DNA of 64,000 nucleotides from Verrucomicrobiia bacterium (GTDB taxonomy: Bacteria > Verrucomicrobiota > Verrucomicrobiia > Limisphaerales > Pedosphaeraceae), in contig DATAUW010000034.1 of NCBI GenBank assembly GCA_036268055.1, forward strand, positions 62,001 to 126,000, written 5' to 3'. This document shows positions 1-64,000 of the stretch, piece by piece (the first letter of the stretch is position 1; the number at the start of each line of letters is the position of its first letter). Below the pieces are notes generated by a model, which saw only the letters and a list, made by a program, of their open reading frames with translations, was not told the DNA's origin and made no database searches. Made by a program: the position numbers and the translations under genes.

Positions 1-1
1 T

Positions 2-1588
2 ATCCTCGCCGATGACTTGGGCTATTCGGACCTTGGCTGTTACGGTTCGGAAATTCCCACTCCGAATCTCGACCGGCTCGCGGCGGAAGGAATGCGCCTG
101 AGCGAATTCTATACGACGCCGCGTTGCTGCCCGACTCGCGCATCGTTGCTAACAGGATTGTATCCCCAACAAGCCGGCATTGGCGAAATGATGGAAGACC
201 GCGGCATCATTGGCTATCGCGGCGAACTAAGCCACGACTGCATTTCGATGGCCGAGATTTTGAAACAAGCCGATTACCACACCTTGATGGTCGGCAAATG
301 GCATGTGTGCCACATTTTTTTCGATGGCAAAAAACAGCTGGATCACGAATCCAATGTTCCTTTTTGGGAAGACAAAACCGACTGGCCGTTGCAACGAGGA
401 TTCGAGGAATATTTTGGCACCATCCACGGCGTTTGCAGTTACTATGATCCTTTTTCGCTCGTGCGCGGCAACACCCCCATCCAGCCTGACTCCACGAATT
501 TTTATTACACCGATGTCATCACCGAGCACGCCATTGCGGACATTGATAATTATGCGGGCAAGGACAAACCCTTTTTTATTTATGCCGCTTACACCGCGCC
601 GCATTGGCCATTGCAGGCGCCGGAAGCGGACATCGCCAAATATCGCGAGCGTTATCTGGCGGGTTGGGATGCCATCCGCACCAATCGTTATCAACGCCAG
701 ATCGCGCTCGGCCTGATTGACAAATCCTGGCCGCTCTCTCCGCGCGACCCGCGCGTGCCGGAGTGGGGCAAAGTCAAAGATAAAAAATGGGAGGCCAACC
801 GCATGGCGACTTATGCGGCGATGGTTGAACATCTGGATCGCGGCGTCGGACGCATTCTTGACCAGCTCAAGCAAAAGGGCATTGAGAAAAACACGCTCGT
901 GATTTTCATGTCTGACAATGGCGCTTGCGCCGAAATCATCCAGCCCGAGTGGTATGATATTCCCAGCAAAACGCGCGACGGCCGCATCGTCAAGGTGGGC
1001 AACGGCAATCACTCCGTTTTCGCCGGGCCCGAAGATGTCTGGCAAAGTTACGGCGTGCCGTGGGCGAATGCCAGCGACACTCCCTTCCTGCTCTACAAAC
1101 ATTTCACCCATGAAGGCGGCATCTCCACTCCGCTAATCGTTCGCTGGCCGGAAGTGATTCACGCGGGCGGCGTCATCTCACGCCAAATCGGACACGTCAC
1201 TGACATCATGCCGACGCTGATGGAAGTCGCCGGGGCAACACTTCCCGAAACCTTCAACGGCCATCCGTCGCCCGCCTTGGAGGGCCAGAGCCTGTTGCCG
1301 ATTTTTAAAGGCGAGACGCGCCCGCATCCCAAACCGATTTTCTGGGAGCACGAAGGTAATCGCGCAGTCCGGCTCGGTGAATGGAAACTCGTCGCGCGTC
1401 ACGGCGATCCGTGGGAACTTTACAACGTCGAAACCGATCGCACCGAACACAACAACCTCGCCGCCGATCAACCGGAAAAAGTGAAAGAATTATCGTCTCT
1501 TTACGCGGATTGGGCCGCGCGCTGTCATGTCGTGCCGCCCGAACAATTACCTCGCGTGCGCCGCATCGTGCCCGCGAGTAATGATTAG
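2..1588 (+). CDS. Sulfatase (arylsulfatase family), 5' end cut by window
   Basis: The frame is open from the first bases and reads ILADDLGYSDLGCYG, the usual N-terminal metal-binding start of type I sulfatases, so the true start lies upstream of the window. These enzymes hydrolyse sulfate esters and need a Cys converted to formylglycine. The motif CCPTRASLLTG fits C-x-P-x-R-x4-TG, with Thr in place of the common Ser/Ala. FMSDNGA supplies the second metal-site region, and AAYTAPHWPLQAPE and GKWH are also family-typical. About 528 residues are visible, near full family length. The signal peptide, if any, lies outside the window. Substrate is unknown. Verrucomicrobia often carry many such genes for sulfated polysaccharides. 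No sulfatase-maturing enzyme is seen nearby. Confidence 0.93.
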   Translation: MLADDLGYSDLGCYGSEIPTPNLDRLAAEGMRLSEFYTTPRCCPTRASLLTGLYPQQAGIGEMMEDRGIIGYRGELSHDCISMAEILKQADYHTLMVGKWHVCHIFFDGKKQLDHESNVPFWEDKTDWPLQRGFEEYFGTIHGVCSYYDPFSLVRGNTPIQPDSTNFYYTDVITEHAIADIDNYAGKDKPFFIYAAYTAPHWPLQAPEADIAKYRERYLAGWDAIRTNRYQRQIALGLIDKSWPLSPRDPRVPEWGKVKDKKWEANRMATYAAMVEHLDRGVGRILDQLKQKGIEKNTLVIFMSDNGACAEIIQPEWYDIPSKTRDGRIVKVGNGNHSVFAGPEDVWQSYGVPWANASDTPFLLYKHFTHEGGISTPLIVRWPEVIHAGGVISRQIGHVTDIMPTLMEVAGATLPETFNGHPSPALEGQSLLPIFKGETRPHPKPIFWEHEGNRAVRLGEWKLVARHGDPWELYNVETDRTEHNNLAADQPEKVKELSSLYADWAARCHVVPPEQLPRVRRIVPASND

Positions 1589-1760
1589 CCCGTCATCCGT
1601 TTTCAACGAAAGCGAGGTTGATTTTTGTACGCCGTCGCAGATAGAACTCTCTTGTTTTTCCCCGCAAAAACGCCTATCTATTTGGTTGCTTGAAACTTAA
1701 CCAACATGTTTCTGCGGGCCGCGCGTCCCGGGCCCACTTGGATTTTTGCCTTCACCCGCG

Positions 1761-3314
1761 ATGAAAAAATTGACCATCTGGCGCCGTTTAAATGCCTCAT
1801 TGGCCATTCTCATCATGCTCCTGCTCGTCGGCGCGGCCATCGCCTGGTGGGTCGAACGCCAGCGTTCTCAAGTCGTCGTCCTCAACGACCAGCTTGATAC
1901 CGAAGCCGCCAAGGTGCTTTGGAAATTGGAAAAATTGAGTTACGTGCAGATGCGCCTGCTCCTCAATCCCAGCAGCGAGAACGACAAAAAAGCCGAAGAA
2001 GATACAAAACACGATCTGGCCGAAACGCTCAATGACATCCAGACCCAATTCGGCCAGTACAACGGTTTGCGCAATTCGTTGAGAACGATTCGCGAATTCG
2101 CCATCAAGCCACCGTCAACCAACCAGGACAATGAGCTTGACGTGGCCGAGGCCAGCCAACAGCACCGCGACCAGATATTGGCGGAGTTCGCCGAGCAGGT
2201 CGAACGCGCCAAGAGCGCGGAGAATGATGCCGCCGGGGAAATGTCCGCGCGCGCGTTTCTCGTGATGCTGGTGATCTTCATCGCGAGCGTCATCGCCATT
2301 TGGTATCAATCCGGCGTTGTCAGCAAACCGCTCGCGCAACTCGTCGCCGCGCTCGAACGCATGCGCGTCGGCGATTTCACCCATCGCCTCACCATCGAGC
2401 GCGAGGATGAATTCGGCATCATCGGCAAAGGCTTGAATCGTCTCGCAGAAGATCTTTCCGTCCTCGTCGGCCAGGTGCAACATTCCGGCATTCAGGTCAA
2501 CACAACCGCCACGGAAATCGCCGCCACCGCCAAGCAGCAACAAAGCACCGCGACGGAAATCGCCGCGACCACGGCCGAGATCGGCGCGACTTCAAAACAA
2601 ATTTCCGCCACATCGCTCGAACTGGTTAAGACCATGAACGAAGTCAGCGATGTCGCGCATGAAGCCACGCAAGTCGCCGGCAGCGGCCAGGCGGCTATCG
2701 CCAGCATGGAATCCACCATGCGCCATATCATGGATGCCTCCGGCTCCATCACCGGCAAGCTCGCCGTCCTCAACGAAAAAACCAGCAACATCAATTCCGT
2801 CGTCACCACCATCACGAAGGTGGCCGACCAGACAAATCTCCTTTCGCTCAATGCCGCCATTGAAGCGGAAAAGGCCGGCGAATATGGACTCGGTTTCGGC
2901 GTGGTCGCGATGGAGATTCGCCGCCTGGCCGATCAAACGGCCGTCGCCACTTACGACATCGAAAAAATGGTGAAGGAGATGCAGTCCGCCGTGACCGCCG
3001 GCGTGATGGGCATGGATAAATTTTCCGAGGAAGTCCGCCGCGGCGTGGAAGAGATCCGTCTCGTCAGCATCCAACTCGCGCGCATCATCGCGCAAGTGCA
3101 GGCGCTCACTCCGCGTTTTCAAACCGTCAACGAGGGCATGCAATCGCAAGCCACCGGCGCGCAACAGATCAGCGAGACGCTCACGCAACTCAGCGAAGCC
3201 GCGCACCAAACCGCCGAATCGCTTCGCCAGTCCAATCAATCCATCGAACAACTCAACGGCGCGGCGCGCGGTTTGCAGAGCAGCGTATCGCGCTTCAAGT
3301 TGGAGGAACGCTAA
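1761..3314 (+). CDS. wspA: WspA-like methyl-accepting chemoreceptor
   Basis: A 517-residue membrane chemoreceptor that would feed signal to the CheA kinase encoded downstream. I chose ATG 1761 over an in-frame TTG at 1746 because the transmembrane segment follows directly. Layout: membrane segment about residues 11-30, periplasmic part to about 162, second membrane segment about 165-184, HAMP about 190-235, then a long coiled-coil signalling domain. The hairpin tip reads [20 protein letters not shown] and continues [20 protein letters not shown]. It is followed by [20 protein letters not shown], a stretch I recall as characteristic of Pseudomonas WspA rather than ordinary MCPs. First gene of a tightly packed operon; the next start lies one base after its stop. 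Confidence 0.92.
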
Positions 3315-3315
3315 A

Positions 3316-3780
3316 GTGCTCTTCCTGATTTTCCAACTCGGCAATGACCGTTACGCGCTGGAGGCCAGCCACGTCGTCGAAGTCCTGCCGCTGGTCGAGA
3401 TGAAAAAAATTCCCGGCGCGCCGCGCGGCATCGCGGGAGTTTTCAATTATCGCGGGCGGCCCGTTCCCGCGGTGGACCTCACCGAACTCACCCTCGGCCA
3501 GCCCGCGAGCGAACGCCTAAGCACGCGCATCATCATTATTCATCACCCCGACGACACCGGAAAATTCCGCCCGCTTGGCCTCATCGCCGAGCACGCCACG
3601 GAAATCATTCGCCGCGACAAAAAAGATTTTGTGGATACCGGCTTGAATCTTGGCACACCCGCTTACCTCGGTCCGGTGCTCATGGATAATCGCGGCGCAA
3701 TCCATTGGGTGCGTGAGCAACGCCTGTTGCCGCAAAATGTCCGGAATGTTTTATTTTGTGAAACTGTCGAGCACACATGA
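3316..3780 (+). CDS. wspB: WspB-like CheW coupling protein
   Basis: A 154-residue single-domain CheW protein that would couple the WspA receptor to the WspE kinase. The fold signature is visible as LFLIFQLGNDRYALEASHVVEVLPL, followed by IPGAPRGIAGVFNYRGRPVPAVDL, the usual CheW loop before the beta-barrel. It starts with GTG one base after the wspA stop, and its TGA stop overlaps the next ATG (ATGA), so translation is probably coupled. One of two CheW genes in the operon, as in Pseudomonas wsp. Confidence 0.92.
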   Translation: MLFLIFQLGNDRYALEASHVVEVLPLVEMKKIPGAPRGIAGVFNYRGRPVPAVDLTELTLGQPASERLSTRIIIIHHPDDTGKFRPLGLIAEHATEIIRRDKKDFVDTGLNLGTPAYLGPVLMDNRGAIHWVREQRLLPQNVRNVLFCETVEHT

Positions 3781-4991
3781 GTGAGATCGCAGAATTGCTC
3801 CGGCAAAAGATCGGCCTGCATCAGGCGACCGTCGGTGCATCATTGATTGAACGCGCCGTCGAATCGCGCATGCGCGAACTCAAACTTTCGCAACCCGCCG
3901 ACTATTTGCGATTGCTCCAAACGTCCTCCGACGAATGGCAGGCGCTGGTAGAATTGGTCGTCGTCACCGAAACCTGGTTCTTCCGCGACCGCGAACCGTT
4001 TCGCGCGCTCGTTCAGTTGATCCGCCGGGAATGGCTTCCCGCGCATCCCAACGGTCATCTGCGCGTGCTCAGCCTGCCCTGCTCCACCGGCGAAGAACCT
4101 TATTCCATCGCAATGGCGCTAATGGATGCCGCCATTCCGTCCACGCGTTTCCAGATTGACGCCTTTGACATCCGTCCCAACGCAATCGCTCATGCCCGGC
4201 AGGCGGAGTACAGCCGGAATTCTTTTCGCGGCAAAGACCTTGCCTTTCGCGCAGATCATTTTGCCGCCACTGAAAATGGACATTTGCTGAACGCCGCCAT
4301 CCGCCGGCAGGTTCATTTCGAAATCGGCAATCTGCTGGATGAACAGTGCCTCGCGCAAGTCGGGGTCTATGATTATATTTTTTGCCGCAATCTTCTCATC
4401 TACTTCGATCGCGCCACCCAGGACAGGGTCATGCGCAAATTACATCGCCTGCTCACGCCCACCGGTGTCCTTTTCGTCGGCTCCGCCGAAGTCAATATTG
4501 CCATTCACGCCGGTTTCACTTCGGCCCAGATGCCTTTGAGTTTCGCCTGCCGCAAAGTTCCCGGCGAAAATATTCCCATTGCCGCGCGCAACGGCGTCGC
4601 TGCCAAGTCTCCAAAAAACTTTACCGATAATCCCGCCGCTCCGCCGAATGCGCTAACGGTACGCGAAGTGTCCGCCGCTGATCTCGCGAAAGCGCGCCAG
4701 CTTGCCGACGGAGGCAGCCTCGCTGAAGCCGCAACCATCTGCGAAAAGTTTCTCCGTCGTTACGGTGCTTCCGCCGAGGCTTATTATTTACTCGGCCTGG
4801 TTCGCGGAGCCACCGGGGCGGAGGCCGAGGCCGCCGAATTTTATCGCAAGGCACTTTATCTCGATCCCGGCCATTACGAAACCCTCGTCCAATGGGCCAC
4901 GTTGCTGGAAAAAAATGGCGATGCCGCGCAGGCGCGCATTCTCCATCAGCGTGCCGAGCGCTTGAAAAAGTCCGATGTGAAAACCGCATAA
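3777..4991 (+). CDS. wspC: WspC-like CheR methyltransferase with C-terminal TPR
   Basis: A 404-residue receptor methyltransferase that would methylate WspA glutamates using S-adenosylmethionine. The CheR half (about 1-265) shows TETWFFRDREPF, the SAM-site motif LPCSTGEEPYSIAMAL and IFCRNLLIYFD. A linker with Ala/Pro runs to about 300. TPR-like helices follow, with SAEAYYLLGLVRGATGAEAEA and LYLDPGHYETLVQWATLLEKNGD. CheR with a TPR tail is the WspC arrangement. It overlaps wspB by four bases and is followed three bases later by wspD. Confidence 0.92.
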   Translation: MSEIAELLRQKIGLHQATVGASLIERAVESRMRELKLSQPADYLRLLQTSSDEWQALVELVVVTETWFFRDREPFRALVQLIRREWLPAHPNGHLRVLSLPCSTGEEPYSIAMALMDAAIPSTRFQIDAFDIRPNAIAHARQAEYSRNSFRGKDLAFRADHFAATENGHLLNAAIRRQVHFEIGNLLDEQCLAQVGVYDYIFCRNLLIYFDRATQDRVMRKLHRLLTPTGVLFVGSAEVNIAIHAGFTSAQMPLSFACRKVPGENIPIAARNGVAAKSPKNFTDNPAAPPNALTVREVSAADLAKARQLADGGSLAEAATICEKFLRRYGASAEAYYLLGLVRGATGAEAEAAEFYRKALYLDPGHYETLVQWATLLEKNGDAAQARILHQRAERLKKSDVKTA

Positions 4992-4994
4992 CCC

Positions 4995-5720
4995 GTGGAA
5001 CCACGCGAATCCAATTCACCTTCGCCTGCGGCCCAAGCTTCGCCGCCGAACACGGTTGCACCTGCGGGCACGCCCGAGGCTGCCGACTGCTGGAACAAAA
5101 TCGGCGTCGCGGGCGACAGCTCTTGCGAGCATTTGCCGGGCGTGGGCCATTGCCGCAACTGCGCCGTTTATGCGGGCGCGGGCGCGCAACTGCTCGACCG
5201 CGAACTCCCCGCCAATTATCGCCGCGAGTGGACCGAACATGTTTCACGCGAAAAAATTCATTCCACGCCCGGCAAAAATTCGGTGGTCATTTTCCGTGTC
5301 GGGCACGAATGGCTGGCGTTGCCGACGCGAAATTTTCAGGAAGTCGCCGAACGCCGTCGCGTTCATTCTCTGCCTCATCGCCGCCACGGAATCGTGCTCG
5401 GACTCATCAATGTCCGCGGCGAATTGTTGCTTTGCGTTGCACTGGGACGCCTTCTCGGCATCGAACGAACGAATGAAAAAATTCATTCCATCCAGCACCG
5501 GCTCGTCATCGCCGAATGGCAGGGAACCATTCTCACGTTTCCCGTTGATGAAATCCACGGCATCCATCGCTATCACGCCGAGGAATTAAAGCCGCCGCCC
5601 GTCATGGTCGCCCGCGCAAATCCCGGTTTCGCCACCGGCCTCCTCGCGTGGCGGGATAAATGGGTCGGCTGCCTTGATGCCGAATTATTATTCTCCACCC
5701 TCAACCGGAGCCTCGCGTGA
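4995..5720 (+). CDS. wspD: WspD-like CheW protein with Cys-rich N-terminal motif
   Basis: A 241-residue second CheW protein, started by GTG three bases after the wspC stop. Residues 1-30 are Pro/Ala-rich and look disordered. Residues 31-59 carry DCWNKIGVAGDSSC and then HCRNCAVY, giving four cysteines (32, 44, 53, 56). I recall this motif from Pseudomonas WspD. The CheW fold follows from about residue 88 (SVVIFRVGHEWLALPTRNF, then IVLGLINVRGELLLCVALG). The Cys motif could bind a metal or be redox-active; this is inference. Its stop overlaps the wspE GTG start (GTGA). Confidence 0.9.
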   Translation: MEPRESNSPSPAAQASPPNTVAPAGTPEAADCWNKIGVAGDSSCEHLPGVGHCRNCAVYAGAGAQLLDRELPANYRREWTEHVSREKIHSTPGKNSVVIFRVGHEWLALPTRNFQEVAERRRVHSLPHRRHGIVLGLINVRGELLLCVALGRLLGIERTNEKIHSIQHRLVIAEWQGTILTFPVDEIHGIHRYHAEELKPPPVMVARANPGFATGLLAWRDKWVGCLDAELLFSTLNRSLA

Positions 5721-7957
5721 AACCCGCTGAGCCCACCGATACAAGTTTGCTTTCGCTCACCGACTTGTTTCGGATGGAGACGGAAAATCAGACGGCCATC
5801 ATCACCGCCAACCTGCTCGAACTCGAGCGCGGTCCCGGTTCGCCGCAGCAACTCGAAGCCTTGATGCGCGCCGCCCATTCGCTAAAGGGCGCCGCGCGCA
5901 TTGTCCATCAGCAGGCGGCCGTGAGCGTCGCGCACGCGCTTGAGGATTGTTTCGTCGCCGCCCAGCACGGCCAGATGCGCATCGGCCAGGAACACATTGA
6001 CGTGCTTTTTCAAGGCGTTGATTTGCTGCTCTACATTGCCAAACAATCTGGCGAAGACATCTCTGCTGAAGAAAATCGTCACGCGGCCCGTGCCCGCCAT
6101 TTTCTCGCCATCCTCGCCGACATCACCGCGGGAAATGCCGTCACCAGTTCCCAACCTGCACCACTCGCGCCGGTTCTCAGCCAGGCGCTCGCGACTACTA
6201 ACAGCACGCCGGATCGTGTGCTGCGTCTCACCGCGCAAAACTTGAATCGTCTGCTCGGCCTCGCCGGCGAATCGCTCGTCGAATCCCGCTGGCTTCATCC
6301 GTTTGCGGATTCGCTGCAACGCCTCAAGCGGATCCAGGGCGAATTGCGGAGCGCGCTCGACGGTTTGTCCGATGCCATTGCCAAACAGGGCTTGCCTGAA
6401 AGCGTGGTGGATCAACTCCATGAAGCCATCAAGAAGGCGGGCGAATGCCGGCAATTTCTATCCGACCGCGTGGCCGACCTCGAAATGTTCGACCGCCGCT
6501 CGGCCAATCTTTCGCATCGCCTGTATCGCGAAGTTTTGCAATGCCGCATGCGCCCGTTTGGCGATGGCATCCGCCGCTTCCCGCGCATGGTTCGCGATCT
6601 CGCGCGGCAGCTTGGCAAACAAGTGCGCCTGGAAATCCACGGCGAACACACGCAGGTGGACCGCGACATTCTCGAAAAACTCGAAGCCCCGCTTGGCCAT
6701 CTTTTGCGCAACGCCGTTGATCACGGTTGTGAAACGCCGGAGGAACGCCTTCGCCTCGGCAAGTCCGTCGAATGCATCATCCGCCTCGAAGCGCGCCACA
6801 GCGCCGGCATGTTGCTCATCATTGTCGCGGACGACGGCGCGGGCATTCAACCGGAACAGCTTCGCGCTAACATTCTTCAAAAGCACCTCACCACACCGAT
6901 CATTGCCGACAAATTGACCGAGCCGGAGTTGCTTGAATTTCTCCTGCTTCCCGGCTTCACCATGCGCGATACTGTCACCGAGATTTCCGGGCGCGGGGTC
7001 GGCCTCGATGTCGTGCAAAATATGGTCAAGAGCGTCCGCGGAAATATCCGCATGAACGCGCAACCCGGCAAAGGCATGCGCTTTCAACTGCATCTGCCGC
7101 TCACGCTTTCCGTCTTGCGCACGTTGCTGGTCGAAATTGCCAGCGAGCCCTACGCCATTCCGCTTTCGCAAATCAGCCGCACGCTCAAGCTGACCCGCGA
7201 TAAAATTTCCACGCTCGAAGGCCGCGCCTATTTCGCCGCCGGCGATCAACAGATCGGATTGCTCACGGCCCATCAGGTGCTCGATTGCGGCGAGCCGGAC
7301 ACTCACGACGAATTTATTCCTGTGGTCGTGCTTGGTGATCGCAACACGCGCTACGGCCTGGTCGTGGATCGTTTCCTCGGCGAACGCGAACTCGTCGTGC
7401 AAGCGCTCGACTCGCGGCTCGGTAAAGTCAAAAACATCAGTTCCGGTGCGCTGATGGAAGATGGTTCACCTGTGCTGATCGTGGACGTCGAGGACATGGT
7501 GCATTCGATTGAGAAACTCATTTCCGACGGACGCCTCAATCAAGTCAGCCGCGGAACCACGCCCGTCATTGAGCCACAAAACAAGCGCGTCCTTATCGTG
7601 GATGACTCGCTTACCGTCCGCGAATTGGAACGCAAATTACTGATCGCGCATGGTTACATCGCCGAGGTGGCCGTGGACGGCATGGATGGGTGGAATGCCG
7701 TTCGCACCGGTGACTACGATCTCGTCATCACCGACGTGGACATGCCGCGCATGGATGGAATCGAACTCGCCTCGCTCATCAAAAAAGATTCCGACTTGAA
7801 ATCCACGCCCGTGATGATCGTTTCCTACAAGGACCGCGAGGAAGATCGTTTGCGCGGACTCGAGGCGGGCGCGGATTATTATTTGACCAAGGGCAATTTT
7901 CACGACGAAGCGCTGCTGCGCGCCGTGGTGGATTTGATCGGCGAGGCCGGCGCATGA
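5717..7957 (+). CDS. wspE: WspE-like CheA histidine kinase fused to receiver
   Basis: A 746-residue cytoplasmic hybrid CheA. The N-terminal HPt contains RAAHSLKGAARI with the phosphoacceptor His at 54. A dimerisation and HATPase region follows (HLLRNAVDHGCETPEER as N-box, VADDGAGIQ as G1, GRGVGLDVVQNMV as G2). A CheW-like regulatory domain runs from about 460 to 610 (LRTLLVEIASEPYAIPLSQI). The C-terminal receiver starts at RVLIVDDSLTVRELE and has acceptor Asp673 in VITDVDMP. CheA with a C-terminal receiver is the WspE design. In Pseudomonas the kinase phosphorylates WspR and WspF; here the candidate targets are WspF and the following hybrid kinase. GTG start overlaps wspD; the stop overlaps wspF. 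Confidence 0.93.
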   Translation: MKPAEPTDTSLLSLTDLFRMETENQTAIITANLLELERGPGSPQQLEALMRAAHSLKGAARIVHQQAAVSVAHALEDCFVAAQHGQMRIGQEHIDVLFQGVDLLLYIAKQSGEDISAEENRHAARARHFLAILADITAGNAVTSSQPAPLAPVLSQALATTNSTPDRVLRLTAQNLNRLLGLAGESLVESRWLHPFADSLQRLKRIQGELRSALDGLSDAIAKQGLPESVVDQLHEAIKKAGECRQFLSDRVADLEMFDRRSANLSHRLYREVLQCRMRPFGDGIRRFPRMVRDLARQLGKQVRLEIHGEHTQVDRDILEKLEAPLGHLLRNAVDHGCETPEERLRLGKSVECIIRLEARHSAGMLLIIVADDGAGIQPEQLRANILQKHLTTPIIADKLTEPELLEFLLLPGFTMRDTVTEISGRGVGLDVVQNMVKSVRGNIRMNAQPGKGMRFQLHLPLTLSVLRTLLVEIASEPYAIPLSQISRTLKLTRDKISTLEGRAYFAAGDQQIGLLTAHQVLDCGEPDTHDEFIPVVVLGDRNTRYGLVVDRFLGERELVVQALDSRLGKVKNISSGALMEDGSPVLIVDVEDMVHSIEKLISDGRLNQVSRGTTPVIEPQNKRVLIVDDSLTVRELERKLLIAHGYIAEVAVDGMDGWNAVRTGDYDLVITDVDMPRMDGIELASLIKKDSDLKSTPVMIVSYKDREEDRLRGLEAGADYYLTKGNFHDEALLRAVVDLIGEAGA

Positions 7958-8973
7958 GGATCGCCATCGTCAACGACCTGGTCATCGCCGTCGAAGCGAT
8001 GCGCCGTGTTTTATTGCAAGCGCCGGAACATGAACTCGCATGGATCGCGCGGGACGGCGCCGAAGCCGTGGAACTTTGCGCGCAGGACACTCCCGATCTC
8101 ATCCTCATGGATTTGATCATGCCGAAACTCGACGGCGTGGAAGCGACGCGGCGCATCATGTCGGAAAATCCCTGCGCCATCGTCGTCGTCACCGCCGACG
8201 TCAGCCATCATACTTCTAAAGTTTTTGAAGCGATGGGTGCGGGCGCTTTGGATGCCGTAAACACGCCCACGCTCGAAGACCCGCGCAGTCCGGGCGGCGC
8301 GAATCCACTGCTTGGAAAAATCCAAACCATTCGCCGCCTGCTTGGCGCAGATCAAAAACGTGTCGGTGAACCGCGCCTCGCTGAAGCCGCGCATCCGGCT
8401 CATCGTCCCCATCTCATCGCCATCGGCGCATCCGCCGGCGGCCCGGCCGCACTCGCGCAAGTATTGTCGGAGCTTCCAAAAAATTTCCCGGCAGCCATCC
8501 TGATTGTGCAGCATGTGGATTCTCAATTCATGGACGGCCTCGCGCACTGGCTGGCGCAACAAACTAAATTGCCTGTTCGCCTCGCCGCCGAAGGCGAACA
8601 TCCGCGCGCCGGGACGGTGTTGCTCGCGGGCAAAGAAAATCATTTTGTTTTCGTGACTTCAACCAAATTGGGTTACGTCACCGAACCGCTTGATTCCGCT
8701 TACCGCCCTTCGATTGATGTTTTTTTCAAAAGCATCCGCCAATTCTGGCGCGGCGATGTGATTGGAATTTTACTCACCGGTATGGGCCGGGACGGCGCGG
8801 AAGGATTGAAGGCGCTGCACGACGCCGGGCATCACACGATTGTTCAAGATCAGGCCACGTGCGCGGTCTTCGGCATGCCCAAGGTGGCGATTGAATTGAA
8901 AGGCGCGACTGAAGTTTTGCCGCTTCACAAAATCGGCGCGCGCCTTAATATCCTGTTGGATCAAAAACATTGA
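7954..8973 (+). CDS. wspF: WspF-like CheB methylesterase response regulator
   Basis: A 339-residue CheB that would remove methyl groups from WspA when phosphorylated, opposing WspC. The receiver domain (about 1-105) has acceptor Asp53 in [13 protein letters not shown]. It begins [20 protein letters not shown], with Asn-Asp where most CheB proteins have Asp-Asp, as I recall for WspF. The esterase domain (about 150-335) shows the catalytic triad as Ser160 in IGASAGG, His187 in VQHV and Asp280 in GMGRDG. ATG overlaps the wspE stop. Confidence 0.92.
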
Positions 8974-8974
8974 G

Positions 8975-11509
8975 ATGAGCGACCCGGCCACAAATCATTC
9001 ACCCGCCCCCGACGCCAAGCCGCCCTTTCGTCTGCCGGATTATCATGTGATGGTGCTGCTCGTGGACGATCAGGCGATGGTCTGCGAAGCCATCCGCCGC
9101 AGCCTCGCTTCGCAGCGCGACATTGATTTTCATTATTGCGCGAATGCACGGGAAGCCATCCTCGTCGCCAACCAGATCAAGCCGACGGTTATTCTTCAGG
9201 ACCTGGTGATGCCGGAGATTGATGGACTCACGCTCGTCAATCAGTTTCGCGCGAATCCCGGCACGAAGGACACGCCCATCATCGTGCTTTCGACCAACGA
9301 AAATCCCGCGGTAAAAGGCCAAGCCTTCGCCGCCGGGGCGAATGATTATCTGGTCAAGCTTCCCGACAAGGTCGAATTGATCGCGCGCCTGCGTTATCAC
9401 TCGAAAGCTTATCTGAACCAGTTGCAGCGCGACGAAGCGTATCGCGCCTTACGCGAAAGCCAGCAGCAACTCGTCGAGAACAACGAAACCTTGCTCGCGC
9501 TCAATCAAAAACTTGAAGACGCCACCATCGCGAAATCCGAATTTCTCGCGAACATGAGCCATGAAATTCGCACGCCCATGAACGGCGTGATCGGCATGAC
9601 CGCGCTGTTGCTGGACACTGAACTGGCCGATGAGCAGCGCGAATATGTCGAGGCCACGCGCAGCAGCGCGGACGCGATGCTCACGATCATCAACGACATT
9701 CTCGATTTTTCCAAAATCGAATCGGGCAAGCTCGAACTCGAAAGCCATCCCTTCGAGCTTCACACTTGCATTGAGGAAGCGCTGGACTTGCTCGCGCCCA
9801 AGGCTGCCGAAAAAAATCTCGACCTCGCGTATTCCGTCGAGGATTCCATTCCCAAAATTCTGGTCAGCGACGTCACGCGCCTTCGCCAGATTCTTGTGAA
9901 CCTCATCGGCAACGCTGTGAAGTTCACCCACAGCGGTGAAGTCGTTATCAATGTCAAAACTGCCGGCCGCGCCGAGCGCCGTCCCGAACCGGGCCATGAG
10001 AAGGATACGGATTTTCTCCGCCACCCCGAGGAATGGCTGTTGCATTTTTCCGTGCGGGATACCGGCATGGGCATTCCCGTGGACAAACAGCATCGCCTCT
10101 TCAAATCTTTTCAACAGGTGGACGCCTCCACCACTCGCCATTACGGTGGCACTGGTCTTGGCCTTGCCATCTGCAAACGCCTCAGCGAATTGATGGGCGG
10201 CAAGGTTTGGGTCGAGAGCGATTCCGGCAAAGGCGCAACTTTTCATTTCACCATCGCCGCGAAAGCCGCCTTGGCCGCGTTGCCACCGCCGTGGCAAAGT
10301 TTCCAACCGCAACTCGCCGGCAAACGTCTGCTCATCGTCGAAGACAATGCCACTAATGGCGGGATCATCGCCCATCGTGCGCAGCAATGGGGCATCATTC
10401 CTGAGATTGTTACTGAAGCCGCCACCGCGCTTGATCGTATTCGCGAAAACACTTTCGACGCCGCCATCCTCGATCTGCAACTGCCCGGCAATGACGGCCT
10501 GACGCTCGCGACGGAAATTCGCGCCCTGCCGCATGGGAAACTTTTGCCCCTGCTGCTGCTGTCGTCCGTGCGTTTGCGAAGTGACGATCAACGTCCCGCC
10601 GCCGTGGGGATTTCCGTTTTCGTTCACAAGCCGGTGCGCCCCACGCAACTGCTCGATGCCCTGTATCGCGCCATGAGCATCCAGCTTCAGCGCGAAAAAC
10701 GTGCGCCCGTTTCGCCTTCGCTCGACGGCACTTTGGCTTCGCGTTTTCCGCTGCGGCTGCTTTTGGCGGACGACAATATTATCAATCAAAAAGTCGGCAC
10801 GAGTGTTTTGCAAAAATTAGGTTACCGCGCTGACCTCGCCAACAACGGCCTTGAAGTTCTCGCCGCGCTCGAGCAGAAAGCCTACGACATCGTGCTCATG
10901 GACGTGCAGATGCCCGAGATGGATGGCATCGAAGCCACGCGCGCCATCGCCCAGCGCTGGCCGGAGCCGAAGCGTCCGCGCATCATCGCCATGACCGGCA
11001 ACGCCCTGCTCGGCGACCGCGAAAAATGCCTGGAAGCGGGCATGGATGATTATATTTCCAAGCCGGTGCGCATCGGCGAATTGCAAGCCGCGCTCGAACG
11101 CTGGGGCGCGCGCCTCGCCAATCGGTCCGACACGATTTTTCTCATCCAGGAAGGCATCACTGGAGATGTTCTCGACCGATCGCTCATCGAGGAGCTTCGC
11201 ACCATGCCCGCCGATGGCACGTCCATGTTGAAGGAATTGATTGACCTGTTTCTCGACAGCGCGCCGCAACGCATCGCGCAGATCAAAGAATTTCTCGATG
11301 ACCCGCCGAAGCTGGCCTTTCACGCACACGCGCTCAAAAGCATGAGCCTGAACCTGGGCGCGAACCGCATCGCGGAACTTTGCCAGAAGCTTGAAGAAAT
11401 CGCGCGCTCGAGCGATGACAAAAGCGCCCCGCGCGTGGCGGATGAACTCGACCGCACTTATGCCAAAACGCAGGCCGAACTGATTCCCCTGCGCGCGCAG
11501 GAAAAATAA
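8975..11509 (+). CDS. WspR-receiver hybrid histidine kinase (REC-HisKA-HATPase-REC-REC-HPt)
   Basis: An 844-residue soluble multi-domain kinase starting one base after the wspF stop. REC1 (about 25-145) has acidic pair Asp31/Asp32, acceptor Asp76 in VILQDLVMP and Lys128 in [12 protein letters not shown]1 and the linker [16 protein letters not shown] (151-166) read like Pseudomonas WspR as I recall it. Where WspR continues into GGDEF, this protein has HisKA (His196 in [12 protein letters not shown]), HATPase (N-box near 309-313, DTGMGIP at 362-368, GGTGLGLAI at 391-399), REC2 (Asp500), REC3 (Asp600 pocket, Asp643, Lys696) and HPt (His785 in HAHALKSM). It is probably the output of the upstream Wsp-like pathway, sending signal into a phosphorelay. 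The final partner is not in this window. Confidence 0.93.
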
Positions 11510-11916
11510 TTTTGCCGCGCGAAAATATTTTGTTTAAGACGAACGCATTCGAATCTCCTATGACCTTTTTCGAAATCGAATAAAGGTTCCGAAAAGTGGC
11601 GCTTGTCGGAATTACTTTCAAAAGTAGGTTAAGATTACTTTTCATTTATATATTTCATTCGACAATCGGTTTGCTTCTTATTAGAACCCAGTATGGCAAA
11701 TGCGCGACTTCATTTGCCATACTGGTTTTATTTTCCATTTCTGAACCATCTGAGTGCGGGTGAAGTCTTTTTGACTGGAAAAATGCAAGCTCGTTTCACT
11801 GGAATAACAAGTCTTCTTAATATTTGCCGAAGAATTTAAATCATCGCCCGGCTTTTCACCTTCTCCACCGTTGACCGATTGAAGTGCGCCGTGCATTCTC
11901 GCCCGCAGATTAATTT
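11510..11916. other. Intergenic region after the wsp-like operon
   Basis: 407 bases without a convincing gene. The region is AT-richer than the flanking genes. It holds the terminator at 11688-11736. Around 11610-11640 there is a near-palindrome TACTTTCAAAAGTA followed by GATTACTTTT, of unknown meaning. The last 100 bases presumably hold the promoter of the S66 peptidase gene, but I could not pick out a clear -35/-10 pair. Confidence 0.5.
11688..11736 (+). terminator. Strong intrinsic terminator of the wsp-like operon
   Basis: A perfect 15-bp stem has left arm CCAGTATGGCAAATG at 11688-11702 and right arm at 11711-11725, with an 8-base loop. It is followed by TTTTATTTT on the plus strand. It lies about 180 bases after the hybrid kinase stop and is the only strong terminator I saw for the seven-gene operon. 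Confidence 0.85.
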
Positions 11917-12870
11917 ATGCCGACTTTGCCCAACCGAATGCACCCTGGTGATACCTTCGGACTCATCGCCCCCGCCAGTCCCCCGCCGGATCCGAACACC
12001 GTGGATCATGCCGTCGCCGCGTTGGAAAAAATGGGCTTCGCCGTGAAGCTTGGCCGTCATACGCGCAAGCGCTGGGGCTTTCTCGCGGGCCAGGATCGTG
12101 AACGCGCCGGCGATGTCATGCGCATGTTCGCAGACAAAAAAATTCACGGCATCATTTGTCTGCGCGGCGGATACGGCGCCGGTCGCGTCCTCCCGCTTTT
12201 GGATTATTCCGCGATTCGCGCGAGCCCAAAAATCTTTGTCGGCTACAGCGACATCACCTCGTTCCATTGCGCCCTGCTTAAAAAATCCAACCTGCTCACT
12301 TTCCACGGTCCGACGGTCGCCGCCGCTTTCACGGAATCAAATTACCCGGAATTTTCCCGTCAGAGCTGGCTGAAAATTCTGACTCAACCCGTCGCCGCCG
12401 GTTCCTTGTGCGCCGGATACGATAAGAAAACCGTCGAGGTCGTCAGGAGTGGCCGCGTGGCCGGGGAACTCATCGGCGGAAATCTTTCGGTCCTGATGAC
12501 GACTCTCGCGACGCCATATCAACCTTCGTTTCGCGGCAAAATTCTCTTCATCGAAGACGTTGGCGAAAAGCCTTATCAAATGGATCGAATGCTCACGCAT
12601 CTCGCGAACGCCGGATTGCTGCAACAAGTCACCGGTGTCGCCGTCGGCACCTGCGACGATTGCGGCGACCCGCGTGCCAAATCCGGCGGCGAATTTCGCC
12701 AAACAGTTGAGGATGTTTTCCGCGAGCGCCTGCGTCCGCTTAAAATTCCCGTTGTCATCGGCTTGCCGTTCGGCCACGTCCCACACAACGCTACCATTCC
12801 CGTTGGCGGGCGGGCCTTGCTCGATGCCACAAATGGCGATCTCGTCATCACCCACCCGTCCGTGCGCTGA
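11917..12870 (+). CDS. S66 family serine peptidase (LD-carboxypeptidase-like)
   Basis: A 317-residue protein of the LdcA/MccF family. LdcA members trim the terminal D-Ala from murein tetrapeptides during cell-wall recycling; MccF members cleave microcin C derivatives. The opening GDTFGLIAPASPP is typical. The nucleophile Ser is in FVGYSDITSFH after LRGGYGAGRVLPLLD. The Glu is in FIEDVGEKPYQMDRML and the His in GLPFGHVPHNATIPVG. No signal peptide, so cytoplasmic. It precedes aroB by 48 bases. LdcA-type function is more likely than microcin immunity because no other toxin genes are near, but the sequence alone does not separate them. Confidence 0.88.
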   Translation: MPTLPNRMHPGDTFGLIAPASPPPDPNTVDHAVAALEKMGFAVKLGRHTRKRWGFLAGQDRERAGDVMRMFADKKIHGIICLRGGYGAGRVLPLLDYSAIRASPKIFVGYSDITSFHCALLKKSNLLTFHGPTVAAAFTESNYPEFSRQSWLKILTQPVAAGSLCAGYDKKTVEVVRSGRVAGELIGGNLSVLMTTLATPYQPSFRGKILFIEDVGEKPYQMDRMLTHLANAGLLQQVTGVAVGTCDDCGDPRAKSGGEFRQTVEDVFRERLRPLKIPVVIGLPFGHVPHNATIPVGGRALLDATNGDLVITHPSVR

Positions 12871-12918
12871 TGATTCTATTTGATTGCGACCGCCGTCTTC
12901 ACCCCTTTAAATCATCGC

Positions 12919-14007
12919 ATGCGCAAAGTGAATGTTCCATTGGCCGCCCGCAGTTATGATATAAAAATTGGCGGCGGTCTGCTCGCGCGGCTGGGTTCCG
13001 AATGCGCCGCGTTCGAATTAGGTCGTCGGTGTGCGATCATCTCCGATGCGCATGTCGCGCCGCTCTACGCCAAAGCCGCTGAAAGTTCACTCACCCGCGC
13101 TGGCTTTGAAGTCGTGACCATCACCGTGCCCGCCGGCGAAACTGCCAAGAGCATCAAGACCGTTGAATATTGCTACGACCAATTTGCAAAGCATCGGCTG
13201 GAACGCAAATCATTCGTTGTAACTTTAGGCGGCGGCGTCGTCGGTGACCTCGGAGGATTTGTGGCGGCGACTTATTTGCGCGGCATCGCGTTCGTTCAGG
13301 TGCCGACGACGCTGCTTTCGCAAGTGGACAGTTCAGTTGGTGGCAAGGTTGGCGTGAATCTCAAGGCGGGAAAAAATCTTGTCGGCGCTTTTCATCAACC
13401 GCGCCTCGTGCTCTGCGATCTGGATACGTTGAAAACTTTGCCTGAGCGCGAATACCGCAGCGGACTCGCCGAGGTCATCAAATACGGCATCATCAGCGAC
13501 GCAAAATTTTTCCTCCAACTCGAACGGGACATGCCTCGCCTGCTCAAACGCGATCCTTCCACGCTCGCACGCGTCGTTGCGCGTTGCTGCGAGATCAAGG
13601 CTTACGTCGTCGGCGAGGACGAAACCGAAACCGGTCTTCGCGCCATCCTCAACTTTGGCCACACCATCGGCCACGCCATCGAAGCGATTTCCGGCTATGG
13701 AAAATATCTGCACGGCGAGGCCATTACGATTGGCCAGATCGCCGCCGCAAAATTATCCCAGCGCCAGCTCAGCCTGCCGAATGCCGATGTCCAACGCATC
13801 GCCTCTCTTTTCAAAAACGCCGGCCTGCCCACCCAATACCAACCGACTCGCACGCAACTCACTCGTCTCGGCAACGCCATGAAGCTCGACAAAAAAGTCA
13901 GCGCGGGCGAAGTGAAATTCGTTCTGGCAAAAAATATTGGCGAAGTCGAATTCGGCCACAAAGTGCCCATCGCCTTGATCGAGGAAATTTTAAATTCAAA
14001 GGATTGA
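12919..14007 (+). CDS. aroB: 3-dehydroquinate synthase
   Basis: A 362-residue enzyme of the shikimate pathway that converts DAHP to 3-dehydroquinate using NAD and a divalent metal. I used ATG 12919; an in-frame TTG at 12880 would add 13 residues with no family similarity. Motifs: TLGGGVVGDLGGFVAATYLRG, VPTTLLSQVDSSVGGKVGVN, EVIKYGII and NFGHTIGHAIE, then HGEAITIG with metal-binding Glu and His residues. The length is normal. The next gene starts three bases after its stop. Confidence 0.96.
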   Translation: MRKVNVPLAARSYDIKIGGGLLARLGSECAAFELGRRCAIISDAHVAPLYAKAAESSLTRAGFEVVTITVPAGETAKSIKTVEYCYDQFAKHRLERKSFVVTLGGGVVGDLGGFVAATYLRGIAFVQVPTTLLSQVDSSVGGKVGVNLKAGKNLVGAFHQPRLVLCDLDTLKTLPEREYRSGLAEVIKYGIISDAKFFLQLERDMPRLLKRDPSTLARVVARCCEIKAYVVGEDETETGLRAILNFGHTIGHAIEAISGYGKYLHGEAITIGQIAAAKLSQRQLSLPNADVQRIASLFKNAGLPTQYQPTRTQLTRLGNAMKLDKKVSAGEVKFVLAKNIGEVEFGHKVPIALIEEILNSKD

Positions 14008-14010
14008 GCC

Positions 14011-14619
14011 ATGTCTGCCGTCAGCGAAACCATTGTCCGCGAGTTTTTCGAGTTGAACGGTTTCCTCGTCCGGCAGCAGCGCAAATATATCGCGCCGCAG
14101 CGGCGGGAGGATGACGAGATTGATTTCTTTGTGCTCAATCCCCAACCGCGCGACCGCGAAGTGCCGCTGCCTTTTATTTTGGCCACCCAGGATTTGCCCG
14201 GGGTCGAACGAGCCGTGGTGGTCGTTAAAGGCTGGCACACGGAAACCTTCAGCCCCGCCGTGCTTGCCAACGCTCCCGAAATTTTTCGCTTCGTTGAACC
14301 CGGCTCGTTCAAGCGCGCCGCGGAAAGTTTTGGCGATGACGGTTCGCTCACGAAAATTTTGATCGTACCCGCGTTGCCGCAGGGCGAAGAGGCGCGCGCG
14401 CAAAGCATTGAACTCCTCCGCGCCAAGGGCATTGACGCCATCATTCTCTTTCACACCATCCTCGGTGATTTGATTCAGCAGACCGAATCAAACCGCAATT
14501 ATCAAAAATCGGATTTGCTGCAAACCATTCGTGTCCTGAAAAATTATGATTTTTTCCGGGAACCGCAAATGGAACTCTTCAAACCGCGCCGGACTCGCAA
14601 AGCAAAAAAATCCGCCTGA
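14011..14619 (+). CDS. Conserved-looking protein of unknown function
   Basis: A 202-residue soluble protein directly behind aroB, probably cotranscribed. I do not recognise a named family. The pattern is an N-terminal helix (ETIVREFFELNGFLV), then DDEIDFFVLNP, then a beta-strand ending VVVVKGWH. This order of Glu, Asp and a V-x-K strand resembles PD-(D/E)XK nuclease-like folds, but the match is weak and not proof. The middle (ILIVPALPQGEEARAQSIEL, then GIDAIILFHTIL) looks like a Rossmann-type half. The C-terminus is very basic (FKPRRTRKAKKSA), which could fit nucleic-acid binding. Codon use matches the neighbours. Confidence 0.75.
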   Translation: MSAVSETIVREFFELNGFLVRQQRKYIAPQRREDDEIDFFVLNPQPRDREVPLPFILATQDLPGVERAVVVVKGWHTETFSPAVLANAPEIFRFVEPGSFKRAAESFGDDGSLTKILIVPALPQGEEARAQSIELLRAKGIDAIILFHTILGDLIQQTESNRNYQKSDLLQTIRVLKNYDFFREPQMELFKPRRTRKAKKSA

Positions 14620-14679
14620 TGCCTTTGGCCGATTTCTGGTTTCCAAATCGCAAAAGTTGAATTACCATGTGTGCCATAT

Positions 14680-15246
14680 ATGGTGCTGGTGATTGATAAC
14701 TACGATTCGTTTACCTACAACCTCGTGCAGTATCTCGGCGAGATGCAGGTGGAATTGCAGGTGCATCGCAACGACCAGATTTCGCTCGACCAAATCAGCG
14801 ACCTCAAGCCCGAACGCATTTTGATTTCGCCCGGCCCCTGTTCTCCGCGCGAATCGGGGCTTTCAAACGAGATCATCCGCACGTTCGGTCCGAAGATCCC
14901 CTTGTTCGGCGTATGCCTTGGCCATCAATGCATCGGCCACACTTTCGGCGGCGAAGTCATCGTGAATTACCGGATGATGCACGGCAAAACGTCTCCCATT
15001 CGTCATAACGGGCAGGACCTTTTTGAAGGCATGGAAAATCCCTTTGCCGCAACGCGGTATCACTCCCTGGTCATCAAAAAAGACACCATGCCCGATTGCC
15101 TGGAAGTCACTGCGGAAACGGACGAAGGCGAAATCATGGGCGTGCGGCACAAACAGCATCCCATTTGGGGTGTGCAGTTTCACCCCGAAAGTATTTTGAC
15201 GGAGAACGGGCGGACGATCCTGAAAAACTTCCTGAAACTTGGCTGA
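14680..15246 (+). CDS. trpG: Glutamine amidotransferase component of anthranilate/aminodeoxychorismate synthase
   Basis: A 188-residue class I glutamine amidotransferase that supplies ammonia to TrpE or PabB. ATG 14680 gives [20 protein letters not shown], the standard TrpG/PabA start; an in-frame GTG at 14671 is possible. The nucleophile Cys is in [16 protein letters not shown], and the His and Glu are in [15 protein letters not shown]. The synthase subunit is not adjacent, so one amidotransferase may serve both tryptophan and folate routes; that is inference. Confidence 0.93.
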
Positions 15247-15266
15247 TCCGCTCAACCTTCGCCGGC

Positions 15267-15479
15267 TTATTGCAGCCGGTAAACGATCCGCGCCTTGTCC
15301 AAATCGTACGGGGACATTTCCATGCGCACCCGGTCACCGACCGTCAAGCGAATGAAGCGTTTGCGCATCTTGCCGGAGATGTGCGCGAGCACCTGATGTT
15401 TATTGGTCAGTTCGACGCGAAACATCGTGCCGGCGAGCACCGCCAAAATTCTTCCTTCAATCTCGATAGGTTCTTCCAT
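15267..15479 (-). CDS. infA: Translation initiation factor IF-1
   Basis: A 70-residue S1/OB-fold protein, [20 protein letters not shown] onward, with [24 protein letters not shown] and the usual short C-terminus. IF-1 binds the 30S A site during initiation. I used ATG 15479; the longer frame to 15578 adds a non-family leader. GAAAGAAAGG lies just upstream as ribosome binding site. Unusually it sits alone, outside a ribosomal protein operon. Confidence 0.95.
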
Positions 15480-15544
15480 AAGGCCTTTCTTTCCCTGCCG
15501 ATGAGTGAAGGTTTCAGGGTCGAAGGACAGGCTTCGAAACGAAA

Positions 15545-15581
15545 CAAAAAAAGTGTGGGACTCCGCGAGGAATCCCACACT
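15545..15581 (-). terminator. Intrinsic terminator after the RRM gene
   Basis: Read on the minus strand, AGTGTGGGA and TCCCACACT form a perfect 9-bp stem. It is extended by TCC/GGA after one mismatch, has a 4-base loop, and is followed by seven T. It begins 18 bases after the RRM protein stop and separates it from infA. Confidence 0.88.
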
Positions 15582-15599
15582 GCGAAATCAATTCAATGA

Positions 15600-15950
15600 T
15601 TAACGGCTGTATTCGCGGCGACCGCCACGATCTCCACCGCCGCTGCCGCCGCGTCCACCACCGTAACCGCCGCCGCCACCGCCGGAGCGGGGAGCGCGTT
15701 CTTCACGGGGACGGGCTTCATTGACCGTGAGGTCGCGGCCGTCAACATTCTTGCCATTCAAGGCTTCGACTGCTGCGTCGGCTGCTTCCTTGGTTTCCAT
15801 GGTGACAAAGCCGAAGCCGCGGGGGCGGCCACTGAATTTGTCCATGATCAAGTCCACGCTGGTCACCGGACCGTGCGCGGAGAAGAGGTCTTGCAACTGA
15901 TTTTCGGTTGTGTTGTAGGAAAGATTTCCAACATACAATTTAGTGCTCAT
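15600..15950 (-). CDS. Small RRM-domain RNA-binding protein with Gly-rich tail
   Basis: A 116-residue protein starting at [21 protein letters not shown] single RRM shows RNP2 as KLYVGNL and RNP1 as RGFGFVTM, and is followed by a Gly/Arg tail (residues about 88-116, [13 protein letters not shown] type). This matches the bacterial Rbp family, abundant in cyanobacteria and Verrucomicrobia and often linked to cold response. I chose ATG 15950 rather than the longer frame to 16010 because the RRM begins at once. It has its own terminator. The upstream 700 bases are AT-rich and may include a long leader. Confidence 0.94.
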
Positions 15951-15972
15951 GATGATATGACTGACTTTACTT

Positions 15973-16386
15973 TTAGACTGACTGCTTCTTCCCAGACCGT
16001 TCCCGACCATCGGGTTTCAAATCATCACTGAAAACACTTTCAACTGAAGATTTTCCTAGCCTCGAAATACACGAGTTATCTATCTGCGGAGGCACAATAC
16101 ACTGAAAACCTCCAATAGCAAACGGTTTTTTAATCTGGCTTTCGCAATTTGCGAATATTCGGAAGGCAAAGGTTAAGGCTTTTGGGTAGTTTTTCCCTTT
16201 ATAACCGCTAATTTGACGGTCCCCATCGATTCTCATCCGGCATTCAGGAAAGCGTAAATCTCGACCATTTCTTTGTATGCGACGGTGGGATTTTCGTCCA
16301 AAAAATTTCACAATCTCACGCACGGTTGGTAAAATATAATTATCGTAGCGGTGGAACGCGATGTCACTTTTTTCCGCCGGACACAT
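15973..16386 (-). CDS. Doubtful small ORF upstream of the RRM gene
   Basis: A 137-residue frame with no family I recognise. In its favour: a strong ribosome binding site GGGAGGA lies seven bases before ATG 16386, better than most in this window, and it ends 22 bases before the RRM start in the same direction. Against it: its codons are AT-rich with many ATA, AGA, AGG and CTA, unlike every neighbour, and the second half reads like non-coding sequence. A longer version starts at 16419. It is either a recently acquired small gene or a chance frame in a leader region. Confidence 0.3.
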
Positions 16387-16523
16387 GATTAGATCCTCCC
16401 ATCGCTGATCAAATTTCATAAAAATTGTCGCGCGATGCGCCGATCTTCAAATAAAAACTTCGGCGCGGCCAAAACAACATTACACAATAATGAATTGAAT
16501 TTCCCAACACCGATAATTCACAG

Positions 16524-16536
16524 ACGAGTTACTCGT
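16524..16536. promoter_or_regulatory. Inverted repeat 1, candidate operator for lat
   Basis: ACGAGTTACTCGT is an inverted repeat around a central T (GACGAGT and ACTCGTC when flanks are included). It contains ACGAGTTACTC, whose exact reverse complement GAGTAACTCGT recurs 127 bases downstream at 16651-16661. This is a candidate regulator site in front of the lysine aminotransferase gene. Confidence 0.45.
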
Positions 16537-16643
16537 CAGGCTAGGCGTCGTGTTTTGAATTACAAAACGAATTCGTTGCGCGCCCCATTTTTCTTGTATC
16601 CACAATATAGTTAAATTACCTTCAATTAGCAGTTGAATTTCTC

Positions 16644-16661
16644 AGTTACTGAGTAACTCGT
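16644..16661. promoter_or_regulatory. Inverted repeat 2, overlapping the translation start region of lat
   Basis: AGTTACT-G-AGTAACT is a perfect 7-1-7 inverted repeat (16644-16658) whose right half runs into GAGTAACTCGT, the reverse complement of part of repeat 1. It ends three bases before the ATG at 16664 and occupies the place where a ribosome binding site would be; no Shine-Dalgarno sequence is visible. It could act as an operator or as an RNA hairpin. Confidence 0.45.
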
Positions 16662-16663
16662 TT

Positions 16664-18049
16664 ATGTCGAAGATTGCCCGTATCCGCCCGAAGAAAACCA
16701 CCGCAAATAAAACTGCGGCGAAGAAATTGCCCGCCGCCATTGCGCCCGGCGAGGTCATTGCCGAACTGCAAAAGCATATCCTGGTGGATGGTTTCAAGCT
16801 CGTGGTTGATATCAAAAAGAGCCGCGGTTCAATCCTCGTGGATCAGCCGAGTGGCCGCGAAATCATAGATCTTTATAGTTTCTATGCCTCGATGCCCGTT
16901 GGTTATAACCATCCTTACTTTAAACGACCTGAAGTAGAAGCCGACCTTCTCGCCGCAGCCAAGATCAAGGTAGCCAGCGCGGATGTTTACTCGGTTCCCT
17001 TTGCCACATTTGTGGATACCTTCGCGCGCGTGGTGGGAATACCGGCGCTCAGCCGTTATTTTTTCATCGAAGGCGGTTCGTTGGCGGTCGAAAATGCGCT
17101 CAAGGCGGCGATGGATTGGAAAGTGCGCAAGAACATCGCCGCCGGTCGCGGCGAACGCGGGACGGAAATCCTCCATTTTGAAAAGGCGTTCCACGGACGT
17201 AGCGGTTACACGATGAGCCTCACGAATACCGATCCGCGCAAGATTCAGTATTTCGCCAAGTTCCCCTGGCCGCGCGTTCCGGCGCCGAGCATTGATTTCT
17301 CTTTGCCGATTAGTGAACGCAATAAAGATGTCGCGGCTCGTGAGAAGCAGGTTGAGAAACAAATTCGCGAACTCATCGCTAAAAAAGGCGCGGATATTGC
17401 CGCTATCATCATCGAGCCCATCCAGGGCGAAGGCGGCGATAATCATTTTCGCGGTGAATGGCTGCATACCCTTCGCCGCATTTGCGATGAAAACGAAATG
17501 TTGCTCATCTTTGATGAAGTCCAAACCGGCATGGGCTTGACCGGCAGGAATTGGTGCTGCCAGCATTTTGATCTCGCGCCTGATTTGGTTGCGTTTGGAA
17601 AAAAGGCGCAGGTCTGCGGCGTGATGGCCGGGCCGCGTCTCGACGAAGTGAAGGACAATGTCTTTCGCCTGCCGAGCCGCATCAATTCGACCTGGGGCGG
17701 CAACTTCACCGACTTTGTCCGCTCGACTCATTATCTGCGCATCATCGAGCAGGAGAAACTCGTGGATCATGCGCGGCGGCAGGGCGAGAAATTTCTTGCC
17801 GCGCTGCAAAAACTTTCACGTCGCCATTCTGTCATCACCGCCGTGCGTGGACGCGGACTGCTGCTGGCGTTCGATTTGCCGGATGCCGCGCGGCGCGATG
17901 CTTTTTGGAAGGGCGCTTACGAACTCGGCCTGCTGGTCGTGCGCTGTGGCGAGCGTTCCATCCGCCTGCGTCCCGTGCTTGATGTGAAGGACGATGCCAT
18001 CGAAGCCGCGTTGCGCATCATGGACATCGCGTGCAGAAAAGTTGCATAA
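16664..18049 (+). CDS. lat: L-lysine 6-transaminase
   Basis: A 461-residue class III PLP aminotransferase that moves the epsilon-amino group of lysine to 2-oxoglutarate, giving 2-aminoadipate 6-semialdehyde. Family signatures: DLYSFYASMPVGYNHPYF, KVASADVYSVPFATFVDTF, FIEGGSLAVENALKAAMDWK, IIIEPIQGEGGDNHF, FDEVQTGMGLTG and VAFGKKAQVCGVMAG, with the PLP lysine at 313 or 314. The first 25 residues are Lys/Ala-rich and not conserved. The next gene, an ALDH7, follows after nine bases and handles the product, which strongly supports lysine as substrate. Confidence 0.93.
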   Translation: MSKIARIRPKKTTANKTAAKKLPAAIAPGEVIAELQKHILVDGFKLVVDIKKSRGSILVDQPSGREIIDLYSFYASMPVGYNHPYFKRPEVEADLLAAAKIKVASADVYSVPFATFVDTFARVVGIPALSRYFFIEGGSLAVENALKAAMDWKVRKNIAAGRGERGTEILHFEKAFHGRSGYTMSLTNTDPRKIQYFAKFPWPRVPAPSIDFSLPISERNKDVAAREKQVEKQIRELIAKKGADIAAIIIEPIQGEGGDNHFRGEWLHTLRRICDENEMLLIFDEVQTGMGLTGRNWCCQHFDLAPDLVAFGKKAQVCGVMAGPRLDEVKDNVFRLPSRINSTWGGNFTDFVRSTHYLRIIEQEKLVDHARRQGEKFLAALQKLSRRHSVITAVRGRGLLLAFDLPDAARRDAFWKGAYELGLLVVRCGERSIRLRPVLDVKDDAIEAALRIMDIACRKVA

Positions 18050-18058
18050 TCTTTCGCC

Positions 18059-19618
18059 ATGCCAAAATCTCCCGCCAAATCAAAACCAGTTTCCTCTACG
18101 GCTGCGTTGCTGAAAAAATTGGGGCTCAAGCCGACGAACCCCGGTGTCTTCTGTGGCGAATGGATTGGCAGCGGCGCCATCATTGAAAGTGTTTCGCCGG
18201 TTGACGGCAAAGTTCTCGCGAAAATTCGGCAAGCCACGCCCGCCGAATACGATCTTTGCGTTCAACGCGCGTCGTCCGCGTTTCAAAAATGGCAGATCAT
18301 TCCTGCGCCCAAGCGCGGCGAAATCATCCGCCAACTCGGCAATGCCTTGCGCGATTCCAAACGCGACCTCGGCCGGCTCGTCACGCTGGAGGCCGGCAAG
18401 ATTCCCGCCGAAGGCGAAGGCGAAGTGCAGGAGATGATTGATATTTGCGATTTCGCGGTCGGCCTTTCGCGCCAGCTTTATGGGCTCAGCATCGCCAGCG
18501 AGCGTCCGCAGCATCGCATGATGGAGCAGTGGCATCCGCTCGGCGTGGTGGGTGTCATCACGGCTTTCAATTTTCCCGTCGCCGTGTGGGCGTGGAACGC
18601 CGCGCTCGCTGCTGTTTGTGGCAATGCGACGCTTTGGAAACCGTCTGAACAAACTCCACTGACGGCCATCGCCACCACGCTCATTGCCGAACGCGTTTGC
18701 CGCGCCAATGGAATTGATCCTGCCATCTTTTCTCTCGTAAGCGGTGATGGTATTAATATTGGCGCGAAGCTCATTCACGATCGCCGCATCCCGCTCGTCT
18801 CGGCAACGGGCTCGACTCGCATGGGGCGAATCGTGGCGGAAGCGGTTGGACGCCGGCTCGGACGCAGTTTGCTCGAACTCGGAGGCAACAATGCCATCGT
18901 CGTTGCGCCCAGCGCGAGCCTTGACCTCGCCGTTCGCGCGATTGTTTTCGGCGCGGTGGGCACGGCCGGGCAGCGTTGCACTTCCACGCGGCGCGTTTTT
19001 GCACACAAATCCATTTTTGAAAAATTGACTGAACAACTGACGGCGGCTTATCGCCAGGTGCCGATTGGCAGCCCGCTCGCTGACGACACATTGATGGGCC
19101 CGCTTATCAGTGTCCAGGCCGTCGCGCAGATGCAACAGGCCATCACCGAACTCAAGCGCGAAGGTGGAAAAATTTTGTATGGCGGCGAGCCGTTGCGCGG
19201 GACGGCGTTTCCGGGTGGACGCTACGTTCGTCCGTGCATCGCCATCGCCGAAGCTCATTTCAAAATCGTGCAGGAGGAAACCTTTGCGCCCATTCTCTAT
19301 TTGATTCCGTACGAAAATCTGGACGAAGCCATCGCCGCGCACAATGCCGTGCCGCAAGGGCTTAGTTCCGCGATTTTCACCAATGAACTTCGCGAAGCCG
19401 AACGCTTTCTCGCCGCGACGGGAAGTGATTGCGGCATCGCCAATGTGAACATCGGCACCAGCGGCGCGGAAATCGGCGGCGCATTCGGCGGCGAAAAAGA
19501 TACCGGCGGCGGACGTGAAAGCGGCAGCGACAGTTGGAAGAATTATATGCGCCGCCAAACGGTGACCATTAATTACTCAGCCGAGTTGCCGTTGGCGCAA
19601 GGCATTCAATTCGGCTGA
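18059..19618 (+). CDS. amaB: 2-aminoadipate semialdehyde dehydrogenase (ALDH7 / antiquitin family)
   Basis: A 519-residue NAD-dependent aldehyde dehydrogenase that oxidises 2-aminoadipate 6-semialdehyde to 2-aminoadipate. It reads very close to human antiquitin as I recall it: PAPKRGEIIRQLGNALR, EGEVQEMIDICDFAVGLSRQ, GVVGVITAFNFPVAVWAWN, GRSLLELGGNNAIV with catalytic Glu, VGTAGQRCTSTRR with catalytic Cys, and SGAEIGGAFGGEKDTGGGRE. The last stretch and the ending PLAQGIQF are hallmarks of ALDH7. It is paired with lat upstream. Confidence 0.94.
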   Translation: MPKSPAKSKPVSSTAALLKKLGLKPTNPGVFCGEWIGSGAIIESVSPVDGKVLAKIRQATPAEYDLCVQRASSAFQKWQIIPAPKRGEIIRQLGNALRDSKRDLGRLVTLEAGKIPAEGEGEVQEMIDICDFAVGLSRQLYGLSIASERPQHRMMEQWHPLGVVGVITAFNFPVAVWAWNAALAAVCGNATLWKPSEQTPLTAIATTLIAERVCRANGIDPAIFSLVSGDGINIGAKLIHDRRIPLVSATGSTRMGRIVAEAVGRRLGRSLLELGGNNAIVVAPSASLDLAVRAIVFGAVGTAGQRCTSTRRVFAHKSIFEKLTEQLTAAYRQVPIGSPLADDTLMGPLISVQAVAQMQQAITELKREGGKILYGGEPLRGTAFPGGRYVRPCIAIAEAHFKIVQEETFAPILYLIPYENLDEAIAAHNAVPQGLSSAIFTNELREAERFLAATGSDCGIANVNIGTSGAEIGGAFGGEKDTGGGRESGSDSWKNYMRRQTVTINYSAELPLAQGIQFG

Positions 19619-19705
19619 CGCCCGGCAGCGCGCAAACATTGTGGCACGATGCCAAATTTAATATTTCGGAAACTGTGATAGATTAAACCTAACCGTGAGA
19701 AGACT

Positions 19706-21148
19706 ATGATCAGCCCAGCTACTGAAACTCCTGGCGGTGCGTTGAGCAACTCCCTGCGTGAGGAAAGCCCTTACGATCCGCAACGGTTCGACTGGCCGCT
19801 CGCGTTTGATGCGGAAAAATTTCTTCACGAACGCATCTCCGCGTTTCTTGAGCGCAATAGTTTCGCGCGCGAGCTTGCCCTGCGCATGCGCGAGGAAACC
19901 GGCACCGATTTCTTCGAGTGGATTGATCATCTTGTCCTGTCGCCCGGTGATGAAAAAGCTCTTTGCGAAGTCGGCTTTGTTCTCGATACCGAAGCCGAAG
20001 CTCCGAAGACCGATACCGTCCTGCATCATCCTCGCGCCACTTTGCCGCGGGTGATTCTGCGCGCGGGCCACGTTCAAAATCCGTCGGTGATCGCTCTTCG
20101 TCCCGAATTCGTCGCCGACTTTGCCGCCAAAAATAATCTCGCCCACGAAATTGAAGGCGCGTCCTTTTCGCATTATCGCCGCATGCTCGTGCATCAGGAA
20201 AACGGCACGCGGCTCGAAGCGGTCGAACGCCATGCCTACCGAGGTTTTGTCATCGCGCCGTTGCGCGCCAGCGAACTTGAAGCCATCGTCAAAGCCCGCG
20301 AACTCTGGCATACCCGCAAGCGTATTTTTGCGAACGACGCCGAAGGCTTTGTCCTGGCCAACGATATTTTAAATCAAAGCATCCCGCTCGTGGGACGCGA
20401 CCTGAGTTGCGACTTTTTCTTTGCTTCCGAGCGCACTTATTGGGAAGGCCGCAATCGCGCCGCGCGCATCCAGAAATTCCGCCAGGACCAACTCGGCCTG
20501 GGCTGGGGCAACCATGATCATCACACGTTCCGCTCGTCGCGCGAACATTTCGTGGACCTCATTGATTTTTTGGTGAAGCTCGGTTTTGAAAAACGCGAGC
20601 GTTATTATGCCGGTTCCGAAGCGGGCTGGGGCGCGCAAATCTCCGAGCAGCCCACCGTGGGCATTGTCGTTTTCGCTGACGTGGATTTGATGCCTGATGA
20701 AACCCAAATTGATTTTTCCAGCAAGCGTTTGCCCCCGGCTCCCAAGCTTGGTACGGTCGGTTTGTGGGTCGGCTTGCATGGCGAAAGTTTCCTCGGCGCG
20801 GGCATGCATCATCTCGAGGCGCGTTTTGATTATCAGTTGTTGCGCGACCAGTTGAAGGCGCAAGGCATCAATACGATGAATCCGTTTTCGAATTTTGAAT
20901 TTCTGCGCCAGGCTTTCACTGAAGGCGAACGCTGGGCCGTCGCCCGTTCGCGGGCGGAACGCTTGCTGGCCGCCAAGCTCATCACCGGCGAGCAGTTTGA
21001 GAAATTCATGAAGGAGGGCGCGCTCGGCAGTCATCTGGAAAATTTGCAGCGCCACGGCGGGTTCAAGGGCTTCAATCAAAAGTCGGTGAGCGTGGTCATC
21101 TCCGCCACCGACCCGCGAAAGAGCCATTTTCAAACCGCTTCCGCGTAG
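19706..21148 (+). CDS. VOC-fold-like protein linked to lysine degradation, possible 2-oxoadipate-processing enzyme
   Basis: A 480-residue soluble protein, 87 bases after the ALDH7 gene, with GAGAAG before ATG 19706. I do not recognise a certain family. The centre reads GNHDHHTFRSSREHFVDLID and continues FLVKLGFEKRERYYAGSEAG, which looks like a vicinal-oxygen-chelate module with metal-binding His. A second His pair occurs in GAGMHHLEARFDYQLL. Earlier DFFEWIDHLVLS could be another His-bearing strand. In Pseudomonas putida the amaB region also carries hglS, a DUF1338 VOC-type enzyme that converts 2-oxoadipate to 2-hydroxyglutarate. By position this protein is a candidate for the same step, but the sequence is not obviously that of HglS. 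Treat the function as a hypothesis. Confidence 0.6.
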   Translation: MISPATETPGGALSNSLREESPYDPQRFDWPLAFDAEKFLHERISAFLERNSFARELALRMREETGTDFFEWIDHLVLSPGDEKALCEVGFVLDTEAEAPKTDTVLHHPRATLPRVILRAGHVQNPSVIALRPEFVADFAAKNNLAHEIEGASFSHYRRMLVHQENGTRLEAVERHAYRGFVIAPLRASELEAIVKARELWHTRKRIFANDAEGFVLANDILNQSIPLVGRDLSCDFFFASERTYWEGRNRAARIQKFRQDQLGLGWGNHDHHTFRSSREHFVDLIDFLVKLGFEKRERYYAGSEAGWGAQISEQPTVGIVVFADVDLMPDETQIDFSSKRLPPAPKLGTVGLWVGLHGESFLGAGMHHLEARFDYQLLRDQLKAQGINTMNPFSNFEFLRQAFTEGERWAVARSRAERLLAAKLITGEQFEKFMKEGALGSHLENLQRHGGFKGFNQKSVSVVISATDPRKSHFQTASA

Positions 21149-21214
21149 AGGGTCATTTATATTTCTGGAATCCAGGGCGTGGTCGAATACCATCCAGCCG
21201 GATAATACGACCTC

Positions 21215-22135
21215 ATGCTGCCCGCGTTTCTGACAACCATTTTTTTCTCGATCTCGGTGATTTGCGCCAGTCGGTCGGCGAAATTAATCGGCGGCACCGA
21301 GGCGAATTTTTGGCGGCTGACTTTCGCGGCGATCTTTCTTTCAATCTGGGCGTGGACTTTCGGCAAGGGATTATCGGGCGAAGGTTTCCCGGTTTTTCTC
21401 CTGAGCGGAATCGTCGGCATCGGGGTTGGCGATGTCGCGCTTTTTCAAACGCTGCCGCGGCTCGGCTCGCGGCTCACGCTGGTCGTGGTGCAATGTCTCA
21501 CCGCGCCTTTTGCCGCCGCCATCGAATGGCTGTGGCTCGGGACAAAACTTTCGGCGGGAGAAATGGCTTGCGGTGCGATCATTCTCATTGGCATTGGCAT
21601 TTCGCTCGCGCCGGATAAAAAACTGAACCTTCCGCGGCGCACATTAATAACCGGGATTTTGTTTGGCCTCGCCGCCGCTGGCGGCAACGCGTTTGGCGCG
21701 GTGTTAAGCCGCAAAGGTTACGCGGTGCTCAAAGCGCATGACGAATATCTCGATGGTGGCACAACCGCGTATCAGCGGGTGATTGGCGGTTTGGCCGTCG
21801 CGGGCATTTGTTTGCTAATCGTGAAATGGCGTGAGGTGAAAGGGCATCTGGTTTTGTCGGGAGAAAATCCGACGCTGCCTTCGCGCGAGAAATGGCGGCG
21901 GTTGTGGCCGTGGGTGCTCGCCAACAGCCTCGCGGGCCAAACCATCGGCGTGAGTTGTTATCAATGGGCGTTTCGGACCACACCCACCGGCGTGGTGCTG
22001 CCGATTGTTGCGATGACGCCACTGGTGGCCATCCCCTTTTCACTCGTGATGGAAAACGAGCGGCCCAGCATGCGCTCTATTATTGGCGGGCTGATTGCCG
22101 TAAGCGGCGTTGTCGGTCTCAGCTTATTGAAGTAA
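21215..22135 (+). CDS. EamA/DMT-family transporter
   Basis: A 306-residue membrane protein with about ten hydrophobic segments in two halves, typical of the drug/metabolite transporter superfamily. LPAFLTTIFFSISVICASRS begins the first repeat, and VSCYQWAFRTTPTGVVLPIV with MTPLVAIPFSLVMENERPS shows the conserved end of the second EamA domain. A cytoplasmic loop (REVKGHLVLSGENPTLPSREKWRR) separates segments near residue 220. Substrate unknown. It lies in the same direction as the lysine genes, 66 bases downstream. Confidence 0.88.
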   Translation: MLPAFLTTIFFSISVICASRSAKLIGGTEANFWRLTFAAIFLSIWAWTFGKGLSGEGFPVFLLSGIVGIGVGDVALFQTLPRLGSRLTLVVVQCLTAPFAAAIEWLWLGTKLSAGEMACGAIILIGIGISLAPDKKLNLPRRTLITGILFGLAAAGGNAFGAVLSRKGYAVLKAHDEYLDGGTTAYQRVIGGLAVAGICLLIVKWREVKGHLVLSGENPTLPSREKWRRLWPWVLANSLAGQTIGVSCYQWAFRTTPTGVVLPIVAMTPLVAIPFSLVMENERPSMRSIIGGLIAVSGVVGLSLLK

Positions 22136-22147
22136 GGTGTCGTAAGT

Positions 22148-22657
22148 ATGAATTTGTTCAAACGGCTGTTCGCGAAGAAAAAACAGGAAGAACCTGACGA
22201 GTTGCCCCCGGAATTTTTGCAGACAGAATCCCCGGATTGGCTGATCGAGCTTAAAGGCGCGTCGCTCGCACATGGGAATCATTTTTCCGTTCGCGTGCAA
22301 CTGGTGAAAGCCGCTCGCAGCGGCATCGCTGATGTCGTGATCATGCCGCGCAAGGAAGGCGAATTTCCCCGCAGCTCCACGCTCACCCTGCATCAACCCG
22401 ATACCGACAAACTTTTTGTGATCCTTGGTTTTTCTTTTCCCGACGACATCACGAGCGTGCCGGCGCCGGCTACGGACGTTTTGCCGATTGATATTTGCAT
22501 TTACCATCGCGAGCCGTATTCATTTCGCGCGGCGCATTGCAATCTCGGCGGCGTGTGGCTTGAATCCAAAAAATCCGGGCCGCCGGTCATCGAAATCAGC
22601 CGCATCCTGCTTGCCGCCGCCGAACCGACTTTGCGTAGCACCGATTCCTTCACTTAA
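22148..22657 (+). CDS. Protein of unknown function
   Basis: A 169-residue soluble protein starting [20 protein letters not shown]; the basic amphipathic start could associate with the membrane. No family recognised. The predicted pattern is mostly beta-strands ([42 protein letters not shown]). AAGGTG from the end of the transporter gene lies in ribosome-binding position, and the gap is 12 bases, so it is probably cotranscribed with the transporter and with the [2Fe-2S] gene 11 bases downstream. Confidence 0.75.
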
Positions 22658-22668
22658 AATTTGCCCGC

Positions 22669-23049
22669 ATGAATTCCTCCGAAGAACTGCAAAAAGCCAG
22701 CGCCGCCCTCGGCCTCGAATCCTATCGCCGCCATATCTTTCTGTGCGCCGATCAAACCGAACCGCTTTGCTCCACCAAAGAACGCGGACTCGAATCGTGG
22801 GAATTTTTGAAACGCCGCTTGAAGGAATTGAAGCTTATCGGACCCGAGCCGCTGGTTTATCGCACCAAGGCGAATTGCCTTCGCGTCTGCGTGCAGGGCC
22901 CCATCGCCGTCGTGTATCCCGAAGCCGTTTGGTATCACTCCTGCACGCCGGAAGTTTTGGAACGCATCATCCAGGAACATCTGGTCGGCGGAAAAATCGT
23001 CGCTGATTATGCGTTCGCAAAAAATCCCCTGGGCTCGGAGCGGGCTTGA
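22669..23049 (+). CDS. Thioredoxin-like [2Fe-2S] ferredoxin domain protein
   Basis: A 126-residue protein with the thioredoxin-like ferredoxin pattern. Two cysteines sit in [14 protein letters not shown] and two in [12 protein letters not shown], followed by [20 protein letters not shown] and IIQEHLVGG, typical of this family. It would bind one [2Fe-2S] cluster and act as a small electron carrier. The partner is unknown. It ends 25 bases before the convergent phhB. Confidence 0.88.
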
Positions 23050-23074
23050 AACCGTCAGCGACCTGAAACTTCGC

Positions 23075-23404
23075 TCACTTCAAATTATTCACCTTCGCGG
23101 CGAAAATGAAATCGCTCTCGGTCAAGCCGTCAATTTTATGCGTGCATATTTCCAGCTTCACCTTGCCCCATGAAAGAAAGATGTCGGGGTGATGCTGGAT
23201 CTTCTCGGCAAGTTCGCCAACCTTGTTGGTGAATTCCAACGCCTCGCGAAAATCTTTGAATTTATATTCGCGCTCAAGGTGATGGCCATTTACCACCTTC
23301 CAGCCTCCGCCGGACTGGGTCTTTAATTTCGTCAAGGCGATACCGCGCAGTGGAAGTGTGCCGCTCTTGCAAGGAACGCATTCTTTTTCGGCCAAGTCAT
23401 CCAT
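23075..23404 (-). CDS. phhB: Pterin-4a-carbinolamine dehydratase
   Basis: A 109-residue enzyme that recycles 4a-hydroxytetrahydrobiopterin. The core GGWKVVNGHHLEREYKFKDF and the motif EKIQHHPDIFLSWGKVKLEI, with the paired active-site His, are diagnostic. ATG 23404 is used. Phenylalanine hydroxylase is not in this window, so it may serve another pterin enzyme or a molybdopterin-related role. Convergent with the ferredoxin gene and divergent from cimA. Confidence 0.93.
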   Translation of the reverse strand: MDDLAEKECVPCKSGTLPLRGIALTKLKTQSGGGWKVVNGHHLEREYKFKDFREALEFTNKVGELAEKIQHHPDIFLSWGKVKLEICTHKIDGLTESDFIFAAKVNNLK

Positions 23405-23587
23405 AGTTTTTTAAGGTTATAGTGAAGTTGGCAGCACTATGGCCTCGTTCTGTTTTGCGGTCAAATGGAGTTGAACGCTTTTTGCCGCGTGCGCTTGTGC
23501 TACGCGTTCGGCCAACCGTCCGACGTACAATGTTCTTTGCAATAAGGCCGTTTTTATCGTAGATATTGCTCCCCGCATGGCGGGATT

Positions 23588-25147
23588 ATGAAACCACAAG
23601 TCGAAATATACGATACGACCCTGCGTGACGGAACCCAGGGCGAAGGCATCAACTTTTCAGTGGCGGACAAACTCCGAATTGCTGAAAAAATTGATGCTTT
23701 TGGTATTCAATATATCGAAGGTGGTTTCCCCGGCGCGAATCCCAAGGACATCGAATTTTTCGCCCAGGCGAAGCGCAAGAAATTTAAGCACGCGCGGCTC
23801 GCGGCATTCGGCGCAACGCGGCGCAAAGGCGTGCCCGTCGAAGATGACGAACAAGTGCGCATTCTGCTCGAAGCGGAAACGCCGGTCGTGACCATCGTCG
23901 GCAAGACTTCGCTCCTGCATGTGAAGGAAGTGCTTAAGACGACGCCCGAGGAAAATCTCGCGATGATCGGCGACACGGTGCGTTACCTCAAAGACCACGG
24001 CAAATTTGTCATTTACGATGCCGAGCACAGTTTCGATGGTTATACTGAAGATGCCGAATACGCGTTGGCGACGTGGCAGGCCGCGGAAAAAGCCGGCGCG
24101 GATTTTGTGGCGTTGTGCGATACCAACGGCGGACGTTTGCCGGCGGAGATTGCCAGAGTTACCGCGATGGCATGCGGGAAGTTGAACACGAAGATCGCCA
24201 TCCATACTCACGACGACATCGGCCTCGGCCTCGCGAATGCGCTGGCCGCGCTCGAAGTGGGCGCGGTACAAGTCCAGGGCACGATCAATGGTTATGGCGA
24301 ACGCACGGGTAATTGCAATCTCACGAGCGTCATTCCCGCCGTGGCGTTGAAACTCGGCCGCACTTGCGTGCCGCGTTCGTCGCTGCCGAAGCTCAAGGAA
24401 CTTTCGCAGTTCGTGGATGAAATCGCGAACATGGGCCACAACCCGCGTTTGCCGTGGGTGGGTTCGGCGGCGTTTTCGCACAAGGGCGGCCAGCATGTGA
24501 ACGCTGTGCAAAAACTCGCGAGCAGTTACGAGCACATTGATCCGGCGGCCGTCGGCAACAAACGCACGGTGTTGATCAGCGACCTCGCGGGGCGCAGCAA
24601 TATCGTGATGAAAGCGCAGGAACTGGGTTTCAAAGTCACGAACGAGACGCCGGAACTCAAGGCGATTTTGAATCGTGTGAAGGAGCTTGAACATCAGGGT
24701 TACGAATACGAGGCGGCTGAAGGTTCGCTCGCATTGCTCATCCGCAAGGCGCTCAAGCATGAGGAACCGCCATTTAAAATTGCCGGTTACGAAACGACCG
24801 TGCGGCGTGACGGTTCGCTTTCGGTTTGCCAGGCGACGATCAAAGTTTTGGTGAAGGGCGAAGTGGCGCACACGGTTGCCGAGGGCGATGGCCCGGTGAA
24901 TGCGCTGGACTCGGCGTTGCGCGCGGCGCTGGTGCGTTTTTATCCGCGCGTCAAAAAAATCAAACTCACCGATTACAAGGTGCGCATCCTTAACAGCGGT
25001 CTTGGCACGGGCGCCAAGACTCGTGTGCTCATCGAGTCGGGCGATGGCACGAACGAATGGGGCACAGTTGGCGTGCATGACAATATTATCGAGGCGAGCC
25101 TGGGCGCGCTGGTGGACAGCATGGAGTACGGGCTCCTGCAAAAATAA
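23588..25147 (+). CDS. cimA: (R)-citramalate synthase
   Basis: A 519-residue acyltransferase that joins pyruvate and acetyl-CoA to give citramalate, the threonine-independent entry to isoleucine. It starts VEIYDTTLRDGTQGEGINFS and shows HTHDDIGLGLANALAALEVG as metal site and INGYGERTGNCNLTSVIPA. The C-terminal LeuA-type allosteric/dimer domain (about 390-519) includes LGTGAKTRVLIESGDGTNEW. The YIEGGFPGANPKD stretch favours citramalate synthase over isopropylmalate or homocitrate synthase. The 183-base divergent gap to phhB should hold both promoters. Confidence 0.92.
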   Translation: MKPQVEIYDTTLRDGTQGEGINFSVADKLRIAEKIDAFGIQYIEGGFPGANPKDIEFFAQAKRKKFKHARLAAFGATRRKGVPVEDDEQVRILLEAETPVVTIVGKTSLLHVKEVLKTTPEENLAMIGDTVRYLKDHGKFVIYDAEHSFDGYTEDAEYALATWQAAEKAGADFVALCDTNGGRLPAEIARVTAMACGKLNTKIAIHTHDDIGLGLANALAALEVGAVQVQGTINGYGERTGNCNLTSVIPAVALKLGRTCVPRSSLPKLKELSQFVDEIANMGHNPRLPWVGSAAFSHKGGQHVNAVQKLASSYEHIDPAAVGNKRTVLISDLAGRSNIVMKAQELGFKVTNETPELKAILNRVKELEHQGYEYEAAEGSLALLIRKALKHEEPPFKIAGYETTVRRDGSLSVCQATIKVLVKGEVAHTVAEGDGPVNALDSALRAALVRFYPRVKKIKLTDYKVRILNSGLGTGAKTRVLIESGDGTNEWGTVGVHDNIIEASLGALVDSMEYGLLQK

Positions 25148-25195
25148 GTTCGCCGGCGCTCATCTTTTCATTCGCATTTAACTCATCGAATTTTC

Positions 25196-27922
25196 ATGTC
25201 TGAGATTTCAAAAGCATACGAACCGCAAGCCGTCGAGGCGAAGTGGTATCAATTCTGGCTGGACAAACAACTGTTCGTGGCGAACCCCGCCTCGAAGAAA
25301 CCCGCATATTCCATCGTCATTCCGCCGCCGAATGTGACGGGCGTGCTGACGCTCGGCCACGTGTTGAACAATACCATCCAGGACATTCTTGCGCGCAAGG
25401 CCCGCATGGAAGGCAAGGAAGTTCTCTGGCTGCCGGGCACGGATCACGCGGGCATTGCGACACAAACTGCCGTTGAAAAATCGCTCAAGAAAAGCGGCGA
25501 GATTCGCCATCGCGACGATCTTGGCCGTGAAAAATTTCTTGAGAAAATCTGGCACTGGAAAGAAAAACACGGCGGCATCATCATCGAGCAACTCAAGAAA
25601 CTGGGTGCGTCGTGTGATTGGACGCGCGAGCGGTTCACGATGGACCCGGAGTATTCGCGCTGCGTCCAAAAAGTTTTCGTCGAGCTTTACAAAAAAGGTT
25701 TGATCTATCGCGGCAAGCGGATGGTGAATTGGTGTCCGGCTTCGCTCACGGCACTTTCCGACGAGGAAGTGATCATGAAGCAGCAGAAGGGCTCGCTCTA
25801 TTATTTCAAGGTTGAAGTGGCGGAGTTGCCGGGCACGTTTTTGACCATCGCCACGACACGCCCCGAAACGATTCCCGGCGATACCGCCGTGGCCGTAAAT
25901 CCGAAGGACCCGCGTTACGCGCATTTGATCGGCAAACATGTCATTCGTCCGTTGCCCGTTGAATTTGCGCGCGAACAAAAACTCATTCCCATCATCGGCG
26001 ATGAGCATGTGGATTTTGAATTCGGCACCGGCGTGCTGAAGGTCACTCCGGCGCATGACAAGGCGGACTTTGAAATTGGCTTGCGCCATAAGCTCGCAGT
26101 CGTTGACATCATGAATCCCGACGCGACGATGAACGATCTTGCAGGCGCGGAGTTGCGCGGGTTGGATCGTTTCAAGGCGCGCAAACTCGCGGTGGAAAAG
26201 CTCACTGAGCTTGGCGTGCTGGACAAGGAAGAGCCTTACACGAACAACGTCGGTTTCAGCGAGCGCGCTGATGTCCCGATTGAACCGCGCTTGAGCGAAC
26301 AATGGTTTTTAAAATATCCGAGTCTCGAAAAGTCTCGCGCGTGCGTGGCGAGTGGCGAGATGAAATTTTATCCAGACCGCTGGGCGAAAGTTTATGATCA
26401 TTGGATGGGCAACATCCAGGATTGGTGCATCAGCCGCCAGTTGTGGTGGGGTCATCGTGTGCCGGTGTGGTATCCGATTGAGAAAACCGGCGAGGCCGGT
26501 GCAAAAAATTACAATGACCGCGATGCGGCGAAATTCCACGTCGGGATCGAACCACCGGCCAATGCGGAAAATTGGGTGCAGGATTCTGATGTCCTCGACA
26601 CGTGGTTCAGTTCATGGTTGTGGCCGTTTGCGACGATGGGTTGGCCGGAAAGTACGCCGACGCTCAAGAAGTTTTATCCGACGACGGACCTGGTTACCGG
26701 CCCCGACATTATTTTCTTCTGGGTCGCTCGCATGATCATGGCCGGGTACGAGTTCATGGGCGAGATGCCGTTTCAGAATGTTTATTTCACCGGCATCATC
26801 CGCGACAAGCAGGGTCGCAAGATGTCGAAGTCGCTCGGCAATTCTCCCGACCCACTCGATTTGATCGCGAAGTTTGGCGCGGATGCCTTGCGCTTTGGCG
26901 TGATGCGTTCCGCTCCGCTGGGCCAGGATATTTTGTTTGACGAACAGCACGTCGAACTCGGGCGCAATTTTTGCAACAAGCTTTGGAACGCCTGCCGCTT
27001 TCGTCAAATGATGGGCGGCGCGAACACTACCGTGCAGGGTGAGATTAATCCCGCGCTATTGACCAGCGATGACAAATGGATCTTGCTGAAGCTCGACGCG
27101 GCGATCCGCGAAGTGACGGCTTCGCTCGCAGCTTATAATTTCAGCGAGGCGACGCAAACGCTCTACCGCTTTTTCTGGAGTGAATATTGCGATTGGTATG
27201 TCGAGGCGAGCAAGGCCGCGTTCCAAGGCCCGGACGAGGCGCGCAAGGCGAACACGCTCGCGGTCATTGATTTTATTTTGTCGCATACACTTCGGCTGTT
27301 CCATCCGTTTTTGCCGTTCATCACCGAAGAACTTTGGCACGACATGGGATTTAATGACGACATGCCCGCCGATCAGGGCGGTCAGAGCATCATGTATGCG
27401 CCGTGGCCGAAGGCGTTCGAGCGCGAGTTTTGCGAATTCTACGGACTTGACGATTCGTTCCTCGCCTTCACGAATGCGAAATACGAACTCGTTTCGCAAG
27501 GGCGCAACCTCAAGCGCGAGGGCAACATTCAATCCGGCAAAAAGGTGAAGTTCGTCCTTAAGCCTCATGGCGAAATTTCTTCGCATGATGTTGCCGTGTT
27601 GAAAATTTTGTTGAATGCGGAAGCGCTCGATGTCGCGCCCAATTACATTCCGGCCAAGGGAACGCTCGCGGCGCATACGAACCTTGCCGATTTATATTTG
27701 CCGATGGAAGGGCTCATTGATGTCGCCGCTGAAAAGACGCGGCTCACGAAGGAACTTGAAAAAGTAAACGCCGAAATTTTGAAAGTGGAACAGAAATTGG
27801 CGAACCCCGCCTTCACTCAAAAAGTGCCGCCCGAAGTCCTGCGCGAGCATGAAAAACGTCTGGTGGATTGGCGCGGAAAGGCGCAACATATCCAGACGGC
27901 GCTGGATGCCTTGAACGGCTGA
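25196..27922 (+). CDS. valS: Valyl-tRNA synthetase
   Basis: A 908-residue class I synthetase that charges tRNA-Val. It begins KAYEPQAVEAKWYQFWLDKQ. The HIGH-type motif appears as LTLGHVLNN after IPPPNVTG, and LPGTDHAGIATQ follows. The KMSKS motif is in GRKMSKSLGNSPDPLDLIAK. The CP1 editing domain (FLTIATTRPETIPGDTAVAV) is present. The C-terminal coiled-coil arm (AAEKTRLTKELEKVNAEIL) is complete. 48 bases after cimA, it continues the plus-strand run of branched-chain amino acid related genes. Confidence 0.96.
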   Translation: MSEISKAYEPQAVEAKWYQFWLDKQLFVANPASKKPAYSIVIPPPNVTGVLTLGHVLNNTIQDILARKARMEGKEVLWLPGTDHAGIATQTAVEKSLKKSGEIRHRDDLGREKFLEKIWHWKEKHGGIIIEQLKKLGASCDWTRERFTMDPEYSRCVQKVFVELYKKGLIYRGKRMVNWCPASLTALSDEEVIMKQQKGSLYYFKVEVAELPGTFLTIATTRPETIPGDTAVAVNPKDPRYAHLIGKHVIRPLPVEFAREQKLIPIIGDEHVDFEFGTGVLKVTPAHDKADFEIGLRHKLAVVDIMNPDATMNDLAGAELRGLDRFKARKLAVEKLTELGVLDKEEPYTNNVGFSERADVPIEPRLSEQWFLKYPSLEKSRACVASGEMKFYPDRWAKVYDHWMGNIQDWCISRQLWWGHRVPVWYPIEKTGEAGAKNYNDRDAAKFHVGIEPPANAENWVQDSDVLDTWFSSWLWPFATMGWPESTPTLKKFYPTTDLVTGPDIIFFWVARMIMAGYEFMGEMPFQNVYFTGIIRDKQGRKMSKSLGNSPDPLDLIAKFGADALRFGVMRSAPLGQDILFDEQHVELGRNFCNKLWNACRFRQMMGGANTTVQGEINPALLTSDDKWILLKLDAAIREVTASLAAYNFSEATQTLYRFFWSEYCDWYVEASKAAFQGPDEARKANTLAVIDFILSHTLRLFHPFLPFITEELWHDMGFNDDMPADQGGQSIMYAPWPKAFEREFCEFYGLDDSFLAFTNAKYELVSQGRNLKREGNIQSGKKVKFVLKPHGEISSHDVAVLKILLNAEALDVAPNYIPAKGTLAAHTNLADLYLPMEGLIDVAAEKTRLTKELEKVNAEILKVEQKLANPAFTQKVPPEVLREHEKRLVDWRGKAQHIQTALDALNG

Positions 27923-27944
27923 TTCGCGCGCCGCAAGCGCTTCT

Positions 27945-29408
27945 ATGAAAAAGTTTTTTCTCGCAGGCGTCATTTACGCGTGGCTGGCCTTTGCGGCCTG
28001 GTCGCAAACGAACGTCACGGCGCAGGCTTCGCAGCTTGAATTACAGGGGGATTTCAAACAGGCGGCCACGGTTCTTCGTGCGGCGATTGCGAGTGGAAAT
28101 TATTCGCCGGCTGAAACAAAGACTCTCGAATTTGAAGCGGATCGTCTTCGACGCATTAAGATGGATTATTCGCTGACACAGGAACGGTTGTTTGCAGAAC
28201 TTTCGGATTCCGTCCGGGATTTAACGCGCGCTGAATTTGATAAATGGATCAAGCTGGGCTGGTTTGATGGCCGTCCGATTGATGGGAGCGAGTTTTATTT
28301 CAAGGACTCGGTGGACAATCTTTATTTTCGCCATCCCGAGTTCGACGCGCGCCGCATGGATGGAAAAGACAAACGTCAAAAGGAACTTTTTCGACTCAGT
28401 GAAGTGACCGCCATCAAGCAGGCGTCGCTCGAACAAAAAAGTCCTTACGTGCTGCCGAAAACTTTTCACATCAACACGACGGTGACGGTCGCCAGCAATA
28501 CCACGCCGAAGGACGAAACCATCCGCGCGTGGATTCCCATTCCGAGAAAAAATGCGTTTCAATCCGATTTCAAATTAATCTCCAGCGCGGCGGCTCCGAA
28601 GTCTATTGATGTGGAGAGCAGCCCGATTCGTTCGATTTATTTTGAGGAACCTTCCGCCGGCAATGTTTCGACAAAGTTTGCGATTGAGTATGAATATACC
28701 ATTCGTGGCGTTCACTTCGATCTGCAACCTGAAAAAATCCAGCCGTACGATCCGAATGACGAGGCGGTGAAACTGTTTACGGGTGAGGCGCAGCATGTCG
28801 TTTTCACGCCGGAGATAAAAGCGCTGTCGGCCAGCATCGTCGGCGGGGAAACCAATCCGATGTTGAAAGCGAAAAAGATTTTTGACTGGCAATCCAGCCA
28901 TTTGCAATACAGCTACGCGCTCGAATATTCCACGATCCGCAACATCAGCGATTATTGCCGGTCGCACGGCTACGGTGATTGCGGGCAGCAGGCGTTGTTG
29001 TTCATCACGCTCTGCCGTTACAATGGTGTTCCGGCGCGCTGGCAAACCGGCTGGGACCTCACGCCTAATGGCACCACGATCCACGACTGGACGGAGATTT
29101 ATCTCGCGCCTTACGGGTGGGTTCCGGTTGACCCGTACATGGGCAATTATGCCATGCGCTATATCACCACGCTCACGGCGGCGCAAAGAATTGAGATTCG
29201 CGATTTTTATTTTGGCGGCCTCGACCGGTATCGCATGATCGCCAACAGCGATCACGAGCAGCAGCTAAATCCGCCGAAGCAATCGTTCCGCTCGGACGAC
29301 GTGGATTTCCAGCGCGCCGAGATCGAGCACAACGGCACGAATATTTATTTCGACCAATTTTCGTACAAGCTCACGTATAAAATGATTCCGCCATCCACCG
29401 TTCCTTAA
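27945..29408 (+). CDS. Secreted transglutaminase-like cysteine protease-fold protein
   Basis: A 487-residue protein with a signal peptide (about 1-20). Residues 30-230 are unassigned. The transglutaminase core at about 335-400 has Cys in GYGDCGQQALLF, His in IHDWTEIYL and Asp in WVPVDPYMG, the full catalytic triad. Upstream strands (FHINTTVTVASNTTPKDETI) resemble the N-terminal beta domain of the bacterial transglutaminase-like superfamily. Bacterial members are often peptidases or amidases rather than crosslinkers; substrate unknown. Starts 22 bases after valS. Confidence 0.88.
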   Translation: MKKFFLAGVIYAWLAFAAWSQTNVTAQASQLELQGDFKQAATVLRAAIASGNYSPAETKTLEFEADRLRRIKMDYSLTQERLFAELSDSVRDLTRAEFDKWIKLGWFDGRPIDGSEFYFKDSVDNLYFRHPEFDARRMDGKDKRQKELFRLSEVTAIKQASLEQKSPYVLPKTFHINTTVTVASNTTPKDETIRAWIPIPRKNAFQSDFKLISSAAAPKSIDVESSPIRSIYFEEPSAGNVSTKFAIEYEYTIRGVHFDLQPEKIQPYDPNDEAVKLFTGEAQHVVFTPEIKALSASIVGGETNPMLKAKKIFDWQSSHLQYSYALEYSTIRNISDYCRSHGYGDCGQQALLFITLCRYNGVPARWQTGWDLTPNGTTIHDWTEIYLAPYGWVPVDPYMGNYAMRYITTLTAAQRIEIRDFYFGGLDRYRMIANSDHEQQLNPPKQSFRSDDVDFQRAEIEHNGTNIYFDQFSYKLTYKMIPPSTVP

Positions 29409-29410
29409 AC

Positions 29411-30244
29411 ATGCACCATCCCATTGATCCGAAGCGCGCGCTCGCCTGCGCGGTCAAAGCTGCACGCGCCGTTGGCAAATTGATGCGCAAGAACCTGAAC
29501 TCCGAGAAAAAAATCAATTCTACGACGGCGCACGACATCAAGCTCGACCTCGATGTTCGCAGCCAGAAGCTCATCGGGAAAATTCTGGCGGCGGAATTTC
29601 CGCGCGTGGCGTTGCTGGGCGAGGAAGGCATCACCGGGAATCCCGACGCCAGCGCGCGCTGGGTGGTGGACCCGATTGACGGCACGGTGAATTTTACCTA
29701 CGGCATTCCGCACGCGTGCATCTCCATCGCGCTGCAAATTAAAGTCTCGCGGGAAGAACCCTACGATCCAGACTCGAATCCAGACTCGATTTATCCCGAT
29801 GATTTTATAACGACGGTGGGCGTCGTGTACGACCCGTTTTCCGACGAGTTGTGGACGGCCATTCGCGACCAGCCGGCACGTTTGAACGGAAAAATAATTC
29901 ACGTCAGCGACCGTCATCGTTTGCGGGAGGCGATTGTTTCCATTGGCTTTGCCAAGACGCATACGAGTCTCGAGAACACCCTGCCCTATTTCAATCAACT
30001 CGTCCGGCGCGTCCGCAAAGTCCGCATCATGGGCGCGGCGGCGCTGGCCTTGACTTATGTGGCCTCGGGCCGGTTTGACGCTTATATTGAACGCGGCATC
30101 CGCCTGTGGGATATCGCGGCAGGCGGGCTGATTGTCGAATGCGCGGGCGGCGAATTTTGGAATTTTCCGATCAAGGGTAAATACGCTTACGGCATGATCA
30201 CGAGCAACGGGCGGCTTCGGAAAAAACTTGAGGCCATTCGTTAA
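29411..30244 (+). CDS. Inositol monophosphatase family enzyme
   Basis: A 277-residue Mg-dependent phosphatase. Metal motifs are LLGEEG, WVVDPIDGTVNFTYGIPH and WDIAAGGLIVECAGGEF. The family includes inositol-1-phosphatase, fructose bisphosphatase and PAP phosphatase; the specific substrate cannot be assigned. A short acidic insertion around residues 117-137 (SREEPYDPDSNPDS then IYPDDF) is encoded by a small direct repeat of CCAGACTCGA and is probably a lineage-specific loop. Starts two bases after the transglutaminase gene. Confidence 0.92.
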   Translation: MHHPIDPKRALACAVKAARAVGKLMRKNLNSEKKINSTTAHDIKLDLDVRSQKLIGKILAAEFPRVALLGEEGITGNPDASARWVVDPIDGTVNFTYGIPHACISIALQIKVSREEPYDPDSNPDSIYPDDFITTVGVVYDPFSDELWTAIRDQPARLNGKIIHVSDRHRLREAIVSIGFAKTHTSLENTLPYFNQLVRRVRKVRIMGAAALALTYVASGRFDAYIERGIRLWDIAAGGLIVECAGGEFWNFPIKGKYAYGMITSNGRLRKKLEAIR

Positions 30245-30273
30245 TTCGGCTATTGCAAATTGTCGTTTATCTC

Positions 30274-31146
30274 ATGAAAAACTTGCATTGCCTTGTAGTC
30301 TTGTTGTTGTGCGCATTTGCCGCGAAAAGTTCCCTGGCTGGTTCACTGGTGATTTTTCACATAACCCTCAGCGATAACACCAGCGTCGGTGATATTGAAG
30401 TGGAGCTTTATGACAAAGATAAACCCGTTACTGTCAAAAATTTTCTGCGGTATGTGGAAGATGGCTATTATCAAAACAGTTTTTTGCATCGCTGTCCGCT
30501 GAGCGTGAGCGGTGTCACGGATTTCGTCATACAAGGCGGCGCATTTGCGGTTCAAGGTACGGGCACTAACGAGACCATCGTCGGCATCCCCAGTTTTGCT
30601 CCCATCCCGGATGAATTCGCCGTCGGCACTCGCTACAGCAACACTTATGGCACAATTGCGATGGCTAAACTTGGCGGCGATACTAATTCCGCCACATCCT
30701 CGTGGTTTTTTAATTTAACCAACAATGCGTCTCTGGATGCCGCCGACACCAATGATCTGTTCACTGTTTTTGGGCATGTGGTTCGCGGCACCAATGTGTT
30801 GAATGGATTTATCGGACGCTCTTACGGAAATGGATTACAAGACCTGGGCTCTCCTCTCGATAGTCTTCCAGTGAATTTTAGCGGCTTCCGGAATGTCTTT
30901 TTTTCGGACCTCTATTATGTGAATATCTCGATTCTTAATCCGCAACTAAAATTGCTAACCAATGGAGCGCGGCAAATCAGTTGGAGTTCAATCAACGGCC
31001 TGACCAACGCGCTCGAATACACGACTAATCTTCCGCCGGTTTGGCAAACGCTCACGAATATTGTCGGCACGGGTGCGGTGGTGACGAACACGGATTCTGC
31101 CACGAATCTAAGCAGCCGTTTTTATCGCGTGCAGATTTTGTATTGA
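30274..31146 (+). CDS. Secreted cyclophilin-type peptidyl-prolyl isomerase with C-terminal extension
   Basis: A 290-residue exported protein. ATG 30274 gives a signal peptide (about 1-22); an in-frame TTG at 30253 is less likely. The cyclophilin domain (about 24-205) shows EVELYDKDKPVTVKNFLRYV, VIQGGAF, GTIAMAKLGGDTNSATSSWF, FFNLTNN and FTVFGHVVRG. Active-site Arg and Phe equivalents are only partly conserved (FLHRCPL where FHR is usual). Residues about 215-290 are Asn/Thr-rich (YTTNLPPVWQTLTNIVGTGA, ending FYRVQILY), a C-terminal module often seen in Verrucomicrobia/Planctomycetes secreted proteins. Confidence 0.88.
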   Translation: MKNLHCLVVLLLCAFAAKSSLAGSLVIFHITLSDNTSVGDIEVELYDKDKPVTVKNFLRYVEDGYYQNSFLHRCPLSVSGVTDFVIQGGAFAVQGTGTNETIVGIPSFAPIPDEFAVGTRYSNTYGTIAMAKLGGDTNSATSSWFFNLTNNASLDAADTNDLFTVFGHVVRGTNVLNGFIGRSYGNGLQDLGSPLDSLPVNFSGFRNVFFSDLYYVNISILNPQLKLLTNGARQISWSSINGLTNALEYTTNLPPVWQTLTNIVGTGAVVTNTDSATNLSSRFYRVQILY

Positions 31147-31167
31147 TGTTTGGCTTCTCTGGTTGAT

Positions 31168-32286
31168 TCAGCACGCAACGAGTGAATTTAAATAAGCCCG
31201 CAGTTTCGCCAGCGCCTTGGCGCGATGGCTCAAGGCGTTTTTAATTTCTTCGCCCAGCTCAGCGAAGGATTGTGAATGGCCCGTGGGAATGAACAGCGGG
31301 TCGTAACCGAAGCCGCCCGCACCCGAAGACTTCAAGGCAATTTCTCCTTCGCAAGCACCGTCGAATAATTGAGTTTGAAATTCAAATTCGTCCGCGGAAC
31401 AAACGGGTGAAGTATTTTGTTCAATGAGATCTATCGCAGGCGTCAATGCCAGTACGCAACGAAAACGCGCCGTGCGTTTGCCGGGCGGGACATCACGCAA
31501 TAGTCGCAGCAGCTTGGCGTTGTTGTCGGCATCGGGAGAATTGCCCGGCTGATTTGTATCCAGCGCGGCGAAGCGGGCGGAATAAACTCCGGGCGCGCCG
31601 TTGAGGGCGTCCACTTCCAAACCGGAATCGTCCGCGAGCACAAAAAGATTGGAACTGACCAATGCGTTCGCGCCGGGTTGTTTTGCCAGCCAGCGCGCAA
31701 GCTCGACCGCTTTCTTTGTGGCATTACCCGCGAACGTGGTGGCGTCTTCAACTACTTCGGGCGCATCCGGGAAATCACGCAACGTCAGGTAGTGAAATCG
31801 TTCTGACAGGATGGCGAGAATTTCTCCAACCTTGTGGGCGTTGCGGGTCGCGATGAGCAAGGTCGCGCGAGGTTTTAATTTTATTTGCGGCGCTTTGCCG
31901 CCGATCAATGGGTTCACTGAAAATTGCTTTTCCTCCAGTTCGCGCATCCATTCTTCAATGACATCCAAGACACGTTCGACATCCAAATGCTCATGGTGGG
32001 CCGGATATTTTTTAAGGTTCGTTTGCGCGAGTTTGAAAAGCGCCGAGGAAGGGCGCAGCCGGTTTTTCTGCAAGTGGACGAACGCGCCGGCGAGTTGAAT
32101 GAGGCCTTTGTGGAAGGCGTAATTCGGACCTTGCCGGTCAGCAAGCCAGAGTTCTTCCAATACATCGTGCGCCTCGTAAAAAAGACCTTCGTTGAAGCAC
32201 GCGAAATAGCCGAGGTAATGGGCGTTCAAATCCTGCCCGCGGCAGCTCTCGATCAGCGCGGCAATCTTCGCGCTCTTTTTACTCAT
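31168..32286 (-). CDS. rdgB: Fusion of DUF309 domain and XTP/dITP diphosphatase (RdgB/HAM1)
   Basis: A 372-residue protein starting MSKKSAKIAALIESC (ATG 32286; the upstream in-frame stretch looks non-coding). Residues about 20-120 form a DUF309 domain with ACFNEGLFYEAHDVLEELWL and GLIQLAGAFVHLQKNRLRPS. Residues about 142-372 are a complete HAM1 pyrophosphatase: LLIATRNAHKVGEI, VLADDSGLEVDALNGAPGVY, SSGAGGFGYDPLFIP and LSHRAKAL. RdgB removes deaminated purine triphosphates (ITP, XTP). DUF309 function is unknown. The two domains are in one frame with no stop between. The gene is convergent with the cyclophilin gene. Confidence 0.9.
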   Translation of the reverse strand: MSKKSAKIAALIESCRGQDLNAHYLGYFACFNEGLFYEAHDVLEELWLADRQGPNYAFHKGLIQLAGAFVHLQKNRLRPSSALFKLAQTNLKKYPAHHEHLDVERVLDVIEEWMRELEEKQFSVNPLIGGKAPQIKLKPRATLLIATRNAHKVGEILAILSERFHYLTLRDFPDAPEVVEDATTFAGNATKKAVELARWLAKQPGANALVSSNLFVLADDSGLEVDALNGAPGVYSARFAALDTNQPGNSPDADNNAKLLRLLRDVPPGKRTARFRCVLALTPAIDLIEQNTSPVCSADEFEFQTQLFDGACEGEIALKSSGAGGFGYDPLFIPTGHSQSFAELGEEIKNALSHRAKALAKLRAYLNSLVAC

Positions 32287-32738
32287 GCCGGAGGATAATC
32301 CAGCGACGGGGCGCAGGCAATAGGGTGGGCGTGGATAGGAATTAAATGGGGCTCGCGAGTACGCTCGCCCTCCCCAGGGGAAGTGCATTTGTAACCTATG
32401 GAAGGGTGGACTGTATTTGCGGAATGTGGCATGGTGGGGACGGTTCTTTGATAGAACACATCGGACAGATAAAACGAATGGGCAATGCCGAGATGGATAA
32501 AAAACGCCATTAGGCGAGCCAAAAGGGTAGATTTGGTTCGGATAAGTGAACGATGGCTCGGATAAATTCGCCTTGGCTCGCTTAAGCTCGGATAAGTCCG
32601 CTTAACGGAGAGAAAAATTATCGGCAAATGGCAGTGCCGGGTTATTTTTGGCTCAACGGTGACAAGCGTCCTCTGCCATGGAGGCGTTTGCGCGGCGCAA
32701 AGTTGACAATCATCCGACGCGTGAGACAATGTTCCGCT
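32287..32738. other. Intergenic region upstream of parB with spaced direct repeats
   Basis: 452 bases between the divergent rdgB fusion and parB. 32345-32368 is an imperfect palindrome rich in GGGCTCGCG/CGCTCGCCC. 32537-32597 carries three direct repeats listed separately. The frame open from 32628 is only the upstream extension of parB. No RNA gene recognised. Confidence 0.5.
32537..32597 (+). repeat. Three phased direct repeats YTCGGATAARY-like upstream of parB
   Basis: TTCGGATAAGT (32537-32547), CTCGGATAAAT (32557-32567) and CTCGGATAAGT (32587-32597) share TCGGATAA in the same orientation. The steps are 20 and 30 bases, multiples of about two and three helical turns, so a bound protein would face the same side of DNA. 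CGCTTAA also occurs twice around the third copy. Candidate regulator or ParB-associated binding array. Confidence 0.5.
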
Positions 32739-33662
32739 ATGGCAAAACCAGCTTTGGGCCGCGGTCTCGGCGCGTTGTTGGGCGGGGCTGCGCCAGCGGG
32801 CAAACCGCCGGCGACACCGCCTTCCGCATCCGCTTCCAGCACGCCAGCGCCCGCACCGGTGGATAATCGCGAGCGCGTGCAACGGATTCCGTTGGATCGC
32901 ATCCGCCCCTGCTCTTTTCAACCGCGCAAGAAATTTTCCGACGAGGCGTTGCGCGAACTCGCCGATTCCATCAAGGAACAAGGCATCGTCCAGCCGCTCA
33001 TTGTTCGCGAGCAAGGCGGGCATTTCGAATTGATCGCGGGTGAACGTCGCTGGCGCGCTTCGCAGTTGCTCGGCCTGGCGGAAGTTCCCGTCATCGTTCG
33101 CGAGGCAGACGACCGCGCGGTGCTGGAACTTGCGCTCATCGAAAATCTTCAGCGCGAAAATTTAAATGCCATCGAGGAAGCGCAAGGCTACTCGCAACTG
33201 ATCGAGCAATTTCAACTCAAGCAGGAGGAGGTCGCGACGAAAGTTGGCAAAAGCCGCGCGGTAGTGGCGAATGCCTTGCGCCTCTTGAAACTGGTTCCGG
33301 CGATTCAAGATTCGGTTCGCGATGGGCTGCTCTCGGTTGGCCACGCAAAGGTCATTCTGGGTTTGCCCACTGAGAAGCAGCAAAAAATTGCCGCCGACCG
33401 CGTGCTCAAGGAAGGATTGAATGTCCGCCAGACCGAAGCGCTGATCACAAAACTTCAAGCGCGCGGTACTGCTCCGAAAAATCCGGCGATGCCTTTGGTG
33501 CATGACGCGAACCTGGTGGATCTTGAAAATCGTCTGCGCGAAAAATTCGGCACGAAGGTGCGCTTGAAATATCAGCAGGGCAAAGGCTCGCTGGAAATCG
33601 CATTTTTCAACGATGACGACCTTGAGCGCATTCTTCAAATCATTGGCGTCAAGGCGGATTGA
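32739..33662 (+). CDS. parB: Chromosome partitioning protein ParB
   Basis: A 307-residue ParB/Spo0J. ATG 32739 gives the standard start MAKPALGRGLGALLGG. A Pro/Ala linker precedes the CTPase/nuclease-like N domain with IRPCSFQPRKKFSDEALREL, IVQPLIVREQ and ELIAGERRWRASQLLGL. ENLQRENLNAIEEAQGY leads into the helix-turn-helix (QEEVATKVGKSRAVVANALR). The C-terminal dimer domain ends ILQIIGVKAD. ParA is not adjacent, so the gene stands apart from the usual parAB pair. Confidence 0.95.
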   Translation: MAKPALGRGLGALLGGAAPAGKPPATPPSASASSTPAPAPVDNRERVQRIPLDRIRPCSFQPRKKFSDEALRELADSIKEQGIVQPLIVREQGGHFELIAGERRWRASQLLGLAEVPVIVREADDRAVLELALIENLQRENLNAIEEAQGYSQLIEQFQLKQEEVATKVGKSRAVVANALRLLKLVPAIQDSVRDGLLSVGHAKVILGLPTEKQQKIAADRVLKEGLNVRQTEALITKLQARGTAPKNPAMPLVHDANLVDLENRLREKFGTKVRLKYQQGKGSLEIAFFNDDDLERILQIIGVKAD

Positions 33663-33700
33663 TTTGCCGCCGGGAGAACTTTCCATTAGAAATTATCGGG

Positions 33701-34828
33701 ATGAACACACCTGAGTTACGAGAAAAATGCGCGCACGCACTGGACGCGGGCGCGGAGCGGGCCCGAAACATGAGCGCGTTCGTGGGGCTGGACGGTTTTG
33801 TGGATGAGATCATCCACGTCGTGGATAAACGCGATAATGCCGAAAATTTTTTGCGCTTGCCGACGATTGCCAATCTCGCCACGCGCCTCGCCGGCGCCGC
33901 GGGCAAGAGCGCAAACATCGAACTCGTCAATCAACGCACGAAGCTCGGCGGAAACGGTCCGATCATGGCGAATGCGCTCGCGAGTTTTGGCTTGCGCGTC
34001 ACGTATCTCGGCACGCTGGGTTACCCCAAGCTGCATCCGGTGTTCGAGCCATTCGCGGAGACCGCTGAAGTGCATTCCATCGCCGAGCCCGGCCATACGG
34101 ACGCGCTGGAATTTGAGGACGGCAAGATCATGCTCGGCAAACATTATCCGCTCAAGGAAGTCACCTGGAAAAATATCGAGGAGCGTTTCGGCAAAGACAA
34201 GTTCGCCGCGAAATTTCAGACTTCCGACCTGGTCGGTTTTGTGAATTGGACGATGCTGCCCTACATGAGCGATGTGTGGGATGCGATGCTCGCCGAGCTT
34301 TGCCCGGCGCTCAACGGGCCGCGCCGCAAATTATTTTTTGACCTTGCCGATCCCGAGAAGCGCACGCGCAAGGATATTTTGCGCGCGTTGGAATTGGTCG
34401 TGCGTTTTCAAAAATATTTTGATGTCATTCTTGGCTTGAATGAAAAGGAAGCGCTGGAAGTCGCGACGGTGCTGGGCCTGAATTCATTGGGCGGCGCGCC
34501 GGAAGATTTGAAACGCATCGCGGCGGACATCAATCATCAACTGCCGGTCAACACGGTCGTGGTGCATCCGGTGAGTTACGCGCTGGCTGCGAGCGACGGC
34601 GATGTCGCGCTGGTCGAAGGCCCTTACATTGCGACGCCGCTGATCACGACCGGCGCGGGTGATCATTTTAATTCCGGTTTTTGCCTCGGCAAGCTGCTGG
34701 GGCTGGACAACGAAATGTGCGTGCTGACCGGCGTGGCCACAAGTGGGTATTATGTTCGCACGGCGCAAAGTCCGAGTATTGAAAACCTTGTGGGGCTGTT
34801 GCGTGATTGGCCTACGAATGGAAAATAA
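33701..34828 (+). CDS. PfkB-family carbohydrate kinase
   Basis: A 375-residue ribokinase-like sugar or nucleoside kinase. ATG 33701 was chosen; the in-frame TTG 33659 overlaps parB. Motifs: SAFVGLDGFVDEI near the N-terminus, KLGGNGPIMANALASFGL as substrate-side Gly motif, and TTGAGDHFNSGFCLGKLLGL with the catalytic Asp and anion hole. Several members of this subgroup are annotated only as PfkB; the substrate cannot be named. It ends six bases before def. Confidence 0.88.
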   Translation: MNTPELREKCAHALDAGAERARNMSAFVGLDGFVDEIIHVVDKRDNAENFLRLPTIANLATRLAGAAGKSANIELVNQRTKLGGNGPIMANALASFGLRVTYLGTLGYPKLHPVFEPFAETAEVHSIAEPGHTDALEFEDGKIMLGKHYPLKEVTWKNIEERFGKDKFAAKFQTSDLVGFVNWTMLPYMSDVWDAMLAELCPALNGPRRKLFFDLADPEKRTRKDILRALELVVRFQKYFDVILGLNEKEALEVATVLGLNSLGGAPEDLKRIAADINHQLPVNTVVVHPVSYALAASDGDVALVEGPYIATPLITTGAGDHFNSGFCLGKLLGLDNEMCVLTGVATSGYYVRTAQSPSIENLVGLLRDWPTNGK

Positions 34829-34833
34829 CGGCA

Positions 34834-35418
34834 ATGATTTTGAGAGTTGTCAAATACGGTGAGCCGGTGCTGCGCAAAAGAGGCGTGCGCATCGAGAAGA
34901 TCACGCCCGCCGTCAAACAGTTGATCGCGGATATGTTTGAAACGATGTATGACTCGCACGGCGTCGGCCTGGCGGCACAGCAAATCGGCCAGGCGTTGCA
35001 ACTCACGGTCATTGACGTTCGCGAGGCGACGGAGCGCCCGTCAACGCTTGAACTCAATGGCAAGTCCGCTGATCCTGCGTCATTAATGCCACTGGTGTTG
35101 ATCAATCCCGCCGTCAAGCCCGTGACGCCGCCGGTCGAGGGTCCTGAAGGTTGCTTGAGTTTTCCAGAAATTTATGCGGACATTTCGCGACCGGAAACGG
35201 TGGATGTAACCGCCATGAACGAGAAGGGGGAACAGATTGAATTTCGTTGCGGCGGATTGCTGGCGCGCGCGGTCCAACATGAACTGGATCACTTGAACGG
35301 CATTTTGTTCATTGATCGAATGAAGGCGGCCGACAAAACCAAACTTCAACCGGAGTTGGACGATTTGCAGTCTGAAACCAAAGCGGCGTTGGAAAAAGAA
35401 AAACGGAAAGCGCGCTGA
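34834..35418 (+). CDS. def: Peptide deformylase
   Basis: A 194-residue metalloenzyme that removes the formyl group from nascent proteins. ATG 34834 gives MILRVVKYGEPVLRKRG. All three motifs are present: GVGLAAQQIG, EGCLSFP with the metal Cys, and QHELDHLNG with the two metal His and catalytic Glu. The C-terminus carries a charged helix (about 170-194). No methionyl-tRNA formyltransferase gene is adjacent. Confidence 0.96.
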   Translation: MILRVVKYGEPVLRKRGVRIEKITPAVKQLIADMFETMYDSHGVGLAAQQIGQALQLTVIDVREATERPSTLELNGKSADPASLMPLVLINPAVKPVTPPVEGPEGCLSFPEIYADISRPETVDVTAMNEKGEQIEFRCGGLLARAVQHELDHLNGILFIDRMKAADKTKLQPELDDLQSETKAALEKEKRKAR

Positions 35419-35430
35419 ACGAGAGGACGA

Positions 35431-36954
35431 TCAATAAACCTTGCGCAGATTGGACGGGAGAATATTGAGTTCGCTGCGATACTTTGCAACCGTGCGGCGG
35501 GCGATAACGATGCCCTTCTCCTGAAGCATCTTGACGATTTCCTGGTCGGACAATGGCTTTGTCGGGTCTTCCTTCTTGAACATTTCGGAGATCATGTCTT
35601 TCACGCTGGTGTTCGACATGCCCTCACCGGTGGCAGTCTGGATGCCCGCGGTGAAGAAATATTTCATCTCGAAAATGCCCTGCGGCGTCTGCATGTATTT
35701 GCCGGAGACCGCGCGGCTGACAGTGGTTTCGTGGACGCCTACGACTTCAGCCACTTGCACCATCGTCAACGGCTTGAGGTGCGCCACGCCATTTTCCATG
35801 AACTCGCGCTGGCGTTTGACGATCTCAATACCGATGTTGAGGATGGTCTGCTGCCGTTGATGCAAACTCTTGATCAAAAATTTTCCGGCGCGAATTTTTT
35901 CGCGGATGTAATTCAGCACTTCGGCGGAATTGCCCGACTTCGCCATCATGTCCTTGTAGGTATTGCTGATGCGAAGATGCGGAATTTGTTCGTTGTTGGT
36001 TGTGACGAGAAATTCGTCGCCGGACTTGACCACGAAAACTTCCGGCAAAATGTATTGGTTATTGTCGCTGAGGAACGCACGTCCCGGACGCGGTTCGAGG
36101 CGTGCGATGCGGCCGATGGACTCCTGCACGTCCTCGACATCCATGCCGAGCCCGCGCGCGATTTCCGGGATGCGGCGTTTGCCGAGCGCATCCATGTAAT
36201 CCTTGATGATGCGATATTCGATCGAGTCTTCCTGGCTGGAGCGTTCGAGCTGGCGCATCAAACATTCCTGCAAATCGCGCGCGCCGACGCCGGGGGGATC
36301 GAAAGTCTGGATGATGCGCAACACCGCTTCGATATCTGCGATGGGAATGTTCGTGGAAAAAGAAAGTTCGTCGAGGGTCGTCTTGAGATAGCCGTGGTCG
36401 TCAATATTGCCGATGAGCAATTCCGCGATGGGCCGCTGCTCGTCGGTCAACTGAGAATCGCGCACCTGCTCCAGCAAAACTTCCTGAAGCGACGTCGCGG
36501 CAACGATGGAATCGAACATGAACTGTCGTTTTTCCTCGTCCTCGGCGGACGCCTTCATGGGGCTGTTCGATGCGGTGTAATTGTCGCGAAAATCCTGGTC
36601 AATTTGCGTCAGCTTTTCAAATTCAGCGAGAAATTCCTCGGCGGTTTCGCCTTTATCTTTGCTGCCTTCGGCTTCGGCGCCGTCGCTAACTCCATCCGCC
36701 TCGTAGGTGACATCCGAGGGTGGTTCAGCCGGATCAGAAGATTCAGGAACGTCGCCATCCTCAGACTTCTTGTCGGCTTGATCAGTATCCAAGCTGGGCG
36801 CTTCTTCGAGAACCGGGTTCTGGGACATCTCCTGTTCGACCAGCGCCTTTAGCTCAAGGGTCGGCGCCTGCAGCAACGCAAGGGACTGCTGCATCTGCGG
36901 CGACAGCACCAGGGACTGAGTCATCCGCTGGGCCAAATGTAAACCTTGTGCCAT
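35431..36954 (-). CDS. rpoN: RNA polymerase sigma-54 factor
   Basis: A 507-residue sigma-54. Region I is Gln/Leu-rich (LAQRMTQSLVLSPQMQQSLA, LLQAPTLELKALVEQEMSQN). An acidic linker spans about 55-115. The core-binding part has GNIDDHGYLK and QTFDPPGVGARDLQECLMRQ. The DNA-binding part has VAEVVGVHETTVSRAVSGKY and MQTPQGIFEMKYFF, and the RpoN box ARRTVAKYRS is at about 485-494. It directs transcription from -24/-12 promoters with enhancer-binding activators, none of which are in the window. Convergent with def. Confidence 0.97.
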   Translation of the reverse strand: MAQGLHLAQRMTQSLVLSPQMQQSLALLQAPTLELKALVEQEMSQNPVLEEAPSLDTDQADKKSEDGDVPESSDPAEPPSDVTYEADGVSDGAEAEGSKDKGETAEEFLAEFEKLTQIDQDFRDNYTASNSPMKASAEDEEKRQFMFDSIVAATSLQEVLLEQVRDSQLTDEQRPIAELLIGNIDDHGYLKTTLDELSFSTNIPIADIEAVLRIIQTFDPPGVGARDLQECLMRQLERSSQEDSIEYRIIKDYMDALGKRRIPEIARGLGMDVEDVQESIGRIARLEPRPGRAFLSDNNQYILPEVFVVKSGDEFLVTTNNEQIPHLRISNTYKDMMAKSGNSAEVLNYIREKIRAGKFLIKSLHQRQQTILNIGIEIVKRQREFMENGVAHLKPLTMVQVAEVVGVHETTVSRAVSGKYMQTPQGIFEMKYFFTAGIQTATGEGMSNTSVKDMISEMFKKEDPTKPLSDQEIVKMLQEKGIVIARRTVAKYRSELNILPSNLRKVY

Positions 36955-37156
36955 GTCTCGTTATCTTAGTTTGAATCTGTAAATTCTCAAGCAAGAAGTG
37001 GTCTGCTTATTGCTTTAGCTATTCTAATGCCTTTGCGAAAATCCCAACCGCGTGCCTGGACGAGCCACGAATTACTCCTTCATCGGCAGATGCCGGAGCT
37101 TCCTTAACCCTTTTGGCCAAAAATTAATTGCCGTGGCGCGCGCGCATCAGTAGCGT

Positions 37157-37981
37157 GTGAGAGTGTCCGTCCAGTTCACCATTCTCGGCAGCGGTTCCAA
37201 CGGGAATTGCGCCTATCTCGAAACCGGCGAAACCCGCATCCTGATTGATGCCGGGTTCAGCGCGCGCCAAACCCGCCAGCGCCTTGCCGCCATCGGCCGT
37301 GCGCCCGAGGGTTTGTCCGGCATTCTCATCACGCACGAGCATTCCGATCATATTTCCGGTTTGGTCGGCCTGGCGCAGAAATTAAATATCCCGATTTTTT
37401 GCAATCGTCTCACGCGAGAGGCGATCGAGTTCCAATTACAAACCACTTTCGATTGCCGGATTTTTTCCACGGGCGCGACGTTTGATGTCGGCGACATCAC
37501 GATTGACACTTTTAGCATTCCCCATGATGCCTCCGACCCCGTGGGTTTTTTATTGCGCACGCCTTCGGGGAATATCGGCTTTCTCACTGATCTTGGCCAC
37601 GCTACACGTCTCGTGCTCGAACGTATTCGCACCGCCAATGTCCTAGTGCTCGAAACGAATCATGACCTGAAAATGTTGCAGGATTCAGGCCGTCCGTGGA
37701 GTCTCAAGCAACGCATCGCCGGCCGCCACGGTCATCTTTCAAACACCGAGGCTGCCGATGCCGCCGAAGCCGTGATGTCCGCGGATTTGAAGCATCTTTA
37801 CCTCGGCCATTTGAGCCGGGAATGCAACCATCCCGGCCTCGCGGAAAGTGTGATGGTCGAGCGGATGCACAAAATCGGCGCGCATCATGTCAAAGTGGAA
37901 TTAACCAGCCAAGCTACGCCCTGCTCCACGCTCAGTCTCGCCGCGCGCGCGATGAATTATTTGCAGGAATCGTTTTTTTAA
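37157..37981 (+). CDS. Metallo-beta-lactamase-fold hydrolase (WalJ/YycJ-like)
   Basis: A 274-residue MBL-fold protein. GTG 37157 is used; GTG 37163 is equally possible. It begins FTILGSGSNGNCAYLETGET, has THEHSDHISGLVGL as metal motif, later IPHDASDPVGFLL, ETNHDLKML and LYLGHLSRECNHPGLAE. These fit the YycJ/WalJ branch, thought to be DNA exonuclease-like. The metal ligands are complete. Divergent from rpoN across a 202-base gap with no obvious other feature. Confidence 0.88.
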   Translation: MRVSVQFTILGSGSNGNCAYLETGETRILIDAGFSARQTRQRLAAIGRAPEGLSGILITHEHSDHISGLVGLAQKLNIPIFCNRLTREAIEFQLQTTFDCRIFSTGATFDVGDITIDTFSIPHDASDPVGFLLRTPSGNIGFLTDLGHATRLVLERIRTANVLVLETNHDLKMLQDSGRPWSLKQRIAGRHGHLSNTEAADAAEAVMSADLKHLYLGHLSRECNHPGLAESVMVERMHKIGAHHVKVELTSQATPCSTLSLAARAMNYLQESFF

Positions 37982-38004
37982 TCGCCGGCGAAGTTCAAAA
38001 TCGG

Positions 38005-38979
38005 CTAGAGCGATATTCGTTCGATCGTCACGGGTATCTTCTCGCGTTCCGCCGGTTTTAACGGAGTAAACAAGCCCCGCCAGAATCCCACGCCATATAA
38101 TAAATGCGTGAGGAACATGAGCGGTATTGCCAAAACACTTTCGAGCAAACCACCCTGCCCGGCCAGCACTGCCGCTTGTCCCAATAACGCAAAGCCGTAA
38201 AAAAAAAGTGGAATCAACAGCCACGGCAACATTGTAGTGTGCCCCGACACGAACAATATCATCAATGCCAGCAGATAGACGCAGAACAATGGTGGCACGA
38301 AATTGGGAGCGGACCCGAGGGTGGGTTGCAGGCGAAATTGTTCCGCGCGACCGCGACCGTAGTTGCGCAGCATCTTAGCGAATGCGCCCAGATTATTTCG
38401 CGGCCGCCGATGCACGATGAACTCGGGGTCGTACAACAACTTGCCGCCGCGCTTTTGCAATTCGTCCATGAGCGCATTTTCTTCGTTAGGATAAAGCGCC
38501 TCGTTGAACCCGCCCGCTTCGAGCAACGCGTCACGCCGCGTCATGAGATTGCATAGAATTAATTCCTTCTCGCTGGATTCGCGCACCGCGCCGACCGGCG
38601 TGTAACGTGCCCGACTCGGACCAAATGCCAGCCAGCTTGCATGCACCAGCGCAAATACCTGTTCGAGCAAGGGCGCATCGCCCGGGCAAATATTTGGCCC
38701 GCCGAGCATTTTGACTTTGGGATCGGCGAACGCTTGAACGGCACGCCGCAAGTTTTCCGGCGGAGGCATCGAATCGTCATCCAAAAAATAAATCAGTTCG
38801 CCGCGCGCTTCCCGCGACGCCGTGTTGCGCTGCACGGATGGCTGTTTTCCGCGCGCGACGATGATTTCCAATTTCTCGCGCGGATAATCCAGCGACCGGC
38901 TCGCGGTGACCGCCTTGATGTCCGCCTGCCCCGGTCGGGCGGCGATCAACACGGTCACGCTTGGCAGTGGTTCATTCAC
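38005..38979 (-). CDS. Family 2 glycosyltransferase with C-terminal membrane segments
   Basis: A 324-residue protein if GTG 38979 is used. The frame extends to a TTG at 39021, but the added residues come from a low-complexity AACTTTGAACTTGG repeat. GT2 motifs: PSVTVLIAARPG, KLEIIVARG, IYFLDDDSMPPP as DxD, and LYPNEENALMDELQKRGGKL as the acceptor-site region. Residues about 225-300 contain two to three hydrophobic segments, so it is membrane-anchored. Likely builds an extracellular polysaccharide; the neighbouring Wzz-like gene, divergent across 190 bases, fits this. Confidence 0.88.
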   Translation of the reverse strand: MNEPLPSVTVLIAARPGQADIKAVTASRSLDYPREKLEIIVARGKQPSVQRNTASREARGELIYFLDDDSMPPPENLRRAVQAFADPKVKMLGGPNICPGDAPLLEQVFALVHASWLAFGPSRARYTPVGAVRESSEKELILCNLMTRRDALLEAGGFNEALYPNEENALMDELQKRGGKLLYDPEFIVHRRPRNNLGAFAKMLRNYGRGRAEQFRLQPTLGSAPNFVPPLFCVYLLALMILFVSGHTTMLPWLLIPLFFYGFALLGQAAVLAGQGGLLESVLAIPLMFLTHLLYGVGFWRGLFTPLKPAEREKIPVTIERISL

Positions 38980-39170
38980 GCCGCCTAAGCTAAAGTTCGG
39001 ACATCCAAGTTCAAAGTTCAAAGTTGAGGGCGAGTGCAGGGTTTTATTCCGGCGGTTTGTAAAACCCGCTGTTCTTGCGTGAACGAAAGCGGTTGCGCCC
39101 TGTCGAACTATCGTTCACCGGTCTATGATTGCCATAGGTGCAGGACGGGCGCACACTCGGATTTCAATCA

Positions 39171-40457
39171 ATGAGCACCTCAGCCGAAAAGATAAAAATG
39201 CTCGCGATGCCGTTGACCACGGTGGGGATGTTCATCGCCATTGCGGGGCTGGCTTATCTTTTTTTGATGCCGAAAAGTTATCGCGCCGAAGCGATGATCA
39301 AGATCATTGATTGGGTTCACGCCAGCGATTTGAATCATCCGTCCGACCTTCAACTGATTTCCAACCAATGCGATTGGATGCGCTCGGAAACTTTTCTCGA
39401 TCAAGTAATAAAAAATCTCGGCCTCGCCGGGCAATGGTCGCAGCGTTATCACACCGCCGATGACACTTCCGCAAATCGCGCCCGCCTTTTATCCAAGGTC
39501 TCGATTTTTCCCGTGCCCGACTCCACGCTCGTCAAAATCCGCGTCATCAGCGACGACCGCGAGGAAACCGCGCGCATTGCCAATGAATTCGCGCGCATTT
39601 ATACCAATCGCATCAGTCTTCAGCGCGAGGCCTTGATCAATGACAAACTTGGCGGCCTCAAGCAGCAGTGGACGAGTGAGTCCGAAAAAATCCAGACGGC
39701 GCAGGTAGCTCTCGACCATTTGTATTTCGACATTTCAAAAACGCGCCTGACCAACAAAACACAATTTTACGATGGCGATACTTACGATGAAATGAAGAGC
39801 AAGAAGATCCAGATGGAAGGCGAATATATAGAGCGTAAAAACGAATACGAACGCCTGAGCAAGCTGCCCACGAACCAACTGGCGCAAGTCCTGTCGTCCA
39901 TGGACACGAATTCGCCGCTCAACACGCCGATGCTTGAGCTTGCCAATGCCCGGAACCAATCGCTAAAGGCGAACCTCGACCAAGGCCCGGATTCTCGCGA
40001 AGTGAAAAATGCCGCTTTGCTCATCGGGAATTTGAACCGAAAGATTGATGAAATGGCTTCGTCCGTCATGACGGTAAAACAAACGGAATTGCGCGGGCTC
40101 AGTTCGGCCATTGAGGAGTTGAAACAAAAAATCCAGAACGGCAGCACCAATGTCGCGAGCGTCAAACTGGATAATGCGAATTATCAAGCTGCCTTGAGCA
40201 ACTTGAACCAGCTTGAGGAGGATCGCAATAATTTGGAAACAAAAATGCGCGAAGTGGAAAGCGCCGAGGCCACCCGGCCGACGGGCATTACTGCGGAACT
40301 AATCGAACGCGCCGAAGTGCCCGTGAAACCTTTCGCTCCTGATAGCTTTGCCGCCGCGATCATCATCGGAACGGGCGCAATTGCGACTGTCCTGGGTTTG
40401 CTTCTGTGGATAATTGGTGTCCAGTCGGCGGCCCTTGCCAAAGAACCGACACGCTGA
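39171..40457 (+). CDS. Wzz-like polysaccharide co-polymerase / chain-length determinant-like protein
   Basis: A 428-residue inner-membrane protein. ATG 39171 gives MSTSAEKIKMLAMPLTTVGM. One membrane segment lies at about 14-34 and another at about 390-412, framing a long periplasmic coiled-coil region (about 150-360, many Gln/Lys/Leu heptads). The pattern LIERAEVPVKPFAPDSF before the last membrane segment is the Wzz/GumC signature, where Pro-rich residues precede the helix. There is no cytoplasmic tyrosine kinase domain. It probably controls polymer length for a polysaccharide made with the nearby glycosyltransferase. Confidence 0.8.
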   Translation: MSTSAEKIKMLAMPLTTVGMFIAIAGLAYLFLMPKSYRAEAMIKIIDWVHASDLNHPSDLQLISNQCDWMRSETFLDQVIKNLGLAGQWSQRYHTADDTSANRARLLSKVSIFPVPDSTLVKIRVISDDREETARIANEFARIYTNRISLQREALINDKLGGLKQQWTSESEKIQTAQVALDHLYFDISKTRLTNKTQFYDGDTYDEMKSKKIQMEGEYIERKNEYERLSKLPTNQLAQVLSSMDTNSPLNTPMLELANARNQSLKANLDQGPDSREVKNAALLIGNLNRKIDEMASSVMTVKQTELRGLSSAIEELKQKIQNGSTNVASVKLDNANYQAALSNLNQLEEDRNNLETKMREVESAEATRPTGITAELIERAEVPVKPFAPDSFAAAIIIGTGAIATVLGLLLWIIGVQSAALAKEPTR

Positions 40458-40462
40458 CGCAA

Positions 40463-41863
40463 TCAGACGTTGGACAAGCGGCCCGTGGAATCGCCGAAGC
40501 GATCCAGACCGGTCGCGCCCATCCGGTCAGCCATACTCAGGAACAGATTGCTGGTGGGTTGGCCGCCATATTTCACATAACGGCCCGGAGTAAGTGAGCC
40601 GCCGCCGCCGCCCGCGAGGACGATCGGCAAATTCGTGTGCGTGTGCTGATTGCCGTCCGCATTGCCGCCGCCATAGACGATCATGGAATTGTGCAGCAGC
40701 GATTTGCCGTCAATGTCCTTCGTGTCCTTCAATTTTTGAAGAAACTGTCCGAATTGTTTTGCGTACCACAAATCAATTTGCGCGACTTTCTTAATGCGGT
40801 CCGGTTTGTCCTGATGATGCGAAAGATCATGGTGCCCTTCCGAAATGCCGATCTCCGCGAATGAACGGTTGTCGCCGTCATGGGCAAGGCACATCGTGGC
40901 GACGCGCGTCGAGTCTGTCTGGAACGCCAGCACCAGCATGTCGAACATGATTTGCATGTACTCGCCGTAATCCGCCGGGATGCCCACGGGCGTTTCCACA
41001 TTCGGATCCACCGTGACACCAAATTGCTCGGCTCTTTGGATGCGGGTTTCGACCGACCGGACGCCAGTAAGATATTGATCGAGCTTTTCCTTGTCGCGCG
41101 CGTCGAGTTGCTTTTGCATGCGGCGCGCGTCATCGAGCACGAAGTCCAGCACGGAGCGCTGCTCAGCCTGCCGGCGGCGGATGTTTTCCAGGCGTTCGCC
41201 CGGTACGCCCGCGCCGAAGAGCCGTTCAAAAAGCAAACGCGGATTAGTCTCGGGCGTCATCGGCGTGGTCGGCGAACTCCACGAGATGTTGTATTGATAC
41301 GCGCAGGAATAACTCGAATCGCACGCTGCGGATTTTCTCACGCTATCACAGGTCAATTCCAGCGAAGGAAACCGCGTAAGATGCCCGATCTGGTTAGCAA
41401 TCGCCTGGTCAATCGAAATGCCCGCGTGAATATCCGTCGCGCTTTTCTTGATGCGCACACTGGTCAGGAACACACCGCTGCCGCGCGCGTGATCGCCCGC
41501 GCCGTCGGCTCCACCGATGGCATTGCGTTGATCCAAGCCACCCATCACCTGAACTAAATCTTTGGTTCCCGCCAGGGGCTTGAGAGTGTCGCTCAGTTCA
41601 AAACCCTTGCCCTCATTCGAAGGCCAAAAGGCGGATGGAATCGCGCCATTCGGAAAATAAAGAAAGGCCGACCGCACCGGCGCGCCACCGGAGCTAAACC
41701 CGGGTTTTCCCACCGCGGACGCCGCCAAAAGTTTCAGCGGCGTCACCGACGCAAATGTGGGCAAGGCAAGGCACGCACCCAGGCCGCGCAAAAACCGGCG
41801 GCGAGTCAAACCGGCAAACCTCTGCCTGTCAACCGTTTGCAATGAAGAAGCATTTCGTTTCAT
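40463..41863 (-). CDS. DUF1552 family exported protein
   Basis: A 466-residue protein with a twin-arginine-type start (TRRRFLRGLGACLALPTFAS). The body has FLYFPNGAIPSAFWPSNEGK, SIDQAIANQIGHLTRFPSLE, ATMCLAHDGDNRSFAEIGIS and VYGGGNADGNQHTHTNLPIV. These are features of DUF1552 proteins, which in Planctomycetes and Verrucomicrobia accompany DUF1592-type haem proteins. Function unknown; the fold is thought to resemble alkaline-phosphatase/sulfatase types. Lies 15 bases downstream of the haem protein and is surely cotranscribed. Five bases separate it from the convergent Wzz-like gene. Confidence 0.9.
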   Translation of the reverse strand: MKRNASSLQTVDRQRFAGLTRRRFLRGLGACLALPTFASVTPLKLLAASAVGKPGFSSGGAPVRSAFLYFPNGAIPSAFWPSNEGKGFELSDTLKPLAGTKDLVQVMGGLDQRNAIGGADGAGDHARGSGVFLTSVRIKKSATDIHAGISIDQAIANQIGHLTRFPSLELTCDSVRKSAACDSSYSCAYQYNISWSSPTTPMTPETNPRLLFERLFGAGVPGERLENIRRRQAEQRSVLDFVLDDARRMQKQLDARDKEKLDQYLTGVRSVETRIQRAEQFGVTVDPNVETPVGIPADYGEYMQIMFDMLVLAFQTDSTRVATMCLAHDGDNRSFAEIGISEGHHDLSHHQDKPDRIKKVAQIDLWYAKQFGQFLQKLKDTKDIDGKSLLHNSMIVYGGGNADGNQHTHTNLPIVLAGGGGGSLTPGRYVKYGGQPTSNLFLSMADRMGATGLDRFGDSTGRLSNV

Positions 41864-41878
41864 AGCTTTGGGGTCGTT

Positions 41879-44416
41879 TTATTCACCTGCATCATGCCCA
41901 ATCGAAGCCGATTGGGCAAGCGTATCCGTAATTCGACGTTCCTGGAAGGGCGCAGATTCAATCACTCCGTATAAAAGCGCCGAAAACTTTCCGTCGTTCT
42001 GTTGCAGCCGCTCCACGATTTTATCCACTGTGTCCACGTCGTAATAATACAAGCCGCGTCCCAGCGCGTAGGTCAGCATCTTCTCGGTGAACGTCCGGTA
42101 AAAATCGGTTTGATGCTTCGTGGCCAAAATATGTTTCAATTCGCCCAGGTTTTTGAACGATTCGCCGGTGATCAACTGGCCCGAGGGATCAATCTCCTGC
42201 CCATGCTCGGTCGTGCGATACATGCCCATCGCGTTAAAATTTTCGAACGCCAAGCCGATCGGATCCATGCGATTATGACACGAACTGCACAGCGGTTTTT
42301 CGCGATGGATTTCCAACACCTGCCGCAGCGTTGGCTCATGATCCGCCATTCGCTTCTCGGAGATTTCCAGCGGCGGAATATTTGGCGGCGGCGGCGGCGT
42401 GGGATTGCCGAGGATGTTGTCGAGGATGAACAAGCCGCGCTTGACCGGCGAAGTGCGCGTCGGATTTGAAGTGACCACGAGGACATTGCCCATCGTCAGG
42501 ACGCCGCCGCGCGGACAATCGGCGGGAAGCGTCACTTTGCGAAACTCGCTGCCGGTGACATTCAAATTGGTCAACCCGTAATGTTTCGCCAGGCGCTCAT
42601 TAAGAAACGTGTAATCGCTGTCCACCAATTCCGTGATGTTGCGATCCTGCTGCACGATGTTGGCGAAATATAATTCCGTCTCGCGCTTCATCGCTTTGCG
42701 CAATTCATCGTTCATCTCGATGCGTGCCGGTTTGAAAATCTTCTGTGCCTTTTCGCGTAACGCCTGCCATTCCTTCTTCTCGTCCGGCGTGCGCTCTTCC
42801 GGCGGCTTATTGGACAATTCACGAAAACGCGCGCGTTGTTTATCCAGATCGGGATCAGGCCTTTCATCGCGTGACAAAATGGACCGCGCATCAATCGCCA
42901 CCGTATCAATGTCACGCGCCTGCAGCCATTGGCCGGTGAAATTCACCGCCAACGCATTCGCACGCGGATCGGCCAGCATGCGCTTTACCTGGGCGTCGAG
43001 GTTCGTGCGCAACGTCTTCGACGCTGCCAAACGGAACAACTCATCATCCGGCATCGAGGACCAAAGAAAATACGACAACCGCGAGGCCAAAGAATATTCA
43101 TCAATCAATGCCGCACGCCCGATGCGCTGGGTTTCCATGCCTTCTTCGCGGAACAAAAATTGCGGCGAAGCCAGCACTGCTTCCATGGCCCCGGATACGC
43201 CGGACTCGAAGGTTTTTTTGGGCTGGTCATAAATCTTCTCCGCCAGCGTCACCAGCCGCCGCAAGGTTTCGTCATCCACGGGGCGCCGAAACGCCTTGGT
43301 CGCGAAAGCCCCCAGCAATTCCTTCGCATAAGCCCGCCGCGCGCCTGCCCCGCTGGGCACAGCCTTGGGGAAATAACGCGAATAATTTTTTGGCGCGACC
43401 CAATATTTTTCATCCGTCGGCCCGCGCACGGTGACGGAATCAATCCGTATTATCAGTGCCCGAACCTGCTTCTCCTGCGGCGTCAACGGCTGCACTTCAA
43501 ACACCATTTCGTGATCGCCCGCGGCCAGGTTCGCCGCCAATTCGTAGTGAAAGTTTTTTCCGGTGGCACGAACGTATTCCTTTTTCAGCATCTCCTTGCC
43601 GTCGAGGCGGAAAATCATCTGGCATTTATTATAATCAAATTCATTGTCCACATAACGCTCGTTTCCGCCGAGGTCCAAAATCAAATCGTATCGCCCGTCG
43701 TGCTCGATGTGATAGGTGTTCGTGACGGCGTCTTTTTCATAGTAGGACAATGACGTTGAGCCGTATTCCATCGAGTGATGTTCGCCCGGTTTCGGATGGC
43801 GAAAATTCCTTCCGCCGATCAAATTCTCGGGAATGATGTGCGAGGTCTGCGGGACGGTTTTGGCGATGATGGTTTTTGCCGCGTCCAGATATTTTTCCAA
43901 CAGCATGGGTGAAAGCGTGAGCACATCGCCGATGTCATCGAATCCATAACCGGTATCGTCCGGGGGGAATTCTTCATCGGTATTGTACTCCACTCCAAGC
44001 AGGTCACGTATCGTATTGCGATATTCCACGCGATTCAACCGGCGCACGGTTACCCGGCCCGGATCGGGATGTTGCGGATTGATCCCAAACTCTTCGAATT
44101 TGATCCAGTCAACGATGCGCCCTTGTTCGTCGGCGGAAGGGCGCGATTTTTTTTTGGCGGGAGGCATCATGCCCGAACGCAGATTCTTCAACACGGCGAA
44201 CCACAAGGTGTGGTTGGTCATGATGGAATCGTCCGTTTTGAGTTGATCGAACGCGATGCCGCCCTTGTTCTCACCGTCTTCGTGGCAGTCGGCGCAATAC
44301 TCGTCAAGGATCGGCCGTATCTTTGCATGAAAGTCCGCTACTGCGGGCGTTTCCGTTGCTTGCGCAACCGTCACGCCGCAAAAAAGCAGCACGAACAAGA
44401 TATACTTCCAATGCAT
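41879..44416 (-). CDS. Large cytochrome-c-like DUF1587/1592/1588/1585 protein
   Basis: An 845-residue exported protein with a signal peptide (about 1-20). The N-terminal c-type haem site is EYCADCHEDGENKGGI, with FHAKIRPILDEYC before it and SGMMPPAKKK after, typical of planctomycete-type cytochrome domains. VTVRRLNRVEYRNTIRDLLG marks DUF1587, SRYFPKAVPSGAG-type sequence marks the DUF1595 part, FLFREEGMETQRIGRAALID the DUF1592 part, and the C-terminal end LCSSCHNRMDPIGLAFENFN (DUF1588) is a second haem-like CxxCH. The family accompanies DUF1552 proteins and is thought to act in redox processes at the envelope; substrate unknown. Confidence 0.9.
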   Translation of the reverse strand: MHWKYILFVLLFCGVTVAQATETPAVADFHAKIRPILDEYCADCHEDGENKGGIAFDQLKTDDSIMTNHTLWFAVLKNLRSGMMPPAKKKSRPSADEQGRIVDWIKFEEFGINPQHPDPGRVTVRRLNRVEYRNTIRDLLGVEYNTDEEFPPDDTGYGFDDIGDVLTLSPMLLEKYLDAAKTIIAKTVPQTSHIIPENLIGGRNFRHPKPGEHHSMEYGSTSLSYYEKDAVTNTYHIEHDGRYDLILDLGGNERYVDNEFDYNKCQMIFRLDGKEMLKKEYVRATGKNFHYELAANLAAGDHEMVFEVQPLTPQEKQVRALIIRIDSVTVRGPTDEKYWVAPKNYSRYFPKAVPSGAGARRAYAKELLGAFATKAFRRPVDDETLRRLVTLAEKIYDQPKKTFESGVSGAMEAVLASPQFLFREEGMETQRIGRAALIDEYSLASRLSYFLWSSMPDDELFRLAASKTLRTNLDAQVKRMLADPRANALAVNFTGQWLQARDIDTVAIDARSILSRDERPDPDLDKQRARFRELSNKPPEERTPDEKKEWQALREKAQKIFKPARIEMNDELRKAMKRETELYFANIVQQDRNITELVDSDYTFLNERLAKHYGLTNLNVTGSEFRKVTLPADCPRGGVLTMGNVLVVTSNPTRTSPVKRGLFILDNILGNPTPPPPPNIPPLEISEKRMADHEPTLRQVLEIHREKPLCSSCHNRMDPIGLAFENFNAMGMYRTTEHGQEIDPSGQLITGESFKNLGELKHILATKHQTDFYRTFTEKMLTYALGRGLYYYDVDTVDKIVERLQQNDGKFSALLYGVIESAPFQERRITDTLAQSASIGHDAGE

Positions 44417-44622
44417 GACTCTTTCGACGCCTCAACCCGGACAATATTCTAAAAGTCCGGCTTTTTATAGCGACCAGGATGCCAAAATGGCCGCGCGCAG
44501 CGACACCTCATTTTGGGTTCCCCAGTTTCGGCTAAAATTGCGTCGAAAGCAAGGCACTATATAGGGGACAAGCTATTGTCCACAACTCCCTCTTCCTAAG
44601 TCCTGTAACTCACCAAAGAAGG
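44417..44622. other. Intergenic region between PQQ dehydrogenase and haem protein genes
   Basis: 206 bases upstream of the DUF1592-type gene (minus strand) and downstream of the PQQ dehydrogenase. It should hold the promoter of the haem protein operon. It contains TTGTCCACAA at 44576-44585. No terminator-like hairpin with a T run was found. Confidence 0.4.
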
Positions 44623-45861
44623 CTATTCCGCCACCGTAATCGAAGCGATCAGGCCGTCCAGGTTGAGCATGTACAATTCGCCATCGTTGTCCTCGGCGAA
44701 GCTCGAAATCGTCCTGGGTTGTGACAATAACATGCCTTGTTTCACGACCTTCCCTGCTGCTTTATCATAGCGGAAACCCCAAATCGTCCCCAACGCGAAG
44801 TCGCCATATATATATACGCCTTGTAGCGAGGGATATTTTTTCCCGCGATACACATATCCACCGATCACGCATAGCCCGGTCGTATGATCGGGGAACAGCG
44901 ATTCGGGCAGCATCTTGGGGTTATGAGGGTATTCCATGACCGGATCAATATATTGCGCGCCTGGAGGCGACGGCTTGAAATAATGGGTCGCCTCGCGCGC
45001 GCACCAGCCGTAATTTCCGCCCTTCACGATCAAATCAATCTCTTCCCACAAATCCTGCCCCACGTCACCGGCCCACAAGTCGCCCGTTTCACGGTCGAAG
45101 CTGTAGCGCCACGGATTGCGCAAACCGTACGCCCAGATTTCGTGCTTCACGCCGAGCCCGTTCATCGGCGGTTCTTTTACAAACGGATTGTCTTTTGGAA
45201 TGCCATATTGTAACTCGTGCTTGTTCTGGCCGGAGCCTTCCATCGCGCGCGAATTCACATCAATCCGCAAAATCTTCGCAAGAAACGTGGACGTGTTTTG
45301 GCCGTTGTTGTGGGGATCGTAACCAAGCCCGCCGTCACCCAATGCGATGTATAAATAACCATCGGGGCCAAAGCTCAACTCGCCGCCCTTGTGGTTCCAG
45401 GAAATCGGCTGCGGCACTTCCAGAAGGATGCGTTCGGATTTCAAGTCGGCCTTGTTGGGATCCTCTTTTGAAACGCGAAATTCGCTGATCACGCTGCGGC
45501 GCGGGTTCTGCTGGTTGTAATAAACGTAAAATAATCCATTCGTCTGGAACCCCGGATGAAACGCGATGCTCATCAGTCCTTCTTCGTTTTCGACGAATGG
45601 CTTGCGGTCCACGATATTGAAAAACTCCTGCGATTTGCTGCCATCGCTGCCCTTTTGCAAAATCACAATGCGCCCCGCCTGCTCGACCAGGAACAGCCGG
45701 CCCGAACCATCGGGAGCCTCGCTCATCCACACCGGACGATCCGCTTTGTATTCCGTGAACGCCGGCTTCAACACAACTTTGGGCAAATCCTGAGCGCCCG
45801 CCAAACTTGCCAGCGCGAGAAACGCCAGGCATCGAGTCACTGCGAAAATATTTTTAAGCAT
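44623..45861 (-). CDS. Soluble PQQ-dependent sugar dehydrogenase-like protein
   Basis: A 412-residue exported beta-propeller. ATG 45861 gives [20 protein letters not shown] as signal peptide; the longer frame to 46137 is unrelated upstream sequence. Family motifs: [81 protein letters not shown] and [16 protein letters not shown]. They match the glucose/sorbosone dehydrogenase family, with the catalytic His region [11 protein letters not shown]. Periplasmic sugar oxidation is likely; the substrate and PQQ use are inferred. No PQQ biosynthesis genes here. Confidence 0.92.
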
Positions 45862-45961
45862 GGCGCGTACTGTAAACAGAATCGGCCTTGATGCAACCCC
45901 CTTGCAACATCCTTTTTCGGTGCTAGCTTTTTGTGTGCAAATGCCACGCATATCCATCGCT

Positions 45962-46306
45962 ATGAGATTTCTAATTTCATGTTGGTTGGGATGCATACTG
46001 GTAGGTTGCGCTTCATCCACGGCTGCGTGGAACAACCGCATCGGAAAATACACGCTATCCCAAGCCCGCACAGAACTCGGCAAGCCCAACTCGGAGAAAT
46101 CGTCGCCGGACGGCGGCACTTCCATCGAATGGCTCACGCATCCCGCGGGGCCCCCGCCAACAACGGGTTTTGCCGGTGCTCTGCGTGTCGGCGGTGTGGA
46201 TCAGGACTTCCGACAACCGATGCCCCAGCAATCCCGAAGCGAATACCTGCGCCTGACCTTTGATTCAAACGGCGTGCTGGAAAATTGGTCGCGCGTTTAT
46301 CGTTAA
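45962..46306 (+). CDS. Small lipoprotein of unknown function
   Basis: A 114-residue lipoprotein. ATG 45962 gives [20 protein letters not shown] with lipobox LVGC and the lipidated Cys at 16. The mature part ([20 protein letters not shown], later [20 protein letters not shown]) resembles SmpA/OmlA-type small outer membrane lipoproteins in length and ending, but the match is not firm. It overlaps the convergent serine hydrolase gene by four bases at the 3' ends. Confidence 0.78.
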
Positions 46307-47235
46307 GGCGTCTTGCCGCAATTGGTTGTATGGCACAACCGGGCATAGCACTGGTAAATCACGGCGGAAACATCACGAAGTTTCACCCCTGGTTTTTTAT
46401 TCGCGCCAAAATGTTCCATCGCCGCAATGACGTAAGGCCGGTCTTTTAGAAAAACAATCGCCCATTCCGTGACGACACCAGTAATTCCACCCGGCTTGCA
46501 CGCCACTTGTATGGACGATAGCACTCCCGCATGAATCGCGCTCTTTTTGGGCTTCGATAAAATTTCCAAAATGTCATCGCACGCGGCGCGGCTGATAAAT
46601 TCGCCGCGATATAAAATCCGCATCAGCCTCGCCGCGTCGGCGGGAGTCGAAACATTTTCTCTCCCCTGCGCGCGAGCATTCAAATCCATCATGCGGCGGC
46701 GCAGACGCGTTTGTCCGCAACCTAAGCTGCCCATCGTGCGATTCACATTTCCCATGCCCACCAAATCAATAAGCATATTTGTGGCCGTATTATCGCTCAC
46801 CAAAATCATCAGCACACAAAGGTCGCGCACGCTTAAACTCACCGCGCCGGAAACCGCCGCCAACCCCGCCCTGAACATCAGGCGCGGAGTCTCCTTTTCA
46901 AAACGCATTGACCGCGCAAAGGCGCTCGTCAGGGCAGAAAATAGTTCCCACGCGCCGCCCAAAACACCGCTGCCCGGCGTCCGATCGCCTTTACTGATTC
47001 GCCGTAAATCGGAGAGGTTGAATTTTCCTTCCCCAGCCTGTTTGTAAACCTCCATCAGAATGGGAATCTTGATCGCACTCGCCTGTGGGAAAATCTTTTG
47101 CTCGTTGATAAAAAAAAATTCTTCCCCGGCCAAATCCAGTACCGCCAAACCAAACGTCCCGCTGCTGCGCCCGGAAATTTCCTTCAAACGTACTTCGGTG
47201 TCTTGACGAATCATTTGTGTGGTATCGCCCGGCAT
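46303..47235 (-). CDS. Class A beta-lactamase-fold serine hydrolase, no signal peptide
   Basis: A 310-residue protein with the penicillin-binding serine hydrolase motifs SAIK (Ser/Lys pair, in FPQASAIKIPILMEVYKQAG) and SDN (in ILVSDNTATNMLIDLVG). The third motif reads KPG (in QVACKPGGITGVVTEWAIVF) rather than KTG/KSG. No E-x-x-L-N omega-loop pattern is visible; the corresponding region reads RMMDLNARAQGRENVSTPAD. No signal peptide is apparent from ATG 47235 or ATG 47214. It could be a beta-lactamase relative acting on another amide or ester. Resistance should not be inferred. Confidence 0.8.
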   Translation of the reverse strand: MPGDTTQMIRQDTEVRLKEISGRSSGTFGLAVLDLAGEEFFFINEQKIFPQASAIKIPILMEVYKQAGEGKFNLSDLRRISKGDRTPGSGVLGGAWELFSALTSAFARSMRFEKETPRLMFRAGLAAVSGAVSLSVRDLCVLMILVSDNTATNMLIDLVGMGNVNRTMGSLGCGQTRLRRRMMDLNARAQGRENVSTPADAARLMRILYRGEFISRAACDDILEILSKPKKSAIHAGVLSSIQVACKPGGITGVVTEWAIVFLKDRPYVIAAMEHFGANKKPGVKLRDVSAVIYQCYARLCHTTNCGKTP

Positions 47236-47396
47236 CGAGTGTCGTGGTGAAGATTTGCCGGATTTGGAGTTGCAACAAACAGTGCTAAACTATAGGCATG
47301 GACTCGCAGTGACGCGAGTAAAATGTGGCCCGCGCGCCTGCAAACAGGCCGATTGAGATTGCATTTTTCCCGAATCATCGGATAACAACCGTTTAT

Positions 47397-47714
47397 ATGC
47401 CTGGTGAAATTTTTCAAGCGAGCCGCTGGACCAAGGGAAATTTTCTGTTCCCCACCGTCATCGAAGTGACCGACCGCGCCGTCCTGCGCCGCAAGCGCTC
47501 ATGGTTCAAACGCGACGAAATCAGCATGAGCATTTTCAAAGTCGCTTCGGTTCACATCCAAACCGGTATCATCTGGTCGAACATTTTGATCGAATCAAGC
47601 GGCGGCACTGATCCGCTCGAAAGCCACGGGCATCGCAAGTCGGATGCGCAACGCATCAAGGCGCTCATCGAGGATTATCAGTCGCGCCCGGAAAACCGCG
47701 CGCTTTCAAATTGA
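47397..47714 (+). CDS. Small bacterial PH-like domain protein
   Basis: A 105-residue soluble protein. ATG 47397 gives MPGEIFQASRWTKGNFLFPT. It reads like a single bacterial PH-like domain (VIEVTDRAVLRRKRSWFKRD, then ISMSIFKVASVHIQTGIIWS and NILIESSGG), followed by a helix. Function unknown. The next gene starts 19 bases downstream in the same direction. Confidence 0.75.
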   Translation: MPGEIFQASRWTKGNFLFPTVIEVTDRAVLRRKRSWFKRDEISMSIFKVASVHIQTGIIWSNILIESSGGTDPLESHGHRKSDAQRIKALIEDYQSRPENRALSN

Positions 47715-47733
47715 TCTCGCGCCAACTCCAGGG

Positions 47734-48900
47734 ATGAAGCGGGATGTCATCGTGATCGGCGCCGGTGCGGCGGGCTTGATGTGCGCCATCGAGGCCGGCA
47801 AACGCGGCCGCTCGGTCATGGTTCTCGAACATTCCGAACGCATCGGAAAAAAAATCCTCATCTCCGGCGGCGGTCGCTGCAATTTCACTAACGTCAATGC
47901 CGGCCCCGAAAATTATTTGTCCACCAATCCGCATTTCTGCAAGTCCGCCCTCGCTCGTTATCGTCCCGCCGATTTCATCGCCCTCGTCGAAAAACATGGC
48001 ATCGCCTACCACGAAAAAAAATTAGGCCAGCTCTTTTGCGATTTCACTTCACGGCAAATCGTTGAGCTGTTGCAAGCGGAATGCAACGCCGCGCGTGTGG
48101 AAATCAAATTGAATTGCCGAGTGCTGAATGTAAAAAAATCTACAAACTACCAGTTGGAAACTTCCACCGGATCATTGGAATGCGATTCACTCGTCATCGC
48201 GACCGGCGGATTGTCTTTTCCGAAAATCGGCGCCACTGACTTCGGTTATCGCATTGCCAAACAGTTTGGTTTGAAAATGTCCGCGACGCGTCCGGGCCTC
48301 GTGCCGCTGCTTTTCAATGCCGAAGAACAAGCCGCTTTCGGTGAACTCAGCGGCATCTCGCTCGAAGTTGCCGCCTCCGCTGGCGATGCGACATTTCACG
48401 AAAACCTTTTGCTCACCCACCGTGGACTGAGCGGCCCGGCGATTCTGCAAGTCTCCAATTACCGCGACGAGACTGGCCCCATCACACTCGATTTGCTTCC
48501 GGGAAAAAATGCCGCCGAGTTGCTTGCGGCCCAGCGAAACTCCAACAAAGAACTCAAGACGGCGTTAAGCCAGTTTTTGCCGCAACGCTTCGTTCAACAA
48601 TGGTGCGCGCGCGTGTCGCCGTCGCGTCCGCTCAATCGTTACTCCGCCGTGGAACTCAACGACGTCGCGCGGGGATTGCACGCGTGGCAAATCCAGCCCG
48701 CCGGAACCGAAGGCTACAGCAAGGCCGAAGTCACGCTCGGCGGTGTGGATACCAGCGAACTTTCCTCGAAGACGATGGAGTCGCGGCAAATGCCCGGTTT
48801 ATATTTCATTGGCGAAGTCGTGGACGTGACCGGCTGGCTCGGTGGTTTTAATTTCCAATGGGCCTGGGCTTCTGGCCATGCCGCCGGGCAATTCGTTTAA
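47734..48900 (+). CDS. HI0933/YhiN-family flavoprotein
   Basis: A 388-residue FAD-binding oxidoreductase starting MKRDVIVIGAGAAGLMCAIE with the Rossmann dinucleotide motif. ISGGGRCNFTN, LVIATGGLSFPKIGATDFGY, LLLTHRGLSGPAILQVSNY and GEVVDVTGWLGGFNFQWAWA are diagnostic of the HI0933 family (NAD(P)/FAD-dependent, function poorly defined; proposed role in RNA modification or envelope stress). ATG 47734 was chosen since it starts the family sequence. Confidence 0.93.
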   Translation: MKRDVIVIGAGAAGLMCAIEAGKRGRSVMVLEHSERIGKKILISGGGRCNFTNVNAGPENYLSTNPHFCKSALARYRPADFIALVEKHGIAYHEKKLGQLFCDFTSRQIVELLQAECNAARVEIKLNCRVLNVKKSTNYQLETSTGSLECDSLVIATGGLSFPKIGATDFGYRIAKQFGLKMSATRPGLVPLLFNAEEQAAFGELSGISLEVAASAGDATFHENLLLTHRGLSGPAILQVSNYRDETGPITLDLLPGKNAAELLAAQRNSNKELKTALSQFLPQRFVQQWCARVSPSRPLNRYSAVELNDVARGLHAWQIQPAGTEGYSKAEVTLGGVDTSELSSKTMESRQMPGLYFIGEVVDVTGWLGGFNFQWAWASGHAAGQFV

Positions 48901-48978
48901 GCTAACCCCGGGCGAAAATTCCTACTTGCTTCCGTGAGGCTTTGCAAAAATACGCCTCGCCATTACAGTCTCCGCCGA

Positions 48979-50589
48979 ATGTTGATTCAGTTGGATGAAA
49001 TTTTGGTTTTGCTGGTCGCGGTCGCGGGCCTTGCCTTGCTCGCGCGGAAACTTCGCATTCCTTATCCCATCCTGCTCGTCCTCGGCGGCCTCGTGCTCGC
49101 GATGATTCCCGGCCTGCCCAAGATGCATTTCGAGCCCGACCTCGTCTTCCTGATTTTTCTGCCGCCGCTTTTATTTCCCGCGGCACTCTTCACGTCATGG
49201 CGGGATTTTCATGCGAATCTTCGCCCCATCGGTTTGCTCGCGGTCGGGCTGGTTTTGTTCACGACCTGCTCGGTCGCCTATTTTGCGCATTATCTTATAG
49301 AAGGTTTGCCGCTCGCCGCCGCGTTTATTTTGGGCGCGATTGTTTCGCCGCCCGACGCCGTCGCCGCAACCGCCATCACCGAACGCCTCAACGTCCCTCA
49401 ACGCATTGTCACCGTGCTCGAAGGCGAAAGCCTGGTGAACGACGCCATCGCGCTCGTCGCGTACGCATTCGCCGTGAACGCGTTGACCACTGGCTCGTTC
49501 TCGCTCGGCAAGGCGAGCGTCAGTTTCGTGTTCGTAAGCGTGGGTGGTGTGCTTGTCGGATTGCTGGCCGGTTGGCTCGCCTCGCAAGCCCAACGCCGCC
49601 TTGACGATCCTCCCGTCCAAATCACGATTTCCATACTCACACCTTTCGCCGCTTATTTGCCCGCCGAACAACTTCACGTTTCCGGCGTTCTCGCGGTCGT
49701 CACCGCCGGTTTGTATCTCGGCTGGCGCACACCTGAGATCGTGAATTCGCGCATGCGCCTCCAGGCCGGGCCCGTTTGGGAAATGATCGTTTTTTTGCTC
49801 AACGGCCTCGTCTTCATTCTCATCGGCCTGCAACTCCCCGCCGTTTTGAAAGGCCTCGCCGGTCAATCCATTCCGCTCTCGCGATTGTGCTGGTATGCGA
49901 CGCTGATCAGCGCGGTCGTCATTCTCGTGCGTTTCATTTGGGTTTTCGCCGCGACTTATTTGCCGCGTTATCTCAGCGCAGCGTTGCGCGCGCGCGATCC
50001 CTATCCGCGCTGGCAGGAAGTGACCATTGTTGCCTGGACCGGCATGCGTGGCGTCGTTTCGCTCGCCGCTGCGATGGCCCTGCCCTCGGCCATCATCAAT
50101 GATCCCAACGGCGCAGACAAAGATGTCATCACCAGCCTGATTATTTTTTTCACTTACTTCGTCATCCTCGTCACGCTCGTGCTTCAAGGCCTCACCCTGC
50201 CGCTGATCATCCGCTGGCTCAATGTCGTGGACAACGGCGATACCGAACGTGAAGAACGCAAAGCTCGCCTCAAGGCGAACCTCGCCGCCATGTCGCGCCT
50301 CACCGAACTTGAGCAACAGGAAAAGCAACCGATTGATTTGCTCCAGCGTTTGCGCGTCGAATATGAAGACCGCATCCGCCAGCTTGAGGCTTGCGATCAA
50401 TCGGACAATCCGCCGCGCCCCGGCCATTTTTCCAACGCCTACGAATCCTTGCAGCACGAAGCGCTCGTCGTCGAACGCCAAACTATTCTCCAGCTTCGCA
50501 ACGAGCGCGTCATCAGCGACACCGTTTTGCGTCGCATCCAATACGACCTCGATCTCGCCGAAGCGCGCCTCGCCGACGACTCCGAATAA
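48979..50589 (+). CDS. CPA1-type Na+/H+ antiporter
   Basis: A 536-residue membrane antiporter. ATG 48979 gives MLIQLDEILVLLVAVAGLAL. About 12 hydrophobic segments run to residue about 410. GAIVSPPDAVAATAITERLN contains the ion-binding Asp of the unwound helix, and GESLVNDAIALVAYAFAV is the conserved ND motif. WTGMRGVVSLAAAMALP is the CPA1 R-G motif. Residues about 430-536 form a charged cytoplasmic tail. It exports Na+ for H+ in pH and salt balance. It is followed three bases later by the methyltransferase gene. Confidence 0.94.
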   Translation: MLIQLDEILVLLVAVAGLALLARKLRIPYPILLVLGGLVLAMIPGLPKMHFEPDLVFLIFLPPLLFPAALFTSWRDFHANLRPIGLLAVGLVLFTTCSVAYFAHYLIEGLPLAAAFILGAIVSPPDAVAATAITERLNVPQRIVTVLEGESLVNDAIALVAYAFAVNALTTGSFSLGKASVSFVFVSVGGVLVGLLAGWLASQAQRRLDDPPVQITISILTPFAAYLPAEQLHVSGVLAVVTAGLYLGWRTPEIVNSRMRLQAGPVWEMIVFLLNGLVFILIGLQLPAVLKGLAGQSIPLSRLCWYATLISAVVILVRFIWVFAATYLPRYLSAALRARDPYPRWQEVTIVAWTGMRGVVSLAAAMALPSAIINDPNGADKDVITSLIIFFTYFVILVTLVLQGLTLPLIIRWLNVVDNGDTEREERKARLKANLAAMSRLTELEQQEKQPIDLLQRLRVEYEDRIRQLEACDQSDNPPRPGHFSNAYESLQHEALVVERQTILQLRNERVISDTVLRRIQYDLDLAEARLADDSE

Positions 50590-50592
50590 GCG

Positions 50593-51447
50593 ATGAACTC
50601 CCACGATCCCACCACATTCCCCCACGATCGCGCTTTTTTCAAAGGCTGGGCCAAACCCGGCCCGCGCCCGCCTGCCGGCATCGAACCTGGCGAAGGCGAA
50701 ACGCTCGACGCCATCAGCGGACACTTTCGCATCTTTCAATTACGCGCTGGCCATCGTTTTTCCACCGATGATATTTTGACCGCGTGGTATGGCACGTCGT
50801 GGTGTCCAACGGCGCAGACGGCCCTCGACCTCGGCAGCGGCATCGGCTCGGTCGGGATGGTGGCCGCGTGGCGATTGCCCGGTGCGCGGTTCGTGACCGT
50901 CGAGGCGCAGGCTGAAAGCGTGCGGCTCGCAAAAAAATCCGCGCGCTACAACGGCCTCGAAAATCGTTACGAAATTCGCCACGGCGATTTTCGCGATCCG
51001 TCGCTCATTCGCCCCGAGGAAAAATTTGATCTCGTCCTTGGCAGTCCGCCCTATTTTCCGCAAGGCACCGGCATCGAAGGCGATCATCCGCAAAAAATCG
51101 CCTGCCGTTTTGAACTGCGCGGTGACATTTCGCATTACTGCGCCGCCGCCGCCGCTCACCTTGCGCTCGGCGGATTTTTCGCCTGCGTTTTTCCGACGGA
51201 TCAACTCGCCCGCGTCGAAGCCGCTGCGCTCGCCGCCAAACTCGCCATCGTGCGCCGTCGTCCCATCGTTTTGCGCGAGAGCGATGCGCCGCTGATTTCC
51301 CTCTTTGGCATGATGGCCGCCGAGCACCTCCCGGCTCCGTTCCGCACCCAAACCTGGCTCGAACCCGCGCTAACCATTCGCCAGAAAGATGGCCGCGTGC
51401 ATCCTGAATACGCCGCCCTCAAACTGGCCATCGGTTTTCCGCCTTAA
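50593..51447 (+). CDS. TrmN6/YfiC-like SAM-dependent methyltransferase
   Basis: A 284-residue class I methyltransferase. FRIFQLRAGHRFSTDDILTA is the typical pre-motif of the tRNA1(Val) adenine-N6 family; LDLGSGIGSVGMVAAWRLPG is the SAM motif I, and DLVLGSPPYFPQGTG is motif IV with SPPY instead of the common NPPY. The target is probably an adenine in tRNA or another RNA, but the Ser for Asn leaves this open. Starts three bases after the antiporter stop, so it is cotranscribed. Confidence 0.87.
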   Translation: MNSHDPTTFPHDRAFFKGWAKPGPRPPAGIEPGEGETLDAISGHFRIFQLRAGHRFSTDDILTAWYGTSWCPTAQTALDLGSGIGSVGMVAAWRLPGARFVTVEAQAESVRLAKKSARYNGLENRYEIRHGDFRDPSLIRPEEKFDLVLGSPPYFPQGTGIEGDHPQKIACRFELRGDISHYCAAAAAHLALGGFFACVFPTDQLARVEAAALAAKLAIVRRRPIVLRESDAPLISLFGMMAAEHLPAPFRTQTWLEPALTIRQKDGRVHPEYAALKLAIGFPP

Positions 51448-51903
51448 GTGCGCAAGTCGCCTTGCAGGGTAAGGCAGCACTGCCGCGTCAGACATTCCGA
51501 AGGACGCATCCACGCACTGCCCCCGAGGTAAAGCACCTGCCAACGCCGCCGTCGTCCCGCAGGGACTACCGACAATCTAGGGCATGTTAGGGGTGCGCTG
51601 CCGCGCTGCCGTCCGAAGTCCCGCAGGGACGACAGATCTTAGCCCAGCAATTTATTGCTGGGGTTTTATCCGCATCCATTCCAAGTCCCGCCAGGGACGA
51701 AAGAATTTGATGAAATGAACGCGGCGTACGCCTGGATGATTTCAAAAATATTTCTTTCGTCCCGTCCCCTGCGGACTTCGCACCGCGTAACAGCGCCACC
51801 TTGCCATTTGGGGGTAATGCGCGGACGCGCCCCATCCTGCGAGCCAGCTTTTTTGCAATTTGCCTTTGTAAGGAATTCAGATAAATTGCGACTAACCTGT
51901 AGC
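51448..51903. other. Repeat-bearing intergenic region before msrA
   Basis: 456 bases without a gene. 51461-51549 is degenerate repeat-like sequence; 51550-51780 is the first palindromic repeat cluster; 51781-51903 should carry the msrA promoter. Short frames encoding SRRDDR-like peptides across the repeats are not genes. Confidence 0.7.
51550..51780. repeat. Palindromic repeat cluster A (upstream of msrA)
   Basis: Contains three GTCCC-n-GGGAC hairpins (51554-51566, 51618-51630, 51685-51698). A 20-base stem-loop built on CCCAGCAA/TTGCTGGG at 51643-51662 is followed by TTTT. A right border at 51754-51780 is an inverted copy (CTTTCGTCCC, then GCGGACTTCG). The order hairpin, CAGATCTTAGCCCAGC stem, TTTT, about 20 bases, hairpin, GACGAAAGAATT, then ATGATTTCA and TTTCTTTCG matches cluster B, downstream of msrB. 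Confidence 0.85.
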
Positions 51904-52545
51904 ATGAAAAATATATATACGTTGATCGCGTTGTTTTCGCTTTTCTGCTGCGGATGCAGCGCGGAAGACCCCAAACCAGCCGATAATTCCACTTCCACCC
52001 ATATGGCCACCAACACAGTTGTGATTCCCGCGGATGCCGAAACCATCACTCTCGCCGCCGGTTGCTTTTGGTGCACCGAGGCGATTTTTCAGCAAATTCC
52101 CGGCGTGCTCAAGGTGACTTCCGGTTACACCGGCGGCAACGTCCCGAATCCCACTTACGAACAAGTCTGCACCGGCGACACCGGCCACGCGGAATCGTCA
52201 CAAATTGTTTTCGATCCCAGGAAAACCAGCCTCGAAAAAATCCTCGAAGTGTTTTGGGAAGCGCACGATCCCACGACGCTGAACCAGCAAGGCGCCGACA
52301 CCGGCACCCAATATCGCTCGGCGATTTTTTATAACAACGATGCCCAAAAGGAAATCGCCGAGAAATCCAAAGCGGCCGCCCAAAAGGATTTTTCCAAGCC
52401 CATCGTGACCGAGATCACCAAGGCCGGGCCGTTTTTCCCCGCCGAGGATTATCATCAGGATTATTATCGCCTGAACAAAAACCGGAACCCTTATTGCCGG
52501 CTCGTCATTTCACCCAAACTCCGCAAGCTCCACTTGCAGGAATAA
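51904..52545 (+). CDS. msrA: Exported peptide methionine sulfoxide reductase MsrA (lipoprotein)
   Basis: A 213-residue MsrA that reduces the S-epimer of methionine sulfoxide. ATG 51904 gives a lipoprotein signal (MKNIYTLIALFSLFCCGCSA, Cys near 18), so the enzyme is placed outside the cytoplasm. The catalytic motif is AAGCFWCTEAIFQQIPGV, followed by TSGYTGG, GHAESSQIVFDP, DPTTLNQQGADTGTQYRSAI and AEDYHQDYYRLNKNRNPYC with a resolving Cys. A partner msrB follows after 39 bases. The two genes are bracketed by palindromic repeat clusters. Confidence 0.95.
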   Translation: MKNIYTLIALFSLFCCGCSAEDPKPADNSTSTHMATNTVVIPADAETITLAAGCFWCTEAIFQQIPGVLKVTSGYTGGNVPNPTYEQVCTGDTGHAESSQIVFDPRKTSLEKILEVFWEAHDPTTLNQQGADTGTQYRSAIFYNNDAQKEIAEKSKAAAQKDFSKPIVTEITKAGPFFPAEDYHQDYYRLNKNRNPYCRLVISPKLRKLHLQE

Positions 52546-52584
52546 TTTAGTTCCTCTCTCTAAAAAAAATCGAAAGATAAATAT

Positions 52585-53160
52585 ATGAACATCTATTATG
52601 CAATCATCGGCGCCTTGAGCTTCGGCATCGCGCTCTCCGCTTTCGCCGCCGAGACGCCATCCGATAAATCCGCACCCGCCCAGGGTCCCACCGTCGAAGT
52701 CCGGTTGCTCGATACCAATGGAAAACTCGGCCCCAAAACCGCCGTACCCAAAGTCATCAAGACCGACGCCGAATGGAAAAAACAACTGAGTGCCGATGAA
52801 TATCGCATCACCCGCGCCAAAGGCACTGAACCCGCCTTCTGCGGCAACCTGCTCGATGTGAAAAAACCTGGCGTCTATTATTGCATTTGCTGTGGATTGC
52901 CGCTGTTCACGTCGGAAAGTAAATTTCATTCCGGCACCGGTTGGCCCAGCTTCTTCCAGCCGGTCGCTTCCGAAAATATCGCCACTCATGTGGACACCAG
53001 TTTCGGCATGGAACGCACTGAAATTCTCTGCGCTCGCTGCGACGCCCATCTCGGCCACGTCTTTGACGATGGTCCAGCGCCCACCGGTTTGCGCTATTGC
53101 CTGAACTCCGCCGCGCTGACCTTCAAGGAAGACAAGCACTTCAAAGACACGTCGAAATAA
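52585..53160 (+). CDS. msrB: Exported peptide methionine sulfoxide reductase MsrB
   Basis: A 191-residue MsrB that reduces the R-epimer of methionine sulfoxide. The N-terminus ([20 protein letters not shown], ending AFAAE) is a signal peptide. The zinc site is [11 protein letters not shown] and [14 protein letters not shown]. The substrate loop [12 protein letters not shown] and the catalytic Cys in [12 protein letters not shown] are intact. Paired with exported msrA, it would repair oxidised envelope proteins. A good terminator follows at 53259. Confidence 0.95.
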
Positions 53161-53179
53161 GGAAGTGCATCAGTCAGAA

Positions 53180-53243
53180 CTGTAGCGGCGGTCTATGACC
53201 GCCGAATCCTTCAGAAGATGGCACTCGTAGAGCGCCACTACAG
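53180..53243. repeat. Short palindromic element with inverted ends
   Basis: The ends CTGTAGCGGCG (53180-53190) and CGCCACTACAG (53233-53243) are inverted copies with one mismatch. Inside, CGGCGGTC and GACCGCCG (53187-53204) form a perfect 8-bp stem with a TAT loop. It looks like a mobile palindromic repeat rather than a terminator, since no T run follows. Confidence 0.65.
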
Positions 53244-53258
53244 GTTGAAATTTTCAAT

Positions 53259-53304
53259 GCGGTTTTAGGGCGATTCATTCTCCTTAAAACCGCTTTTCAT
53301 TTTT
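53259..53304 (+). terminator. Intrinsic terminator after msrB
   Basis: GCGGTTTTA (53259-53267) pairs with TAAAACCGC (53285-53293) as a perfect 9-bp stem, extended by GG/CC after one mismatch. It is followed by TTTTCATTTTT. It lies about 100 bases after the msrB stop. Confidence 0.85.
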
Positions 53305-54001
53305 GGCCGGGCGCATCTTGACACAGTCCCCCAAGATAAAACCCTGCCAGTGCCGCCGAAGTCCCGCCGGGACGACAGAAATTTGCCCAGCAATTCATTG
53401 CTGGGTTTTCATCCCTTCAACCCAAGTCCCTACAGGGACGAAAAAATCATCCGCCCCCGACCAACGCCATCCTTCGTCCATCCAAACCAACAAACTCCCG
53501 CAGGCCAAAATGGTAAGGCGGTGCTGCGTCGCCGCCGTCCCCTTTTTCGAATCCCAACCTTCACCATTCATGAACTTATGCTGCGCCGCCGTCCGAAGTC
53601 CCGCAGGGACGACCGAAAATCCAGCGCACGGTAGGGCTGCGCTGCCGCGCAGCCGCCCTAAGTCCCGTAGGGACGAAAGATCTTAGCCCAGCCATTTATG
53701 GCTGGGTTTTAGTTCGCTTCTAATCCAAGTCCCGCCAGGGACGAAAGAATTGGATGAAAATGAAAGCTGCGCGACGTAAGCCTCGATGATTTCAGAAGTT
53801 TTTCTTTCGTTGCTGGCGAGACTTGATGGAACGGGACAAGACCTACACTAAAGTGGTGAGCTAAAGTTCGGTCGTCCCTGCAGGACTTCGGACGGCGCGC
53901 CATCCTGCCATTTAGTGGCAGTATCAAGATGCGCCCTTTTTGGCTGCTTCTCAAGTTTGCTGCTTGTTCCACGCTAAAATCATGGTAGATTCCACGCCCC
54001 T
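53305..54001. other. Repeat-bearing intergenic region before prfC
   Basis: 697 bases with no credible gene. The region is dominated by palindromic repeat cluster B (53359-53890). The last about 100 bases, ending just before the GTG of prfC, should carry its promoter. Small frames across the repeats encode repeated SRRDDR-type peptides and are rejected. Confidence 0.7.
53359..53890. repeat. Palindromic repeat cluster B (downstream of msrB)
   Basis: Holds five GTCCC-n-GGGAC hairpins (53361-53373, 53426-53439, 53598-53610, 53662-53674, 53729-53742) and two 20-base stem-loops followed by TTTT (53386-53405 and 53687-53706). The second stem-loop has CCCAGCC/GGCTGGG where the others have CCCAGCA/TGCTGGG, a paired A-T to C-G change. 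The segment 53743-53810 repeats the right part of cluster A (GATGATTTCA, then TTTCTTTCG), and an inverted hairpin copy lies at 53871-53890. Confidence 0.85.
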
Positions 54002-55609
54002 GTGGATATCAAAAGTGAAATAGCCCGGCGGCGCACGTTCGCGATCATTTCGCACCCTGACGCCGGCAAGACGACGCTTACCGAAAAGCTGTTGCTTTAC
54101 GGCGGCGCCGTGCATCTCGCCGGCTCCGTCACCGCGCGAAAAAATCAGCGCGCCTCCACTTCCGACTGGATGGAACTCGAGCGCAAACGCGGCATTTCCA
54201 TCAGCTCCACCGTTTTGCAATTTGATTACGACGGCTATCGCATCAACCTCCTCGACACCCCCGGTCACAAGGATTTTTCCGAGGACACTTACCGCGTGCT
54301 CACCGCCGTGGATGCCGTCGTCATGGTGATTGATGCCGGCAAAGGCATCGAGACGCAGACGCGCAAACTTTTCGAAGTCTGCCGCAAACGCCAGGTTCCC
54401 ATTTTCACGTTCATGAACAAGTGCGACCGCCCCACGCTCGAGCCGCTCGCCTTGCTGGACGAATTGGAACGCGTGCTCGACATCAAGGCGTTTCCCGTGA
54501 ACTGGCCCATCGGCAACGGCTCTGATTTCAAGGGCGTGTATGACCGCCACGAACGGCAGGTTCATTTGTTCGAGCGCACCGTCGGCGGCCAATATCGCGC
54601 GCCCGTTTCCATCGGCAACCTCGCCGACCCCGTCATTCGCGAACGCCTCGACGACGCCACCTATCACAAAGTCACCGAAGAATTGGGCATGCTCGAATTG
54701 GCTGGCGAATCTTTCGACGCCGACGCCGTGCTCGCCGGCAAAACCACTCCGGTCTTCTTCGGCAGCGCCGCGAATAATTTCGGTGTGAAGCTGATGCTCG
54801 ATGGTTTTCTGAAACATTCGTCGCCGCCCAAGCCGCATCAAATTGATGATGCCGTCATCGAACCCGACCAGTCCGCCTTCTCTGGATTCATTTTCAAGAT
54901 TCAGGCGAACATGGACGCGAAGCATCGCGACCGTATCGCCTTTCTGCGCATCTGCTCCGGCCAATTTCAGCGCGACATGACGGTTATTCACTCGCGCACC
55001 GGCAAAAAAGTTCGCCTGTCGAGTTCGCACAAACTTTTCGCCAACGAACGCGAGACGGTGGACGAGGCTTTTCCCGGCGACATCATTGGCCTCGTCGGCC
55101 ATTCCGATTTCGGCATCGGCGATACCCTCACAACCGACGCCAGCATCCTGTATCACGAGATTCCCCGCTTCACGCCCGAAAGTTTTTCCTTCCTGCACAA
55201 TCCGAACACGGCGAAGTACAAACAATTTCGCCAGGGTCTCGACCAGTTATTGCAGGAAGGCGTGATCCAGATTTTGCATCTGAAAGATTCCGGCACCAAG
55301 ACGCCGCTTCTCGCCGCCGTCGGCCCGCTGCAATTTGAAGTCGCGCAATACCGTCTCGAAAGCGAATACGGCGCGGCCTCGCGTCTTGAACCCGCTTCCT
55401 GGACGGTCGTTCGCTGGCTTCCGCCCACGATAACGGAAGAGGAACTCGACGCGTTGCAGCTTCCGACCGGCGCCAAGCTCGCTTACGACAGCGATCAAAA
55501 ACCCGTCGCGCTTTTCGTCAACGAATGGTCGGCGAATTATTTCGCCCAAACCAATTCACAAATAAAATTGTCGAACCTGCCGCACGGCAGCCTGCTCGCG
55601 AACAGTTAA
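54002..55609 (+). CDS. prfC: Peptide chain release factor 3
   Basis: A 535-residue translational GTPase that recycles RF1/RF2. GTG 54002 is used, giving MDIKSEIARRRTFAIISHPD. G motifs: HPDAGKTTLTEKLLLYGGAV, RKNQRASTSDWMELERKRGI as switch I, LLDTPGHKDFSEDTYR and FMNKCDRPT. Later PVFFGSAANNFGVKLMLDGF and the elongation-factor-like C-terminal domain are complete. No termination-factor partner gene is adjacent. Confidence 0.95.
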   Translation: MDIKSEIARRRTFAIISHPDAGKTTLTEKLLLYGGAVHLAGSVTARKNQRASTSDWMELERKRGISISSTVLQFDYDGYRINLLDTPGHKDFSEDTYRVLTAVDAVVMVIDAGKGIETQTRKLFEVCRKRQVPIFTFMNKCDRPTLEPLALLDELERVLDIKAFPVNWPIGNGSDFKGVYDRHERQVHLFERTVGGQYRAPVSIGNLADPVIRERLDDATYHKVTEELGMLELAGESFDADAVLAGKTTPVFFGSAANNFGVKLMLDGFLKHSSPPKPHQIDDAVIEPDQSAFSGFIFKIQANMDAKHRDRIAFLRICSGQFQRDMTVIHSRTGKKVRLSSSHKLFANERETVDEAFPGDIIGLVGHSDFGIGDTLTTDASILYHEIPRFTPESFSFLHNPNTAKYKQFRQGLDQLLQEGVIQILHLKDSGTKTPLLAAVGPLQFEVAQYRLESEYGAASRLEPASWTVVRWLPPTITEEELDALQLPTGAKLAYDSDQKPVALFVNEWSANYFAQTNSQIKLSNLPHGSLLANS

Positions 55610-55633
55610 TCGCGCATTCACCCGGCGTTTCTC

Positions 55634-57523
55634 ATGGCCACTATTATTTCCGCTTCCGAAGTCACCGTCCGCTATGGTGATCGCACCATCCTCGATGCCG
55701 CCACGCTCGGCGTGCAGGACAATGATCGCATCGGTTTAGTCGGGCGCAACGGCAGCGGCAAGACGACCTTCCTTCGCATTCTCGCGGGCCTACAATCACC
55801 CGATGAAGGCGAAGTGCGCCGCCAGCGCGATCTCGTCGTCAGCTATCTGCCGCAGGATTTCATGCTCGATCCCGCAAAGTCGGTCGCAGAAAATATTCGT
55901 GATGGCGCGCAACACGTCCTCGACTTGATCGCCGAATTCGAATCGCTCCCGCACGATTCCAAACGCCACGAAGATCTGGAGCATCGCATTCAGGTGCTTG
56001 AAGGCTGGACGCTCGACCAACGTGTCGCCACCGCGATGGCGCATTTGAATTGCCCCGCCGGCGACCGCCGTGTGGATACGCTTTCCGGCGGTGAAAAACG
56101 CCGCGTCGCCATGTGCCGCGCCATTGTTTCGCTGCCGGATTTCTTGATTCTCGACGAACCGACGAACCATCTCGACCCTGATTCCATTGAATGGGTCGCG
56201 GAATTCCTCGAAGGTTTTCACGGCGTTTATCTGGTGGTCACTCACGACCGTTATTTTCTCGATCGCGTGGCCAAGCGTCTCATCGAATTGTCCGACGGCA
56301 AATTCTTTTCTCACGAAGGCAATTACACCGATTACCTGCTCGCCAAAGCCGAGCGCCAGGAAGCCGATGCCACCGTCGAGCACAAGCGCCAGATGTTTTT
56401 GAAGAAGGAACTCGCGTGGGTGCGCCAGGGCCCGCGCGCGCAACGCAGCAAGCAGAAAGACCGCTTCGAGCGCTACTACGAAGTCGCCGCGCAATCCGGC
56501 CCGGTCATTGAGGAAGACATCGAACTCGTCATTCCGCCGCCGCCGCAACTCGGAAATCGCGTGGTGGAATTGAGCAACACCGGAATGCAACTGGGCGGTC
56601 GCACGTTGTTTTCCAATTTCAGTTTCGTCTTCGAGAACGGCATGCGCATCGGTGTGGCTGGCCGCAACGGCTTGGGCAAAACCACGATGCTCAAAATGAT
56701 GATCGGCGATCTGCCGCCCAGCGAGGGCACGATCAAAGTCGGCCCGCTCACGAAATTTAATTACGTGGATCAGGGCCGCGTGCAGTTGCGCGAGGAAAAC
56801 ACCGTGCTGGAAGAAGTCAGCGATGGCACGGAATTCGTCATTTTCGGTGAAGGCAAACTTTCGCTTCGCTCTTATCTCAAACGCTTTCTCTTCACGGATG
56901 AGCGTATCAATACGCAGGTGAAATATCTTTCCGGCGGTGAACGCAGCCGTTTGCTTCTCGCGCGCATCCTGAAAAATGGCGGCAATTTTCTGATTCTCGA
57001 CGAGCCGACCAATGATCTCGACCTGCCGACCTTGCGCGTGCTTGAAGAAGCGCTGCTCGCCTTTCCCGGATGCGTGCTCGTCGTCAGCCACGACCGTTAC
57101 TTTCTCAATCGCGTTTGCAATGGCATCCTCGCCTTTGAAGGCGATGGTCGCATCACCCACAGCACGGGCGATTACGATTATTATCTCGAAAAGAAAAAGC
57201 GCGCTTCCGTTGTAAAAGCGGAACCCGCCGCCAAATCCCCTGCCCCTTCGCCAAAACCGTCCGCTCCCGCGCCCCCCAATCGCCCGCGCAAACTTAACTT
57301 CAAAGAGACGCGCGAACTCGCTGGCATGGAAGCGCAAATCCTGACCGAGGAAAAAGAAATCGCGCGCACCGAAGCCCTCTTCACCGAACCCAATTTTCAC
57401 CAGCAATACGGCCAGCAAACGAATGAATTGCTCGCCAAAATCGCTGCGGGCAAGGCGAAGGTCGCCAAACTGTATGCCCGCTGGGAGGAGCTGGAACAGA
57501 TCGCCAATGGCGGCGCGGCGTAA
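55634..57523 (+). CDS. ABC-F family ATPase (Uup-like)
   Basis: A 629-residue cytoplasmic protein with two ATP-binding cassettes and no membrane part. Walker A motifs are GRNGSGKTTFLRIL and GRNGLGKTTMLKMM; signatures are LSGGEKRRVAMCRA and LSGGERSRLLLARI; Walker B parts are DFLILDEPTNHLDP and NFLILDEPTNDLDL. The linker (KKELAWVRQGPRAQRSKQKD) and a Pro-rich hinge then a C-terminal coiled coil (about 560-625) fit the Uup branch, which acts on ribosomes or on DNA repair intermediates. Starts 24 bases after prfC, probably the same transcript. Confidence 0.93.
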   Translation: MATIISASEVTVRYGDRTILDAATLGVQDNDRIGLVGRNGSGKTTFLRILAGLQSPDEGEVRRQRDLVVSYLPQDFMLDPAKSVAENIRDGAQHVLDLIAEFESLPHDSKRHEDLEHRIQVLEGWTLDQRVATAMAHLNCPAGDRRVDTLSGGEKRRVAMCRAIVSLPDFLILDEPTNHLDPDSIEWVAEFLEGFHGVYLVVTHDRYFLDRVAKRLIELSDGKFFSHEGNYTDYLLAKAERQEADATVEHKRQMFLKKELAWVRQGPRAQRSKQKDRFERYYEVAAQSGPVIEEDIELVIPPPPQLGNRVVELSNTGMQLGGRTLFSNFSFVFENGMRIGVAGRNGLGKTTMLKMMIGDLPPSEGTIKVGPLTKFNYVDQGRVQLREENTVLEEVSDGTEFVIFGEGKLSLRSYLKRFLFTDERINTQVKYLSGGERSRLLLARILKNGGNFLILDEPTNDLDLPTLRVLEEALLAFPGCVLVVSHDRYFLNRVCNGILAFEGDGRITHSTGDYDYYLEKKKRASVVKAEPAAKSPAPSPKPSAPAPPNRPRKLNFKETRELAGMEAQILTEEKEIARTEALFTEPNFHQQYGQQTNELLAKIAAGKAKVAKLYARWEELEQIANGGAA

Positions 57524-57587
57524 AAATCTTTTCCGAATTTCTCTGCGCCCTTGCGTTGCCGCGATGACACTTTAGACTTCGTCCGCG

Positions 57588-59618
57588 ATGTTGAATCTGA
57601 ACACACTGAACCCGCAGCAGCGGCTCGCCGTCGAGACCGTCAACGGCCCCGTGCTCATTCTCGCGGGCGCCGGCACGGGCAAGACGCGGGTCATCACCTT
57701 TCGCATCGCGCACATGGTCGAGAAGGGAATTTCGCGCGGAAATATTCTTGGCGTCACCTTCACAAACAAGGCCGCGCGCGAAATGCAGGAGCGAGTTTCG
57801 AAATTGCTGCCGCGCCTTGGTCCCGGTCCGAATGGCGAAAAACCGGAGCGTCCCACCATCTGCACCTTCCATTCGCTGTGCGTGCGGATTTTGCGCCAGC
57901 ACATCGAACTGCTTGGTTACAAACGCAATTTCGTCATTTACGACGAGTCCGAACAGCTTGGCGCGATCAAAAAAATTCTCAGCCACCTTTCCGCCAAAGG
58001 CGAAAAGACCGATCCGGCGGCAATTTTGAGTTTGCTCAGCCGTTACAAAAATGGCGGCGCGCGCGCGGCGGCGTTCGCCGAGCCAAGCGTTGCGGCGATG
58101 GCCGAGCATATCAAGACGCGTTACGAATCCGCCTTGCGCGCGTGTAATGCGGTTGATTTCGATGATTTGATTTTGCTCACGCTGCGGCTCTTCAATGAGC
58201 ACCCCGAAGCTCTCGAAGCCTGCCGCGCCAAATTTCGTTACGTGATGGTGGATGAATATCAGGACACCAACGCCGCGCAGTTCAATCTCGTGCATCAACT
58301 GACGCGGGAGCATCGCAACTTGTGTGTGGTCGGTGATGATGATCAAAGCATCTACGGCTGGCGCGGCGCGGAAATCGCCAACCTGCTCGACATGGAAAAA
58401 CATTACCCCACGGTCAAGGTCGTCAAGCTCGAGCAAAATTACCGTTCCACCACCACCATCCTTCAGGCCGCCAACGCCGTCATCAAAAACAATGCGCGCC
58501 GGCGCGGCAAACAATTATGGTCGCAAAAAGGCCACGGCGAAAAAATCATGCTGCACGCTTTTCCCGACGACGAGACCGAGGCAAAGACTGTCGTCGAACA
58601 AATTGAATACGCGCGCCTCACCAGCCGTGTGCCGTGGCAGGACCAGGCCATCTTGTTTCGCACGAACCTCCAGTCGCGCGCCTTGGAAACCGCCCTTCGC
58701 CAATCCAGTGTGCGTTATCATTTGATCGGCGGGCAAAGTTATTTCGATCGCCGCGAAATCAAGGATTTTCTCGCGTATCTCAAATTGTTCATCAACCCGA
58801 ACGACGACATCAGCCTCCTGCGCATCGCCAACGTGCCCGCGCGCGGGCTCAGCGACGTCACGATGGAACGCCTCCTCGCCGCGAGCCAGGAACGCCATTG
58901 CTCCGTCTTCGCGGCTATGAAAAATCCGGCGGTCACGACGACCTTCATGACGAAAGCGCGGGAAAGCATCGAAGCCTTCGTCCAATTCATCGAAGATACC
59001 CGCGCGCCCTTGAACGCGGGTCAAAGCCTGTCACTGCAAGTTTGGGCGGACCGTTTTCTGGATGAAACCGGTTACCTGAATGAATTGCGTCGCTCGGAGA
59101 AAACCCCCGAGGCGTCTGAGAATCGCGTGCGTAACTTAAAAGAACTGGTCGCGACCCTCGACGGCGGCAAAACCCTGACCGAACTTCCCGCCGAACGGTT
59201 GCTGTCCTTCCTCGAAGAACTGACGCTCGACAGCGACCGCGAAGAAGAAAAGGAAGCCCAGGGCGATGCCGTCACGCTCATCACCATGCACAGTTGCAAA
59301 GGCCTTGAATTTCCCCACGTTTACGTGGTCGGCTTGGAAGACGGTTTGCTCCCGCATTCCCGCTCGAAAGTCGAAGGCACGCTGGACGAAGAGCGCCGCC
59401 TTTTTTACGTAGCCATCACCCGCGCTATGCAGACCCTCACGATCAGCCATTGCGCCGGCCGCAAGAAATACGGCCAGATGATGCCCTGCCACCCCTCGCC
59501 TTTCCTCAAGGAACTGCCGGAAGAACTGGTCGAACACGGTGATGAAAAAGCCAAACAACCCGTGACCGTGGACTCCGGCAAAAACCGTTTCGCCGCCATG
59601 CGCGACATGCTGGACTGA
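57588..59618 (+). CDS. pcrA: UvrD/PcrA-type superfamily 1 DNA helicase
   Basis: A 676-residue 3'-5' helicase. It starts LNPQQRLAVETVNGPVLILA with Walker A GAGTGKTRVITFRIAHM. FTNKAAREMQERV, TFHSLCVRILRQH, MVDEYQDTN (motif II), GDDDQSIYGWRGAE (motif III), LEQNYRST (motif IV), LITMHSCKGLEFPHVYVVGL (motif V) and EERRLFYVAITRA (motif VI) are all present. The overall order matches Rep/PcrA/UvrD. The terminator hairpin begins inside the stop codon region. Confidence 0.95.
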   Translation: MLNLNTLNPQQRLAVETVNGPVLILAGAGTGKTRVITFRIAHMVEKGISRGNILGVTFTNKAAREMQERVSKLLPRLGPGPNGEKPERPTICTFHSLCVRILRQHIELLGYKRNFVIYDESEQLGAIKKILSHLSAKGEKTDPAAILSLLSRYKNGGARAAAFAEPSVAAMAEHIKTRYESALRACNAVDFDDLILLTLRLFNEHPEALEACRAKFRYVMVDEYQDTNAAQFNLVHQLTREHRNLCVVGDDDQSIYGWRGAEIANLLDMEKHYPTVKVVKLEQNYRSTTTILQAANAVIKNNARRRGKQLWSQKGHGEKIMLHAFPDDETEAKTVVEQIEYARLTSRVPWQDQAILFRTNLQSRALETALRQSSVRYHLIGGQSYFDRREIKDFLAYLKLFINPNDDISLLRIANVPARGLSDVTMERLLAASQERHCSVFAAMKNPAVTTTFMTKARESIEAFVQFIEDTRAPLNAGQSLSLQVWADRFLDETGYLNELRRSEKTPEASENRVRNLKELVATLDGGKTLTELPAERLLSFLEELTLDSDREEEKEAQGDAVTLITMHSCKGLEFPHVYVVGLEDGLLPHSRSKVEGTLDEERRLFYVAITRAMQTLTISHCAGRKKYGQMMPCHPSPFLKELPEELVEHGDEKAKQPVTVDSGKNRFAAMRDMLD

Positions 59619-59654
59619 GAATTTTCCCGCCGTTCTCAGCTTTTTTATTTTTTT
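59615..59654 (+). terminator. Intrinsic terminator overlapping the helicase stop codon
   Basis: CTGAGAA (59615-59621, containing the TGA stop) pairs with TTCTCAG (59633-59639) as a perfect 7-bp stem with an 11-base loop. It is followed by CTTTTTTATTTTTTT. Two more small perfect hairpins, CGGATT/AATCCG (59683-59697) and CGCTCAAA/TTTGAGCG (59704-59724), follow before the next gene. Confidence 0.8.
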
Positions 59655-59863
59655 CCAAAAAGTTGTGGACAAATTTCAAGAACGGATTTGTAATCCGATT
59701 GCGCGCTCAAAGAATATTTGAGCGAAGCATTTTAGTCCTGCATCCCGTCCTGACTTCCTCACAGAGCAAGGTGCAAGCATAACCGCCGTGGTGTGTCCCT
59801 TGATGCTTGTTGTACCAATTTTCGGCCCCGCCATGGCACAAACAACTCAACTACCTGAATGCC

Positions 59864-61321
59864 ATGAAGTCCTTACTATCCAAAATCCTGGGTCGCACCG
59901 GCGACTTTTCCGACGTCCAACCCCTGATCGCGTTTTTCCTCGGAGGCGCGCTGCTCGCGGTTTTCTTAACCATCATTCTCCAACCCCGCCGCAAGTCCGG
60001 CGAACCCCGCAGCCTTGTGTGGACACTCTACTCGCAGTCGGGAACCTTTCTTTGGGCGCTCTTGCTGGTATCATTATTGAGCGGCGGCGTGAATGTGTTT
60101 CGCTCCTATTTGCATCAGATCGTCTCGAATTTCCAACGCAGCCACGGACGCATCACCGAGGCGAATTACAACGCGGTCCAAACCATTTGGGGCGGCGAAC
60201 AAAGTCAGGGCGAATTACAAATGGATCTCTACTGGGAGGAGGAAGTCACCGAGCGCATCGAGTCAGAAGACCTGACGAAACCCGCCATCCTCCGCAAGAA
60301 AACCGTGCGGCACGAGATCACGTCGAACCCCTTCATCTCGGCGCGGCATGACGTGACCTTGCGGCAAAACGCCCGCAAGAAAGGTTCAGCTTTCTACGGC
60401 GGCTACGACACCGATTGCCGATTCGCCTGGCGGCTTCAAAATCCCGCCGACCGCCCGTTGCGCGCCGAAATTAAATTCCCGCTCCCATCCCACGGCGCCG
60501 TTTACAACGACCTTTTCGCCACATTGGACGGCAAAGACGTGCTGCCGCAAATGGAACTCAAGGACAATTCGTTGAACCTGGCGCGCGATTTGAATCCCGG
60601 CGAGATACTGGACCTCAAACTCGGTTTCAAAAGCCGCGGAATGTCCTGCTGGTATTTCCAGGTAACCGACGCCCGCGAAATCCGCGACTTCACCCTCACC
60701 TTGAATCTGCCCGACTTGCCCAAAGCCCACTTGAATAATCCCGAAGGCTGCATGACGCCCACCGACGTGAAGCCGACCGCTGGCGGCTTGGGATCCCTGC
60801 TGACCTACCGCCTCGATCATGCCATTTCCAGCAAGGGCATGGGCGTCGCTTTGCCAACTCCACCGCAACCAGGCGCGGTCACGAATGCCGTCCTCGGCGA
60901 AACCGAACGAAGCTGGCTGCTCATCTTCGCGCTGCTTGTGCTGGGGCTGACGATCGCGTCCGTCAAGACCGCCGTTTTGACGAGCCTGCTGTTCGGCGCG
61001 GCCACGGCGTTGGGTTACGGATTGCTCGGTGATTTCAGCGACTTGCTTTTCGGTTTTTGGGGAACCGTCGCGCTGGTGCTGACGCCCGCATTCGTTCTGC
61101 TCGCGTGGCTGCTGCACAAACTCATGCCGGGCCTCAGTGGAAAATTGATGGCCTTGCAACTTTTACTCTACGGCGTCTTATTGCCGTGCGCCGCTGGCCT
61201 CGACGCGGAACGACAATCTCTCTACCTGAACGTCTGCGCCGGTCTGCTGCTCGCGTTCGTCACCTGGCAACTCATGGAGTCAAAGCATCACGCCAGTCTC
61301 CGGGAAACCGCCACCGCTTAA
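59864..61321 (+). CDS. Multi-pass membrane protein with large extracytoplasmic domain, function unknown
   Basis: A 485-residue protein. ATG 59864 gives MKSLLSKILGRTGDFSDVQP. Two membrane segments lie near residues 20-42 and 60-78, a soluble part runs from about 80 to 365 (beta-rich; MDLYWEEEVTERIESEDLTK, then NARKKGSAFYGGYDTDCRFA), and about five membrane segments lie near 366-472. The soluble middle between membrane segments resembles the topology of CreD-type inner membrane proteins, but I do not see diagnostic motifs. Family unknown to me. Convergent with ppdK. Confidence 0.75.
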   Translation: MKSLLSKILGRTGDFSDVQPLIAFFLGGALLAVFLTIILQPRRKSGEPRSLVWTLYSQSGTFLWALLLVSLLSGGVNVFRSYLHQIVSNFQRSHGRITEANYNAVQTIWGGEQSQGELQMDLYWEEEVTERIESEDLTKPAILRKKTVRHEITSNPFISARHDVTLRQNARKKGSAFYGGYDTDCRFAWRLQNPADRPLRAEIKFPLPSHGAVYNDLFATLDGKDVLPQMELKDNSLNLARDLNPGEILDLKLGFKSRGMSCWYFQVTDAREIRDFTLTLNLPDLPKAHLNNPEGCMTPTDVKPTAGGLGSLLTYRLDHAISSKGMGVALPTPPQPGAVTNAVLGETERSWLLIFALLVLGLTIASVKTAVLTSLLFGAATALGYGLLGDFSDLLFGFWGTVALVLTPAFVLLAWLLHKLMPGLSGKLMALQLLLYGVLLPCAAGLDAERQSLYLNVCAGLLLAFVTWQLMESKHHASLRETATA

Positions 61322-61324
61322 TCT

Positions 61325-61364
61325 AAAAAGCAAAACGGCCGCCCGATATTTTCGGGCGGCCGTT
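61325..61364 (-). terminator. Terminator between the membrane protein and ppdK
   Basis: AACGGCCGCCCGA (61334-61346) and TCGGGCGGCCGTT (61352-61364) form a perfect 13-bp stem with a 5-base loop. On the minus strand it is followed by TTTGCTTTTT, so it ends ppdK; on the plus strand the T run is short, so it may act there only weakly. Confidence 0.88.
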
Positions 61365-61380
61365 GTTACTGGCGATATCG

Positions 61381-63999
61381 TTACTTCTTCTTGGCCGTCC
61401 GGCTTTCGAGCGCCGCTTGCGCCGCTGCGAGGCGCGCCACGGGAACGCGGAACGGTGAGCAGCTCACATAATTCAAACCAAGCTTGTCACAGAACTTCAC
61501 GCTGTCCGGGTCGCCGCCGTGTTCGCCGCAGATGCCGAGCTTGATTCCAGGACGAGTCATATTGCCCTTCTCCACCGCGATCTTCATGAGCTGCCCCACG
61601 CCGACCTGATCGAGCGTCGCGAACGGGTTCTTCTTGAACACTTCGTTTTCCACGTATGGCATGAGGAACGAACCCATGTCGTCGCGGCTGATGCCCAGTG
61701 TCGTTTGCGTCAAGTCGTTCGTGCCGAAGCTGAAAAACTCCGCCGTCTCGGCAATCTCATTCGCCGTGAGCGCACCGCGCGGGATCTCGATCATCGTGCC
61801 GACCATATAATCAATCTTGATCTTCTTCTCGGCCATGACTTCCTTGGCCACGCGATGCACGATCTCCACTTGCAGGTCGAGTTCCTTCTTGAAACCAACC
61901 AGTGGGATCATCACTTCCGGCTTCACTTTGATCTTTTGCTTCGCCACGTCGGCAGCCGCTTCAAACACCGCGCGCGCCTGCATTTCCGTGATCTCAGGAT
62001 ACGCGATGCCCAAACGGCAGCCGCGATGTCCAAGCATCGGATTGAATTCGTGCAACTGTTCAACGCGCTTCTTGATGCGTTCGACCGGCACGCCGAGCTT
62101 CGCCGCGAGGTCAACTTGCGCCTGGCCTTCGTGCGGGACGAATTCATGCAACGGCGGATCGAGAAAACGAATCGTCGCCGGATGACCCTTGAGCGCCTTG
62201 AAGATACCCGTGAAATCCTCGCGTTGATACGGCAGCAACTTCGCGAGCGCCTTTTTGCGGTCGCCGACGTTTTCCGCCAGGATCATTTCGCGCATCGCAT
62301 CAATGCGATTGCCCTCGAAGAACATATGCTCCGTGCGCGTGAGACCGATGCCCACCGCGCCGAACGCCATTGCCGTCGCCGCCTGTTCGGGCGTGTCTGC
62401 GTTCGTGCGCACCTGCATGCGGGTCACCTTCGCGCACCATTGCATGAGCTTGAGATAATTCTTAAACTTCTCCGTCGCCTGCGCGGCCTTGTCGCCGTTC
62501 AACAACCCGGCGAGAATTTCTGAAGGCGCCGTCTTGATCGCGCCACCGTAAACCGTGCCGATGGTCCCATCAATCGAAAGAAAATCTCCTTCGTGATACG
62601 TCGCGCCCGAAGCCTTCACGGTCTTCGCCGCGTAATCAATTTCCAGCGCGCTCGCGCCGCAAACACAGACCTTGCCCATCTGACGAGCAACCAGCGCCGC
62701 GTGCGAACTCACGCCGCCCTTCGCGGTCAGGATGCCTTCCGCCGCGATCATGCCGCGCAAATCTTCCGGTGAAGTTTCGCTGCGAACGAGCAGGACTTTT
62801 TCGCCCTTCTCCGCGGCTTGCACCGCGCGATCCGCATTCATGTAAATCTTGCCAGACGCCGCGCCCGGACCCGCCGGCAAACCGGTCGCGATGACTTTCG
62901 CCTTCTTGACTTCGGCGAGGTCGAACACCGGCGCGAGCAGTTGTTCCAACTGATCCGCGGGATTGCGCAGAATCGCCGTTTCCCAACTGATCAAGCCTTC
63001 CTTGACCATGTCCATCGCGAACTTCAGCGCGGCCATCGCCGTGCGCTTTCCGTTGCGTGTCTGAAGCATGAACAGCTTGCCTTCCTGCACCGTGAATTCG
63101 ATGTCCTGCACGTCCTTGAAATGCTTTTCGAGGATGGAACGCACCTTCATCAATTCCGCGTAGCTCTTGGGCATCTGCACTTTGAGCTTCGCCACTGGCT
63201 CCGGCGTGCGCACGCCGGCCACGACGTCTTCGCCCTGGGCGTTGATGAGAAATTCGCCGTAAAATTCATTCACGCCGTTCGCCGGATTGCGCGTGAAGGC
63301 CACACCCGAACCGGAGGTCTCGCCGGTGTTGCCATAAACCATCGCCTGCACGTTGACTGCCGTCCCCCATTCAGCGGGAATATTATATTTGCGGCGATAC
63401 ACGATCGCGCGGTCGTTCATCCACGAACCGAACACCGCGCCCGCCGCGCCGCGAAGCTGCTCCCACGGGTCGTTCGGGAATTCGCGACCGGTGCGTTCCT
63501 TCACGAGCTTCTTGAAACGCTTCACCAATTCCTGCTGGTCTTCAGCCGAAAGCTTGGAGTCTTCGATATCGCCGTGATGTTTCTCATGTTTGAAATGGTG
63601 GATGACCGTTTCAAATGGCTCTTCGTCTTCGCCTTCTTTTTTCTGCACGCCAAGGACGACGTCGCCATACATCTGGATGAAACGACGGTAGCAATCCCAC
63701 GCGAAACGCTCATTCTTCGTCGCCGCGGCGAGCGAGAGAACTGTCTGGTCATTCAAGCCCAGGTTCAAAATCGTATCCATCATGCCCGGCATGGAATCGC
63801 GCGCGCCCGAACGGACGGCAACGAGCAACGGCATGCCTTTCGCATTGCCGAATTTGCAGTCCATGATCTTCTCCATGTTGGCGATGCCCGTTTCCATCTG
63901 CGCCTGGAGTTCTTTTGGATAGGTCTTCTTATGGTCGTAGAAATAGGTGCAGACTTCCGTCGTGATCGTGAAGCCCGGAGGCACCGGCAAACCGATGCG
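61381..63999 (-). CDS. ppdK: Pyruvate phosphate dikinase, start outside window
   Basis: The 873-residue visible part of PPDK, which interconverts pyruvate, ATP and phosphate with phosphoenolpyruvate, AMP and pyrophosphate. The frame is open to the window edge and begins [17 protein letters not shown], near the true N-terminus, so only about 20 residues are missing. [20 protein letters not shown] marks the nucleotide-binding domain. The catalytic His sits in [40 protein letters not shown] and [15 protein letters not shown] are from the PEP-binding barrel. The gene is complete at its 3' end, with a terminator. It likely serves gluconeogenic or glycolytic PEP metabolism. Confidence 0.95.
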
Positions 64000-64000
64000 G

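Follow-up and report, generated by a model that had tools for sequence, protein, structure and literature searches.

Hairpin clusters beside msrA-msrB

The msrA-msrB genes lie between two clusters of palindromic sequence in the 64,000-nt window, the window being the whole stretch of DNA that was analysed. The clusters contain eight exact GTCCC-N3/4-GGGAC hairpins (starting at 51554, 51618, 51685, 53361, 53426, 53598, 53662 and 53729), as compared with 0.08 expected from dinucleotide shuffles, of which none in 100 reaches eight, and the loops GCA, GCC, GTA, GCCA and TACA described in the original prediction were all found. Also present, as had been claimed, are CCCAGC stem-loops followed by TTTT, of which the window has three (51643-51662, 53386-53405 and 53687-53706), and the third of these carries C-G in place of A-T at pair 7. 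The majority of the window's GTCCC hairpins belong to three copies of a three-hairpin unit of approximately 89 nucleotides (U1 to U3), listed here with the surrounding features and with matches to R1, a model of the window's full unit built from this genome alone.

51554-51566, plus strand: additional GTCCC hairpin 5' of U1, part of the mosaic (hairpin search)
51584-51614, plus strand: repeat hairpin of a second type, 5' of U1; a similar hairpin (53630-53656) lies ahead of U3
51616-51711, plus strand: unit U1, with GTCCC, CCCAGC and GTCCC hairpins and inner end GACGAAAGAA (R1 match G000:C34:113616-113711)
51753-51784 (approximate), minus strand: degenerate inner portion of an inverted unit, closing cluster 1 (identified by eye; direct-repeat family D4, 51710-51760 / 53760-53810, ends there)
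53359-53452, plus strand: unit U2, a solo end-unit with inner end GACGAAAAAA (R1 match C34:115359-115452)
53598-53610, plus strand: additional GTCCC hairpin 5' of U3, part of the mosaic (hairpin search)
53660-53755, plus strand: unit U3, with C-G at pair 7, forming the left end of a miniature inverted-repeat element (R1 match C34:115660-115755)
53796-53888, minus strand: degenerate inverted partner of U3 (R1 match C34:115796-115888, 49.7 bits, E 6.6e-8; inverted repeats I2 and I5)

U3 and its inverted partner together form a miniature element of approximately 230 bp (53660-53888), a gene-less short inverted pair as in REPINs or MITEs. The shared border proposed earlier is exact, as GACGAAAGAA, in two units, the third (53359-53452) having GACGAAAAAA instead, and the proposed inverted end was located in both clusters, as a partial copy in cluster 1 and as a degenerate inverted unit in cluster 2. 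Among the genomic copies listed, many have the second-type hairpin in the arrangement GGTAGGGC-TGCGC/GGAGC-TGCC-GCGCA/GCTCC-GCC, with its stems exchanged. The msrA-msrB neighbourhood appears to be incidental to the clusters, and a functional tie of the repeats to these genes was dropped for want of supporting evidence.

Hairpins 1 and 2 of each unit correspond to Acido-Lenti-1 (RF01687), the 46-nt model of which lies on the strand opposite to the unit. The minus-strand matches in U1 (51617-51662, 55.3 bits), U2 (53360-53405, 47.4 bits) and U3 (53661-53706, 51.9 bits) all exceed the gathering score of 37. Acido-Lenti-1 (Weinberg 2010, PMC2864571) is on record as an sRNA gene from Acidobacteria and Lentisphaerae; its 46-nt model represents the first two hairpins, which are here part of the approximately 89-nt unit with a third hairpin, flanking a transposase.

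Copies of the unit in the genome

RF01687 matches at least 118 places in the genome (114 above the gathering score), a lower bound as 150 of 1333 candidates were scored, and R1 has at least 128 matches, likewise a lower bound (150 of 2066 candidates). References existed for 100 of the 118 units, the other 18 lying outside the listed loci, and five were then left out (two as near-duplicates, three for truncation or the absence of the third hairpin), giving an alignment of 95 units. In this alignment 98.7% of 1615 pair cells are paired, versus 95.4 +/- 0.3% in shuffles, with 15 of the 21 unpaired cells falling within the third hairpin. Because exclusion of the five units flatters this figure, the count was repeated over all 118 units by simple pairwise alignment, and 1954 of 2002 cells (97.6%) remain paired. 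The genome therefore does not hold a few copies with stem-breaking mutations as frequent as stem-keeping ones. In the 95-unit alignment forty cells show double changes, versus 11.7 in shuffles, and three show one-sided changes such as G-U. The swap at pair 7, from which it was proposed that the structure is kept, is common: over the 118 units this pair is A-T in 74, C-G in 42, G-T in one and unpaired in one.

The 40 double changes are confined to three pairs, and may represent a few founder events copied many times.

Away from the parent element described below, units are found alone, in direct arrays and in short inverted pairs. Most copies are solo, and RF01687 shows one close facing pair in addition to the parent. 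Of the 118 units, 16 carry a short inverted inner end, in 14 of them at 43-52 nucleotides inside, and a YAG foot, mostly TTAG in this genome, precedes the central hairpin. A universal shared stem of a unit's two outer hairpins was also considered; it holds in this genome and fails in many relatives.

A Y1 transposase between facing units

One Y1 gene in the genome (C11:182161-182604) sits between inverted units, with arms of 49 and 40 nucleotides that are 94 and 95% complementary and R1 scores of 100.3 and 95.9 bits. The element's sole gene encodes a 147-aa HUH/Y1 transposase of the Y---Q--HH type (Y1_Tnp PF01797, 108 bits), which scores above the cut-off for IS200/IS605 TnpA (86.1 bits vs NF033573, cut-off 55) and below that for RAYT (31.5 bits vs NF047646, cut-off 80). 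Among relatives of solved structure the ISHp608 transposase ranks best (2a6m, E 1.4e-13), and no relatives were found among viral contigs. This protein (locus L066) has the motifs DHVH, WQ and YIQTQQEHH, and the HUH histidines, the Y and the Q--HH do not vary across the 17 family proteins aligned. The C-terminus of the L066 protein is unlike that of the relatives with which it was compared and may be changed.

Eighty loci were collected by transposase similarity (Y---Q--HH in 78), with a mild bias towards the three-hairpin plan, since flanks of this kind were part of the reason for choosing the scan's seven seed proteins (A3); most loci are MAGs. With E values up to 0.01, RF01687 density is 1.77 per kb at 200 nucleotides or less from the gene versus 0.16 farther out, and the motif flanks the gene at 34 loci, many flanking matches scoring under the Rfam gathering threshold. 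Of the gene sides that bear it, 46 of 49 are oriented as terminal repeats (p 7e-11). With E values up to 0.1, R1 matches at 36 loci, with 45 of 47 gene sides so oriented. The wrongly oriented sides, three and two respectively, comprise both sides of L220, L244 in both counts and L208 once. Taken together the two models detect three-hairpin ends for 49 of the 80 loci, neither being near the gene at the remaining 31, and an inverted repeat was undetectable at 11 of 80, a figure without a control set. Among seven further HH-type loci, two have RF01687 on both sides. In a check of 18 family loci at the gathering threshold, separate from the 80-locus counts, this genome's own element has RF01687 on both sides, and L091 and L093 have it on one side each.

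Such ends are specific to this branch of enzymes. RF01687 was found at none of 20 RAYT and none of 13 IS200-type control loci, and R1 at one of the 33 (E 0.093), although flanks are short at some controls, and for L359 and L362 among the IS200-type loci the class rests on family score alone. Among hairpins with a stem of 7 or more, 92 of 210 close to the HH-type genes have a.YAG foot, versus 4 of 110 farther away. In a tree with few columns and rough bootstrap values, using 10 of the 13 IS200-type controls (L359, L362 and L365 lacking a usable frame), 104 HH rows form one branch (support 100/99) that includes all 39 RF01687-positive rows, and a branch with support 100/100 has the 20 RAYT rows on one side. 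The family with these ends occurs chiefly in Verrucomicrobiota, Planctomycetota and Acidobacteriota, under eight phylum labels overall. Because almost the same protein appears under three taxon names (L192, L193 and L194), some of these labels reflect error or recent transfer.

Over seven other genomes R1 scores highest (69.1 bits) at a site in a planctomycete MAG, approximately 235 nucleotides upstream of a transposase gene. The enzyme encoded there is the closest related one (62% identity over 140 aa), and the sister element to which it belongs, L244, has units only upstream of its gene. RF01687 was searched in the genomes behind ten loci, including Terriglobus albidus (the genome of L211), which has 136 matches. 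R1 has no match in that genome, and the full unit is thus not conserved everywhere. In five other genomes, among the matches listed, 33 of 35 RF01687 pairs less than 400 nucleotides apart face like transposon ends, 27 of the 33 being spaced at 138-153 nucleotides.

Occupancy also varies between related genomes. One orthologous intergenic space holds a unit-type pair in one species, another three-hairpin pair (by eye) in a second and is empty in a third. A nucleotide-exact empty site was found neither in an 18-genome genus, where the region is replaced and not clean, nor at one locus over nine genomes, where occupancy differs and the flanks are too diverged; the window's own genus is represented by this single genome. 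No target rule for insertion was found.

As judged from its sequence, the transposase matches subclass 1.2 of Quentin 2018 (PMC6006769), with which it shares Y---Q--HH, DH[IV]H, WQ, a length of approximately 148 aa, low gene copy number and a clade of its own. In that survey subclass 1.2 generally lacks IS200-type terminal structures, has REP as 'no', and comes mostly from Cyanobacteria and Bacteroidetes. The three-hairpin ends, present here at more than half of the loci, are at odds with this account of the subclass and leave its sequence definition untouched. With its Y1 gene enclosed by long inverted repeats of which further copies are found elsewhere in the genome, the parent also resembles the TIRtrons, or TIRYT (PMC3733652), the repeats of which are likewise dispersed singly, in pairs and in groups. 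The TIRtron repeats share the motif GGGGWSAS (Di Nocera 2013), and the 26 TIRYT examples are assigned in Quentin 2018 to subclasses 2.1 (20), 2.2 and 2.5, with none in 1.2; by that published account the enzymes thus differ from the present one. Dispersed palindromes, a foot tetranucleotide, inverted pairs and one repeat-flanked enzyme gene are features held in common with the REP/REPIN-RAYT systems of E. coli and Pseudomonas, whereas the enzyme clade, the three-hairpin unit with its length of approximately 89 nucleotides and the.YAG rather than GTAG foot differ. The hairpins carried by IS608-type ends are not known to be terminal inverted repeats. Despite the common HUH/Y1 enzyme, the present element is distinguished from IS608 and ISDra2 of the IS200/IS605 group by two ends that mirror each other as long inverted repeats.

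The suggestion that the clusters are a mobile palindromic family is therefore supported by the high copy number, by some inverted pairs and by a parent with a transposase between two units. The clusters are very probably remnants and non-autonomous terminal-inverted-repeat derivatives, similar to MITEs or REPINs, of an HUH/Y1 transposon of the Y---Q--HH type, and RF01687 would then largely represent hairpins 1 and 2 of their unit rather than an sRNA gene. On the model of IS608 and of TnpA(REP) from E. coli, the parent, with its two units facing each other around the gene, would be bound by the transposase as a folded single strand, the tetranucleotide at the hairpin foot would guide the enzyme, its tyrosine would cut the strand and a single-stranded intermediate would be moved. 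Use of the folded single strand by the transposase would then be the reason that the palindromes stay paired.

Host role, small RNA or transposon end

A domesticated unit, serving the host as, for instance, a replication or recombination site whatever its origin, would be in keeping with the roles of REPs in general, as described in PMC6006769 and PMC3733652, and with the complete HH-type element that occupies the same position in two species of one genus. The distribution is, however, patchy, with matches at E 0.001 in 82 of the 288 genomes sampled from the phylum when 20 candidates were scored in each, and a present host role is unlikely.

The original prediction also offered a source of small RNAs, and Rfam does list RF01687 as Gene; sRNA, but the genomic arrangement favours transposon ends, although individual copies may be transcribed. 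That Acido-Lenti-1 is a genuine, multiplied small RNA gene family, its proximity to Y1 genes being secondary, agrees with this class, with covariation of stems in the 95-unit alignment and with the grade 'y' (probably RNA) in Table 1 of Weinberg 2010 (PMC2864571), the relevant text of which gives no mechanism. Yet DNA hairpins predict covariation too, one-sided changes are rare (3 cells vs 40 double changes), and a sigma-70 consensus scan placed no promoter-like site at the units (1 elsewhere in the region, 1.6 expected). The numbers of matches in this genome and that of L211, the inverted pairs at similar spacing, and the flanking and orientation at HH-type transposases are also difficult to reconcile with an RNA gene, and we regard this as quite unlikely. 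An older remark places the Acido-Lenti-1 motif sometimes close to group II introns.

Movement of the units as classical GTAG-type REPs by a true RAYT of the genome is highly improbable. GTAG-like hairpins of other types do adjoin the units, and the check for a RAYT partner returned one listed gene over the cut-off (C19, locus L070, 83.1 bits), but this gene bears different inverted repeats; a RAYT as partner was rejected on these separate repeats and on the family score of the flanked gene, which is IS200-like. The absence of RF01687 from the RAYT loci of the phylum and the mostly TTAG foot argue in the same direction. Hardly credible is a terminator or mRNA-stabilising role in the msrA-msrB region for which the stem-loops are kept. 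Together with its T run, the first stem-loop does score as terminator-like, and TTTT follows the other two, but terminator-like sites number 4 versus 3.8 expected in shuffles (one being a unit stem-loop), the T run is unconserved over 95 copies (consensus TTTnnn), copies lie at many unrelated loci, and there is no clear strand preference, with units between same-direction genes on the same strand in 16 cases and the opposite in 21 by crude ORF calling.

With respect to the family as a whole, an unrecognised HUH/Y1 transposon family that occurs under the eight phylum labels, with subclass 1.2 enzymes regarded so far as lacking a DNA partner, probably has RF01687 as its single-stranded DNA recognition end, the covariation of the RF01687 stems reflecting co-evolution of DNA hairpins and transposase. 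In this way an Rfam family and a class of DNA-cutting enzyme, both of them orphans, would be paired with each other. As a single-strand transposase can keep DNA hairpins covarying, an RNA role is not inferable from stem covariation alone. A 2026 Tannerella paper (PMC13298647) reports no mobile element beside its protease genes and suggests downstream Acido-Lenti-1 'ncRNAs' as regulators; if the transposon-end reading holds, these motifs could be traces of a mobile element. If it is true, other 'orphan' RNA families known from covariation alone may likewise be DNA ends.

Repeat units in the window and in its genome

The palindromic clusters beside msrA-msrB are best explained as non-autonomous ends of a transposon whose HUH/Y1 transposase carries the Y---Q--HH signature (hereafter HH-type). 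The features described in the original prediction at 51550-53890 are present in the sequence: the GTCCC-N3/4-GGGAC hairpin occurs eight times in the window, always within this interval (0.08 expected), and six of the eight are parts of three copies of one unit of ~89 nt. The order of the unit is a GTCCC hairpin, a linker with TTAG at its end, a CCCAGC hairpin, a variable linker of ~20 nt, a further GTCCC hairpin and GACGAAAGAA, with U2 deviating in that its first linker ends in TTTG and its GACGAAAGAA has one change. The following matches were obtained with R1, a model of the full unit made here from 95 units of the window's own genome.

Matches of the full-unit model R1 in the window
51616-51711, unit U1
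53359-53452, unit U2
53660-53755, unit U3
53796-53888, inverted, degenerate partner of U3

With this partner, U3 makes up a miniature inverted-repeat element at 53660-53888. Cluster 1 terminates in a shorter inverted piece, also degenerate. Folded as single-stranded DNA, the window units have z-scores of -4.3, -3.75 and -4.8 versus shuffles. The Rfam family Acido-Lenti-1 (RF01687), catalogued as a small RNA and covering the first two hairpins, matches U1, U2 and U3 on the minus strand with 47-55 bits, the gathering score being 37.

The unit has multiplied without the gene in this genome (5.1 Mb in 41 contigs), forming a repeat family to which the window clusters belong as ordinary members. RF01687 has at least 118 matches there, at least 114 of them over the cut-off (150 of 1333 candidates scored), and R1 has at least 128 (150 of 2066 candidates scored). 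As 13 of the 118 units are found in the first 700 nt of a contig, the repeats probably break the assembly, making the true copy number higher.

The compensatory A-T to C-G change claimed for one stem proved real and general. In 95 aligned units, standard pairs fill 98.7% of 1615 pair cells (shuffles 95.4%), with double changes in 40 cells (shuffles 11.7), one-sided changes in 3 and 21 unpaired. At pair 7 of the central stem, 62 units have A-T and 33 have C-G; at pair 5, 91 have G-C and 4 have C-G; at one pair in the last stem, 90 have C-G and 3 have T-A. Over all 118 units, without leaving out truncated ones, pairing holds in 97.6% of 2002 cells, and pair 7 reads A-T in 74 units, C-G in 42 and G-T in 1, and is unpaired in 1. 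The compensatory changes may stem from few ancestral events.

Unit copies are frequently mosaic, with other hairpins upstream, and downstream many continue into CTTCTCATTAACCCCC..., which is an inverted repeat of another Y1 gene in the genome as well. Long inverted repeats (CTTCTCATTAACCCCC...GGGGG) belonging to this second gene are found at L067:1612-1685 and 2132-2206. Since this repeat sequence follows many Acido-Lenti-1 units, the ends of two transposon families are mixed in one mosaic.

Other hairpins lie near the clusters. Just 3' of msrB, at 53181-53244, CTGTAGCGGCGGTC...CACTACAG forms two hairpins with a GTAG foot, inverted to each other, and resembles a classical GTAG REPIN belonging to a family other than the unit's. 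Past msrB, with cluster 2 farther on, an imperfect 18-nt inverted repeat followed by T-rich sequence (53256-53296) could be the msrB terminator, a candidate unflagged in the terminator scan of the region. Upstream of units, at 51584-51614 and 53630-53656, is a GTAG-like hairpin whose stem has two exchanged forms among genomic copies, TGCGC/GCGCA and GGAGC/GCTCC, and which, together with a GTCCC hairpin, seems to recur with a 64-nt step on contig C25 (L074). The start of MsrA (51904-52545) is most likely the ATG at 51904, giving a lipoprotein-type signal, LFCCGC; the TTG start of the longest MsrA ORF, which crosses the repeat cluster, is disfavoured.

Inverted end-units around HH-type Y1 genes

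The three-hairpin end-unit is found in inverted placement around HH-type Y1 genes. In the case of the window's genome, five Y1_Tnp genes were found, one of which (C11:182161-182604, 147 aa) is flanked on its two sides by inverted units that score 100.3 and 95.9 bits with R1, the remaining four having different repeats on their flanks. The arms of the C11 element measure 49 and 40 nt and are 94 and 95% complementary, and the outer edge of its inverted repeats falls where the best-conserved block of the dispersed copies begins. Its protein scores above the NCBIfam cut-off for IS200/IS605 transposases and below that for REP-associated tyrosine transposases (RAYTs), and the solved structures closest to it are those of IS200/IS605-type transposases, ISHp608's first. 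The motifs DHVH, WQ and YIQTQQEHH correspond to the subclass 1.2 signature given in PMC6006769, which describes this subclass as generally lacking the typical IS200 structures at its ends and as not sharing IS properties. Elsewhere in the genome, a RAYT-grade HUH domain (G000:C19:53420-53845, L070) lies inside a 1117-aa open frame that is either a fusion or a spurious long frame.

A matching unit also stands beside a sister enzyme. R1 has matches in six of seven other RF01687-bearing genomes, and none in that of Terriglobus albidus. The top match in these seven (69.1 bits; G312:C46:9161-9259, or L244:1162-1260, in a Planctomyces MAG) lies ~235 nt upstream of a transposase that is the tree partner (100/86) of the one in the window's genome and shares 62% identity with it over 140 aa; the central hairpin at L244 is identical, letter by letter, to that of U1. 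L244 is not an intact parent element, as its units are upstream of the gene only and the nearest is in an unexpected orientation.

The genome collection was scanned with A3, an alignment of seven family transposases whose seeds were selected partly for the three-hairpin plan in their flanks, the scan proper relying on protein similarity alone. Among the best 80 of 579 relatives, 78 have Y---Q--HH, and 69 have an inverted repeat between the two flanks, a count made without a control. RF01687 (E up to 0.01) gave 56 matches in the 31.7 kb lying no more than 200 nt from the genes and 30 in the 184 kb farther out; 34 of the 80 loci have a near match, 15 on both sides, and 46 of 49 such gene sides are oriented as terminal inverted repeats. 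For R1, trained on the window's genome only, near matches (E up to 0.1) occur at 36 of 80 loci, with 45 of 47 sides oriented. The two models together account for 49 loci, and 31 have neither match near the gene.

At control Y1 loci the unit is missing: RF01687 matches none of 20 RAYT or 13 IS200-type loci, and R1 has a single match, with E 0.093, in these 33. Of seven HH-type loci found in a different way, two are flanked by RF01687 on each side, and Fisher's test of 36/87 versus 0/33 gives p 9e-7. In a tree of 134 proteins, with few columns and rough bootstrap, the HH-type rows form one branch (100/99), within which all 39 rows labelled RF01687-positive lie scattered, not gathered in a single sub-branch. 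Close to the 80 genes, 92 of 210 hairpins with a stem of at least 7 have a.YAG foot, as do 4 of 110 farther out. This foot resembles the GTAG foot of REPs, a guide for cleavage according to PMC6006769.

L220, in an Armatimonadota MAG, has RF01687 matches on both sides of an HH-type gene in reversed orientation, the sole such locus of the 80. At L192, L193 and L194, which come from MAGs labelled Akkermansia, Verrucomicrobia and Deltaproteobacteria, the transposases and ends are nearly identical; this points to binning error or to a transfer that is very recent.

Facing pairs in other genomes and the question of an RNA role

In ten genomes, with 150 candidates scored in each, RF01687 (E up to 0.001) has at least 136 matches in the Terriglobus albidus genome of L211, at least 89 in the genome of L201, at least 59 in that of L244, at least 55 in that of L232, and 4 to 47 in the remaining six. 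Among the matches listed, 33 of 35 neighbour pairs less than 400 nt apart face as transposon ends, 27 of them (four genomes) spaced at 138-153 nt and six others at 216-327 nt. In the phylum sample (20 candidates scored per genome), RF01687 is found at E 0.001 in at least 82 of 288 genomes, in at least 57 over the cut-off.

The alternative to be weighed is that the units have an RNA role. Both their copy number and the facing-pair geometry count against this, as does the T run after the unit stem, which is not conserved. Relative to genes, the 118 units comprise 37 tandem, 17 convergent and 7 divergent, with 31 overlapping a mechanical ORF and 26 undetermined; towards same-direction neighbours, by crude ORF calls, there is no clear strand preference (16 v 21), again counting against an RNA role. 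Some unit copies may be transcribed, which is compatible with these arguments.

Occupancy of one orthologous intergenic space differs within a genus: G301 has a pair of units like the RF01687 pair found in G185; the three-hairpin pair in G295 is, by eye, a different one; and in G296 the spacer is short and empty. G296 and G295 share a complete element, HH-type gene included, at one and the same position, and the parent can therefore be inherited for long. At the edge of a shared element, an extra gene of ~550 nt is present in one species and missing in the other (L305:3454-4050 versus L311:4694-4710); by eye, it looks like an RNA 2'-phosphotransferase (KptA).

A putative mechanism and its significance

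For the units as transposon ends, the HH-type enzyme would bind the folded single strand of the unit, cut at a site determined by the hairpin foot, and move short unit pairs. Solo units would represent decay products or one-ended events, and stem pairing would be maintained because only paired copies would move.

Among the titles, abstract openings and passages covered by the literature search, none links Acido-Lenti-1 to a transposase. PMC3733652 describes recurring inverted repeats around one Koribacter transposase; these are probably another family, because PMC6006769 assigns no TIRYT to subclass 1.2. The repeat family merits attention in that it connects an orphan RNA family with an orphan enzyme class.
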